DNA of 64,000 bases from Romanomermis culicivorax (lineage: Eukaryota; Nematoda; Enoplea; Mermithida; Mermithidae): contig CAWUHX010000157.1 in assembly GCA_963922205.1 (NCBI GenBank), positions 62,001-126,000 on the forward strand, in the 5' to 3' direction. The position numbers were made by a program, and so were the translations under genes. Below the pieces are notes generated by a model that saw only the letters and a list, made by a program, of their open reading frames with translations, was not told where the DNA came from and did no database searches. Shown one piece after another: positions 1 to 64,000 of this stretch (within the stretch, counting starts at the first letter, position 1; each line of letters begins with the position of its first letter).

Positions 1-643
1 AAATTTACTAATGCAAATTGAACTGACTAAAAAGTAGAAGTCCTTCATTAAGTGAACTTGAGCTATAATCGTTAATTTGGATAATTATGAGCAAAAGTTC
101 CGTTTCAAGAACAAATTTGCATTTTTCTGCATTCTTCAATTACGTCTTTGATGCGAGCTGTAAAAGGGGCGGAAATTTTGTTTCAAAATAGCTGGAATCG
201 AATATCCATAGATAATGATTTAATCGACTGTTTTTATTCGTAACCGAAATTTTATGCTGTATTTTATCCTAAAGTCGTCGATTTTCGTAAAATCAATCGA
301 AATATAATCCATGGAAAACTGCATTTTTTCAGTCGACACAATTTTTCGTCTGAACGTCACAAAAATTCTCCCAAAAATTAAAACACAGTTGGAACGCGTA
401 TTATGCTACAGTAAATCAGTTCTGGTGGCAAAAAAGTACGTATGTAACCAAAGAGTTCGAATGACAAATTATATGAAATTCTTATAAAGGGAAGAATAAT
501 TATGGACATTAATTTTTTTTCGCTAAATGACCTAGCTGAAACAATACATTGTTCAGTTTTCAATCGAAAGTAGTGGCAGACTTTCTCAGATTACAAAAAT
601 TAACACTTAGCACTTGATGGAAAAGCACGACGTTAAAGCTCAC
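1..643. other. E(z) intron, left edge
   Basis: This lies downstream of the donor at 643 in the E(z) gene. Neither strand shows post-CXC or SET-like coding sequence, so it reads as intron. AT-rich; no repeat family recognised. Confidence 0.5.
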
Positions 644-3600
644 AATCTTGGGGACATTGACAAAATTTCTCGCAAAAGGTACTCCGTTCGATGCATGCGC
701 AATTTTTCTGTTCGCTGCAGACGCCTTCGTGCGAGCAAGGCACGTAACTGGAAGTCGTGTTGACTTTCAAGGCACCGTCTATATCTTTTAAAGCGGCTAC
801 TTTGCTATATTTGCGCATCCAATCGCGGTGTCTGGAAAAAAATTTTCTCGTTAGCAAACAGAGAATGGCCAGGAAAAGAATTTCGTCTTTTGAGGGAAGA
901 TAAGTTTGAAAAGAAAGCTCCCTGTGAGATTTTTTGACTAAAACGTAAGGGAATGAAACTTGAAATTTTTCGGGAACCTTATAATTCGTAAGGAACTTAT
1001 GTTCGAAAAAGGCGCAACTCACGTCAGGCGTTTCGATTTAACGCGATTCTGCTCGTTCGATTTCCGTTTGGCAATTTTCTGGCACAATTCGTCTTTCAAG
1101 GCAAAATCGTGAACCTTAAATTCGATGGAATCAAGCGAAATTCTTCTTGAGACTGTACTGTATCGGAGCTTATAATTTGCATTGAATAGTATTGCCGTTA
1201 AAAGACGAATTTTGATTATTAAAAAACAATTAATCGAGTGAATTCCACATATCCTGGTACCCGGCAGTTTTCCGAAGCAAAATTCTTTAACTTTTCTAGG
1301 TTATCTTGGGTAAATTTGCCAGGTTTTTGAAACAACAATTGGCCTTTAGTCACAATTAGTAATGAGCAAACATATTTTAATTCGAGTAAAATCGAGTACT
1401 TTTATTCTAAAATGGTCGCGTTTAGTTAATTATTATACATGGTAAGCCAGAAAAGACGACCGGTGCTGACTTTCAAAGCTTTCGAATAGATGAAGCTTTT
1501 TCAATGTAGTTTGCTGTCGGCGATAGATAAAACACCTGCCATAAAAACTGAGAAGTTTCACTCAGATTGCTCAAATATTGACTGAGAAGAATTAAAAATA
1601 ATAACTGTCGCTTTTTTCCAAATGAAAAATTGGCAAGAATCTACATGTTTTATAATAGAAAAAAGTAAAATAGATTCAACCAGAGGTCCCCAAAGTTAGA
1701 TTCTTCAGGTAGGGGTGAATTTGAAAATTTGCGGGGGTAGTGTAGCTAAATGTCAACTAAAAACTTCATTTTGCCTCAAAATTAGGCACCCAGTGAAGAA
1801 TTTTTAGGACCTTAGGTAGGGGTAATACCCCCCTCATACCCCTCCCTATGGGGTTGTCTGGATTCAACCATAAGAATATTAAAACAGCAGAAAACCACAG
1901 GAGAGCTCTAATTTTAATCGTTTTTCGAACTGGTCAATGGCAGAATTGATTTTGCTACTTTCCAATTTCAAAACAACAGGGTGTTCAGCCCATATTGAAA
2001 CAAAAAATTGATGACTTTAAATTACGTGTAAATTTCAAATCTGGGTGATTTTTAAAGTATTGTTGTGGGCAATAACTAAACAAAATTTTTTCACAATAGG
2101 ACAACTTTTACTTCGATTTCACAGCTTTTACTTTTTGAAAAAATACCACTTTCACGAAATTGCATGTTTATGTGAAAACCATGAAGACTAGGCGCATAAA
2201 GTCGGCTTTCAAAACAAAGTGAAATAGGAAATTTTAATGCAGCAATCGGCATTAAAAAAGTTTGATCCATTCGAAAGTTATGAAAGTCAGCACCAGTCGC
2301 CTTTTTTGGCTCACTGTATTTTTTACAGTACTCTTAATACTACGAAATGAAAGTGATGCCACAATTTCAATTTGATCAAAATTGCCTACAAAAGTCTACA
2401 GACCAGCGAGACGTAAATCTAGGAGCACAAATGAACCCGCAAAAGTATTCAGAACCGGTAAAATGAGAAGCTATCAAAATGAATCTTAAAATTGGATTTT
2501 AATCAAAATAAGAAAATTACACGCTTTTTTGACACTTTATGTAATATCATGTTACCGTACATTCGTGCTTACATTCCTCAATGGACATTGTAAAATGCAA
2601 AAACTCAACGGTCGGACTCGGAACCCAATAAAGCTTTGGTATACAACGAACAATAAAAAGTTGCATTTCTGGCTCAAATTTTATTGCCAAATTATGCATT
2701 TATTCAGCAAGACAAGTTTGTTGATTAGAAACTAAATTTCTATTATTTGATTTTTGAGTCCTCTCAAAAGTAATATTTTATGCAGAGGAGCCAAGGCCAT
2801 AGTATAATTTCAAGAAGTGCTACTGAAATAAATGATAAAGTTCGAAGTTTTCACCTTTCAAATGTTTCCATTGTATCAAATTTTTGCTTTAAGATGGGAA
2901 CAACGTTAGAGCTTGCATTGCAAGTCAAATTCTCCTAGAGATAATGTCTAAGTTTGAGACGAAAAAAACATAAAGCAGTGAAGTCTCATGAAATGTCACT
3001 GTACAGAACAGAGCCATGCTTTTGATTAGTTACCGCCGAGAAAAATACATCATGTAGGGCACATCATAATATTCTTTCCATCAGGATATACAAAAAATTT
3101 AGTGGGTGAAACAAAAATAATTTTTTAATGCGGAAAGCTGCATGAAATGTCAAAAGGTCCGTGGAAATCAAATTGATGGTCACGTGATCGAAAGATGTAC
3201 AGCTAGCTGAGAAACACTAATGAGTAGGTAGGGTAGGGATCGTGAAAAATAACGCCCTTGGACGCTAATCTCTAGTCAGTCTTAAGACTTGTCCAGGTTT
3301 TCTAATTTCAAACTTTTCAAGGTTTTCCAGGATCTCTGGACACCTTGATTCCAAGCATCCGATTTTCCAAATGTGCAGAAGTGAAATGTCATTTTTTAGT
3401 AGTCAACTATGTAAGGAAGAGTGAATGATCACCTTTTCCCATGCAAAACAATAGGCTTACTTATCTCAATTTTACCTCTAAATCACAAATTTTACTCACT
3501 TCTTTGCAACTTTTATCCCCTAAAGACGCCGCGATTGCACAACAATTGTCGCCGAAAACGCTGGCATAGACGCGAAACATTGACTGATCGGCTGGCGACC

Positions 3601-6600
3601 AATATGTCTTTTCTTCACTATTATTATTATTATTATTATCGCCCTTATGACCATTTTCGTTCGACGTCGAAGCATGAATCCCGCGACGGCAAGGGATACG
3701 AATGCTGTCGCAATCGGAATTAGTGGCGGCGCTGAGCGAGGAAAATGAAGGCGATGGCGATAAATCGGCCGGAGTATTTGACACGGCTAAATTTTCGCAT
3801 GAAGAAGATTTTTTAAGCTAAAAATGCATCGATAAAGAACGAATTGCAGAAAACGAAAAAAACAAAATAGGTAAATACAGAATTTCTTTCGAATCAAAGA
3901 TTGTCTTTGAGAAACCGAGAAGTATATATATTACATTAAAACTTATCAGAAAGACATGAATGTGAAGATAAAATTGAAAATCTTTAGACCGAACTCCTTA
4001 AGTGTTAGGGCTTCATGGTTCACGTACCTTACTATTTTTCGCTGTAACAACAAACCACAACGAACATTGCGGACCGCATGGCCCTTCAACTTTGAGATCA
4101 TTCTTTCGAGGATAGAGATCGGGGTTGACACTGCCGTAGGCTGTTAAAACAGAGATTTGATTAGTAAATGAAAAAAAGAGAATAAGCATCTGTTAAAATT
4201 TTTCTATCCGATATAATCATACATTTTTGAGTCGTTAACAAGGATACTTCCTTGATGTTAAGTTATGCCGGAAAAATCGTACATCAGCAACATCATCAAC
4301 GCAATTACCTTTTTTTTACTAATTGAATTGTTCAAAATAATGAATTACGAAAACTTTTTCGTTAGCGCATCAATTTTCGAGAAGTTGAAGATAAACGTTC
4401 TTAGTTTAGATCATTAGGTTTATTTTTCAGAATTGAATATGAAAAATGAGAACTCACGATGCAAGTAACAATCGTATTTATAGCAACGACGACAAAATAA
4501 GGACGTGAAGGAATGCAAACTTTGTTCGGCTGTTGCCGAAACTGCGTCTTTACCCTCTATATCTGGATTGGAAAAATGTTCTTCGAAAGTTGACCCGCTT
4601 TGATGCAGTGATTTATTCAATTTTTTATCTTGTTTCAACAGAATATCGCCATACCTTTGAGAATAATAAGAAAAATTCAATTTCATATAAGCTTAAAATG
4701 GTACTTTAAACTTTTACTTCGCCTTCAATTCGTGAGTATTGCCCTTATCGATAAAAACTTGGCCGATGGCTTCGAAAACAATATCCGGCGGGAATATACT
4801 TGAAGCTGAAAAAACTATTCGACATTCAAAAGAATAAGTTCAACAAATTGAAAATCTTAACGTAAAATATTTGTCCGATTCAAAACCGAGAGATGTTATA
4901 GGGCTTACTGTAAAAACTTCAGATCAGATATTCTCTAAAAATTTCCACTTTTTCGGATACTTGTAAATTAGGGTAAGAAACAGGACCACAAAAATTCGTT
5001 TTCAGAAATAGCGGAGTTATAAAAACAAGTTTACAGTAACCTGAAGCTATATCGGGATTTTCATTTGTTTGCACTACGTAAGTAGTCAATCGATTGCACA
5101 AATCGAAAAACATTTGGTCGTTCAGAAATCCGGCGCCGTCTTCCCGATTACCGTGCACGCCCCGTTCGTAATGATCTAACAAATCTTCCAAAAACGACGT
5201 ATCCTTGCTGTCCAGATAGGGAATATTCGTCAACACGTTTTCGTCTTCAACCTATATAATGAGAAGTAAACAAATAAATGCATCTTTGATTAATTAAACG
5301 TCGCTTTTGGATCAAACTAGAATAAATAATTTAATATCGACGCCGAATTGGGGAAGACATCGATTTTAGATGGAAATATTTTTACTTATATGTAACACCT
5401 GCATAAAGGCCCTGTCATACTTCACCGTGCGGTACCGGGCGGCGCCGGTTGTTCTATTCATACTAAAAGGCGGCGCCGGACGGCGCCGCGCGGTACCGCC
5501 TTTGAAATATGAATAGGTTTTTGTAATTTTTGCGACGCCGCGCGGCGCCCCATCAGGTTTCAACTGAACCAATACACATTTTTTGAGAAGAGCAAAATCC
5601 AAAAGTAAAAAAGCGGCGCCGCGCGCTACCGCGCGGCGAGGTATGACAAGCCACCGCGCGGCGCCGCCTGTTAGTATGAATAGGACAATCGGCACCGCGC
5701 GATACCGCGCGACGAAGTATGACAGGGCCTTAAGGCCAGAGGGGGATAGAGGCCGTATTCGCCATACGGGGAGATATGCGTCGGAAATACGTGTTTTAGC
5801 CCAAATAAATCATAGAGCATCGATGCACATTTTACCATCGTCCTCAGCTGTTCGAAATTGGAAAAATGGCCAAAAAATCAAATTTTTTTGCCAAAATTCG
5901 CCCTTTTCGAGAACATTTTAGCTCTACCCTCTCATAAATTTTCTTTTCTTTACCCAACTGACTGGAAAAATTTTCTGTACCTTCTCATTATGGAAGCAAA
6001 AAGCAACATTATAGAAACAAAAAAACATTTTCGACCAAAATTCAAAATTTTTGGAGATTTTGGCCGGATAAGGGTGAAGGTTAGAACAAGTGTCCTGTTC
6101 AGGTATCTCGTCAATCATTCCATGAGATAAATCGCAAAAACTATAGTTCACGATGATTTTTCGTCAGGAAGAGTTCTCATAACACTTTAAAATGCTATGA
6201 ATTCAACAAACCGCGTAGTTTTGTTGCAAAGAATTCCAACTAAACATAACGGGCAATCGGCTGGACGTTCTGATGAGATAAATAACAGATCTTTGCACTT
6301 GACCGCCGACGCCATTTTTAACAACACACTAAAAAAAGAATGCAATCTAAATTTATTGCAAGTTATGCTCCTAAGAATATACAATGTCACGAATCGAACA
6401 AAATTATTCGAGTAATTTTATTTTGCATTGTTAACTTGAGCACAGGTTTCAAAATGTGCTAGACCTCTTTGCTTATTACAAAAAAATGACGGAAAAATCT
6501 GCATATATTCTTCAAAAACATTTTCTCTAAATAAATATAAATAATATAAATAAATAAATATAAATAAAAAAAAAATAAATAAATAAATGCATCTTCTAAT

Positions 6601-7459
6601 TTTACCCAGATAAAAAACCGAGAGTACAAAGCACAAAATGGCCTAAACTCGTTACTTCTTCATTTTCAATTGTAACCCCACGTGTGCAAGTTACATTTGA
6701 ATCTTCGTCTTCAACTGGAAGATCAAAATCTGCAATTTGTGCCGGCTTTCTCTGGAAGAACGATTTCGAAGCGCGTTCGTTAATTAGGCACCGATTTTTA
6801 TGCAAAATTTCCTAAGAGACAAAACGGTGAAAAGTATGTACATAATGTCATTCAATCTAAATCATGGGGTTCCCGAACCGAACTAATGATTTGAGTGTAT
6901 ATAACACAACACCCACCCAAATCGCTTCAAAAATTATTTACCGTTATCACTAATTTTAGCAAATTTATTGATTACTCTAATATTTTCAAGTAAAGTTTTG
7001 CCAAATCATGGAAAATGGGACTGTTGTCAGAAATACTCATGGAATCAACTTAAGGCCCTACTCTTTCCGCTGAATCTCAGTTTTTAACCGAACTATGAAA
7101 AAACGCAAACAGAAAAGATCACAGATTCTTTTTGCGAAAAAGAATTTCGTCGATGTTGGACTTTTTCAACATATAGCTTTTCTGCGTTAGAGAACTCAGC
7201 CAAACAATGAACTCAACGGGATAAGAAGCAATTAGTTCTCGTAAGATAAGGATGACTTTCTAAACAGTACAGCCGACAGATATTACGAACTTACTTTGAT
7301 GTCGTGCGATTTCTGGACATGGAAAGAAGTCGAAATTTTTCTATACTCTAGTTTGACCAGTTGCTTCAGTTTTTTCAAAGAAATCGGAGAACTTTCGTTG
7401 CAAATTAATCCTTCAATCATTGAATCGCTCTCTCGGCTCAAACTCAGTTCGTCTTCCAT
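644..7459 (-). CDS. E(z): Enhancer of zeste (EZH-type) H3K27 methyltransferase, 5' part; SET exons off the left edge
   Basis: Catalytic subunit of Polycomb repressive complex 2 in the nucleus. Exons read on the minus strand: 7295-7459 (ATG at 7459), 6606-6811, 5041-5251, 4718-4805, 4458-4654, 4033-4140, 3496-3786, 1023-1152, 644-831. All have GT-AG borders. Family signatures seen: [14 protein letters not shown] (exon at 5251), ELKAKYGDILL across a junction, [20 protein letters not shown] (4654 exon), GPCGPQC (4140 exon), a SANT domain with [19 protein letters not shown] (3786 exon) and the CXC start [10 protein letters not shown]...[12 protein letters not shown] (831 exon). Phases agree at every junction except 6606/5251, where a short exon of length 1 mod 3 (EZH linker region) must lie unplaced. 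The 3496 donor and 1152 acceptor are the least certain. A 5'UTR piece (7460-7475) follows an acceptor at 7476. The 644 donor is in phase with a missing Cys, so CXC continues and SET lies before base 1. The exon before SANT has a short Asn run. Confidence 0.9.
1153..3495. other. large E(z) intron
   Basis: Intron between the SANT-domain exon and the pre-CXC exon. It carries one precise hAT-like MITE (1681-1860, listed separately). The rest is AT-rich without recognisable coding sequence; the 68-codon plus-strand ORF at 2529-2735 has no family features. Confidence 0.55.
1681..1860. mobile_element. hAT-like MITE, family A, 180 bp, with 8-bp TSD
   Basis: The left end reads CAGAGGTCCCCAAAGT and the right end CTATGGGGTTGTCTG, giving imperfect CAGA... 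terminal inverted repeats. It is flanked on both sides by GATTCAAC (1673-1680 and 1861-1868), an exact 8-bp target-site duplication, the hAT hallmark. Subterminal GGTAGGGGTA blocks occur at both ends. It looks like an internally deleted relative of the 984-bp copy at 7501-8484. Confidence 0.85.
5252..6605. other. E(z) intron with GC-rich MITE and an unplaced short exon
   Basis: Intron interval holding the family B MITE (5407-5730). By phase it must also contain a short E(z) exon that I could not place. A minus-strand ORF at 6187-6390 has a protein-like stretch around [20 protein letters not shown] but no match to EZH that I can recognise. Confidence 0.45.
5407..5730. mobile_element. GC-rich palindromic MITE, family B, TAA target duplication
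   Basis: Terminal inverted repeats of about 55 bp begin AGGCCCTGTCATACTTC and end GAAGTATGACAGGGCCT. TAA flanks both ends (5404-5406 and 5731-5733), the 3-bp TWA duplication typical of PIF/Harbinger elements. The interior is a series of GGCGCCGCGCGG palindromes, strikingly GC-rich against the AT-rich host, with an internal second pair of TGTCATAC-like arms. A related copy is at about 30680-31650. Confidence 0.75.
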
Positions 7460-7500
7460 ATCGATATTGTTGATTCTGTAAATATAGACAGTGTAATCAT

Positions 7501-8484
7501 CAGAGCACCCCATGGGGGGTATGGGGGGTATTACCCCCGTCTTAGATTTGAAAATTCATTTACTACCCCCATAAAAACAGCTCACTCTAGCAAAAAATTT
7601 TGGTAGACTTCATCTTCTCCCCAGTAGGTTATACCAATTTGAGAAAAATTGCAGAATGTGTGATTCTGAGGACTTACTCACTGCTCTTTTTGACACATTT
7701 ACTGAGCAAATGATAATGGAAAAGTATGCAACTTCTGTGCCATATAGCGATTTTTAGGAAAGGATATCAGCACATTAATATATACTACTTGTAGGAAATC
7801 ATTATAAATATAATTGGGAGATGAAATAATGACTTATGTATATGTGATTAATCAAAAAATCGCCCCTTGGGAAGAAAAACATTATGTTCTTAAAATCCTT
7901 CCTCTTCATACTCTCCTTTCCTTTTTCCCTTTTTCCCACGTCTGCGTTGGGTCTTCTGTGCGCATATGGTTATATTTCTCCACCCAAGCTGTGGCATACT
8001 TTCCTGCTAAGAATTGAGACATGCGAGGTCCGTTGAAACTCGTGGTTCATAATGTAATGGGATCCACATTCGGCAGCAACACTTTCAATTGGAAGCACTG
8101 TTCGAAGCGTAATCAGTGATGGGATAAGTCCATACTGCTGAAGATGCTGGTTGAAACAATGTTTCCAAATGTATGTTGTGTCCGATTCTTCAAATGTGCA
8201 GGAATCAGTTGGCACAACAGTGTGAAAAGTGTGACTATTGTGTACGTATAATTACTGTATTAAAGTTGCATGACTGGGAGCTGAAATAGCAAATGTTATT
8301 TGACTGTGAAAAGCATAAAGTAGGGGCATTATTCATTTTTGTAAGTTCTATGTAGTTAGAGTACTACAGCCCCCCTCCTTCGCAAAAAGTTGGGAGCAAA
8401 AAAAAGGTCACGGCATATCTCAAGCACTACCCTTAAAATTTACGATTTTACCCCTACCTAAATTTTCGACTTTGGGGACCTCTG
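7501..8484 (+). mobile_element. hAT-like non-autonomous element, family A, 984 bp
   Basis: Ends CAGAGCACCCCATGG and (reverse complement) CAGAGGTCCCCAAAGT form imperfect inverted repeats. An exact 8-bp duplication GTAATCAT flanks it (7493-7500 and 8485-8492). The interior has a short ORF at 7814-8017 ([19 protein letters not shown]...) that is conserved in the opposite-strand copy at about 23130-24051, but no transposase. It sits 25 bp upstream, in the gene sense, of the E(z) acceptor at 7476. Confidence 0.85.
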
Positions 8485-8492
8485 GTAATCAT

Positions 8493-9422
8493 GCATATAA
8501 TTGGGGGGGGCAGTGCTATAGGAACTCTTCGGCCATATGGCAAACCATTAGGCGACCTCACAGGATTTTCTAATCTTATGGGTCGAACCCCATACTATTG
8601 GTCGGAAAAAACTGAAAATTCAAATCTTTTGAGGAAAAATGTCAATTTTTGAACAGAAAATGGTCAAAAACGCGGGTTTTCTTGGCGCTTCGCGCTATAG
8701 ATGAATTTTTTAGTTTTTCAGACAAAAATTAACTATTTTTTGATCCGTTTCTGGACTTTCTTGGCGAAAAAATCAATTTTCTTACTTCAGGAACATCTCC
8801 CTTAAAATTTTGGGAATCAGTGACCTCCGGTCCCAAACACGTCGCCTGACAGTCTCAGACCTCGGGGCCTCGTTACATGTCTGAGTGTAATACACCACTA
8901 CACAACACAGAGAAAAGGAAAGAAAACAACAAATTCAAAAAAGGAAATCAACTTCGGGATTACATTACACTACTCTTCAATGTTCAGTATCGTCGACAAC
9001 TTTTTATTGCTGGATGCAGACCTGAGAAATGCGCTGATGTTCTTATCCAGCTATAAATAATATCGCCAAGTCAACCAGAAATCTGAAAACATCAGCTATG
9101 AATGAACCATTTTCTATAAATTCGAGAAATGGTAAAAATCATTCGAAAACTCGGATTCCTCAACCAGTAAGAACTTCCACTATTGTCCACCTCTGAATTT
9201 CCTAGTGAGGATAACGAGAACAGCATTGTATAGCTGAAGACGCATATATTTTTGAGGCTGTCTCGGATATGTTATGTAATTTTAACTTGAAATACCTAGC
9301 GTTTTTTGACTAGGAAATTCGCGAAAGTCCTCATATTACAATGTACAAAAATCAAAAATCTTTGTACAGGACAAAAAGTGTTCGTTTCATATACACATTA
9401 AAGTGCAATGATTCCCACTAAT
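8493..9422. repeat. spacer with a repeat fragment
   Basis: About 8507-8880 contains a repeat with CTTCGGCCATATGG and a GGCGCTTCGCGC palindrome near 8684. An inverted relative of the CTTCGGCCATATGG part lies at about 20165-20225 in an LST8 intron. The remainder to 9422 shows nothing recognisable. Confidence 0.4.
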
Positions 9423-9423
9423 G

Positions 9424-10713
9424 ATCGACCGGAGCTCCGGCTCCAACTTCCCACAAATCCAGCCTATTTTTCGACCTCCAGTCCGGAGGGAGGGTAACAA
9501 CTGACTGGGAGCTGGAAGTTTTCAGGTCGATGGTACCTACTAGTTACAAGGCTTTTTCAGTCAATTAACTTTTTTGCAAGGCGAAATGTCGCAAGAAACT
9601 GATGTCTTTCTTGGCTTGTTCAGCAGGAATGTCTTATCATGTTTACACAGACATGATTCCAATGAACTTATGTCATTTTCTATGATATATTTTTGGCATG
9701 ATAGATAATGTTTTTAGCTTTTAACAATTGACTCGCATAAATAAAATGTTGATGAAGATACGTAATGTCGTTATGTCATTCTCGTGACGATGTATTTATC
9801 CCAAACTGAGCTGAAGGAGCATTGGTGTAAGATCACACCCGTAGTTTACCATAAAGTTGTCATATCCCAGTTCCCAAGAAGTCGTTCCTGAACAAGCATT
9901 TCAGCCTTGCCCGAGCAATGAGCAACAAAATGATAAAAATGGTTTATTTTGTACCCAGAAACACGCTGATGGAATATATGTTAGAAAGATTTTTATTCCA
10001 AAAGGCAATTCACATCATTTGTTTGACAATATGCATCATTAGTTGAAAATTTTTAGAAAGTGAATATTTAGAAATTTAAAGGGTTGTGCAAAGTGAGGCA
10101 ATACCTTGATACAAATTCTCACTTGAATGATTAAATAAGCTAATATTCAATGTTGATATGGAATATTTGTCGTCTCCTTTTATAGCTCAATGGAGGTCAC
10201 ATAAATTTAAAGCTAGAAAATGTCTCCAAAAATTTTTTCTAAAGTACGACTTGCATACAGTTGGGGTCCAATTCATTTGCCTTGCATGTTTTTCTGACGA
10301 ACCCGCCTCCAGGCATTGAGAGCACAAGCTGAAAGCAGCCAAAGTGAAAATAGTGATAATGAAGTCAGCTCTTCTGGAAATGATTAGTTATTATTTAGTG
10401 GAAAAAATAACATGTTGATGAAGCTAAAGTTCAGGTATGATTTGTAGTCAGGCATGTAGTAGGCAGGGCGTGGGTTGAGGGGCCACGCACTCCCGAAAAA
10501 TTTCAAGTGTCAAAAAAAGCAAAACCTTTCGTTTTTTCTTCAAGAAAACGTTCAGTCAGAAATGCCAATTTTACAGTAAATTCAGTGAAAAAAATTTATG
10601 TCCCCAGAAAACAGTTCCTGGCTATATACAGTACCTATTTTCTCATGTCTTCGGCTTAATCCGACATCCAGCTCCGACCGGAGGTAAAATTACACCTCCG
10701 GTCAATCGCTAAT
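9424..10713. mobile_element. probable non-autonomous DNA transposon
   Basis: The left end reads GATCGACCGGAGCTCCGG and the right end, reversed, GCGATTGACCGGAGGTG. The shared GAYYGACCGGAG inverted ends and mirrored CTCCGGT-rich subterminal regions delimit about 1.29 kb. The interior has a 61-codon ORF at 9857-10042 and an acidic Ser-rich stretch near 10330-10385, with no recognisable transposase. No target duplication was resolved, so boundaries are approximate. Confidence 0.45.
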
Positions 10714-11238
10714 TCCAACGCGACTCAACGTGTTCAAAATTAAAAGTAAACGGAAAAATTGGTTCATTTAATTGTACTGTGATGACAAAATGAAGCCAAA
10801 ATAAACGATAAGATCATTCCCCAAAGTTTTTAATTGTATAGACAGTTGTCGACGACTCTATCCTCAAACTTCAGTTGTCGACAACTACTCTGCCCTCAAC
10901 TACCCCGATTATGTACAAGTAGACAAAAAAAGTCATTTTTGATCGAATTAAATTTTTCGAGCAAAAATCAGTCAAAAAACGAAACTTTTTCGGCTTTCAG
11001 CGCCGAAATAATGCACAGTATCACTTTAAAAAAGCGTTTATTGATCAGGAGCATTTTTTATTCACGTTTGGTCAACATACTTTTTGAGTAGTTGCTGATT
11101 CTCTACCCCCAAAACTTCATAAAGTTGGCTACTCCCTCACATCAAAAGTAGATTTTATCGTGTACCCAATTAGTTGGACCTCTTACCAGATATATGGAAA
11201 AGATATTAATGCTGAGAACACTGTAGTTTAAAAACAAA

Positions 11239-11298
11239 TGTTCCAACCGGACGCTAAATGCATCTGTTTCCAGATGTATTTAGCGTCCGGTTGGAACA
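11239..11298. repeat. near-perfect 28-bp-arm hairpin
   Basis: The left arm (11239-11266) starts TGTTCCAACCGGACGC. The right arm (11271-11298) is its reverse complement except for one position that becomes a G:U-type wobble. The loop is the 4 bases TTTC. No flanking gene. Confidence 0.8.
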
Positions 11299-11815
11299 AC
11301 ATGAATTTTGGCACAGAAGAATCGTGAACGGCACCAAAAATTTTTAGCGCTTGTGCCAGGGTTGTATTTTTTAGCACATTGCTAATAAAGTTCAGGGTTG
11401 ACGGGCATTGGGTTTTTGGGTTGGAAAATTGGGTATTTCTGGGTTATTGGGTTTTTTAAGAAAAAAACTATGTTCTCTCCATTTTATTCTCGAGAATACA
11501 AATTTCAACCTGATTTATTAATAAATTGAGAGTTGAGTCAATTGTACATAGTAACTGCGATGCAGTCTTTCCCCTGACACTGACAAGACAACGGATTTGA
11601 GATGGGATAACACAACACAACAAACAAACCAAATGCTTCGTAAATTTTCAGTTCAGGAAACTTTTAGCGCTATTCGATTCGGTTCGTATGACTGTTTTGT
11701 TGAGTTATTCTAATCTAAAAGCTGAAGATTCATATTCAATAAATTTAACTTACGTTTGAATTGTTTTCGACTGATTCTTTTCTTGGCTGAAGTTGATTCA
11801 CGTTTTTTATGGCCT

Positions 11816-12890
11816 ATATTTCGAATCAAATAATTTTCTGAATGATACACAATTTGGATTTAGAAGGAAAAAATCTAGTGTTTTTCAGCTTTTAAGTTGT
11901 AAAACACTATGGGCTAAAAATTTGGATAGAAAGTATAGCATTTTATTTAATAGGACTAGGTAAAAATTGGCAATTGCTTCTCCAGTCCAATTAAGGTTAC
12001 TAGTGGTGTTCCTCAGGGTAGTGTATTGGGACCAGTTCTTAATTTTCATAAATGATATATTTGATGGTATTAGCAGTGGAATTTATCTTTTTGCTGATGA
12101 TGTAGAAATATTCAAAGCTGGTAAAGAAAATGCTGAAGTACTGCAAGGAGATCTTGTCAAAGCTTGTGAATGGTCATTGAAATAGCAATTATCTATTTCA
12201 CTGGAAAAATGCTCTGTTTTGCATCTTGGGAGTAATAATGACCCTAAGGTTGAGTAATATACAAATTATTTTCTGATTCTAACTGTTTCAGAGATGAAGG
12301 ATCTTGGTATTATGTTCAATGAAAAATTGTCAGCCACTTCCCACTGTAATTATGCGGTTGAAAATGCATTTCGGGTGACTAATTTGATTTCAAAATGTTT
12401 TCACTCTAACTTAAACGACTTAAAAATCAGGGCTTTTAAATCCTACGTTTTCTCTATTCTAGAATATGGTTCACCACTCTGGAATCCTTGTCTGGTTGGG
12501 AATACTAAAATGGTAGAGAAAGTTCAACCGAGGTTTCCAAAAAGACTTTTCGGCTATAAAGATTTAAGCTAAAGGAGCGCCTCGAATAATCTGGCCTTGA
12601 TGACTTCGCATTGAGACGAAACGTAGTATCGACTTATCGTACATGTTCTTAATTTTGAAATTTAAAGTTATTCCACCTGATTTATTTTTTGCCTTGAATC
12701 CGTTCAATTATCGCGCGTAACTCATTTAACTCATTTAAATTGTATAAATTGAAGTATAACCCTAATGCATGAAAACATGACTTTTGCTTGCGAAATATTG
12801 ATGTTTGGAATTCATTACCTGATGAAGTTACTCGTTCGAACAATATGCCCAGCTTTCGATCTAAATTGAGTATTTTTTAAAGCTCGATTT
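11816..12890 (+). pseudogene. degenerate LINE reverse-transcriptase fragment
   Basis: Broken pieces of a non-LTR (jockey/CR1-like) reverse transcriptase read on the plus strand: TQFGFRRKKSSVFQLLSC, then SGVPQGSVLGP near 12000, IYLFADDVEIF near 12090, EMKDLGIMFNEKLS, LEYGSPLWNPCLVG and a terminal WNSLPDEVTRSNNMPSF. The motif A region between the first two blocks is deleted, and stops and frame changes (for example TAG at about 12183) break the frame. It is the same family as the copy at 14205-15645, but diverged and in opposite orientation. GGGTTTTT-rich sequence flanks it at about 11400-11460 and 13150-13245 in mirrored orientation. Confidence 0.8.
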
Positions 12891-13355
12891 GCACATGCTT
12901 TTGTCGTGACCATGAGCTTTCCTGTATTATTTTTGTGTAAAAACTAGTCTTCATAAAATTCAATGCAAACAATTTTGTCGACTGTGTAGAGGTAGATGAT
13001 CTTATCTGTTATGCTGAGTACTTTGCGTATTTTTGTTCTACAATCAGGTAAAATGATCTGAAAATGTTTTGGTTCATGAAGAATAAAACTTTAGTGATGT
13101 TGCATTTGCTTTGTTTTTACTTGGTTCAGATCCACAACTTTGAAATATAAAAAACTCTGATAAAACCCAGAAAAACCCATAAAAAATCCTAAAAAACCCA
13201 AATTCGAAATTTTGAAAATGGGGTTTTCCCAACCCCTGATAAAGATGGGCCTGTGCTAATGAAAATCTTAGTCATGCAAAGGAAAAGTAATACATGGGGA
13301 AAGGTAGCGGCTGTGGTAATTGGACTCGTGCTAAATAAAGAACCCTGGTTTGCGG

Positions 13356-13563
13356 CATACCTATAAAAGGTCCGATCAGTCGGTGGGGGGGGGGGTAAAC
13401 CCTAAATTTGGGGGGGGGGTGGGGTCGAAAAAAAGTCGATAATTTTCACAAAGAGGCCAAAAAAGCATTTTTTCGCCAATTTTTTATAATTTGTCCACGT
13501 CTGGGGGGTTGGGGTGGGTACAGGGTTGGCCAAGTTGAAGGGGTCCCCCCAATCACAGGTATG
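13356..13563. mobile_element. hAT-like MITE with G/C homopolymers, family C
   Basis: Ends CATACCTATA and CACAGGTATG (inverted). Exact 8-bp duplication GTTTGCGG on both sides (13348-13355 and 13564-13571). The interior consists of long G runs and AAAAAGGCC-like blocks. Two further copies are at 45205-45406 and 46454-46652; this one is in the opposite orientation. Confidence 0.85.
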
Positions 13564-13571
13564 GTTTGCGG

Positions 13572-13800
13572 CCAGAATCTAAAAATTACGCCGGAAAGAT
13601 TAATATCTTTTTTGGGGTTCTCACTTGTCATCATAGGGGACTTGGCCGTCAATTTATTATCTAATTCAAAGTCATTATGCTCTTGGACAATTTGCTGGAA
13701 AACTTAATCTACAATGCTTGTAAATTAGCCTAGCGTTAACAATTTCAATTTTTTCCTCAATTTTGATGAATTAACGGCTCTAATAAACACCAGAAGATTT
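13572..13800. repeat. fragment of family D repeat
   Basis: The sequence around CGGAAAGATTAATATC, TCTCACTTGTCATCATAG and TTCAAAGTCATTATG matches parts of 26340-26560 and, inverted, 45770-45900 and 47120-47260. It is a partial copy; ends not resolved. Confidence 0.6.
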
Positions 13801-13905
13801 GAAAAAGCTCAAAAACACATAAATAAAGCGCGTATGCGCATTTAAAAGCGAAGAAACGAAGGGGAAAAAATTGTGACCCTTTCCCCCATTTGGGGAGCAG
13901 GGTTT

Positions 13906-14182
13906 TTGGGTAAATTACAGATGGCGGTGGCCACCGAATTTACCCTACCTTTAAAATTTTCCTTAGGCTTAGGCTTAGGGTACAGCAGCTGCACACCCGA
14001 AGGGCGCAGCGCGGCCTAAGCCTAAGGAAAATTTTAAAGGAAAAATAAACTCAAATTAGATTTCCCAATTCGTTGACTTTCGACAATAAAGCGCGTCCCT
14101 AATCAGTGTTTTTTTTGGTGCCAAAACATGGTTTTTGGCACAAAAAATTTGCGGCGGCCACTGCCATCTGTAATTTATCCCC
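13906..14182. mobile_element. MITE with internal TTAGGC-type hairpin
   Basis: Inverted ends of about 25 bp contain AAATTACAGATGGC on the left and its complement on the right. Inside, perfect 27-bp arms (13948-13974 and 14014-14040) contain CTTAGGCTTAGGC and its complement around a GC-rich loop. No clean target duplication was found. It abuts the 3' end of the neighbouring LINE. Confidence 0.65.
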
Positions 14183-14204
14183 AAATTTTTTATAGTTTAG
14201 TTTA

Positions 14205-15645
14205 GTTTATTCGTCATTAGAAAAAATACATTCACAAAAGAATAAAGAAAAAATATTACCACGAGCTTAAAGGCGATTAGTATCGCGCGGATATAAGCTC
14301 AAAAACGCAATGCATCGTTTTTTAAATACACGAACATTAACGGCAGATGTAACATGACTAGGTAACATATTCCACGTATCAATTTATCTATTACAAAAAT
14401 CTTTTTCAAGTAATCGTGTACGAAATTTTGTCTTATATAATTTATATGGATTGTTAATACAATAATTAAATTTACTGTATACAAAAAAAATTTATTTGAG
14501 TCCAGAATGCTGTTACAGATTATAGAATAAACATAGCATAAATCAGTTATAGTTCTCCTGAATTCAAGAGAATGCAGACTGGCTGACTCCAATCTTTCTT
14601 GATAATTCCTAGAGTTAAAACCATATAATCGTTTTGTGAACCACTTCTGAACTTTCTCTACCCTTTGTATTTCACCCATTAGAGAAGGATTCCAAATAGG
14701 AATACCATACTCAAGGATTAGGCGAACATAAGTTTTAAATGCCCTGATTTTCAATTCATTTATATTTGAGTTGAAACATTTAAAAATTAGATTTGATACC
14801 CTAGAAGCCTTCTTGATCATGTAATCACAGTGCGGAACAAAACTGAGTTTTTCATCAACATAAACACCAAGATCTTTCATTTCAGTGACAGCATCAAGAT
14901 CACATTCACCAATTTTGTACTGATTTGATGGATTATTTTTCCCCAAATGTAAGACTGCACATTTAGGCAATGACATACTGAGTTGCCATTCCTCAGACCA
15001 ATTATAGTAACTGTTTAAATCTTCCTGGATTAATACTGTATTACATGCATCATTAAAAATTTTAGCATCATCTGCAAATAGATAGAGATCACTTTTAATT
15101 ATATCACTCAGATCATTTATAAATATCAGGAACAATGTTGGACCTAACACACTTCCTTGAGGAACACCACTAATTATTGGAGTTGGAGCAAAAATGGTAT
15201 TACTTAGTTTTACACATTGAGTTCTATTTGTGAGAAAGTCACAAATCCAATTCATTGTGAATTTATCAATTTTATATCCTTTTAATTTTTGTAAGAGCTT
15301 TGAAAGTGAGACAGTATCAAATGCTTTCTTAAAATCAATGTATACAACATCAACAGGAACTTGATCATCCAACTTCTTAACCCACTTAGTTTTACATTCA
15401 AGAAGTTGTAAGACACATGATTTATTCTTTCTGAATCCAAACTGCCTACTACTGAATAAGGCATATTTGTCAAAATGACCTACAATATCCTTATTAATTA
15501 TTCCTTCCATGATTTTGCATGGTACACAACAAAGTGATATGGGCCTGTAGTTTGCCAAGTTGCAGAATGCAACTTGAGGCCTGACTGCTCTTTTGATTAG
15601 GTTATAGGGTTTCTTGTCCGGAGATGCATTTTCATTCGTTCTAAA
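14205..15645 (-). pseudogene. 5'-truncated LINE (jockey/CR1-like) reverse transcriptase
   Basis: The open frame 14299-15696 encodes most of a non-LTR reverse transcriptase. Numbered from its first Met: NYRPISLC (49-56), FGFRKNKSC (87-94), motif A VVYIDFKKAFD (117-127), GVPQGSVLGP (177-186), and the catalytic LYLFADD (204-210). These are followed by MKDLGVYVDEKLSF and LEYGIPIWNP. Endonuclease and ORF1 are absent, so it is a 5' truncation. The first 20 or so residues come from an adjacent GC palindrome rather than LINE sequence. Near 14485, in an A-run, the frame slips: the true C-terminus (TWNMLPSHVTSAVNV...FKKRC) continues in another frame to about 14260. The 3' end on the minus strand carries an AACTA-type short tail (14190-14215). 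Dead copy. Confidence 0.85.
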
Positions 15646-15699
15646 ACAGAAAAAAAGTGAAAATTTTCTGGCGTTTCGCGCCGGGTCGGGTTTCAATTC

Positions 15700-17712
15700 A
15701 TTTATAACTTTTTATATTATTCTAGTGCGGGGTTAAAAAATGTCATTCTAGTTAGTGCTTATAGGTTTTAATTATCAACATATTATTGTTAAATGTTTGA
15801 TCCTGTATTGTTTTTCGACGAATTTGATGAAAACTAACATTTTTTCGGTCATTTTCCCAAAATCTTTTTGTAATCTTCATAAAAATTTTGAGTTTCATGT
15901 GATTCAAACCCGGTTGAAAGATCTTAATTCTTACTCATTTGCCTAGTTTAAGAATTTTAGTTTGTCCGACAGAAAATTCATTAATTCATTTACTGAGAAA
16001 TCAAACCATCTGTCTGGGAAATAAAAGCTGGAAAAATTCAATCTTCAGCGATGTAGAATATTGAAATTCAGAAAAAATTTTCGGGAACAAATCACTCTAG
16101 TCTAGCCATATATTAATCTTTTCATTTTCTCATAAAAACTCAGAAAATTGGGTTTTAAAAGCCTGAAGCCGGCGCGCATCGAATGAAATAGAGGAAAATT
16201 AGTTTAGGATGGTTTTCCCGATAAAATTAAGCTAATTTATTGACTTTAGAGTGAGCAACCAAAAATTTATTTGTGCAACCAAAAATTTCCCCCAGATTGC
16301 ACATTGCAACCTGGCCTGTGCAAAAAAACCCTGTTGGGGAGTTTGGGATTTGGGAACTGAAATTAGATTTTTTGATGTTTGATTCTAATAGAAAAATTGA
16401 CAGTTCTCGGCACAATTTTTCGGCACAAAATTTTTTTTACGCAACCTTCGACTCGGTTTCTCTCAAGAAAAAGCAATCATATAGAAATCTTGGTTTGATC
16501 TTTACACCGTTTTGTTGGAATGAAAGTCGTAGCCGATAATCAAAGAAAAATTCGAACTTCCTGACGAATTCTATGGAAATATTCCAATTCTCGCAGCATT
16601 CAATTTCGGTAAAAATGGTTAATCGCTTTCTCGATTATTTACCCACTGCGATTTTTGATGAAATTAGTGCGGTTGCGTTTAATGTAGAATTGTAAGACCT
16701 TTAATATTTCTATGAAAATTTGGGCGGCTAATTTTAACAATACGGTAAGTAACCAAAATTGCCTGAAGTTGTGTTTTCCTTGTTGGTGGTTGCTCAAAAG
16801 TACAGAATTAGTTTGGTTTTTAGGGCGGTCGGAGTGGAATGGTGAGGTCAAAAAGAACTTGGAGGGGGGGCTTAGGCGGCTTAGGATTTTGGTAGAAAGG
16901 TTATGATTACTGTGATTTCCATGAAAAATTTTCAAATTTTTTTTCAAGTTTTTTTTGGAAATTACTGTTTTCCGCCCTTTTTTCCAAAATTTTTTTAAAG
17001 TTTTTGATTTGAAACATTGAAAAATGGGGGTTTTTGGTAAAAAGTCGAACTTACCGTATTGTAAATTCCTGCCCACAATTTTTTTGGATTTTCTTGCCAA
17101 CTGGCACAAATGTCCGTGCACAAAAACAAAACACTGCTCTTGTCTGCTTGCTGATACTCGCAAAGAAACGCTGATCCAGCCGTTTAATGAAATACAGTGT
17201 CTTTTCCTCCTCGTTTAAAAATTGCATAGAGACAATGACATGACGACATTTTACGCGAATGCACCCAAACCAGCATACTCGACTGCCAAAAAAATGTTCT
17301 TTAATCTGTTTTTCTTGAGATGCTCCAAACAATGCAAGTGGAAAGCAAGTAGTATTTCAGGTTTTAGCGATTTTCCGATTAACAACCATACATTTACCAA
17401 TTTTTCGAGTGAAAAATTTGGCAGTAAGAAATTTATGTAAACGATTTTGACGACAGTGCTATTTTTTGTCACTTTTCTATTTGGAAGCATTTTATAAAAA
17501 ACAGATTATAGGTAGCCATTCCGCTTGCTTTTCGACTATACAGTTTTCTGAGAATTTCAAACGAAAACAAATCAAATTTGAATTTATAATAAAGGACGAC
17601 ATGCAAGGTTATAATGTATAGAAATGTGGTACAAATAACAAAAATTTTCATGTATTCGGAAAGTGAACGTCAACAAAGCATATTGAACTGATGCTCTACA
17701 CCTTAAACAACG
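15700..17712. other. intergenic, degenerate repeats
   Basis: No gene seen. The block with GTGCAACCAAAAATTTC (about 16260-16330) has an inverted relative at about 41590-41700. The block with AACTGGCACAAATGTCCGTG (about 17095-17130) is related to 44560-44630 and 48050-48160. ORFs of 60-174 codons here are low-complexity or antisense to each other. Confidence 0.4.
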
Positions 17713-18870
17713 ACAGTCATAACAGCGAACGGCGTTTCTCAAAGCGAATCCCTTCAGGCGGCCTTTTCTTTTTCAAAACAGCGAACACTTAAAACCATCA
17801 TGAGTTTTAAAACAGGATTCTCAGATTTAAAGAAATTGTAATTTTTATAAAATACTTGTAAACTCAAAAATAAGAGAGAAAAGTACTGCTTTCAAGATCG
17901 TTTACATAGAGCTTGAAAAATTCAACTCTTTACATGATAAATTAAGGCTCATAAATTTCCGCACGGTTTAGCGGGAAATCGCAACAAGGCGAATAGTACT
18001 TACTTCCCAGTAACAAAATTGTGTACGAAAGAACCGTATAATTTTATTACATTTATTATCATGCTGCGTAGGAAAAAACATTAGTTCCCATGAATAGAAA
18101 ACATATTGAAGGAATTAAATTTTTTATATTGTGTCGAAGTTTGTCCAGTTGTTCATTGAAGTCAGAAAACTGTTGATGCCAAAATGAGACAATAAACGTC
18201 AAAAAATTGGGTCAGTATCTACGTGTATCTTGTCGATTTATTTTTAAATGGCAGGTGTAGGCGAGAGTAATTCGGCGGTAGAAGACTTAATACTTAATGA
18301 TGAGAAAATCGCTACTGTCAATAGACTCTGCTTTGCAGAGTCTTCACTGCATCTGCCATTTCAAACAAAACTGATTATGTAATTAAGCATGTGGGTGTAC
18401 AGCAAATGAATTCCATAGCTTAGTCTGGGTATATTGACGCATATACATGCGTCAGGTGAATTAGTTCATGTACAATTGGTACTCAGCAGCAATGATATTT
18501 TTCTGTTCCTTCGTTTCATTTCTGGTGGGTTTCTAATACTATAAATTTTAGGAATAAATTTCGAATATCTCGTGCTTTATATAAAAAAATTGATCGCTGC
18601 TGAGGCTTCAAACTAGAAAATATATTGAGAGTGAGCAAAAATTAATATGACTTTGTTCAGGGTGACATATGCATATTGATGCCGTGATTTCTGTTAACAT
18701 GCTGACGTAGTATGAAAACGTTCAATGAAAAGGCAATTCCTTCCAAAAATTATTCAATCTTGCCGTTCTGATTGCTTCGAGGATTCGATGTTTTGAAAAA
18801 CACTGCTTTAGAGATTCGATGTTTTGAGAATCGCTATATTTTGAGAGTTCGCTGTTTTTCCCTGTTTAGG
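17713..18870. mobile_element. fold-back element with CAGCGA/TCGCTG subterminal arrays (copy F2)
   Basis: The left flank has repeated AACAGCGA...TCTCAAAGCGA units (17717-17800) and the right flank has complementary ATTCGATGTTTTGAGAATCGC units ending TTCGCTGTTTTTCC (18775-18870). This is the arrangement of fold-back transposons whose inverted ends are built of short tandem repeats. The middle is about 1 kb of unrelated AT-rich sequence. Related to 28532-29530. Confidence 0.55.
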
Positions 18871-19080
18871 AAACTGCAATGAAACTTCAGTCATCACTAA
18901 TATATGTTACTGTCTCTTCGACGAAAATTCATTTTGAATCGGATGCAACACTAAATAAGTTTTGTACTTTTTGAGCAGATAAATAATGTTCAGTTATGAG
19001 CCCAATTTTCCAAATTAGGATCACCTGTTCCGGAAACTGTAAAATATTTGAAGTAGAACTTGCACGGGAATTCTTTGTCG

Positions 19081-22000
19081 TCAATAAATGGGCGTATCAG
19101 CTAATGCTATGCACGTAACGCTCCTCTGATGCCCCAAATATTCTCGTATCGGTTTCGATGCCCATTCGACGGTCGAAGAAATTTTCCCATTCTCCACGTT
19201 AGTGTTCATTTTTCCATAACCCGACAACGCGTTTACGACCGGTATAGATGATTTCCCGATGCCGGGTAATGGCGCTTGCGATCTAATCGGAGGTCCGCCG
19301 TCTTCAGCCTTCCATAAACGAACGGCATTGTCCGATGAACAAGTGAAAATGTATTGAGAATCGGCCGTGAATGCGCAATCCCAAACCTGAAAATAGTGGT
19401 AAATTGCAGAAGCAAAAAAATATCTGAATTTTTTGCGCTAAAAATCATACCCAAGCAAATTGCGCTGAAATTACTAGACAAATTAAGAGTATATCAAACG
19501 AAGATTTCGAAAATTTTTGCATGTAAGAAACTACACAAGAATCAATTGCGCGCCCGTAATCTAGATTTGACGCCAAAAATACAAAAAGGTATCTACTATC
19601 GAAATGTAGTCATTGGATAGAACTCGTCAAGCTCCTTATTACTTAGGGTTATGCGTATAGATCTGTTCGCATATTTGCGTAAAAACGCCTGCGTCTGATT
19701 TTTGATAAAATGTATGTATGGGCCAGATCAAAAGCGAGTGGTTGTCAAAATTGAAAGGAAATTTTTTTCTTATACGTGCAACATATCTTATTTTATCATG
19801 GAGAAACGATAAAATTTAATCAGAAATAAAGTTATAGGCTCTAAGATTGCTGTATACGCAAAAATAAAAACATTACACACGTCATAACCAAAAAGTGGAC
19901 ATAATCGGCAGAGGTCTGGGAGACCAGGCGCCTTTTTATATTTTCTTATGATTACCCGGGCCTCATTGAAGTAAAAACGTTTGAATTTTTTGTCCAAAAG
20001 ATTTCAAAGAGTCGAAAATAATAACTGTTTCCTAAAATCATAAAAATATATATTCATGGTGCGAAGCGCCGAAAAATGGCATTTTCGATCATTTTTTGTT
20101 GAAAAATGGCAATTTTTCAGTTGACATTTCAAAAAGGCGTAGTTTCTAGCTCCAACTTAGTCATATTATTGGAAAATGTCGGGGTCGCCATATGGCCGAA
20201 GATATTAGAGAAGGTTCCTATGGCGCCTTCACTGATCATAACAGACATCTCGCTCTAATTGCAGATTATTGTTCAGGATTAAAAAGCATGTTTTATTCTA
20301 CAAATTATTCGAATGAATATGCTGTTCGCTTGGCCTGACCTACTGTTCTATTGGAAATGGCAATCAATTTCATTTCGATAGTGATAAAATACGAAAGTAT
20401 CAACAATTTTTCGATTTGGATTTGCTGTAATTCTTCTGTGTGGCTAAATCAAAGTAGAAAACATCCACTCTAAAAATTAGAGAAACGCAAAAAGCACTCA
20501 CCCATCTTTGGCCTGGTACTTTTAAGGTGGCGCATTCGCTGAAATCGGCCGTTCGCCAAACGCGGCACGTTTGGTCTGCAGAAGTCGTAGCAAGAAGAGT
20601 AGCATCGGGCGAAAAACGACATTTCAAGGCGTACCGATTATGCAATTCTTTTTGAACCTTAGTGATATTCTATTTTGAGTTGGTTTCACATGAATAAGAT
20701 ACACTGATGCCCAATGAGCGATTTGTGGAATAAAAAAAGTTTTAAAAAGTTAATCCTACGCTATTTGAAAAAAATTAAAAATTATCAATAAAAACATGAT
20801 TTTCCGACAAAATCACACATTAATTGAATTGTTGGTTCCAATTTTTAAATTTCGTCGTTCTTCATTTCATTTATCTTCATGTGATTGTATATTTCATTCA
20901 ACGTTGCTGATGGTTTTCAGGTATTCTTGCTTGTAGTTTCAGAAATCTTGTGTGCTCATTTGGGTTAGGAATAAAAAATTTCCTCATTTCAGGCTGAAAA
21001 TTCTCCAATCAGATTTCGAAAAACTTTTTATTTTGGTTACAATAAGTTCAGCCACACAGAGTACAGAGTATCAAGAAAGGCTCATCTGTGTTCTACCTTG
21101 ATTTTAGGGTTTAACCGAGTCGATTCATCGGGCAAGGCACTCGAGACCATGTTCCACAAAAAACACACGCCGTTGCTGTTCACGGCGGCCAACATGGTGC
21201 CGTCTTGATCCACGTCTACATGATTGATACTGTAGCCTGGTTCCGGAATGATTTGTTCGTTGTGATCGTTCCGCATGTCCCACAAATGAACAGTTCCTGA
21301 AGTCAAGAATGTGTCAATTCGATTATTTTGAAACTGAATCTATCCAGTGATGAAGTGAATGAGATCAAGTGACTGATTTGATTAATTTTCTTCAATTGAT
21401 GTAGTTAAAATTTAGTTAATCGAAATTTTCATTTTCGTATATTCACAGTGAATCATGTGCACACTATACTAATCGCAGAACACAACATCTAAAATGAAAC
21501 TTCTCAGCTTAAGACGAAGAAACTTTCCATTGAATGCGAACAAAAGGTCCGACCTAATCGGCAAACTTATCCTTCGTTGTGTTTCTGCTAAATTATTCAT
21601 AACATTGAATGGAGACGTGAAGCACCAAAAAATGACTGCTCAATTGCATGAACATCGGGTTAGTTTTTTATCCAATAGCTTCAAAAATTTTCGGATATTA
21701 AGAACTGATTCAGATTAAATCAACAATATCTGTACTCCTTCAGCGTGTCATTCTGGAGGCTTTGTCCTCTCTACCTCTTAAGGTCTACTTTAGTGGCATC
21801 AAACAGCTAGAAAACAAAAATTTTTGCTCAAAACAGGCTTTTTTAGTCATTCATAGGCTTGGGTACCTAAAAATTTTAATTAATTAAAATAAGCCCCTAA
21901 AATCTAAGGACTAGGAGCCATTTTGGCTAATAAAAACTTTGACTTATATATTTATATGTTAGTGACTTATCGTTATTTCCATTCGATTTTAGATTTTAAG

Positions 22001-25000
22001 TAAGTGTATGTTCAAATTTTCTTTACTTTTCTCAGCAATTAATTTATACTACTACGATGATTCTATATTCTTGTTATTCCCCTCGAAAATGGATTTTTTT
22101 CTATTGCGTTGGGAATAAAGTTTTGAATAGTTATTTTTTTAAACACGTATTAACTAACTGAATATTCATATAATTTAATTATATTCAACAGTGCGTTACA
22201 AGTCTATACTTCTATATTCAATTACATATTTTTGTGTCTGAAAAATTTAGGCCTAGGAGCTATTTGGCTCATTATTTTCAAAACAAAAAAATCTGCCTGA
22301 AAGTTATCTAGAAATCAATCGTTTTCATACGTTTGAACAACAGTAACGGTTCTCGCACGCTGGGTGGTAGCTGCTCTATCACCGACTGCATAGCCCTGCA
22401 TCGCCAGTTGCGACTGCAGCAGTGCCGTTCACAAAAATCCAGGCCTGGGCTCGTGACTTGGATGAGCATCATTAAGTCTACGGGTTCAGAGGAAAATGCA
22501 CGATGGCTCCCTTTGTGCATGGTCACACAACACAGCAAAATCCATGCCGATTTCAAACTGAGAACAGACGACCTGAATTCGAAAAATAGAGAAATCAACC
22601 AAGAACGTTCTTTACTTTCACTAAGTTCCAGCTAAATACTTTTTACTCAATATGCTTTTTTAATGATAATAACAATTTAACCGCGATAGGAACTGTAAAC
22701 TATTGTCAGAATTACAAAAACAATGCAGTAAATTATTATTATCATAAATAAATTTCCAAAAAATTTGACTAACTGATGCGCCATGCTTCTCATCTCAGGG
22801 TAGTGAATTTTTTCTTGACCTCTGGTAGGGGCATATCATACCCCGCCTCATACCACCAATGTAACAGATAGATGACGTTTAGTGTGTCATGGCAGAGAAT
22901 CTCAAGGTAACGACACACCAAAAACTTGAAGTCCGTCAGTCACTCGGTCAAGTTATAAAATCATACGACTTTTTCGTCAGCTATCCTCAATGGCTTCATT
23001 TATTCAGTTTATTTTTCAATAATTTCTTATTAATGCTAACTCTTACATAAAATAAATTTTCAAAATATTTGACACCGAATCTACAGGTTGAGTAGTTGTC
23101 AAAATTGTACACAAATTTCATAATGAACATTAATTGACATAGGTCGAAAATTAAGGTAGGGGTAAAATTGTAAATTTTAAGGGTAGTACTTGAAATATGC
23201 CGTGACCTTTTTTTTTGCTCTCATCTTTTTGCTAAGGAGGGTGGGGTTGTAGTTTTTCGAATTTACAGAAATGATTAATGCCCCTACTTTACGCTTTTTA
23301 TAGTCAAAAACCATTTACTATTTCAACCCCATTTTCCAGCTCCCAATCATGAAACTTGAATGTACTAATTATATGCAGAGAATAGTCAGACGTTGAAGAT
23401 TGTCGTGTCAACTGATTCCTGCACATTTCAAGAATCGGGCTGCTTTCAATTGAAAGTGCTCATGCCGAATGTGGCTTTAGTATTATTAATCCTATTAGAT
23501 TATGAAAACCAGGTACCACTGCTGATCCACGTCAACAGACCTTACATGTCTCAACTCATAGCAGGAAAGTATGCCACAGCTTGGATAACCATATGCGCAC
23601 AGAAGACCCAATGCAGAAGCCAGGAAAAGAAAAGGAGAGCATGAAGAGGCAGAATTTTAAGAACATAATGTTTTTCTTCCCAAGGGGCGATTTTTTGATT
23701 AATCACATATACATAAGTCATTATTTCATCTCCCAATTATATTTATAATGATTTCCTACAAGTAGTATATATTAATGTGCATATATCCTTTCCTAAAAAT
23801 CGCTATATGGCACAGAAGCTGCATACTTTCTCATTATCATTTGCTCAGTAAATGTGTCAAAAAGAGCAGTGAGTAATTCCTCAGAATCACACATTCTGCA
23901 ATTTTTCTCGAATTAGTATAACCTACTGGGGAGAGGATGAAGTCTACCAATTTTTTTTGCTATAGTGAGCTGTTTTTATGAGGGTAGTAAATGAATTTCC
24001 AAATCTAAGACAGTGGTAATACCCCCAATACCCCCCCCATGGGGTGCTCTGATCGAAAGCATCAGACACTAATCGTATTTTCGATTTCCTGACGACGGTT
24101 ATCGTAAAAACAACTATAACCCTTGTTGACAATGTTGTAGATCTTACCACTTTGATCACCAATGAACAGTTCCGCTTGATTAGGATGCAAACAAACGCTG
24201 TTAACCGGCGTATTGACTTGGTAGATTCTCTGACAATCGAGTGTTCTTGTCCTCAAATCCCAAATTCGGGCCGAAAAATCTTCGCTACCAGTATACATCC
24301 ATCTCATATCTTTGTTGAAGCCAATTGAGGTAACATTTTTGCTGAATCCCTGAAGGGGTAGAAAAAAAAATATTCATACGGTTTCGTAGCAGGGCCATAA
24401 CGTAACTAGCGGAAGTATCATAAGAAATCACCAGAAATCTATCTTTTTGATCGAAAAAGCATCGAACAGGTTCATTGTCTGCTTCAAAATCGTCATATTT
24501 GAACAAAAACGGTCAAAAATATAAACTTTTCTGGCAGAGTAGACTGAAAAAATTTCCACATCACCATTAAAAATCACTAAAAACATTAAAAAAATTTCCG
24601 TTCCGTGCGGAAAACTCCAAAAATTTTCCGCACGACCTCCAAAAATATCCACAATGTGCGGAAAAAACTCAGCTGTGTTCACGAGAATTCGCAGTTTTTA
24701 AATAAAGGATCCGTCGAGATGTTCGAAAATATACTTAGAATCGAATCTTCATAGACTACACCCGATCCCGATCTTTAGCTGTAATGTTTTCTTTTGTTAA
24801 TGTCTCCAGAATCTATCAAAAAATAATGCATTAAACCTACAAAGATGAGTCTTTTCGTATCAAGCTGCACCAAGCAGTTCGTTAATTTCCAACATGCATG
24901 AGATACCGACATAAAATAATAAAGTAATTTTGAAATCAAACGCAAAGGTCTTCATTTTTTTGTAAGGAACTTTAAAAAATTTGACAATTTAATTCGAATT

Positions 25001-27865
25001 TATTTCCGGAACACCCTTAGAATGTCATCCTCCTCGGATATTGGAGATGGGACGGATCAATTTTTTCGATTACATCGGATTTAGATACCAACGAAATTGC
25101 TGGTTCGGATCTAGAACAGTATATCCGGCCGAATCCGAATCCTCTATATAGCATGTATATGTGAATGAATAATCGTCTATAATGTTTTATAATTCGAAAT
25201 CAAATTGTACGAATTCATTTTTTTGCTCATTTCAAAAGTTATTAAGAAATGAGAAGCCAAGAGCTCAAAATCCTTAGACGAGGCTTTTTGAATGCTTTTA
25301 TCTGCACCGTGCACAAATGACCAAAGGAATTCTGTACCGGTGTTTTTCTGCAGTGTAGAAAAGCCAAAAAAGTTTCTGCACTGCAGTTTTCTCCTGTTAC
25401 AATACAATAATAGCGAATATAGGAAATAAGCAAAATAAATGTGTAATTCATTGATATCAGAAGTGGTGCCACATTTTAAAGTCTTAAAATAAGAAAGATA
25501 ATTGATTTTAAAAGTTCAGAATCAATGACTGACACATGTGATCAAACACATGATTCAAAAATTCTGCACCAATGCAGAAATCACAAAAAAAATCCGCACG
25601 AAAACCCAAAAAGTCTGCACTGAGCAGAAAAAACACTGTAATTGAACAAATTTTTCCTGTTCCAAACATAGTTTTTTTTAGCATTTTGCAAGCCATGGCT
25701 TGTTGGACTGACAAAATGGCTTGTAGAATTTTAGTTCAACAAGCCAAAATGGCTTGTCAGAATTTTTTGAGTCATGTGTTTGATCATATCGGACACAGAA
25801 CAGATGCATTTTGATGCATTTTAGAAGGTCATAATCTCAAAATTTTCCGGCGCTTCGCGCCGGTTATAACTTTGATAAGCATTATTTATTTCCTAGCTCT
25901 GGCGCTGCTTCTAACATGCCTACCTTCATTTATCATTTAATCTTTAATAGTTTTAATCATCTTAAACGTATTATCTTATGTTTTAAGTGCTAATCTTCAA
26001 CATTTCATCTTGATATTCAATGAAGATTCACATTTTCCCCTAGACACATTTTTTGAGAAAGATCAATACGTCAAGTTTGTAAACTTTTTGAAGTGATTAT
26101 TCCTTTCTTAACGTAAAATCAATTCAAAAGCTTAATGGATGTAGTTTTCGGAAATTTGTACTCTTCTTACTCATATCTTTTCGGCCAAGTTCATGAGAGT
26201 GTGTGAATAAATTAATGGTTTTAAAATTTTTCAAACATAAAATTCCAGAAACTACGACTTTTGAACAGAAAATTCGAAACTAATTCTTCAAATAAGTGGT
26301 TGGAAAATTGATTTTCCAGCATCGCAGAATGTCAATACCCAAAAAATTTTTCCGGTGTTTCAGGCAGGAAAGATTAATAGCTTTTTTGGGCTCTCACTTG
26401 TCATCATAGAAGACTTAACCGTCAATTTCTCATGTAATTCAAAGTCATTATGTTCTCGGATAGTTTGCTGGAAAATGTTTTTCCACAATGCTTGTAGATT
26501 AGACTTGGATCAAACTCAAAAATTTCAAATGTTTCCTGAATTTTAATGAATTAACGGCTCTAAAATGTTATTGAATAAATGTTGAATGACATCTCTTTTT
26601 TGATCGATTGCCATGATGCTCAATATATACATTTCTTTAAAAAATAATCTAGCATTGGAATTTATTCACGTATATACTGATATTATAAAATTGGCTTGTA
26701 AAAATTGGAATGGCTTGTAAAATTTTAGGTCAACAAGCCAATTGGCTTGTGACTCGTAGGTCAAAAAAAACCCTGGTTCCAAATAAATATGATTTTAGAA
26801 TTCACAACAAATACAGCATTTATATTAAGAACGTAAAATGAACAGAATGAAAACCAAGAAGTATGCTGAGCACAGTATCTACATTCGATAACGCCACAAA
26901 TGCAAAATCAGGGCCCGAAATGTGGAGGAACAGATACAAATGTTTTTATAATTATGGTACTGAAAGGCTGGACTCTAAATTGCTAAATAGAATGAAAATG
27001 CACGTTTTCATCGACTCTCTCAATAGAAATATCGAAAACTTTGACTGCTTCACGTGAATAAAAAAGCTTGCTTCGAACTAATACTCCATTCAGGGAGTAA
27101 AATTACATCCGTAAACTTAAAGGTAAATCAAGACTTAGGATGTGAGTAAGTCATGATTTACTTTTGAATTTACAGATGTTTTTACATAGAAAACACAAAT
27201 CGGAGTTCACATTTACAGTCCTACCAGAAATCGTCTAAAAAGTGATGCAGTTGGAAAATTTCTGTTCCCCAGGCAATTTCTGTTCCTCAATTTCTAAAAA
27301 ATTAATGCAAATTCATGTGAATATAGTTGTCATAATGACCGGATATCTTTGGCAGCATTGCGTCCGGATCAAGAAAATTGCAGTGGTCGGATCCGATTCC
27401 AGAAAATTAGACGAATATTAGCATATCCGGATCCGGATATCCATTAAATCTCTAATATTTTACTCAATTTTTTTGTTCAATTGTTTTTTTACCTCGTAAT
27501 TTACGATAGGTTGGGCGTTGGTACTTCCTTGCTGGGCGTCGTATATTCTAATATGCTGATAACCGGCGGCTGCTATCAAATGACGGTCCGGCGAAATCGC
27601 TAGAGCATTAACCTGAGAAAACATTGGGATTAATTTCAATCGAATGATTATTATGGATCGGCAGAAAGCAGGAATATCTCGAATAAATTCAGTTTTGGTC
27701 GATTCCGACTGACAGTGACAGAACAGATTGAATTTCATTCAAAATTCTAACCTGTGATTCTGTATGTTGCAGCGTACGAACAAAACAGCCATTGGCAATG
27801 TTCCAAAAACGGATCGTATGATCGTAACCGGCCGAAGCTAAAATGGCGCCGGTTCTGTCTTCCAT
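19081..27865 (-). CDS. mlst8: LST8 / mLST8 WD40 subunit of TOR complexes
   Basis: Complete gene. Exons on the minus strand: 27752-27865 (ATG 27865), 27493-27612, 24148-24349, 21097-21296, 20502-20657, 19081-19386 (TGA at 19081-19083). All introns are GT-AG and every phase closes, giving 365 residues. The protein is a seven-blade WD40 propeller that stabilises the TOR kinase domain in TORC1 and TORC2. Family signatures: [101 protein letters not shown] and [14 protein letters not shown]. The usual animal protein is about 326 residues. The excess is a roughly 45-residue insertion in the last blade, between RLWKAEDGG and [10 protein letters not shown], with no intron to explain it. The ATG follows a short leader and matches the family N-terminus. 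Confidence 0.96.
19387..20501. other. LST8 intron 5
   Basis: Holds a fragment with TGCGAAGCGCCGAAAAATGG near 20060 and a CATATGGCCGAAG repeat at about 20165-20225, which is inverted relative to about 8507-8545. No coding sequence seen. Confidence 0.5.
21297..24147. other. LST8 intron 3
   Basis: Contains a diverged family A copy (about 23130-24051) and a short family A-like scrap near 22800-22860. The opposing ORFs at 22308-22635 lie here. One minus-strand frame reads [20 protein letters not shown], protein-like but without family match or clear splice sites. Confidence 0.45.
23130..24051 (-). mobile_element. hAT-like non-autonomous element, family A, inverted copy
   Basis: Reverse-orientation relative of 7501-8484. 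It shares the terminal CAGAGCACCCCATGGGG (ending at 24051), the [22 protein letters not shown] (23551-23736) and the GGTAGGGGTAAAATTG subterminal block at its other end. That other end (near 23130-23150) has lost the CAGAGGTCCCC terminus and no target duplication is recognisable. The two copies could pair as inverted repeats about 15 kb apart. Confidence 0.75.
24350..27492. other. LST8 intron 2
   Basis: Carries the complete family D element (25667-26775). A region rich in GATCCGGATATCC-like palindromes lies at 27330-27450. A block at 25040-25170 with TATATGTGAATGAATAATCG has a relative at 31290-31400. No coding sequence seen. Confidence 0.5.
25667..26775. mobile_element. hAT-like non-autonomous element, family D, 1109 bp (copy D1)
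   Basis: Inverted ends CATAGTTTTTTTTAGC and CAGGGTTTTTTTTGACC (the latter as reverse complement). Exact 8-bp duplication GTTCCAAA on both sides (25659-25666, 26776-26783). The interior has GGCTTGTTGG palindromes near both ends and a CCGGCGCTTCGCGCCGG palindrome at about 25848. No transposase. Inverted relatives are at 45484-46798 and 46910-47913. Confidence 0.85.
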
Positions 27866-27999
27866 AATTGAAAGTCTTCCTCAGGGCTTTTACGATTCTC
27901 ACATTATCTCTGTCCCCATATGAAAAGTTATATACTATATTGGGTGAAAACTGAAAAATACCATGGAGATTTCTTTGCAACAAAATCGGGTGAGGATTT

Positions 28000-28531
28000 T
28001 CGTTTAGTAACTTTGATGCCTCTAATTTTTCTCTTCCCTTATCCTCATTCATCGTCGGATCCTGATTTTTTTCAAAAGTAATTCAGAACTCGATCAAAAG
28101 TGATCAAGAAAAATGTTTTAAAACTTCGTTTTTAGACTTTCTATACGTGCTCTTCCAGTATAAAAAAATATTAATTTTTTTCTTCCGATGCATTTTTGCG
28201 AAAAATTTTACTCCTGCATTTTATGGTAAAAAGAATCACGAAAAAATGAAGGTTCTGGGCGGGCGAGCCAGGGCCCATCCCCAGAGAACATGTATGGTCG
28301 TTCGTTAACTTGATCTAAGGTTTTCAACAAATACGTAAATATTGACTTAATCGGAAACGTATTTTGAATAAGGGTTGTTGCCATGCAGGTGACGACTGTC
28401 ATCCTGACTTGAAAATTATCTGATTATAAAACTTCGTGTAATTTTTGAATTGAAATTCAAAACTTAAAATCCTGTGACCCATTTTTTCTAGCCTAGCCAT
28501 GCGATGTTGGCTGAGAGGCGTAATCTCCAAT
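28000..28531. other. LST8 upstream region
   Basis: Sequence upstream of the LST8 start. No TATA-like box or second gene recognised. The short ORFs here are out of frame with, or antisense to, anything recognisable. Confidence 0.35.
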
Positions 28532-29530
28532 ACAGCGAAACTCAGAAGCGAGACTCAAAACAGCGAAGTCTCAGAACAACGATTCTCATTACAGCGAAGT
28601 CTCAATCCAGCGATTTTCAATACAGCGACCTTTAAGGACAGCGATTCTCAAAACAGCGATTCTCGAAGCAGCGAAGTCTCAGAACAACGATTCTCAAAAG
28701 CGTGAATCTCAATACAGCGAATAGTAAAAAGTTCTATGTATGAAAGTAAACGCACACATCATTTGTGTACTAAATATGCAAATTAGGTACATTAAAATGG
28801 TGTTTGGTACTTGAGACAGTCTATTTTCAGTTTCATTGGGCCATCGAAGTTTCACAAGCTTTTGTGCTGCAGTTGCGGTAGGTATGCACGAGCGGACCAT
28901 TCCAAAATCACAAAACAATATCTGTCAGAAAAATATTTTTCCAAAACGCCTGAAAGAAAGCAAAAACGAAAAATTATCATAAGGATTCCCGATTAAAATT
29001 GTTTTGTATATGGAGCTTTATTGCAAAAAAATAAATTGATGAAATAAATAAAACAAAATGAAATGAATAAAATAATTAAGCAGTAAACACAGAACAAAAA
29101 ACAAATAATAAAAACCGAAAAGTAAAATAATGTAATCAAATAGGCGAAAAAACAAAAGAACACAACCTAAAAAATTAAACAAAAAGTGGCTCAAAACAAG
29201 AATATAAAAGGGAATAAGTCAATAAAGGAAAGAAAAACAAAAAATATAAATATATGTTAATAATGAACAACCCAGAATAAAATGCTGTAATGTCGTGTAA
29301 TGTCATGCTATAGAACCATGTCAGAAATCTGGCGATTGTCGTCAAAATGTGTGACAAACAGCATCCAGCAGAGATTGAAATGGAGGCCCAAATAGGCCAT
29401 ACACCAAAACTTCTACCTCGCCCAATCTCCATTTTTCCATTCTAAAGATAACTTTTTGAAAATTCGCTATTTTGAGAATCTGTTCTGGGACTTCGCTGTA
29501 TTGAGAATCGATGTTTTGAGTTTCGCTGAA
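28532..29530. mobile_element. fold-back element with short tandem inverted arrays (copy F1)
   Basis: The left array (28532-28728) is about twelve degenerate units of roughly 16 bp with consensus near ACAGCGAAGTCTCA. The right array (29449-29530) carries the complement (TTCGCTGTATTGAGAATCG and similar). Both outer ends reduce to CAGCGAAACTCA. The interior contains an A-rich run (28996-29240). A possible 4-bp AATA duplication flanks it, but that is weak. Related to 17713-18870. Confidence 0.65.
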
Positions 29531-30095
29531 TAGGGGCGAAACCGGCCGAGGATTGTCGATTTTAGCACTACAAATAACTTCGATTTAGGATATCCAAGAA
29601 TAGAGTCAAAAAATCGGAGATGAGAGAATTTTTTTATTTCGGAAATTCAAAATTATAAGATAAAATACAGGAAAAACATGACTGTATCGTAGAATATGCT
29701 ATAAGCGACGAATACACCGTGATCATTCCGCGCAAAACAGACCAAAAATTAGTAGAAATTTTTTTCTCTCTACAACCAGGAGCCAAACCTGAAAACCAAT
29801 ATATCAACAAGAGAAATTAAGACGAAATTCACCATTTTTTCAAAAGACATTTAAAATATTACGGTACACAAATGCAAATAATTTGATCAAAATCACATCA
29901 ACTACTCAACGCACTTAATCAAAATTTAAAGATTTTCAAAACCAGCATTTTGAGCAAATTTCGCTAAAATAAATATTTCTATATTCTTTGGATTGTTAAC
30001 GAACGGCTTCCAACGTCAAATTTGTTATTTTAACGATAATAATCAAATAACTGTACACACTAAAATGTACTACCGTATGTTTTGCGCTCAAACGA

Positions 30096-33000
30096 TTAAC
30101 GTTGTTGGTTCTTTTTGAACTCTCGTTTTAACTGCTTCAACGTTTTCTTCTTTTTCCTTTCTCTACGACGTTGTTCGGCGGCCTCTTCTTCCGACGAGTC
30201 AACGAATTCGTCTTCGTCGTCGTCGGCCACCGGCACGCCGTCTAAAAACGCTTCTAGCGTATTGGCGTATTCGCCGCGCCGGTATTTTTCCATTTTTTCT
30301 TCCAAATCTGGAAAAATAAAACACAACTGTGAATACAGGAAAAATGAAGTTCCTAAAATAAAGGCACTTAATCCTGCAATAAATCATGTCTCGGCGTAAT
30401 ATTTAAATTTAAAGATTCAGCACACTCTCAGCCATGATTGGCGTTTCTCAATAAACATATGCGAAAATACATTTCCGGAGCTAAGAAAAAAATCAAAGAG
30501 GCTCGAAGCGAACTCAATGATTTTTCAATCTCCAAACGTCGATTTTAGAATGTTTCATAGATAAAAATTGTGAGGAAATGAGGATGCTTTATGAAATCGA
30601 AAATGTTGTTTAATCCGAATGCCAGTCATTCACTCAAATTAACCCCGACCCGAAATTTAATCTGATGCCGGAGACATAAGGCCCTGTCATACTTAACCGC
30701 GCGGCGCTAATTGTTCTATCCATACTAAAAAGCGGCGCCGGGCGGTGCCGCGCGGTACCACCTTGGAAGTATGAATAGGTTTTTGTAATTTTTGCGGCGC
30801 TGCGCGCGGCGCGATCAGGTTTCAATTGAAGTGAAATTTTCGAACAAGTTATGTGTTCTAAAGTTGCAGCATACTGTTCTTATAACATATTGTTGCATCT
30901 TTGACATCTATACACGTAGTTGAGTCATATTTCTCACTTGAATGTTGAATTCTGACACTTGTCAAATTATTTTACCAAATTGATTACTTAATTTTCAATG
31001 AAGATTTACTAAGAAGTTGATCACTCAATTTGCAATGAAGACACTAATGTGTAAAAATTATGAATATGCAAAGTAGGTGTAAACATGTTCCCACAGCAAG
31101 TGTACTCGCACATTTTGATTGTGTCTTCATTCCCCCAACGTCCCTTTTTCGCAAATATCCCGATTGTCCGAAAGTCCATATTCCCCGTAGGTCCCGATTC
31201 CCCGAATAATGAGCAAATTTCCTATTTCCCCGAAAAAATGCATTAGTCCCTATTCCCTGAACGTCTCAATTTCCCAAATACTAGGGAAAGGACGGATCCA
31301 CTTTGAATCTGGGTCCTAAACAGCAGGTCCGACCGGACCCAGAGCAGATCTGGGTCTTGTATATAGCACATACATATGTGAATGAATAATCGTGTATATA
31401 TATTCAATTTTTCAATATCAATTAATTTATATAAATTGATATTTCCCAGAAGTTCAAGAGCTATTAATCGTTGGAATGAGAAGCAAATTGAAGCAAGAGC
31501 CCAAAATCTTTAGACTAGGCTTTTTTGCAAGCTTCTATCTGCACCGTGCAAGAATGATTGATTTTTTTGTGCTTTCTATTTTTCGATTGTTAGTATGAAT
31601 AGCACAACCGGCGCCGCGCGGTACCTCGCGGCGAAGTATGACAGGGCCTTTACCCATATGGTGTCGAGGTTACGTGACCTAGTTCATACACGTAATTGGG
31701 GGGAACTTACCAAACAAATGGGGGTATTACCCCGGTCTTAGGTTTGAAAATTTATTTACCATCCCAGTAAGAATGACTTACTGGTACACAAAATTTTAGG
31801 AAGTATCATAATAGGTAAGCCAATTCGAGAGAAATAAGTGAGTGGGCACCTTTAGAAGGATACCGTTGGGTGTTTTTAGAGTGGGTGATCAGTTTCAGAA
31901 AAATACGTTTAGATTTTTCACATTTTGGAAATGCATATACTGCATAAGTGATTTTGATGTGCGACATTCGAAAAATCGACAGCTGTAGAGCATGACTGCT
32001 TTTTGTACGAGACAAAAAGTTTTTGGCTCCTTACGATGATTTGTTTGATATGTTCGTACAATGTACAAAGACATTTTGTCGAGATCAAATATTCAGAAAA
32101 TGGTTTTCCGCACTGTGAGATAAGACCGAAAAATTTTCTGGCGCCCGCCAGATTCTATTTTTTACTTATTCAGATTGGGAAATCCAGTGATTTTTCTCAA
32201 ATTGCGTTTCACTATCTATTGAACTTATTACCAGTATTAGATGATTTCTTTCTGTTATTTTAGACATGACCAAGTTTGATCTTAATTTTCGCATGAAAAT
32301 TCATGTTGAGCAGTGAAAACAATAAATCGGAGCATTTATAGCGCTGTCCTCAAGTTCAGATTATTAGGTAGGGGTAGAGTAAACCTAAAAATGCACGGGC
32401 TAATGCAGCTAAATGTACACAAAACAGGCCATTTTTCCGAAAATTAGGCACCCAGTGGTCTACTTTTAGTACTTCTGGTACGAGGCGTACTCCGCTCCTA
32501 CCGCTCAATATGGCACAGTCCGAATACAAAGTAACTGACATTTTTTATCGAAACCACTCTTGCTAAACACGTGAACGTTTTAAAAAAATTAAAATCAGAA
32601 ACTTACTTTTACAAGTACGATAATACTGTTCGGCATCCAACAACACCGGTCGAAATTTTTCAAAGATGGGTTCTTGTCGAGCAGGTATTGTTTCAACTTG
32701 ATTATTAGAAGGCAGAGTAGAAGACTGGGCGACGTTCGTCGCAGTTCCAGCTGCAACAGCAGAATCTGAATTATCGAACTTGTTACTAATATCGATTGTC
32801 TGTTCATGCTCAGAGGCAGCTTCACGCATTACTGGCGGCGCGGGCGCTTTGACCTGGAAAATAATTATTTTTTGGGGAAGAGCAAAGGAAATACCACGAC
32901 TAGTGATGTGCCCCGGAGAAATTTCCATATCCGGATATTTTTTTTATTTATTTGCACATGGGTAAAAAGAAGCCACATAAGTAATAATACACTGGGTCAA

Positions 33001-36000
33001 CTACAATTCAATAGATGGAATAACTCCGTTTTATATTTATGTTAACCGTGATTGTTATAAAAGTATGATACTTTTTTAAACAGCAATATCACAGGAAGTA
33101 CTGCAGGAAAAGTATAGCTGTTTTATATGTTTTTCTTCTCGTTTTTAGTGAAAAGTGAAAAAGTTTTTGGCGGATATATTCTAAAAAATTGACCTGCTTT
33201 TGCTACGTCTATCTTGAATTTACGAAGATCTAGCCACATATTAGAGTTGAATCCAGATCTTGTATTTGTTCGGTCTGGATTTTACTCTGGAATTGTTGGA
33301 TTCGACAGCACCGGTAAAAACTGACTTCTAAGAATTTGGCGACTTATTAGGAAAGGACACTTTTAAACCACATTTTTTACTTCAACTGTCCAATGTCCTT
33401 TGCATTTTAAAGTGAACAGAACTTTATAAAATCTTTTTATGCTTTTAATCGAAGGCGGACTGCATTAATCACTGTTAAAGTCGTTTACACAATGCTTTCA
33501 CAGTCGCATTCTCACTCTCTTCAAGATTCGTTCAGTATGCCAAATTTGATGTAATGTATATAGCAGTTTTTTTGGCGCGGCGCTAATGACTGAAAGGGAG
33601 AAATTTTCGAACAAAGTTCGAGAAAAAAGTTAAGAACAACACAAAATTGTGGTGAAAAATCCAAAATCGCCGTTTTCACAAATAGTCCCAGATACAATGA
33701 AAAGGTGTAAACGTTTATCGAAATAGAATGCGAATTTAGCAATTCCTAAAAGTATTACCGTCAAACTAACTACTGAATATTTACTTCTCCGGTCAACTAA
33801 TCAAGTGCATAATGTAAGAATTCTTTTAAAAGTACCAATATCAATATCAGCATAATTTCATGAGTCAATAATAAAAGCATGTTATCTATCAGAATTGACA
33901 AACTCTCACATTAGGTTGACACCAACGAAGTATTTATTTTGTCAAAAGTGTAACTGTGCTAATGAAATATTTTTTCATTAGCACGAATGCTACTGGGACT
34001 CGTGCCAAAAAAACCTGCAGTGAATAATATATGAACGGTATATACACTTATATAATTTGAACCTTTTTTTGTTTTGTTGCTGAAACTTTGCGTAATAATG
34101 TAGCATCTAACTTCTCAGTAACCTTTACTTCTTTTTTGAACAGTGAAAATATCCGGATATATCCGGATATTTTTTCACATCCGGATATTCGTTTTTCAAA
34201 ATATCCGTCCGGATGTCCGAAGCACATCACTAATCACGATTGATAATAACATTTTATTCTGACGCCCGAACAAGTGTAGAATTATAACCTCAAACAAGAA
34301 TTATGTTCAGGGTAGGTGAATTTGTAACAGTGTGAAAACACCAATATTTGTTAGTTAGTAGTAGTAGTACAGAATTAATATTTTTCATATCGATATAAAC
34401 TAATCAGAATTATCTTATACTTCGGGCAAACAAAATATCTCAAATCGAACTTCCACGTTGTGCGCAAAATCTTCAACATTGTAAAGAAAGTCGACGACTT
34501 TTTTGCACCGTATAGCCCAAAGCTACTCGCAGGATTTTTTCATAGGGGGCGGACTAGATTTTTTCACTGAATAGCCCCAGAAAATGTTGATCTTACGCGG
34601 ATATACTATGTGCATCACCGTTTTTTTCCTCTAAGATTTTTTCCGCATGAGAACCGGACCCAAAATTTTTTTCCTCATTTTCCAAAAATTTTCCACATTT
34701 TTAAAAACGCTTATAATGTGGCTACGGATCCTCTTTTATGCATTTTAGGAGCATACCCAAGCATTTTGTTGTATTTGTAGTCAGAAACCTGCAAAAATGA
34801 GGAAAAAATTGAGAAAATTCTGGTTATGTTAGTCAAAACGAGCTCATACAGAATATATTGGTGTTCTATAGAATGGTCCGGCGCCGAGCGCCGTAAAAAT
34901 TTTTTGATTTCCACTTTCTAAAACGCTGGAAAATGAACTTTCATATCGTTGGGAAATAAATTAAAATCAGACTGATGAAGCATAACTTGCCTCCCATTCC
35001 GGCGCGCAGCGCCGGAAAAATTTTCGGGTTTTTGTATTTTAAAACGCTGAAAAATAAATCTCTCCATCAGATAATTCGTGAACAAATGTTTTGAAATCGC
35101 GTTCTAGAGTAATGTCTTCAAATTCCACCTTCAATAAACGCAAAAGTTAAGATTGCAAACGTTAAAAAAATTCCAATCATCGAGAGAAAAAATTGAGAGA
35201 CTTGATGAAAAATCTCTATTTTCGGCGACATAATTGACTGTAAACGATTAGAAAATGAAACGAGCTAACTTGATTGATAGAAACTGTTGATCATTAATTA
35301 GTAAGTCGAAGTAGATATGCTAACGGCCGCGCCTGATAGAATATAGTTATAATTATATGACCGGCGTGAAGCGCCGGAAAATTTTGAGATTTTGACCTTT
35401 TAAAGTCCACCAAAACGCATGTTTTCGGTTTAGAGTTACTGCCTCAATGGGGGGGGGGGGCGCCCCCCCCCCTTGCGCACGGCCATGTCGGTAATGAATA
35501 ATTTTTTCCGTGTTTTAAAAGCAAGTTTTTGAGAAATAGACGGGGCTTCTTTAGGCAATTCAGGGAGAAAATCGATTGAAACTGCTTAAAGTGGTGTCAA
35601 AACGGCTCATCTAACAGCCATTAGCTTGTTTGTCAGATGTTGAACCTAAGCCAACTCCAAACCGGTTTTTAACCTCAAAATTTCATACTTTGACCAACAG
35701 TACAACCTAGCGAAGAGCGATTTACGTTCGTTCGTATACTACCATTGAAACTTAAAATTGTAAAAATGTTTTACAACATCATAAACAATGTGGATAATTG
35801 TGATCAAACGAACAGTTTACTTCTACAGGAAAATCGACGTTTTTCTAAAACTGGACCACTATGGCTGAGAACAATAAGTTTATATTATCTCTAAATTTTC
35901 GTTCAAAATTCCGTGGATAAGATGTTTCCTCACTTTAAAAATCATCGTAATCGGCGTCGAAGGTCTCGTCGGCGATGTACTCGAATCTACGACATTTTTA

Positions 36001-36745
36001 AACGTGGAGGCTTCAGACGTCGATGGAAGAGGCGGCGGGCTGGCCGATTGTTCTACCATCGGCGCGGATGGCTGCCATCCTTCGACGTTTTTAAATTCGC
36101 CGTTAATTTTCGATTTTTCACTGTCTTGATCGTTTGTTTCTTCTTTTAGTTTTTTCGTCGAACGAACAGGTGTCAAAATTTTGCCGGAAAATGTGGTGAA
36201 AAGTTCGGTTTCAGAATCGTAACAAACGACGGCGTCGCTATCCGTAGACGTCGAATCCGACGACGATGATCGCTTTTTAGATGTTTCACCTGAAAAAAAT
36301 GAATTGAAAAGCATAAATTTACGTTATAATAATGACTCGAATCAGATATAACGACGATTGAGTACATTATTTAGGAATGGAGGGGGTTAAATAACATTTT
36401 AAAACTGAAAAAGTTTCACAGTTTCCAAAATAATCAAACTCACTACTGCTTATTGGTGTGAGAGATTCGGTATCTTTCTTGTTCATTTTATCGGCTATCG
36501 ACAATCTAGAAGTGAAACCGGGTACCATATCGTCAACTGGCATATATTCCAAGCCTATGTTAGTTTTCGTTTCGCGATCGAACAAATCGACGTAAAACAC
36601 ATTATTTTCTACGCGCTTTATGACACATACAAATCGTTTAGATAAATTTTCGCTGATTTTCGCGCTAAATTCACGAAAAAAATACAGTACAGTAGGAAAA
36701 GTCATTTTTTGCACAAGTATATTTATGTAACTGTTGGAAGTTAGG

Positions 36746-36793
<48 letters not shown>

Positions 36794-39047
36794 CAATGTT
36801 AAAATTGTATGTATAGCTAAAAATTATCAGCGTTTTTTGCATTGCGAAAATTTTAACAGCTGTGCAAAAACTTTTTCTAACGGCGAAAAATCAAACATTA
36901 AGTTCTGATGGCGAAAACTGCGTTTGGGGCGTCTAGAAAGTGAAAGATCAATTTCAATCTTAAATGTGAATTTGAAAAAGCAATGCGTCATCCATGAACT
37001 TACAATATGTTATCAAGTCAAATAATTTGCCGAAGAATTTTTGATTTTCTGATTCCATTTATGCCATTCCTTTCTTTTTCAGTAGACAAAATTTCAGATC
37101 TTTCGGATAGATTTTGCTCCATTACTTTTCTGTGTGGAACGTTCCTAAAATTTACAGGAAGACGAATGAAAACAAAACAGTATGTTGTGCAATTTTCTTA
37201 CAAAAACATCTCCGAACTTGTCGGGTTTTCGCATCATTGAAGTTAATATTGAATGGTACAGAAAAAATATCTTGCATGACCTGCGTATTTCAAAATTTTA
37301 ATTTTCGAATTTTCTGCACGGTACAAAAGGGATCGGATCACAAAAGGGATCGGGTCAAAAAACAGTGATGCCTTGACTCAAAAAATATTAATTTTTTGTT
37401 GCAAATATTGTCGAAATTCAGAAATTTTCAAAAAAACCTAGTTCTACACTACTCATACATGGACATAGGGGTCAGGGGAAGAAACCGTCCTGTCTGAGAC
37501 CCTGGACAACCGTCAAAGTCGTCAAGCACCCCTCCGTGAACTTTTTGAAGACAGTTTTTTTTGATAATTTTTACGCATACTTTGTTTAGTACGAAAAACA
37601 TGCTTGCGAATCTTTTTCGCTTTTTCCTCACCTGTCACACCCCCCTCGATGAAATGTCCAAAGACCCTCCCCCTGGAAAATTCTTGCCGTGCATGTCTGC
37701 ACAAATAGCATAAAAATTTATACACACTTGAATTTATCGATTACGCTTCGAACTAACGTCCGTTCTACGACGCCGTCTAATCGGCAACGTAATGCAAGCG
37801 GCGGAACGACGGCGAACTGTTTCATCAGCGGTCGCATGTCGGAAAATTTCGCAAATTGACCGTTACCCCAATCGGAGAAAACAATTTTGCAATCTTCGCT
37901 ACCCACGTGCGTTACGCGAGCTCGATAGTAGGTTCCGTCATTGGCGTACGCAACGACACAAGGCAAATTTTCGTAAGCCATACGATCATAAGGTACGGCG
38001 GTGGAAAGTTCTTCGTCTAAAATTTGGAAAATTCTACACAACTTGCGTAGAATGGAACAAAAAATATCCAGTATACAAAGGTAAAATTCTCCGCCACGTG
38101 TATACAAATATTTTAGGGTTCATACATATTATATAAAACCAAATCACATAACTTTCCCAGGTTTTTTAGGGGAAATTTTCAGTTTTTTTGCATAAAATTA
38201 TGGAATAATGTATGTTTTTTGCCGAAAAAAATCAATTAATGACACCAATAGTTAATTTCAAACCACTGCATGGAGTGACAATCACAGCCCTGTGATTACT
38301 CTTCCGCTTACCCAGTATGCAATACTTCTCTTGAAAATGCAAATTCTTTAACCTACACTTCCCACTTCAGATGCTAAAATCCTACATTTGAACATCATGG
38401 CAACTCGTTACGGTAGAAATCATCTTTTCCGAATGATCATCATACTTCGTTGCATTTCAGCATTCAAAACACAAGTTTAAATTCTATAAAATTGAAAACG
38501 TTTTTACAGCGTCTTTGTCACAATTTCAGGTTGTGTATGGTGTACGAATCCTGTGCATGTAATCATGTATAAAATTATATATTTCTTTCATCAACAGAAA
38601 ACCGGTTGAAACAATTCTTCCGGCTATATCTTTGAGAAACCTGACTTAACATCTGGAAAAACAGATGCTGTAAATTTTTTAATGCTCACTATGAGTCAAA
38701 TAATACTCTGTCATCTCTTGATCCAACCGATCGATTTCATCTGTCCAAAATGCCGGTTGAAGATAGAATTCCACCGGAGATACGACGTACGATGCGTCGG
38801 CCGTAAATTCTCTATTCAATAAAGCCGTATAATCGACGTCGGCGGCGTTAGCGTTGCACGGAGACGGGTCGACCGCGCTACTTTCTAACGAGTCGTTGTG
38901 TTGCGCATTCGAAGACGTGGTAGCGACTGCGTCGCCGCTGTCTTTTCCTATGGAAACAGTTTCTCCTAAACCGCTAATGAACCGTTGCAAAAGGGTATGC
39001 TGATTATCGTCGATTTTCCAGCAAATTTGAGAATAAAGTTCATCCAT
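30096..39047 (-). CDS. extended-Tudor-domain protein, 560 residues
   Basis: Complete gene. Exons on the minus strand: 38690-39047 (ATG 39047 in a CCATGG context), 37728-38016, 36444-36664, 35934-36289, 32607-32853, 30096-30307 (TAA 30096-30098). All introns are GT-AG and all five phases close. Residues about 85-265 form one extended Tudor domain: entry strand [12 protein letters not shown] (86-97), then Tudor core GTYYRARV (147-154) and [10 protein letters not shown] (164-173), then [19 protein letters not shown], and a closing strand [12 protein letters not shown]. Cage aromatics Y149/Y150, F166 and W169 with N171 are present, with W replacing the usual Tyr of FIDYGN. The rest is a Ser/Pro-rich linker and a C-terminus with an acidic patch ([10 protein letters not shown]) then a basic tail ([13 protein letters not shown]), perhaps nuclear targeting. 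Such domains bind methylated arginine, typically in germline RNA-silencing granules. I see no KH, nuclease, RING or second Tudor, so I assign no orthologue. Confidence 0.88.
30680..31649. mobile_element. family B element, long copy with interior insertion
   Basis: Starts AGGCCCTGTCATACTTA and ends GAAGTATGACAGGGCCT, like 5407-5730 but about 970 bp. The GC-rich palindromic blocks near each end are shared. The AT-rich centre, including GACGGATCCACTTTGAATC, is not in the short copy. The centre may be a later insertion. Target duplication unclear. Confidence 0.6.
31695..32515. repeat. two degenerate family A fragments
   Basis: 31695-31850 matches the first roughly 150 bp of 7501-8484 (GGGGGTATTACCCC then GTCTTAGGTTTGAAAATTT). 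About 32350-32515 matches the 180-bp MITE at 1681-1860 (TTAGGTAGGGGTAGAG, GCAGCTAAATGT, AATTAGGCACCCAGTG). Both have decayed termini. Confidence 0.6.
32901..34232. mobile_element. hAT-like element with TAGTGATGTGC ends
   Basis: Inverted ends TAGTGATGTGC and GCACATCACTA, with mirrored ATCCGGATAT-rich subterminal sequence. Flanks ACCACGAC (32893-32900) and ATCACGAT (34233-34240) agree at 6 of 8 positions, consistent with an aged 8-bp duplication. About 1.33 kb; no transposase frame seen. It lies in an intron of the Tudor gene. Confidence 0.65.
34241..35933. repeat. intron sequence with GGCGC-palindrome repeats
   Basis: Three palindromes of the GGCGCGAAGCGCC type occur at about 34876, 35001 and 35361. 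The stretch 35280-35450 resembles the end of the family D copy at 46910-47913. A 12-G run followed by CG and 10 C (35449-35472) is a self-complementary homopolymer block. No coding sequence seen. Confidence 0.5.
36665..37727. other. Tudor gene intron
   Basis: Includes the (TA)n run at 36752-36791. No repeat family or coding sequence recognised in the remainder. Confidence 0.5.
36752..36791. repeat. (TA)n microsatellite
   Basis: About 20 uninterrupted TA dinucleotides, in an intron of the Tudor gene. Confidence 0.95.
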
Positions 39048-41073
39048 GGTATATTTAACAGTCGGAAAATGAATATGACGCTTTCGGTCTGAAAAATTTG
39101 AACCTTTTTCGGACTACTGTTATTTTTCGCGCAGCAAAGGTGGTATGAAATTGAAAATGGCAATAAAATTCAGTCTCTCGGGTGAATTACTCAATTTGGA
39201 CAGCCTCGATTCGTAAGGATTTTATTTTTAATAGCCAAAAAGATAAAATCCTCGAACAGAAATAGACATCAGTCTTTGACCTACGATCATCGAGTATGTA
39301 TTTTTGATACTTTTAACATAAATAACGCATATATAGGCATCAAATAGTCAAAATATCGAGACTATTTGTGTTATATCCGAAGGAATCATTTGAGATCTGA
39401 GTCTTTCGTATGGGATATCATTACTAATTTTATTTCGGGCCCACATTACAATTCTACATTGGTTCCGTAATGAAATTCTGATAGAATCCACTAATTCATT
39501 CTAAACGCCCGAATACAAGGCCATTAGGAGAAAACACAATTTGAAAAAATAAAACACTGAAGATTGTTCAGAAAATCATTTAAAGCGTATTTTCCTACAT
39601 TAACAGAACGTCACTCTATAAATTTTTTGGCGGCTTGCCCCTAAATTATATAAGAAAGACATTGGTATTTTTGTTTGTATCAAGAGCATCAAGTTGGAAT
39701 TTGCACCTAATGTTGAGAAAAACTGATACAATGTGATTTTTTCGAGCGTTCACCTATAAGCAATTCGCGCCTTCATTCGGGGTGTAGCGACGGTATACGC
39801 CCCAAAAGCCATTGGAATAAATCAGAAAAAACATAACCCTTGCCAGAAAGAAGGAATCTTAAATTTACAAAAAACGACCTATTTATAATCAAGTTAGAGG
39901 ACTCAGCACGCGGTTATTTTTTCCCAAATTGATCGAAAAATCATAAGGTAAAGGACGCATGAAATACCAGGATTTTTTTTTAAATTCTTTTATATTAATA
40001 TTCGTTTTTCAAACTTTTTAAATACATATGAGTCAGTTTTTTCCGCTTATGACTGCTTGGATGTATCAGCAGCGCAGAAAAATTTTTAGCGCGCGTACAT
40101 TTTCTACAATATTTGTATTCTATAACTCAAAATGTTTTAATTGATATTTTTGCAATAGTAATACAATAGACGAGACTGGGAAGGTGTACTGGATTAGGTA
40201 TTCAATGTTACTATCAATTTGATAGACCTTAATTGTCGTGTTTGTGCTGTTCAAAGTGGGGGGGGGGGGGGTAATTTTTGTTCTTACATGTACAATTAAC
40301 AGAAAGGTCCATAGTACATATTTCAAAATTCCAGGCAGCAGCCTGCCTTGTTTCTTGTACTTGGGTAACAAGATGAATTGAAGAACGTTGCTATTAATTA
40401 CACCAAAAAACATGGAAAATAAAAAAATGTTCTTCATTTGAGAAACATTGTGATTATTTATATCCATCAATTTTTCCTCCAGATTTTTTCCACCTGGAGA
40501 AGTTTTTAAAAAATTTTCTACTTTTTTTCAAAAACTTAATGTAGCTAAAGATTCTTTATTTATGAACTTTGTGAGCTTATTAAAACGTTTTGATGCCCAA
40601 GGAGCCAGTAATTCAAAAAATAAGGAAAAACAGAATAATTTTAGTCGGGTCACCAGTCAGATTGTGCTGATAAACGGCACAATCACTGTTACATACAACA
40701 GTCGAAAGCATAATAGATTTTCAGGAAATTCAAAGTGACATAAAATTCAAAACTTTCAAAGACCACAAAAAGATTGTGAAAATGATCGGAAAAATCTTGA
40801 TTTCCGTCAAATACCAAGACATAGATAATATGAAAGATCATAGATTAAACAATGAGGTGAGACAATCTAGGTGGTGACAACTATTTGGTGAAAGGTTGTT
40901 TGCGATTGGTGTATAACATTATGATTCTCCATTTCTTGGCCTACCTACAGAGCATTGAAATAGGCCACATATGGAACCAGGCATTTCTTAGCAGGGCAAC
41001 AAACATGAACCCAAATCTGAACTAGTACCCCCTAGTCAGGATATATAGAACTTCAAAAAAATCACTACTTACT
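39048..41073. other. intergenic region upstream of the Tudor gene
   Basis: No gene seen. A run of about 12 G lies at 40258-40271. The ORF at 40120-40470 has hydrophobic low-complexity sequence without family features. GAAAAATCTTGATTTCCGTC near 40788 is the first sign of the repeated unit described at 42350-44290. Confidence 0.4.
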
Positions 41074-41310
41074 GGCCCCGATGGTCCAATGGTAGCGCTC
41101 TAGACTCTCAATCCAACGACCAGGGTTTAATTCCCTTCACCCGTAAATTTTGTAGAAAGAGTTTATTGTCGCCTGAGGAAGGTAGTAGGTAGACTAACCG
41201 AAACGTCCCATTATCATAACCACTGTATTGTTCGTTCATTATGTGCCTACGGGCAGAATAAAAAGCCGTTACATAAATTTTATGAGATTGTGAGGCGAAG
41301 AAATGGAGAA
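41074..41310 (+). mobile_element. tRNA-derived SINE
   Basis: The head (41074-41145) resembles a tRNA: 5' GGCCCCGATGGTCCAATGG contains an A-box-like TGGTCCAATGG, and GGGTTTAATTCCC is B-box-like. The anticodon-position triplet is CTC, but the acceptor stem does not pair and the anticodon stem is mismatched, so it is not a working tRNA. The body continues with CTGAGGAAGGTAGTAGG...CCGAAACGTC, a motif common in SINE and retroelement tails. End approximate. Confidence 0.65.
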
Positions 41311-42349
41311 GCATAATGTGGTGACTACTATTAAATGTTAACTAGTACATGAAATGTTAACTAGTACTGTGCATTTTGATCTTCTGGAATGATGGAAAAT
41401 GATTTAATATTTATTTCCTGAACAAAAGGTCCAATTTTTCAGCAAATTCAATATGAGTTTTCAGTGAAGCAAACTAAAATTAAAAAATTAGGAACGCAAT
41501 CAGTACAAAATTATGAAAAACAGCTAAATGATATTATCGACCTATCACAAAAGTTAAAATGCATTCCACTTATTTTGCTCAACAATATTTTTGCACTTAC
41601 CCCAGGGTTTTTTGCACAGGCCACGTTGAAATCTGCAACTTGAGGAAACAATTTGGTTGCACAAATCAATTTTTAGTTGATAACCCTAAAATTGATAAAT
41701 TCGCTCAATTTTATCAGAAAAATGATTAAAATCTTACCTCACTCAGTTCGCATCAATTTCAGACTTTTAAAACTGATATTCTGAGTTTTGGAGGAAAAAT
41801 GAAAGGCGCGCAAAAGTAACTTGTTCGGCATCTAGCACTGAAAAATTTGCTTTCGAAGTCTCTAAAACGCCGGAAATTCATTATTTCAGCACATTCTTAT
41901 AATCTATGGTTGGTCGTGATGTTTCCGCTGTTTGATTGGCATAAGACATTTTTCTTTATTTTTTATCTAATATTTCTTGAACCAGTACTTTATCAACCAT
42001 AATTATTCATTAAGATGGATTGTTTTCAAATGATTAAAGGCATGAAAATTCAGACTTGAATATCAGTGACTGAAACCTGCGCGTAAAAAATTTGGAATTT
42101 GATATTGTATGACGCCGGAAAAAGAATGTTCTTAACTTCTCAATATTTATCTCCAGGATGAAAGGTCCAATTTTTCAGTGAATTCAATGAGTTTTCAGCT
42201 GAGCTAATCAAAATTAAAAAATTAGGCAAGCAACCGAGAATTCGGATCCTTCAGACAGCAAGAACATTTTTAATGATTTTCCACATGAAAAAAGTTTATG
42301 TTCACGAAAGCCGAAAATTCTAAGGAACCGCAAAACTCTTTTGGGAAAA

Positions 42350-44290
42350 TAATCAAGAAAAATTTTGATTTTCGTCAAATATGTCAAAAAACAATACAAT
42401 TACAAGGTCAAACATTCCTCCATATCCTGATGTTGAAAAGCTATAAACATAACTGAGGTCGATGTTTTCTAACCGCGCAACAAAAATAATACCAATGATC
42501 TTAAACTGATTTGAAAACCTGTCAGAAAATTTCCGGTATTTTCTACTTTAAAACGCATAAATAGGAAACCCCATAACCTAATGTCCAAAATTTGGTTGCT
42601 GTGCGCAATAAAACCTTGATTCACTCGAACACACATGCTCATCGGAAGAATTCCATGCTTTAATGACATTACAAAAGTCATAATTAAAAATATGATAATG
42701 AAATTTACAAAGCTATAATTTGAACGAATTTTCAGCACGATGCTGATGATATTTTCTGACATTCTCCGAATGGAATAAGTTCATGTTCAACAATTTTTGC
42801 AGACAGCAGAAAATTTATGTGAAAGCAATCGAGAAAAATCTTGATTTTCATCGAATACGTCCAAAAGCAATACAAGACTAGACACTTATTCATGATATGT
42901 TAATGATAACAGGCTATAAGCATAAGCTAGGAAGACATTTTCTAACCGCGCATCAAAAATAATACAAAGAATTATGAATCATTCAAAGTCCGGCGCAAAG
43001 CGCAGGAAAATTTTCGGTACTTTCCATTTTGAAACACCTAAAAATGCATTCTCGAACAGGGAATTCAATACTACAATCAAAAAGGTCGTCAAGGTCTAGG
43101 TCACAGTGTGCAATTAGACAGGAAAAATTCAGTTGCAAAACCTCAGAATTTGGTCACTGTGTGCAAGAAAAACCAACGCTGAAGTCAGTATTTCCAAACT
43201 ACCATATGAAAAACACTGATTTCAGAAAAAAACCCGTAATTTCCAGGCAAAAAATATGCATGGAATATTAATAAAAACACACAACATGTTTAATTTATGC
43301 TTTTTTGAGCTTATTGAATGCTTCTGCAGCCACTACCAAAAATTAAGACGAACAAAATTTTCGTGTTTTATGTCAGATAATAATAACAATATAGCGAAAT
43401 TAATAATTACTAAGAAGCAAAAGACTGAAGCAAAAAATCCCAATGTGCCTAGATATTGCACTGTTGACCCATGTTTTTTTTTTACTCGACCCGTTTGTAC
43501 TGGTACCAACGACGGTCTAAAATTTGTTTGTGCTTCATTGGTTACACTGTGATTGATTATAATGTATCAAATTGAATTTTCATACCAAAAAATTGTTTAT
43601 ACTGGTACAAACAAGGCCCAAATTTTTGTTTGCACTCAAGCCAAAAAGTCTGTAAATTACAAAAGAAAAAATATGCTGCTGACATCTTTGTTATCAGCCA
43701 AAGTAAAGAATTGAGGACTGTATTTGATCTATCTTTGACACCGGCGCAAAGCGTCAGAAAATTTTTTGGATTCCTATGCTTTACAACGGTCGAAAATGAA
43801 AAAAAAATTAAAAATTCCGGCTCAAGCACCGAAATTTTTTCCAGATTTTAATATTAGAATGTTGGAAAGCGAATCTTGTTAACATTAATTTTCTGGATGA
43901 ACAGTCTAGTTTTGCGGTCAATTTAATCAGTTTTCATAGGTACTAGGACAAAACGTAAAAATCATATTGAAAGCGTGCAATTAAAATCCAAAAATCAGAT
44001 TAGCAACCAGAAATTTGGATTGATAACCAGCAAGAAAAGAAGTTCTGTCACTATATGTGCAGAATGTAGAAAAATTCGAGAAAATCTTGCTTTTTGTCAA
44101 ACTCTCAAAAAAACGACACAGGATCAAACATTTATCCATAATATCTTGATAATTAAAAGTATAAGCATGAAGCTAGAATGATATTTTCTAACCGCGCATT
44201 GGAATAATATAGAAAAATTATTAAATCATTAAAATACGGCGCGAAGCGCCGGATAATTTCAACAATTTTTAATTTTATAACGCGTAAAAT
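42350..44290. repeat. block of degenerate repeated units
   Basis: At least three units, near 42350-42545, 42830-43030 and 44090-44290. Each has GAAAAATCTTGATTTTC(A/G)TC-like sequence, then TCTAACCGCGCA(T/A)CAA, then a GGCGCGAAGCGCC-type palindrome, then AAAATTTTC(G)G and a TAAAACGC-like tail. Unit spacing is irregular (about 480 and 1260 bp). Weaker traces begin near 40790. No coding sequence. Confidence 0.55.
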
Positions 44291-44873
44291 GCACCTCCGA
44301 ACAGGAAACCATCAAAAAATTTTTCCTCAAAATGGTGCCTAAGTACAAAAAAAATTCTCAATTCAAAAAAAATCCCTCAAAAATGGTCGATTGAGGAAAA
44401 AATTGTGAGTGCCACCAACAATCGATTTTAAGCAAGACCCCGAAAAAACTCAGAGCAAAATAAAAACCCCGACCGATACCCCAGACCAGACTTTACCACG
44501 AGAAAACCTCAAACAAAAAAGCTCGCATTTCGGGGAAAACCCAGGGGTTGGCATTTGGGAACATTGCTGCTGAAACATCGTTTTTTTGTGCACGCACATT
44601 TGTGTCAATTGGCACAAGAGGCCAACCAGAAACATACTGAAAACTGCGGAAAGTTTTTAGGCCAAAAGTTTGATAAAAATATACTTAATCAAAGCAGCGT
44701 TTAAATTTAACGCATTAATTTTTTGTAGAAATCGTGCCCAACCTATTTTTCAGCTAAACATGTCAGTGAGATAAGAAAAAACTGAACAAGGAAATCGTTC
44801 ACGACGACTCAAAAAGAAGTGGAGTGCTGAGAAAATTTAAATATAACTCTAGATTTGTTCAGGAAACTCATTA

Positions 44874-45083
44874 AGGTAAAGTGGGGTGACTTTGATCAAG
44901 GGCGACTTTGATCAGAGTATGGCATTTGATAACTATTTAAGATCAGCAGGTCATTTTTGCTGGGTAGACAACCCCTGCTGTGAGGTTGTCTACACAGCAA
45001 AAATGACCTGCTGATATCAAATAGTTATCAAATGCAATGCTCTGATCAATGTCGCCCCTGATCAAAGCCATCCTACTTTACCT
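44874..45083. mobile_element. mariner-type MITE forming a 100-bp-arm hairpin
   Basis: Starts AGGTAAAGTGGGGTGAC and ends with its near complement ACTTTACCT, flanked by TA on both sides (44872-44873 and 45084-45085). The whole 210 bp folds as two roughly 100-bp arms around CCTGCTGTGA. TA target and palindromic structure fit a Tc1/mariner-derived MITE. Confidence 0.85.
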
Positions 45084-45204
45084 TATACTGCTTAAATTTT
45101 CGACTACGAATATCTATCGTCCTAACAACAGTCTAAATATTAGAGAAAATAAAGTCGAGAATTGCGTAAATTTTCGGTCGAAACATCGTATATCAACGTT
45201 ATCG

Positions 45205-45406
45205 CATACCTGTACTTGGCGGGGGGGGATTGGGGGGACCCCCCCCCATACTCGGCCAATCCTGTACCCAAAATCATTTCCCCCCCCCCAGTTTGGAAAA
45301 AATTAAAAAAATTTTCAAAAAAGTGTATGTTTTTTGGCCTTTTTTGGGAAAAATTTCGACTTTTTCCTACCCCCCCCCCCAACTGGTCGGAGGTCTTACA
45401 GATATG
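45205..45406. mobile_element. hAT-like MITE with G/C homopolymers, family C (copy C2)
   Basis: Ends CATACCTGTACTTGG and CTTACAGATATG. Exact 8-bp duplication CGTTATCG (45197-45204, 45407-45414). Long G and C runs inside. Overlapping short ORFs here are read through these homopolymers and are not genes. Confidence 0.9.
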
Positions 45407-45483
45407 CGTTATCGATTTTTCTATTTGAATCAATCAAGCACGAATAGTAAGAATTTTAGTTCTAAATCTGAATCTGACTGGAT

Positions 45484-46798
45484 CAGAGTTTTTTTTGACC
45501 TACGAGTCCCAAGCCAAGTGGCTTGTTGGCCTAAAATTTAACAAGCCATTCCAAATTTTTACAAGCCAATTTTATAATATCCGTATACGTGAATCAATTC
45601 CCATGCAAGATTATTTTTTGGAAGAAATGTATATATTGAGCATCATGACAATCAATCAAAAAAGAGATGTCATTCAACATCTATTCAATAACATTTTAGA
45701 GCCGTTAATTCATTAAAATTCTGGAAACATTTAAAATTTTTGAGTTTGATCGAAATCTAATCTACAAGCATTGTGGAACAAATTTTCCAACAAACTATCC
45801 AAGAACATAATGACTTTGAATTACATGAGAAATCGACAGTCAAGTCTTCTATGATGACAAGTGAGAGCCCAAAAAAAACTATTAATCTTTCCTGCGTGAA
45901 ACGTCAGAAAAAATTTTTGTGTATTGACATTCTGCGATGCTGGAAAATCAATTTTTCAAATACTTATTTGAAGAATTAGATTCGAATTTTGTGTTCAAAA
46001 ATCGAAATTTCTAGAGTTTTATATTTGAAAAATTTTAAAACCATTAATTTATTCACAAACTCTCATGAACTTGGCCGAAAAGACATGAGTAAGAAGAGTA
46101 GAAATTTCCGAAAACTACTTCCATGAAGCTTTTGGATTGATTTTACGTTAAGAAAGGAATAATCGCTTCAAAAAGTTTACAGACTTGACGTATTGATCTT
46201 TCTCAAAAATTGTGTCAATGAAAAAATGTGAATCTTCATTAAATATCAAGATGAAATATTGAAGATTCCCAATTAAAACATGAGATAATACGTTTAAGAT
46301 GATTGAAACTATCAAAGATTAAATGATAAGTGCAGGTAGACATGTTAGAAGCGGGGCCTGACATAGGAAATAAATAATAATGCTTATTTAAGTTATAACC
46401 GGCGAAAAGCGCCGTAAAATTTTGAGATTAAGACCTTCTAAAATGCCCCAAAACATACCTGTACTTGGGGGGGGGGGGTTGGGGGGACCCCCCCAACTTG
46501 GCCAACCCTGTACCCAAAATCATTTACCCCCCGCCCAGTTGGGAAAAAATTAAAAAAACTTGGCAAAAAGTGTATGTTTTTTGGCCTTTTTTGGGAAAAA
46601 ATTTCAACTTTTTTCTCCCCCCCCCCAACTGGTCGGAGGTCTTACAGGTATGCCCCAAATGCATCTTTTCTGTATCCGATATGATCAAACACATGACTAA
46701 AAAAATTCTGACAAGCCATTTTAGCTTGTTGGACTAAAATTCTACAAGCCATTTTGTCAGTCCAACAAGCCATGGTTTGTAAAATGCTGAAAAACTAA
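45484..46798. mobile_element. family D hAT-like element (copy D2), host of a nested MITE
   Basis: Inverted orientation relative to 25667-26775. Starts CAGAGTTTTTTTTGACC and ends near AAAACTAA. Flanked by GACTGGAT (45476-45483 and 46799-46806). Contains GGCTTGTTGG palindromes near both ends and a GGCGAAAAGCGCC palindrome near 46400. The family C copy at 46454-46652 is inserted into it. Confidence 0.8.
46454..46652. mobile_element. hAT-like MITE, family C (copy C3), nested in D2
   Basis: Ends CATACCTGTACTTGG and TTACAGGTATG. Flanks CCCCAAAA (46446-46453) and CCCCAAAT (46653-46660) agree at 7 of 8. The related element at 46910-47913 has the uninterrupted site ATGCACCAAAATGCATC near 47778, showing the pre-insertion state. 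Confidence 0.88.
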
Positions 46799-46909
46799 GA
46801 CTGGATGAACAGAGAATATTCAGAATTTGTTCTGATCATCAGTCATTGACAGCCTACAAAGTTTGCTGCAACGGTGCTAATACACTAATCGAAGAGAACT
46901 CGTTTGCAC

Positions 46910-47913
46910 CACTGTTTTTTTCCCCCGGGCCTTTTCCCCAAATGGGGAAAGAGGTCAAAAATTTTTTCCCCATTTTCCCGGAGTCGTTTTTTTCGCTTAA
47001 AAATGCTCACAGACGCTTTATTTAGGTGTTTTTGAGCCTTTTCAAGCCTCCTAGTGTTTTTAAACCCGTTAATTCATTGAAATTGAGGAAAAAATTGAAA
47101 TTTTCGAGTTCAAAGTTTAATCTACAAGCATTGGAACAAATTTTCAAGCAAACTATCCAAAAGCATAATGACTTTGAGAATTTCATGAGAAATCGATTGT
47201 TAAGTTCTCTATGATGACAAGTGAGAACCCAAAATGAATGTTAATCTTTCCGGCGCGAAGCGCCGAAAAAATTTTTTGGGTATTGATATTCTGCGACGCT
47301 GGAAAATCAATTTTCCGAACATTTATTTCAAGAATTAGATTTGAATTTTGTGTTCAAAAGTCGTAATTTCTAGAATTTTACTTGGAAAAATTTTAAAACC
47401 AGTATAATTTATTTGTAAACTCTGATACTTGGTCGAAAATATATGAGTAAGCAGAGTATAAATTTCCGAAAGATATTTCCATGAAGCGTTTGAATTGATT
47501 TTACGTTAGAAAAGAAATAATCGCATCAAAAAGCTTAGAGACTTGACATATTGATCTTTCTCAAAAGGAAAAAATGCGAATCTTCATTAAATATCATGAT
47601 AAAATATTGAAGATTACCAATGAAAACATGTCAAGATGATGAAAACTATTATAGATTATATGATAAATGAAAGTAGACGTGCTAAAAGCCGCGCCTGAGC
47701 TAAGTAATGCATAATAATGATTATTAAAGTTATAATCGGCGCGAAGCGCCAGAAAATTTTGAGATTATGACCTTCTAAAATGCACCAAAATGCATCTTTT
47801 CTGTATCCGATCCCCAAAATTTTCTTCCCCAAATGGGGAAAGAGCCTAAAATTTTTTTCCCCTTTCCGAATTTTTTTTCCCGAAAAAGCACGATTCGGGG
47901 AAAAAAAACAGTG
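46910..47913. mobile_element. family D-related hAT-like element (copy D3), 1004 bp
   Basis: Perfect inverted ends CACTGTTTTTTTCCCC and its complement. Exact 8-bp duplication GTTTGCAC (46902-46909, 47914-47921). The core matches D1 and D2. The outermost about 100 bp (CCCCAAATGGGGAAAGAG on both sides) differ from them, so it is a distinct subfamily. Confidence 0.85.
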
Positions 47914-47921
47914 GTTTGCAC

Positions 47922-50170
47922 TCGGGTCAAATATACGAGTAATCAATATTATATAGGCGCGGCGCGCGCGCGAGCCGCGAAGCACCAAAAATTTTTTGCC
48001 TTTTCTGCTCCTAAAACGTCTGAAAATCAAGGAAATTTTCTGTTTGACCAGTCAAAAATTTTGTGCCAGTTGGCACAAACGCTCAAAATATTTTGTGCCA
48101 TTCCAAATTTTTTTGTGTCAAAGACCATGTTTTGGCACACAAAAAAACACTGTGCATGAAAATATCTCAAAAATCAAAATTGAGCAAATAATATCGCAAT
48201 TGTCATTCATACAGTAAATCGAGAATTTTTTGAGCCCAATTGAGTTGATAGTATAGCCTGTTAAATAAATTACATGGACAGCACGATTCTCCATGTGTTA
48301 ATAAACTGCTCATGCATGACGTACTGAGAACCGATTCCATAAAGAAGAGAAAGACGTTTGCTATCATGAAATCATCAAAGTTTCTATTTCCGACATTATT
48401 ATCGGTAAAATTTGCACCTAGAAGTTGTGGGACCTAAAACCTCAGCACTCATGGACGAGGTTTTGAGGGTCACATTGTAAAAAAAAACTATGTGTGGATG
48501 GTAGCTTTTTTCTGAGATTGACTATAGCAATCAAAAATACCGTACTTACTATACGGGAAGCTCATTTTGAAAATGATGGATAATTTTTTTTAAATTTTTT
48601 TTTGTCACATGTCGCGTTTTGTGTAACCAATTCCAATTTTGACGGTGATAATTTCTGCAATTTTTCAATTTCGCTGGGCGCATATTGTGAATTATCTGGT
48701 AGTTTTATTAATTAATCCGAATCTGAGATGCACGTGCAATTGATAGAGATACAGAATAATAGATCACTGTTGATCTTCTAACATGGATAAAATTTGATCG
48801 AGCCCATAAATGGGTGCTTTGCGTCGCTTGCTTTAGCTAAGCTGAGCTGCCAAAATCTTATGATCGAAGCTTTCGTGTTGAGCTCAAATTTTACTTTTTT
48901 CATGACCAAAAGTTGTGTTGCTCTGACATGAATGAATGAGAATTATGTCTTTCTTCATGTTTATGATTATTCCTCGTTGCCACGATCCGTATCAAATTAA
49001 AAGAAAGACAGTTCAACTTTCATCAACCCTTATTTTGTTACATTATGCACAATACCTTTATAGAGTTCTACTGCACGAGGCGATACCAAAAACAAAAATT
49101 TTCATGTTGAATCCGCATTCGGTTTGATGTCATATCAAAACATTCCCACGACTTCCCCTTGTTTATACCAAACTAATTAGCGTGATTAGATCGATTAATG
49201 TGCATTTAGTTTCTTTTGTGCATCTTTGTCTTTTATGTCCTAGGAGTTGATTAGATAGTGATTGACATCTCGGCTGAAGTTGTTTATTGCATGCTAAATG
49301 GAACAGTAAACGAAAAAATCAAGCAACTATGTATACACCAAGAAATCAACTTAGGTATAAAGATGTCGAGTCTATAGTCTGTTTTCTTGAAATGCTTGTA
49401 TAAGTAATACTAAAGCGAATACTATTTTGTAATTTTAGAATTTTCTGCAACTAAGAGTCACGTGAGATTGAACATTTTTGAGCATATTGAACTAACTTAT
49501 TCAACTATTCAAGTTATAGACAATTTTTATGACGGTTTTAATTCTTTTTTGCTATTTTCTGATTTACAATTATTTAATAAAAACGGACTATAGATAATTA
49601 CCCATGGAAACTTAGAATTAGAAACCATTAATTGACTAATTTTAAAAATTCACAAAATTCGAATGCAATAAAATTTTGCATGATCAACGCTGCAATCCCT
49701 GCGGAATCGGTCAAGTCATAAATATAATCACTTCTTTCTTTGGGTTCTAGGGGACCGGATGACTTTCCCGCAGTAAGCCTTGAAATCTTTTTGACTTTAG
49801 ACCCACTTCCATCACGTAAACCATGTTTTTAGTTTTTCATTCAATTTGAACAAACTTCTCCGAATCATATGCCCGCTTTTCTTGAAATGCTTCTAAAAAA
49901 TCAAACCGACATCATTCCTTATTTTTGTTATTTCCTGCTAAGCGATGTGTTATGGAGCTGCAAACTTTGTGAGATAGTTGAGCTAACTTTAAATTCTTAT
50001 GTGAACATTGTAAAATTTTAGAAAAATTTCCAAAAATTTTCTAATTGTAATTTTGTACAGTACACTCGTCCAATGAAAAAAAAGATCAAATTACTGTTAG
50101 ATTGCGTCAATCATGGAAAATATTCTGCGAGGCACGGCGGCTCTTTTTACCGTCATATTTTGCTATCGTG
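47922..50170. other. intergenic, little recognised
   Basis: 47960-48160 carries a GCGAGCCGCGAAGC-type palindrome and the TTGTGCCAGTTGGCACAA repeat also seen near 17100 and 44600. From 48200 to 50170 I see no gene and no repeat family; short ORFs lack features. Confidence 0.4.
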
Positions 50171-50172
50171 TT

Positions 50173-51591
50173 TTATTTCGCGTGCGCAATTTTCACCTCC
50201 GGGATTCGTGAAACCTGATTACTTCCTTCTACTGTAAAGTTTTTTGATAATTTCGTCAAAATAATCCGATCGTGATCTGCACGGATTGTCAATTGAAGTA
50301 CGCAAAATAATCGTCCACTTTCAAGCCTTTTCCACTCAATCAGTTTTTGCACCATGGGGCAAAACGAGGCGTTCAGGTTGCAGTTGCGTGCATTGCTTAC
50401 TGTAGCTCTGTCTTAGATGCATCAAAATACAGTTAGCTAAGCATTCGAAATATTCTTTTGAACCCTCCCAAAGTCGTCATTTTATTTTGATAGGTATCAG
50501 GTTTTAATCAGTTTATCCATTGAAGTTTGTCCATATCTCGAATATGAAAATTTTCAATTTTATGCAGCAAAGCTGTCGAATGTTGGAATAGAAGCGTGAA
50601 AGTTGTCGGTATAAAATTCCATTACGCAGATTGCGGTTTTGTATTTATCAACTATAAAACTCATCAAACCGGTGCGAGAAATTACTACGTGATGAACGAG
50701 TTCTTTTGACTGTGAAGTTGACACGATTGTGATTCACGAGGAATCAAGTTTTAATGTCAGGTTTTGTTTTTACGAGCATCAATGCACCAGACACTGTGTG
50801 ATATCGATTTCTGCAGCCTGCTTTCTTCGTGTTAGCTGCATTGGCTCGTAAATTACAGCTCGATATGATGCGTGGTTAACTAGAAAATTAAAAAAAAAAA
50901 CATGAAATACTTGCTTTGCGATTTCATTGTTAAAAAAACATGCAATATAATCACCAATCTCGATATATAAAGTTCTATTTTGAGGTAATAAAACTTTAAG
51001 AACATTCATCAAGATAACAAATTCCTGTTTCACATTTGCATAGCAGATTTGCGCGATAAAAAGATCAAATGTTCAAATGAAATTTACCCAAGTACGAGAT
51101 AGAATTTGTGGAAATTCAACTCGTTGCATGATAATGGATGAACAACCGGGTGCATAGTTTTGGGATATTTATTCTATTTACGTAGATCAAGCACGATATT
51201 GACGCCCAGTTCTGCGTGATAGCGCAGATTTTTTCAGATTTTTTAAGGTCAGTCCTCTATTTTTGTAAGAGAGATACACAAGAGCAAACTAGGAGAAGGT
51301 GGTTTTGACGTAAAAGCCGGGTATAAAATTAGCCATTACGTTTGGATTACATTTGATAAACGTAGATTTTAGTACTTTTGCAGTTATCCGCAATGCGACA
51401 GCATATTCTTCCTGAAGTTTACGCTTAAAAGACGCATCCATACAAAACTGATTTACTGTAGAATGTGTATCTGATATTAGAAATTTTTTTGGATTGATAT
51501 TTATGAATGAAACTGGAATACCGAGCGATTTTGTAACTCTAGAGGGTAATTCAATTTTTATTAGTGCAGGCTCATTGGGTCTACACTCCAT
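50173..51591 (-). pseudogene. possible decayed or unrecognised gene (four minus-strand open segments)
   Basis: Open segments follow each other on the minus strand: 51289-51591 (100 residues from ATG, beginning MECRPNEPALIKIELPS), 50779-51033 (with LYIEIGDYIACFFNN), about 50566-50740 (ISRTGLMSFIVDKYKTA) and 50173-50355. They are not low-complexity. A TATAAAAG box lies on the minus strand at 51634-51641, about 45 bp before the ATG. I recognise no family and cannot join the pieces with convincing splice sites. Alternatives: fossil viral or transposon gene, or chance. Confidence 0.3.
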
Positions 51592-51599
51592 TTATTCTG

Positions 51600-51840
51600 A
51601 AACGATCGACGCAATAAGGTCGCGGCCAAACTTTTATAAACAATGATGAGAGGATCGTTGACTCTATTCAATAAATCTTTCTTTTATGACACAGATGCCT
51701 TAATCATCACTCTTTTCAACCATTTCAAGATGATCGAAATTGATTTCAGGGTCTCTAGTAAGGCTGCGCTTGCCGAAACGCCGACCGCTGCATTGATCAT
51801 TTCAAAATGAATGGAGTATAGTTCAAGTTGCATTGAATGA
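51600..51840. repeat. segment duplicated at 53855-54250 (empty-site copy)
   Basis: Shares in the same order CAAACTTTTAT, CTATTCAAYAA, CTCTTTTCAA, GATTTC...AGTAAGGCTGCG and CCGACC(G/A)CTGCAT with 53855-54250. Here TAAGGCTGCG (from 51759) is uninterrupted, marking the unoccupied target of the MITE in the other copy. Confidence 0.7.
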
Positions 51841-52669
51841 TGGGAATTTTCAGGGTTGATTGTGAGTTCAGAGTCATATTTGTTGCTTTACTCTACTGAG
51901 AAGAATATATTCTATGCGAAGTCTTGATCCCCTGAACGACTAGCATAAGCTTTTGGTGACGGATTTCTTTTTTGACAGAAGGAAGTGAGCAGAATATTTC
52001 TTGCTATACATGTTTCGCTTGGTCCATTGACGCATAATTTCGTTTCACACCAACTGGCTTCATCATCTTTTCTCCCTCGAGATAAATCTAGAATTTATTT
52101 AGCGCCTAATTAATGCACATAAGAATACTGACGGCATTCGAAAGAGGCACAATAAAGGGCAAATATCTTTTTTGGAGGTAGAACGACAATGTTCTTGATC
52201 CGTGCGAGTTTTCTTGTCTCTTTAGTCAAACAAACTACGGCATTTTTCGACCAATTTATCTTTACGAAGCCATTAGAATATGCCGAATTTGGTAATTTTC
52301 AATTATATTTATGCTCGATAAGATTTTATTTTTCTAGTAACCGCTCTGATACTTTAATTTCGTGTCTTTCGATGTAGTGTGTTTCCGCGGTCAGTTCAGT
52401 CATCATTTTTGCTAATTTAATATTTTAGTAATGAAGACTAAGCTGATTATACTGTTTAGGTTATTATAGTTGTATAATGAATACGATGATGATACAATTC
52501 CAAGCCAGTTACTGTTGAATGAATATCAGTTCAGTTCAATGACTGAAATGCCATATTGGTTTTCCCTTTAGTTTTCTTTTTCCAGTTTTGCTTACTATTG
52601 ATGCAACTATGAACTGAAAAGACCGCTCTATCAGACAGTTATTTTCAAAACTACTGGGCATGATGAATG

Positions 52670-53720
52670 GTGCAAACAGCGGTGTGTTCCCAAGTGTGCG
52701 ATTCCCAAGTGAACCATTCCCAATTAGCGAATTCCCTATCGGGCAATTCCAAACGAACGATCGAGAATGTAGTAACACTTTCTTTATATTTTCCTTCTTT
52801 ACTTAATACTTTTCTTTGAATGTTTTTCTTTTCTCTTTCATTTTCTGTGTGATGCTTATGTTTTCGTTTATATATGTTTTCAAGTTTTCATTTCTTGTCT
52901 TTGCTTTCTCTCATTTTCCTCCATGTCAACTCATTTTTTCCTTTTTTTGCTCATGATACAATACACTACAAGTTGTCATTAACCGTAGTCTCCCGTATAA
53001 TTTTTGTACAGTTCGGCATGCTTTAGTCTTTCATCGTTTTATGTGTGAATATCTCCATAAAACACATAAACAAATGAATGCTGGAAGATACAAAAAAATC
53101 AAAAGAAAAGAAACGTCAACGAAAATGAAGACATTAAGAATAAGTGAAAATAAGTGGAGAAGCATTAGAAAAAGAAAAAACCTGAGAAAAGTGAAAAGAA
53201 AGAAGTAACATAGAGAAAGCAGCAAGAAAAAATATGTGAAAAAAAACAGAAAAAGGAATCATGAAAATAGAAAGAGAGAAAGATGAAGAAGTAAAAGCAA
53301 AAAACTAAGAGTATGAATGAAGAAAAAATCAGAAAGGAAAAATTAAATAGGAAATAGAGCGTGCCGAATTGTATAAGAATTATACGGGAGACTATGCTCA
53401 TTAAAAATGACAACTTGTAATGTATTGTTTCATGAGCAAAAAATAAAAAAGTAGAGGGCAAAAAAATGAAAGAAAGCAGGCACAAAAGATGAAAACGTAA
53501 AAACACACATAAACGAAAACATAAACAATACACACGGAAAACAAAGAGCACATACTAAGAAAAATATAAGTTAAAGAAGGAGAAAAATAAAGTGTTATTG
53601 CATTCTCAATCGCTCGTTCGGAATCCGCCAATTGTGAATTCGCTTACTTGGGAATACGTTCAATTGGGAATCGCTCACATGGGAATCGCTCAATTAAGAA
53701 TCGCTCACATCAGAATACCC
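52670..53720. mobile_element. fold-back element with about 340-bp inverted arms (copy F3)
   Basis: The left end has repeated GCGATTCCCAAGTGAACC-like units and the right end the complement (CACTTGGGAATCGCTC-like), 52677-52760 and 53610-53715. Inside, longer inverted arms continue: GTAGTAACACTTTCTTTAT against AATAAAGTGTTATTGC, and TACAAGTTGTCATT...TCTCCCGTATAAT (52968-53000) against its complement (53375-53425). A purine-rich spacer separates them (53040-53340). A transcript would form a long hairpin. The poly-Phe/Leu ORFs on the minus strand here are composition artefacts. Confidence 0.75.
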
Positions 53721-53854
53721 CGCAAAATGCACGCAGCATCATTAAGCTGCGTTGCCAATAAAATTAAATTTGAACGCTGACTTTCGAGATTTACTGGAAT
53801 GGTTCACACGACTATACGGCATTCATATCGAAATGACCGATGCAGCGATATCGC

Positions 53855-54250
53855 AGTCAAACTTTTATCCAAAATTGTGGCGGGCTCTATTCACATTCAC
53901 AATAGAATACGACCCTATTCAACAATTTCCTTCATTGTACAGACTTCTTGATGGTCACTCTTTTCAAATATTTCTAGATTATTGAAGTCGATTTCGTAAT
54001 CCCAAGTAAAGCCCCATTCAGAAGTGAAAAATTCTAGAATCTTTGTCGCCAATAATCGGCGACAGTCGGCGATTCTAAGGAATGAATAGAATGAATAGGC
54101 AATTTACAGAAAGCCCAATTCAAAAGTGAAAAAATCCTAGGATTTTTGTCACCGACAGTCGGCGACCGCACTTCTGAATTGGGCTTAAGGCTGCGTCTTT
54201 CGAAACTCCGACCACTGCATCGACCATTTCAAAATAAACGAAGTATAATA
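53855..54250. repeat. second copy of the 51.6-51.84 kb segment, carrying an inserted MITE
   Basis: Direct, diverged duplicate of 51600-51840 interrupted by the 176-bp MITE at 54010-54185. The TATA-like box of the first copy is not conserved (ACTTTTATCC). Confidence 0.65.
54010..54185. mobile_element. Harbinger-type MITE with TAA duplication and known empty site
   Basis: Ends AGCCCCATTCAGAAGTG and CACTTCTGAATTGGGCT (inverted), flanked by TAA on both sides (54007-54009, 54186-54188). The paralogous site 51759-51761 has a single TAA. TWA duplications are typical of PIF/Harbinger MITEs. It also contains GTCGGCGAC repeats. Confidence 0.88.
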
Positions 54251-54589
54251 GATCATTGTCAATATCAGTGATTTAACTGACAAAATTTTTCTAGAAACAA
54301 CCTTGTAACACTTCTTTTGAATTGGCAATAACTAATTATCTTAAACACTAGGTTTAGGTACGTTAATATTTAAATGCAACGTCGTTCTCATAAAGAAAAT
54401 ATAAATGATTTTTCAAAATATATTACTTTGAGCTCATGCTAGAATAACTTTAATAAGACTGGCATTTGCTACCCAATGATTCCAATATTTTTTTCAAACA
54501 TTCGTTGATAAACCGAAAATTTTCACCTGAAACAGAAGCAACGTCTGCAGGAACAAAAGCTCGCGTCAGAAAAGGGTACTGTGGCCGCT

Positions 54590-54865
54590 TTCATCAAAGA
54601 GAATTCAGCTCCAGCCGTACTGGAGCTTAAGCTATAGCTTAATTCTATATGTTTTACCATTGTCCTTGAGCTGCAGCTGAGCTGCAGCTTAACTCTGTAG
54701 GTTTTAACATTGCCGTTGATGTGCAGCTCAGCTGCAGTCTAACTTTCCCGATATATTTTGTGTGTATGAGTTAAGCTACAGCTCAGCTCCATCTTAAAAG
54801 CAATGGTATAACATATAGAATTAAGCTACAGAATAAGCTGCAGCTCAGCTGGAGCCTCTTATGGA
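54590..54865. mobile_element. palindromic MITE rich in AGCTGCAGCT
   Basis: The two halves mirror each other: CAGCTCCAGC...TATAGCTTAATTCTATATG on the left and ATATAGAATTAAGCTACAG...CAGCTGGAGCC on the right, with further CAGCTCAGCTGCAG palindromes in the middle. Exact ends and target duplication not resolved. Confidence 0.6.
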
Positions 54866-57800
54866 ACCGGCACCAGGGCGCGCTCTAGGTGCCCGTAGTG
54901 TCCTCTGCAGCTAAAAGGGCACTTTTTATAAAGTGCACTTCGAAAAACCGGGCCCAGAGTTCCTGCAGCCAATTCCTGAAGTGTGAAAAAGACCTGTTTC
55001 TGAACAGTGTATTTCGACACATCGTTGTGTCTTCAGACTTCAGGTATCCATGCTAAAGCTATGTCATAGGACGCTGCAGTGTACTAAGAACCTGAGCCCA
55101 CGCCTAAAAAAGGTGAAAGTAAAATTTTGAAATTACACAGAATTTTTACATTCGCCTTTTGCGTGACGGGATATTGCAATTGTCGGAGTTGAGGTAATGG
55201 GACGCTCGAGGTAACGAGGCAACCTCGGAAACTCCAAAAGCAGGGATCGCTCTTAAAACGAATTGTTTTCTTTATCCTTTTGGAAAAATTCAATTATTTC
55301 GAAGCTGTTTGCATTATGTTCATTGCGAAACCCATATATAACTCAAATTTTATAGTACCGATGCACGAGTGGCTTCTTTAGAAATCCGAATTTAACTTAT
55401 AGCCCTTCTTGAAGCGCGGAAACGTACTGATACAATTCATGATTGACTCGCGTATACGGACACATATGTCAATCGAATTGACTGTAGCAGTTAAGCTGAG
55501 AAAAAAGGTTCGGGTCTACGATGCAGGTTTATCGTTTGTTCACTGGCTTCTACGGATTATTTTGCTGTATTACGGCTCGTTCCAGAACAGATAGACTATA
55601 AATTTCTTGTTTTTTGAATGCAGCTTTCGTTTGTTGGTACTCATCTGGTGATGAGAAAATTGATATATGAATTTCAAAATGTAAAAAATATTCCGGACAT
55701 AGTTCGAAAATTTAAAATGAATCATTAAAAAAGGAAAAACAATTAGTGAGCGGAAAAAACGACAGTTTCCTATGCCTCATAATAGAGGATTTACTGAAAA
55801 ATAGATAAATCTGTATCCCTTATTAACAAATTTTGGTAAAACCCAACGATATTTATGAACAGAGCAAATAAGATCAGCCATACGGTAATCTCTGATTGGA
55901 TTACATTCAAATTCCGATGAATCTACAATAAACAAAAATAGAAAAATAACTAAATCATGTTGAAACCATTTTTTCTAAATGATTCATTTTGACCTTAAGT
56001 GCCTAACAGTTCACATCATGTTACAAAGCGTTTAATACTGATCGGTTTACCTTGATTGCAAAAAAAGTGAGGTAACAGTGCAAACGTACTGGTTTGAGTC
56101 AGTTGAGGAAATCAGAATAACAATCAAAGAAAATATCAACAGCAGGAGAGGATTAAGTGAAATTAAAAAGAGAAGACTGAAAATTTTAATAAATAAAAAC
56201 AAAACATGATCTTTAGCTATCATTTTTTTGTTGTGGATTCTTTTGACTTTTTTTGTCATTTTCAGATTAGTTTGCTTTGATTTCGACTGGCTGCCCAATG
56301 AATCTATTTTGTGCTTCGACTTTTTTTTATTCCACATTCATATAGAAGTTTTCGCTTCATTTATCCTTGTCCGCCTTCTCGACTTAGTTTATGATAATTT
56401 TCTCTTCTCTCGTTATTTGCATTTTTACTTCTACTTTGCATTCGTTCTTTTTATTTCTTCACTATTTATTTGATTTTATACGTCAGTTTCTTCGATAGCA
56501 CCGTGGGTGGTAAGTTAAGGCAGGCGCTAGGACGGGGGCAAAGTGAGATGAACAACAAACTAAGACATTACAGCAAAGTTTTTTAAAGCAATGGGGCCAA
56601 AGTACTTGACGGATGCTAAGTTGAGATGCAAACATTAAGAATGCTGATTGCTTCAAGCGTTCGCATCAAATCAGACTTTTTTTTGGCATTTTCCCCGACT
56701 TCTTGACTTTTTAGTGAGAGAAAATATAGAAAACTCGAAAAAATCAAAAAATGGAAAAAATTCATGATTCAGCGTCTTGTCCGATACCTCTGACCCTAAT
56801 TGATGGAAACTTCGACTGAAAGAAAATAATTGCAGCGAATTATCTATGACTTATCTTTTCATAGACCTATGTTTAAAAATCATTGCCAAATCGCTATTGC
56901 AGGAAACGTCTTTGTAGTTTTATCAATTCACCGACAATTTCCTGTAGAAAGATGGCATTTTTCAAAGTTAGTTTTACTTTCTCGATCACATAATATACCA
57001 AAGTGGACAGTTTTTGAATGTGACTGATGGAAGAAAAGTCCATGCTCTGACATCATGTACGATGACCTGTCGGATGGGGCGCAGTCTTTGCGCCCATATT
57101 CCTTTGGTGACCATTGTTGAAAAAGCGAATTTTCTCGTATTTTTCTTACTTTGACATACATGAAAAAAAATTATTAATTGATCTTATAGGTGTTATGTTT
57201 ATATCTCTGCTGAAGTCCGAGGATGTCAGCAATATAACTCAAGTCCTATTGGCTTGTACTCAATCGACTACTGTAGGTCACTCAAAGGAGCTTCCTATTA
57301 GTAATCAACTAAACACAGTGCAACAGTCCTTAAGCAGAAATAAACACAACCTTCAGTCACTAATGAGTAACTGGAAACTCTAACTCTTGCAATCGAAGGG
57401 CACTCAGGGTCTCCCAGATGCCTCCTAAAGGTTCACACAAATACACAGAACTCACTTCAGTAATATCCAAAAGGACTGGGGCTTCACCTTGGCTTGGCTC
57501 CCATGTAAGGCGACTCCCTCCAACCGCTCAATGCGCGAGAAATAGTAATAATATAAATAATAAATAATTATTATATTAATAATATGCAAATCTGGTGTGG
57601 GGCTGTCGACGTGTGCCTTTACTAGGTGAAGCAAAACAATACAATGTTATAACGGACGCGACTCGCCCAAAACACACCAAAGTTGCGGAAGGTAAACACG
57701 AATAATGAATGTTTTTTTCCTTTTTGGTGGAATCGTAACTTTGTCGATTCACCAATTTTGCATAGATGTGGGATTGCTACTGCCGTAAGCACATCCCCAA

Positions 57801-57900
57801 CATCCCTCGGGCCTTGAAACTGACCAACGGGAGGTGAAGAAGGAAACCATGAGCAGGACTTTTACCTTTTACGGTGTGACCTACTACTGGATCCCAACTT
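54866..57900. other. intergenic, little recognised
   Basis: No gene accepted. 56047-56480 is low-complexity (A-rich on one strand) and gives overlapping hydrophobic ORFs. 57545-57590 is an AT-only palindromic run. A minus-strand stretch near 57455-57540 reads ERLEGVALHGSQAKVKPQSF before a GTGAGT donor-like site; origin unknown. Confidence 0.35.
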
Positions 57901-57918
57901 TATAAAAAGATTATGATC

Positions 57919-57980
57919 CGACCCCAAAGGGTGTACGGGTCATAATCGTCCTGACCTGACCCCGAAGGGTGTACGGGTCA
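57919..57980. repeat. two direct copies of a 23-bp self-complementary motif
   Basis: GACCC(C/T)(A/G)AAGGGTGTACGGGTC-like units at 57919-57941 and 57958-57980. Each has GACCC and GGGTC ends able to form a small stem. They lie about 750 bp beyond the end of the RG-rich ORF. Function unknown. Confidence 0.6.
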
Positions 57981-58052
57981 AGACCACCTCCAACGTCAAG
58001 TCTTTTACAAGGTTACCTAGGTCTGTCCACTGAGATGCCGCGGCACGATCGA

Positions 58053-58290
58053 TCACTGATCCAGCATCTGAGGGATCGACGACTCTGCATCGGCTTGACT
58101 TTTTCCCTGGCTTCGCCAGCGTGCCTTGAGGCTCCTAGGTACCTTCCTCCACAGTTGATCACTTCGTCCCATTGAGTGATGTGGAGTGTCTTTGGCAGCA
58201 GCGTCCCAATCCTTGCAGTAATTGGCTACTTTCGTCCGCTCCATCGCCCCTTTCGGTTCGTCGCCAATTTTTTGTACGAAAAAATTTAAA
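58053..58290 (-). CDS. coding-looking minus-strand fragment, unknown
   Basis: The minus-strand frame ending at 58053 has an ordinary protein composition between about 58290 and the stop: IGDEPKGAMERTKVANYCKD, later RSDQLWRKVPRSLKARW. Upstream in the same frame is AT-rich hydrophobic sequence that looks non-coding, so this may be a last exon or a fossil. No family recognised. It lies 0.4 kb downstream of the RG-rich ORF on the same strand and may belong to the same unit. Confidence 0.3.
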
Positions 58291-58709
58291 ATACGATATG
58301 ACGAACAAGTATTTACAAAACTAGTAGGGCGAAAAAATTGAGCAAAAAATTTTAAAATATGAGGCACAAATGACAAAATATTTACAAGGCACTGAAAGAA
58401 CGACAATAAAAAATACGAGGCAAAAATGACGAGATTAAAATACGAGAAAAAATAATAACAAATGCAAAATAAGTGAAAGAAATATTAAACCAAAAATGTG
58501 GACTCAAGCGATGAGCTTGGCCAAAATGAGATTTTTTTTTGAAAGGCAACAACACAACCAAGAGTTTAAATAAATTTTTTGTATTTTATGTTTTATAATG
58601 TTTTTGGATTTTTGTAATTTTTTATGTTTTTGTGTTTTTTGTGTTTTTTGAATAAATGAAATAAAGTCAAGAATGGAGGATTTTTGACCAAGATTTTGGT
58701 GGCTAAAAA

Positions 58710-59660
58710 TTATTGTTGCTGCCCGCCGCCTTGCTGCTGGCCTTGTTGATGACCTCGGCGACCTCGGAATGCACCACGAGGGTGTTGTCCTTGGTATATA
58801 CCTCGGCCACCAACGTAACCAGCTCTGCCCCTGTTCGGATTGTTAAAGTGAAACTGGCCTGGTTGGGCACCCCTTCCCCGTCCTCCACGAGCTCCCCTAG
58901 CACCCTGTAGATGCTGTATAGGTTGCTGTTGTTTTGGAACGGTTCTGGAGGCTTGCCCAGTGCCAGAACTGGGGCCAGCGAAGACCTGGTTGGCTATACC
59001 AACCGTGGCTCCTTGACCACCAGTTTGACTGCTTGCGAGTCTGGGTGCCCGAAAGGTCTGTCCCGCATCGTTCTGAACTTTGCTAAATTTAACAGTAGTC
59101 AGAGGACTTGGGCTACCTGACCTTTTGACATCCATGTCCGCCGCTTGTTGACTGTAATTATACATCACCAAGCGATAGGCAGTCTTAAAAACATCCGAAG
59201 CAGTGGCACTCCGATATTCCTGTAACAGCATGATGTTTGCAAACACTTTGGCTGAGACCGATCGTTTACCGATCTGCTCAGCTGTAAGTGGTGCATAGTC
59301 AAGCATAAGGAATATCATCATACACAAATATCTGACAGCTGCAAATACGACACTCGCTCGATATTCCGTGAGCCATTCAAGGACAATTTCACGAATGATC
59401 CTATCCCATAGTGGCTCTGGAATATTTCGCGAGTCGTATAAAAATCCACCTTGGACATCAAACTGTGGCTGATACAGTTTGTATATAGTCCTGACCGCTT
59501 TATTGACCATCAGCCAAATCTCTGGATCTTCAAACTGCTCGTTGCAGAAATAATTAGCCAATTCTGGTGTAGCAAAAGAAATTCGACCTCTGGCTCTACT
59601 TTTATCTTTGGTAACTTGCCAAAAATCCAACAATACATCCCGGAATAACTCGACCGTCAT
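58710..59660 (-). CDS. ORF D: 316-residue protein with RG/Q-rich tail
   Basis: Starts ATG at 59660, nine bases after the TAA that ends ORF C and in the same frame. Residues 1 to about 175 are a folded-looking, helix-rich region (LFRDVLLDFWQVTKDKS, EYRASVVFAAVRYLCM, VFANIMLLQEYRSAT). Residues about 245-316 are a low-complexity tail with RGARGGRGRGAQPG, GRAGYVGGRG, FRGRRGH and GQQQGGGQQQ before TAA. RG/RGG tails usually bind RNA and are arginine-methylation targets; a Gag-like or nucleoprotein role is possible but is inference. I recognise no family for the N-terminal part. The region looks GC-richer than its surroundings. Confidence 0.75.
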   Translation of the reverse strand: MTVELFRDVLLDFWQVTKDKSRARGRISFATPELANYFCNEQFEDPEIWLMVNKAVRTIYKLYQPQFDVQGGFLYDSRNIPEPLWDRIIREIVLEWLTEYRASVVFAAVRYLCMMIFLMLDYAPLTAEQIGKRSVSAKVFANIMLLQEYRSATASDVFKTAYRLVMYNYSQQAADMDVKRSGSPSPLTTVKFSKVQNDAGQTFRAPRLASSQTGGQGATVGIANQVFAGPSSGTGQASRTVPKQQQPIQHLQGARGARGGRGRGAQPGQFHFNNPNRGRAGYVGGRGIYQGQHPRGAFRGRRGHQQGQQQGGGQQQ

Positions 59661-59669
59661 TTCTGGTGA

Positions 59670-60620
59670 TTATTGATTTGGGTCAACAGTAACCAGAGTT
59701 AACGGCTTTATCTTTCCTGGTGTAAAGATTTGAACTTTATGTCCTGCAACCTGTGGCTTGCTAGGAGCTCCCTGCACCTTAGGCTGAGGCCGTCCGGAAG
59801 CAGAGGTGTCCGTAGCCTGCGCCACAAATTGCGTGAACTGACTCGTTGCCATCGATAAAGTACCTGTAGAGACAGTCTGCAACACAGGAGTAGTTGAAGA
59901 TACGGTGGTCACGGATACCATTGCTGAAGCTAGAGCAGAAGTTTTGGCAGGTTTCGGCTGCGTAACCTTTGCAGGCTGCGCAATTGCCTTTTCTACCTTT
60001 TTCTTCTCCTGACGGGCTTTTGTTTTTCGTTTCTTTTTCAAGTTAACGAAAATTTGCCTATCGTTTAAACCTTTTATTTTCATATTTTTTATTGCCTCAG
60101 CAGTATAGTATCCGAGAACACCTTCTTTATCCCAGGTCAAGGCTAATACTAGAATTTCCTTATCTTCTTCAGCCAGCCGGGCCTCTAGCTCTTGTAGTGT
60201 TTCCACCACAGTATGGCTAGGTGTCCCTGCTGTCTGTTCTTCCTCCTTTTGCTTTACACCTTCGGCATCCATGTACTCGCTAATGTAAGCTTGCTCATAC
60301 ACGTTCTGCTCATCCTGGGCAATCGGAATTTCTTCCGATTGCGCTTGACTTTCTACGCTAGACAAGTACTGACTCACATCCATAGATGTTTGTATTACTT
60401 GTGGCGTAGGTAAGCCAGGCGGCGGTGGCAGCATTTCCGTCTGCAGCTGCGTCACAACTTGTGGTTGCGGTTGCAACTGCGTGACAGAGGATGCTGTCAT
60501 CGCAGATTCGGCTACTTGAGGGTCGGCGATCGAAATATACAATAATGCGTCTTTGTCCTCAACCTCCTTGCAGCTTTCCTCTCCCAGGAGTGCGGAATTA
60601 TCCTCATCCTCACTCTCCAA
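59670..60620 (-). CDS. ORF C: 316-codon open frame, acidic then Gln/Val/Ser/Thr-rich
   Basis: Open from just after the TAA at 60621-60623 to TAA at 59670-59672, in the same frame as ORF B and ORF D. Its first codon is TTG; the first ATG is at 60500 (MTASSVTQLQ). It begins acidic (ESEDEDNSALLGEESCKEVE), passes through Gln/Pro-rich sequence, has one folded-looking block around ELEARLAEEDKEILVLALTW, a basic stretch (KKKRKTKARQEKKKVEKA) and a long Thr/Ser/Val-rich segment. No domain recognised. It may be the middle of a larger protein once continuous with B and D, or read through. Confidence 0.6.
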   Translation of the reverse strand: MESEDEDNSALLGEESCKEVEDKDALLYISIADPQVAESAMTASSVTQLQPQPQVVTQLQTEMLPPPPGLPTPQVIQTSMDVSQYLSSVESQAQSEEIPIAQDEQNVYEQAYISEYMDAEGVKQKEEEQTAGTPSHTVVETLQELEARLAEEDKEILVLALTWDKEGVLGYYTAEAIKNMKIKGLNDRQIFVNLKKKRKTKARQEKKKVEKAIAQPAKVTQPKPAKTSALASAMVSVTTVSSTTPVLQTVSTGTLSMATSQFTQFVAQATDTSASGRPQPKVQGAPSKPQVAGHKVQIFTPGKIKPLTLVTVDPNQ

Positions 60621-61145
60621 TTAAGTGACGTCCTCGTCCACTAGACCCGTTTGAACTGTGGGTTCATTATCAGGGTCCAGTATATCGGATTTTGTCCTGA
60701 AATCGGATTGTTTGGTTTGATTACCATATGAATAGGTAACCATAGGTAATTCTGATGGCAGAGGCCTCCGGTGAATACACTTTTCAGGAAATTCAAAAGT
60801 ATACATCGGATAATCAGCCGGTATACATCTGATCTGACCCGTCTGAAGAGTAGGCGTGTCTGGTGATAGGCCATATCGCAGTGACGGGGTTTTACTACCG
60901 AATTCCGCATAGTAGAATCTGACGTAGAAAAAGCAGTTGGCCCAATAATCCTTGTTATGGGTAATATTGTCCTTTGCTTTTTCTGTCGAAATTGGAGAGC
61001 CTATTTTGTCGTGCAAGCGCAACCGAATGGGCATAAAACCAAACCTATTTTGCCAGGTCGTAACCCTTTTGCCTTTTACAGCATGTTCAGGTTCCGTTGG
61101 CGGTAAAGATGCTACTAGGTCGTAATTCTGTAAAAACCCTGTCAT
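60621..61145 (-). CDS. ORF B: 174-residue protein, unknown
   Basis: First ATG at 61145; its frame is closed just upstream by TAA TAA near 61160. Protein-like composition throughout (WQNRFGFMPIRLRLHDKI, YWANCFFYVRFYYAEFG, PADYPMYTFEFPEKC), ending in VDEDVT then TAA at 60621-60623. The codons after the stop continue the same acidic character in the same frame (ORF C). Its 5' end overlaps the extension of ORF A (open to 61087), which lies in another frame. No family recognised. Confidence 0.65.
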   Translation of the reverse strand: MTGFLQNYDLVASLPPTEPEHAVKGKRVTTWQNRFGFMPIRLRLHDKIGSPISTEKAKDNITHNKDYWANCFFYVRFYYAEFGSKTPSLRYGLSPDTPTLQTGQIRCIPADYPMYTFEFPEKCIHRRPLPSELPMVTYSYGNQTKQSDFRTKSDILDPDNEPTVQTGLVDEDVT

Positions 61146-61299
61146 CGGTCTTCCATGCCATCTTCTTTATTAATTCTGAATCCTCCTTCGAGTAGGATTT
61201 GAGGAAATTATAATTCAATAATTCCCTCAGTATGTAATCGTACTCGGCACGGCTATGAGGCCAGAAAACAAAGAATGGTGGAGGAATTAGGTTGCATGC

Positions 61300-63480
61300 C
61301 TAGTCCATGACATGCTCGTAATTCCTCAAGTCCGCCATCCAGTGATCCCTGTCGTACTTAGCCATACCGGTGTCGATTTCCACTGGTTCGTAGCAGTCCG
61401 TTCCAAGTTGAAACGATTGAAGCTGCTTCGACCAGTCCTGTCGAGGAGTCTTATTCGTGGCAAGACCAGCTGTGATATACCATACAACATCTACAGGATC
61501 CGTCAATTTGAAAAATGAAACCCCTAGCAACATTTCTGTATGCAGTCGGTTTATCACCTCGTTTGTCCTATTGACCTGTTGTTCCATTGTATCCATGTCC
61601 TCCGGATCACTTACGTCTTCCCATTGATTCACCTTCTTCTTGCTTGGACCAGCTTTTAGCGCCTTGGGATAAACCCCAGACAGTAAAGTGTGGTCTGTAG
61701 CTTTGGCGGGATTTTTAATATCCGCAGGACACGAATATTCCGGCAAGTCATTATGAAATTGTGTAGCCCACCTGGCCATTACCTCTTGCCGCATCATGTG
61801 GTAGACCCTGAACAACTGCCTTTTTACAATGTCCTTCTCATCTATGAAGTTTCGATCCTTGAACCCCGTTAGGTCTTGAGAGTACACCATATAAAAGCAG
61901 AAGGCCAAGGTCTTCACTTGGGCCGGCGATACAATATCATGGGGGTACATTGCCATAACCCCACTTAATTCACCGCAAAACCCGTAGTGAAAGAACCCCA
62001 AAAATACGGCAATTGAATAATAGGCGTCTAGGCCAGCATACACAATTTCTGTGTCTTGAATCTTGGGGGCCACGAACTTTTCTCGAATCTTTTTGTCACC
62101 GAAGTCGCATTGATATTTGCCGACATCAGCCAAGTAAAATTCGGTGAAAAGTCCTTTTAACCCAAGGTTTTCAGGACACAATCCTAAATCACGAGCGTGA
62201 TTGGCCATGGGCCCCGTCATCAATCTGACGCAGATTTCACAGTCCCAATATTTTCCAAATCCTTGGAGTATACGGGCCTGTATAATTTTCGTCTTATCAT
62301 GAGCCGAGACCCCTGACCCGGATCCGTAGACGTTCAAAATTGCAACTAGATCGTCCACAACTTTGAAACCGACCAAGAAACGATCCACCGATGATAGGAA
62401 TGAAATCAAAAGATCCCATTCCTGCGGCTTCAATGTTGTAAGGTCGATCACAAAGCTGGAACCATCTATGTGTGCAAATGACACCAGCCTAGCGAACTCT
62501 TTCCCTTCCGGGTTCTGGATCGCTACCTTATAAGGTATTATACATACCTCAGTCTTCTTGACCTTTTCGACGTCGAATCCGACAACGCCTAGCCCCCGAA
62601 ACTGGCTTGTGGCCAATTGCTTCAGGATCGGTTCGACGTTGCCCCCGTGAACCCGTTCGGGTTCCATTGGTCGCTGCGGCCAATAACCCATCGCGCCGGC
62701 GAACCATTGTTCGATTTCTCTGACGTGGACCAGATGCTTGATGTTATAGTCTAAAAATAAAAAAAAATTTACCCCTTGACACTTTATAAATCAGGCATTA
62801 GGCCACCACCACCAAATAAATAATCAACTTTGACCGGCACCAAATTAGGAAAAAGATTTAGCGTGGGGAAAAATAAATTAATAAGTGAGGTTAGGTGTCA
62901 AAGTCATAAAGTAAGCAGGCCCAGTGGTTAACGCAAATGCTACACCAATTTTTCAGGAACCTCACATCTGCACCACTTTTCGCTTCTCGACGTCGGCCGC
63001 CATCAATTTACCACTTACCCTAGCGATAACTTCACGCCTCGGTACCAAAATTAAATAGTGAATAAATAACCAATTAAGGTTTTAATTAATCCAAGAAATA
63101 AATTTAGTAAACCAGGGGCTTTAATAAAACCAAAAATAAATGCTGCGGAATCGGATCCAAGGTAAAAACCATTAGACTTTGGCTTTTTAGGGTCGTAAAT
63201 CCATTAGGTTTTTTTTTCACCTATCCTAACATTTTTAGAAACTTTTCTTCGAACTCGTTTTCCTCTTGGTTGGCCCATTCAGAAAATTGAGCGTGAAGAA
63301 ATCATTCCTAAGACACCTAAATGGGCGAATTCGTCCCACATACCAAGAAATAATTAAATAAAACTTACCGTCGGTCAAAAAATAACGATTGTTTTGGCGG
63401 CCTTGCGGTTGGCCCGCCTTAACGTGGTCAGCGTGCGCGCAATAATTTCGCGCGAAAGGCGCAACGCCTAATTTCGACAT
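61300..63480 (-). CDS. ORF A: 3'-5' exonuclease (DEDDy, RNase D/WRN-like fold), 520 residues, two exons
   Basis: Exon 1 is 63369-63480 (ATG 63480, donor GTAAGT) and exon 2 is 61300-62750 (acceptor TTTTTAG). Phase 1 joins them to give TDDYNIKHLVHVREIEQWF and a 520-residue protein ending TAG. The exonuclease core shows all acidic motifs: I GVVGFDVE (D97, E99), II LVGFKVVDDLVAIL (D171), III YAGLDAYYSIAVF (Y275, D279), with GLKGLFTEFYL before motif III as in RNase D-type enzymes. Expected activity: removal of nucleotides from 3' ends of RNA or DNA. Residues about 300-520 have no recognised domain. After TAG the same frame stays open with protein-like sequence (FFVFWPHSRAEYDYILREL) to 61087. Closest in type to EXD/MUT-7/WRN exonuclease domains, but no orthologue assigned. 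Confidence 0.8.
62751..63368. other. intron of the exonuclease gene
   Basis: GT-AG intron of 618 bp with a T-rich tract at its acceptor. Nothing else recognised. Confidence 0.7.
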
Positions 63481-63888
63481 TTGAAAAATTTTTAAAATTT
63501 TTTCTAAAATTCCGCGTTGTATCTTCTAAAGTAAACAAAATGTTAAAGAACATTTATCATTACTTCAATATCAATACAATATACAAAATTACCGAAAATA
63601 ATTTTATCGGGTCCTTGGGCTGGACGAAAAATTTTGTTCCGAAAAATTTGTGCGACGCGGAGCACAGAAAAACACAACTTTTGAAATTGAGAATGAAAAT
63701 TGGTCGTAAACCTCCCAAAATGTAATCCAAAAATTTTAGCGTCGGGTGTACAAATTAACAATATTATTCTGAAAATTTGACCCTTCGCTACCCAAAATTT
63801 AAAAGGTATTTAACGAATATAAATCGGTTGAATAACACAAAAAATAAAAATTTTATTCACATAAAATACACGTATACGGCATTTTCCG
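63481..63888. other. short intergenic interval
   Basis: Between the exonuclease start and the stop of the next minus-strand frame. The AATAAA (minus strand) at about 63852-63857 probably serves that upstream gene. No TATA-like box is obvious before 63480. Confidence 0.4.
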
Positions 63889-64000
63889 CTAAAAATTTTT
63901 AGACACAGAAATAACGACCGGATGATGTTTGGTCTCGGCGGGATTTCCAGTTGCATTAACTGGAGTATCCCGGAAGACATGCGACATTTCCTGTCGAGAC
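63889..64000 (-). CDS. C-terminal end of an unidentified gene (truncated by window edge)
   Basis: The minus-strand frame is open from the window edge to TAG at 63889-63891. It contains SRQEMSHVFRDTPVNATG and ends VVISVSKNF. AATAAA follows the stop by about 30 bases on the same strand, as expected for a 3' UTR. Too short to identify; it could be a last exon or another ORF of the same kind of unit as its neighbours. Confidence 0.45.
   Translation of the reverse strand, partial: SRQEMSHVFRDTPVNATGNPAETKHHPVVISVSKNF

Follow-up and report, generated by a model that had tools for sequence, protein, structure and literature searches.

A broken gene of an LTR retrotransposon

The locus at positions 63480–58710 on the minus strand of the window (the whole 64,000 nt stretch of Romanomermis culicivorax DNA that was analyzed) is one gene, the broken ORF3 of an LTR retrotransposon. 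Long open frames fill positions 62790–58710 on this strand; an ATG lies at 63480 and is followed by a GT donor at 63368. The G+C content is 0.40–0.45 in the last three 2-kb bins of the window versus 0.32–0.39 in the other 29 bins. The features of the region are:

57187–57190, no strand assigned: target-site duplication on the 3' side, reading CCTA on the minus strand and identical to the 4 bases immediately before the 5' LTR (flanks by eye)
57191–57802, minus: 3' LTR, TG...CA, 612 bp (comparison with the 5' LTR)
58710–62750, minus: ORF3 exon 2, broken in the window copy, terminal stop at 58712–58710; an intact 1,356-codon frame in copy L009
58713–58904, minus: RG/Q-rich C-terminal tail (sequence)
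59103–59657, minus: predicted conserved helical-looking domain without known relatives, common to families 1, 2 and 4 (alignment A5)
61960–62670, minus: DEDDy 3'-5' exonuclease domain (alignment A1, AF2 model, Foldseek and VIA)
62751–63368, minus: predicted ORF3 intron, GTAAG...TTTTTAG; 17 of 18 copies have the GTAAG donor and all 18 the TTTTTAG acceptor
63369–63480, minus: ORF3 exon 1, comprising 37 codons (MSKLGVAP...RYFLTD) and one further base; 17 of the 18 aligned copies have it complete
63889–64000, minus: 3' end of the pol frame (C-terminus of integrase), with its TAG stop at 63891–63889 (compared with intact copy L009)

A preliminary description of this DNA listed four long minus-strand ORFs. 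The long frames are real, but in intact copies, including L009, they are one continuous exon 2 of approximately 1,356 aa, and four separate ORFs are rejected on this ground. The frame boundaries in the window copy are lesions, i.e., a TAG at 61302–61300 left behind by a small deletion, a frameshift at approximately 61166–61087, and TAA codons at 60623–60621 and 59672–59670. Recoded stops or readthrough are rejected as well, since intact copies have sense codons at those sites. The window copy yields no full ORF3 protein.

The element reaches past both ends of this unit, with the 3' LTR on one side and pol, gag and the 5' LTR on the other. The remaining gag-pol sequence and the 5' LTR are beyond the window, extending to approximately window-equivalent position 71196 (stretch L029, by arithmetic on coordinates). 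The two LTRs of the window copy differ by one mismatch in 613 aligned columns, which comprise the LTR and one flanking base; those of intact copy C8 are approximately 598 bp. A perfect 4-bp target-site duplication is present in all three copies having both ends (flanks by eye). A Pfam scan of C8, in two pieces (L030 and L009), gives the pol order PR-RT-RH-IN, and gag was recognized by eye upstream. Domain order and type suggest placement in Ty3/Gypsy (Metaviridae). The unit is thus ORF3 of a complete but decayed 14 kb Ty3/Gypsy copy with nearly identical LTRs, an identity and anatomy that are assigned with high confidence. Of the two origins proposed earlier for an endogenized unit, viral or retroelement, the second is the one found. 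An RNA-virus insertion is rejected as the source, as LTRs, target duplication and pol account for the unit. Pattern scans of two pieces against IMG/VR, which detect close relatives only, gave no match, and repeat, tRNA and Rfam scans gave nothing useful.

ORF3 is probably translated from a spliced mRNA. The conserved first exon, the splice signals and the fold match described below support the "spliced DEDDy exonuclease" of the preliminary description. The one incomplete exon 1, in copy L019, is cut by the edge of the fetched stretch. Pairwise differences in exon 1 are 0.015, 0.009 and 0.053 at the first, second and third codon positions, and the family 2 ORF3 has a comparable exon 1 end upstream of it (RQNNRYFLVDG, followed by GT). 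Folding of the intron RNA (z of -1.8) led nowhere. A search of the genome for the SL1 RNA gave no match, and neither did its control.

The predicted ORF3 protein

In intact copies ORF3 consists of the DEDDy exonuclease domain, an acidic/Q-rich linker, the helical-looking domain and the RG-rich tail, in that order. The DEDDy motifs noted earlier are present in the window sequence as FDVEK, VVDDL and YAGLDAY, with the first bases of the catalytic codons at 62574 (D), 62568 (E), 62352 (D), 62040 (Y) and 62028 (D). All five residues are kept in the 18 aligned copies of family 1. Alignment A1 took six of the nine places of one fetched set and four of the ten PF01612 places of another. The AlphaFold AF2 model, of moderate confidence, matches an RNase H-like exonuclease fold in Foldseek and VIA searches. 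The top solved folds are Nibbler, Pol I, RNase D and WRN, and the top VIA rows are nearly tied. Identity in the structure alignments is 15–16% to Nibbler and 5% to EXD1. A single-sequence AlphaFold run was uninformative (pLDDT 35).

Sequence similarity to known exonucleases is low. Family 1 has no match at the PF01612 gathering cut-off in Pfam scans. Two scanned family 2 proteins score 16.9 and 17.2 against a cut-off of 23.6 bits, and one family 2 genomic copy (C17:1817048), scored with its neighbours, is over it, as are those members of families 3 and 4 that were scanned. A phmmer search of the exonuclease against PDB gave chance matches only; ORF3 differs from Nibbler, MUT-7 and EXD1 in being element-borne and in having no significant PDB sequence match. 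A fold search of viral proteins gave 15 matches at E up to 0.001, most of them A-type DNA polymerases of phages and 3'-5' exonucleases of giant viruses. These represent the same fold and have no bearing on origin. ORF3 is predicted to be an active 3'-5' exonuclease, which is considered probable.

The helical-looking domain has 46% identity to family 2 and 17% to family 4 (A5), and gave no significant match to Pfam or PDB profiles. The RG-rich end is present at the end of the last ORF as described, and in the intact copy 10 RG dipeptides fall within the final 140 residues of ORF3. The proposed pairing of a nuclease with a Gag-like RG protein is not borne out, in that nuclease and RG end are parts of a single protein and the element's own gag is upstream. 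The last ORF is likewise rejected as a Gag because of this separate gag.

Copies, related families and selection

The genome-wide search for copies that had been suggested was performed with the last ORF. It gave 150 scored matches (the window and 149 others) from 1,833 first-look candidates. Twenty-three matches are within a frame of at least 1,300 aa that is stop-free across the match, and 14 of the 150 scored places show ORF3 as a single open frame of 1,356 aa. This recurrence sets the long frames beyond chance. Across 18 copies the pN/pS of ORF3 is 0.13, compared with 0.14 for the integrase region; purifying selection is about equally strong on the two. The 18 rows consist of 20 fetched family 1 copies less L016, L024 and L028, which are rearranged, plus the window copy; the integrase comparison has 19 rows, with L019 and L024 absent.

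Three more Gypsy-type families with DEDDy ORFs are found in the genome, one of which has the identical full layout. In families 1 and 2 ORF3 is approximately 1,356–1,398 aa and has both the helical-looking domain and the RG tail. Two families are homologous across the whole ORF3, with 43% identity over the N part and, across 917 alignment columns, 33% in the C part. A profile-profile comparison of families 1 and 2 with family 3 gave an E value of 4e-4 with a probability of only 35%.

The preliminary description did not recognize this arrangement, for which there is a published precedent. DEDDy exonuclease ORF3s were described in 2017 in the Juno1/2 and Vesta2/5 LTR retrotransposons of bdelloid rotifers (Rodriguez, Kenefick and Arkhipova, PMC5408684). 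According to that paper, LTR elements express their ORF3s from spliced mRNAs, and in bdelloids captured enzymatic ORF3s show no clear correlation with copy number. The bdelloid and Romanomermis elements have in common LTRs, the pol order PR-RT-RH-IN and an RNase D-like DEDDy ORF3 downstream of pol, acquired by more than one lineage. As described there, Juno/Vesta has a dUTPase between PR and RT, whereas the gag-pol of the one intact Romanomermis copy scanned shows no match to one up to an E value of 1. For bdelloids the motif is written DEED, and the Romanomermis acidic residues are D, E, D and D. Copies are many in Romanomermis and few in the bdelloid families. Purifying selection was measured on the Romanomermis DEDDy ORF3, whereas the near-neutral bdelloid figures are for env and GDSL types only. 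Unlike the bdelloid ORF3 as described there, that of families 1 and 2 has the extra helical-looking domain and RG tail. DEDDy ORF3s in LTR elements are thus already known, and the Romanomermis element adds a variant with extra domains.

Terminons, the giant Athena-type Penelope-like elements of bdelloids, are likewise described as retroelements with DEDDy exonuclease ORFs (PMC6431247, PMC5408684), but they have another reverse transcriptase class, are telomeric and are not LTR elements. PMC6338049 points to further papers on exonuclease domains in LTR elements, and a word search of PMC5348765, apparently one of these papers, found no mention of such domains. Plant LTR elements (Retand and others) are also described with an additional ORF that follows pol and precedes the 3' LTR (PMC11963269, PMC7264820). 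Copying of the window copy probably took place in trans, through intact relatives. Its lineage seems to have been copied despite a decayed ORF3, so ORF3 would not be needed in cis. The extra 3' ORFs of plant elements are of unknown or env-like type, and are not known to be exonucleases.

Possible roles of ORF3

In the mechanism proposed here, the RG tail and the helical-looking domain would tether the nuclease to RNA, and the tethered nuclease would trim RNA 3' ends to the benefit of the element. Nibbler is a trimmer of small RNAs in insects. In clade I nematodes, transposon silencing is reported to use Dicer siRNAs. PIWI and HENN-1, a 3'-end methylase, are reported as absent in clade I nematodes, as in other nematodes outside clade V, and with both lost the siRNA 3' ends would be unprotected. 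Because of this, and because Nibbler is among the top folds, the target tentatively favoured is host small RNAs directed against the element. The retrotransposon could then encode a suppressor of its silencing in the form of a Nibbler-like 3'-5' exonuclease active against host anti-transposon siRNAs, a proposal that is possible rather than probable. Such a nuclease would be of direct advantage to the element. A suppressor role would account for why the nuclease occurs in at least four Gypsy-type families, why selection has retained it and why copy numbers are high.

ORF3 may instead be a replication accessory that handles the element's own nucleic acids, trimming the 3' ends of element RNA, or cDNA during reverse transcription. 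This is an equally tentative reading, as likely as a host small-RNA target. The bdelloid authors propose 3'-end processing of element RNA (PMC5408684). Such a role fits the selection on ORF3, which is about as strong as on the integrase region, and the fold matches to Pol I and WRN exonucleases, which act on DNA. The apparent copying of the window-copy lineage with a decayed ORF3 argues against it, as does the fact that, to our knowledge, Ty3/Gypsy elements in general replicate without any such ORF.

The position downstream of pol and the spliced layout are those of an env gene, but a replacement of env that enables an infectious or cell-to-cell stage is very improbable for an ORF with an exonuclease domain and RG tail, and no glycoprotein family is past the Pfam cut-off in the scans. 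It is equally improbable that ORF3 is a dispensable and neutral passenger, derived from a single capture of an exonuclease gene. In favour of a passenger, private substitutions lean nonsynonymous in several copies, and sequence variation in the bdelloid env-type and GDSL-type ORF3s, which are not DEDDy, is near neutral (PMC5408684, section 3.6). Against it are the pN/pS of 0.13 across copies, the homology of two families over the whole ORF and the recurrence in four families. A host gene cluster with its own promoters, or a host pseudogene, has only the adjacency of four open frames in its favour and is refuted by the flanking LTRs, target duplication, upstream pol and 149 further scored copies. 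The earlier "lineage-specific RNA-processing locus" finds no support as a host locus.

The bdelloid study did not settle whether captured enzymatic ORF3s are of importance to LTR elements (PMC5408684). The Romanomermis element is of significance in that it apparently provides a second animal phylum, with many copies and a DEDDy ORF3 selected about as strongly as integrase. With several families available, and with decayed copies to serve as controls, the importance of ORF3 is now testable through larger comparative counts and biochemistry. Were siRNAs its substrate, the nuclease would represent a transposon-borne counter-defence in an animal without piRNAs.

The interrupted ORF3 and its element

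The four minus-strand frames at 58710–63480 in the window are present as the preliminary description gave them, but they are fragments of a single gene rather than separate ORFs. In the frame analysis the last three share one reading frame and are split only by two TAA codons, the first runs on in frame beyond its TAG, and a single frameshift near 61166–61087 links the first frame to the remainder. The genome-wide search for further copies that had been proposed was made with the last ORF in the window's own genome (359,112,060 bases, 595 contigs). It gave 150 scored matches among 1,833 candidates, i.e., the window and 149 others with identities of 78–98%. An open frame of at least 1,300 aa with no stop in the match is found in 23 of the 150, and 14 of these 23 have a frame of exactly 1,356 aa. 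Together, the frame analysis and the long open frames in other copies identify the four ORFs as one broken gene belonging to a repeat family. Repeats represent 68.2% of the R. culicivorax genome, according to the cited section of PMC10879605. The window's own genome also gives 38 exon-level matches to PF01060, a transthyretin-like family found mainly in nematodes, which independently suggest a nematode.

Twenty copies of the window element's family (family 1) were fetched, picked mostly for long frames, and three, including the window copy, were extended upstream. The homology is bounded on both sides by direct repeats of ~600 bp. These LTR pairs are identical in 599/599 columns in the copy on contig C8, 594/596 on C393 and 612/613 in the window copy. 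All three copies have TG...CA LTR ends and, with the flanks read by eye, perfect 4-bp target duplications (TGCA in C8, AATA in C393 and CCTA in the window). The gag-pol frame of the intact C8 copy, which was read in two separate pieces, codes successively for aspartic protease, reverse transcriptase, RNase H and integrase. At the sequence level, the LTR pairs, target duplications and gag-pol mark the repeat as a Ty3/Gypsy-type LTR retrotransposon and bear out the earlier suggestion of a retroelement unit. The exonuclease gene is ORF3, which lies downstream of pol and is followed by the 3' LTR. Since the element carries a gag of its own, the RG-rich end, previously likened to Gag, is not the element's Gag. 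The window copy is ~14.0 kb in length, with 57191–64000 inside the window; its gag-pol is fragmented into four frames (231, 266, 1,384 and ≥352 aa), compared with a single frame of ≥1,859 aa in C8.

Selection on ORF3 and history of the window copy

Selection was analyzed in 18 family 1 copies picked for long ORF3 frames, 14 of which are stop-free in ORF3. The pooled pN/pS for ORF3 is 0.129; by part it is 0.137 for the exonuclease, 0.122 for the middle, 0.055 for the predicted helical-looking domain and 0.60 for the tail, where there are few synonymous changes. The integrase region shows 0.141 (19 rows). In ORF3 of the window copy, 48 substitutions are private. They fall 14/19/15 on the three codon positions, and 12 are synonymous, 34 are nonsynonymous and 2 give stops, which is the pattern expected of relaxed selection. 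A similar leaning is seen in the private changes of some further copies (13 to 24 in L020), as expected after insertion; constraint therefore sits in the older, shared changes.

The ORF3 intron (1746–2361 in the fetched stretch L009; 63368–62751 in the window) differs less between copies (0.021) than do fourfold-degenerate ORF3 sites (0.051). This low divergence may represent a cis-acting signal; the RNA fold of the intron has a z-score of only -1.8.

The LTRs of the window copy differ at one site, where ~14 differences are expected if its private changes postdate insertion (P about 8e-6 under a simple model). Near-identical LTRs despite many private changes suggest that the copy probably carried damage before its most recent round of copying; this would imply help in trans. 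Alternatively, the same near-identity could come from LTR gene conversion. The TAG junction of the window copy is found once only in the genome, and no evidence was obtained for a subfamily that spreads with this lesion.

Further DEDDy families and other features

A genome search with PF01612 gave 119 scored matches, 116 of them at E up to 1. Reading of 9 and then 10 places revealed three further families, with the upstream context taken from one copy each. Family 2 has an ORF3 of exactly 1,396 or 1,398 aa, stop-free in the match, at 39 of 150 scored places. Compared with family 1 ORF3, it is 43% identical in the N part and, in the C part, 33% identical across an alignment of 917 columns; the exon 1 end is similar, an RG tail is present, and an integrase lies upstream (H2C2 9e-18, rve 1e-13). 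Family 4 (C130) has an upstream Gypsy-type integrase (H2C2 1.7e-16, rve only 6e-4), an exonuclease (PF01612 5.5e-8) and a diverged helical-looking domain (17% identity); no RG tail is seen in the stretch read, and all four pieces read have stops near or inside the exonuclease domain. Inside a family 4 element at L054 (~917–1483) is a family 1 LTR, 86–92% identical and in reverse orientation, that interrupts pol. Family 3 has a shorter DEDDy ORF of 608 aa (PF01612 2.2e-11), preceded by RNase H (1.4e-16) and by a match to H2C2 that falls slightly short of its cut-off (1.6e-5). ORFs of this type occur at several places among stretches L038–L040, L047 and L049–L052; the 608-aa length and the preceding RNase H and H2C2 remnants are those of a single copy, for which the flank was read. 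L048 carries a further divergent DEDDy ORF type with 32% identity to family 3.

Other features of the window are:

14299–15711, minus strand: open reverse transcriptase frame of 470 codons (RVT_1, E 7e-31), apparently a fragment of a non-LTR element
37718–38119, minus strand: Tudor domain (E 2.4e-15) in a frame that resembles an exon and probably belongs to a host gene
633–1037, minus strand: weak similarity to a CXC domain of the EZH2 type (E 1.5e-4, under the curated cut-off)

The Tudor frame is notable in that the species is reported to be without Piwi. Elsewhere, a COX1-like frame of 450 codons at L041 (G000:C117:992540-993960), within a 1.03 Mb contig, is stop-free under the invertebrate mitochondrial code, but with the standard code the match is interrupted by 11 TGA codons. 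It represents either a mitochondrial insertion or an assembly join.

Relation to known elements and possible targets

DEDDy ORF3s in LTR elements are already known from the bdelloid rotifer elements Juno and Vesta, as described in the cited parts of PMC5408684; no report of one in nematodes was found among the best-ranked matches in the open-licence PubMed Central literature. Compared with the elements described there, the nematode form differs in its greater length and added domains (families 1 and 2) and in motif, with acidic residues D, E, D and D in place of the bdelloid DEED variant. Juno and Vesta have a dUTPase in pol, whereas the R. culicivorax element has no dUTPase match, and selection is measurable on its ORF3.

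A functional nuclease that would be tethered to RNA is favored by retention under selection, by the intact active site and by the RNA-binding-like tail. Its target could be host small RNAs or 3' ends of RNA or cDNA made by the element. Unmethylated 3' ends are open to attack by a 3'-5' exonuclease, and the ORF3 nuclease may act on those of small RNAs. In the passages cited from Sarkies et al. 2015, piRNAs, PIWI and HENN-1 are absent in the nematodes examined outside clade V, Piwi is stated to be absent in R. culicivorax, and transposon siRNAs of clades I/II are described as products of an RdRP/Dicer route that was elucidated in Trichinella (PMC4323106). The cited part of PMC6436959 likewise gives the piRNA pathway as lost in R. 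culicivorax, although plectids, also outside clade V, retain Piwi. The bdelloid authors propose action on the element's own RNA 3' ends (PMC5408684). The present data fit both targets and do not separate them. The same authors also raise a mut-7-like silencing role (PMC5408684) which, if true, would restrain the element and not help it.
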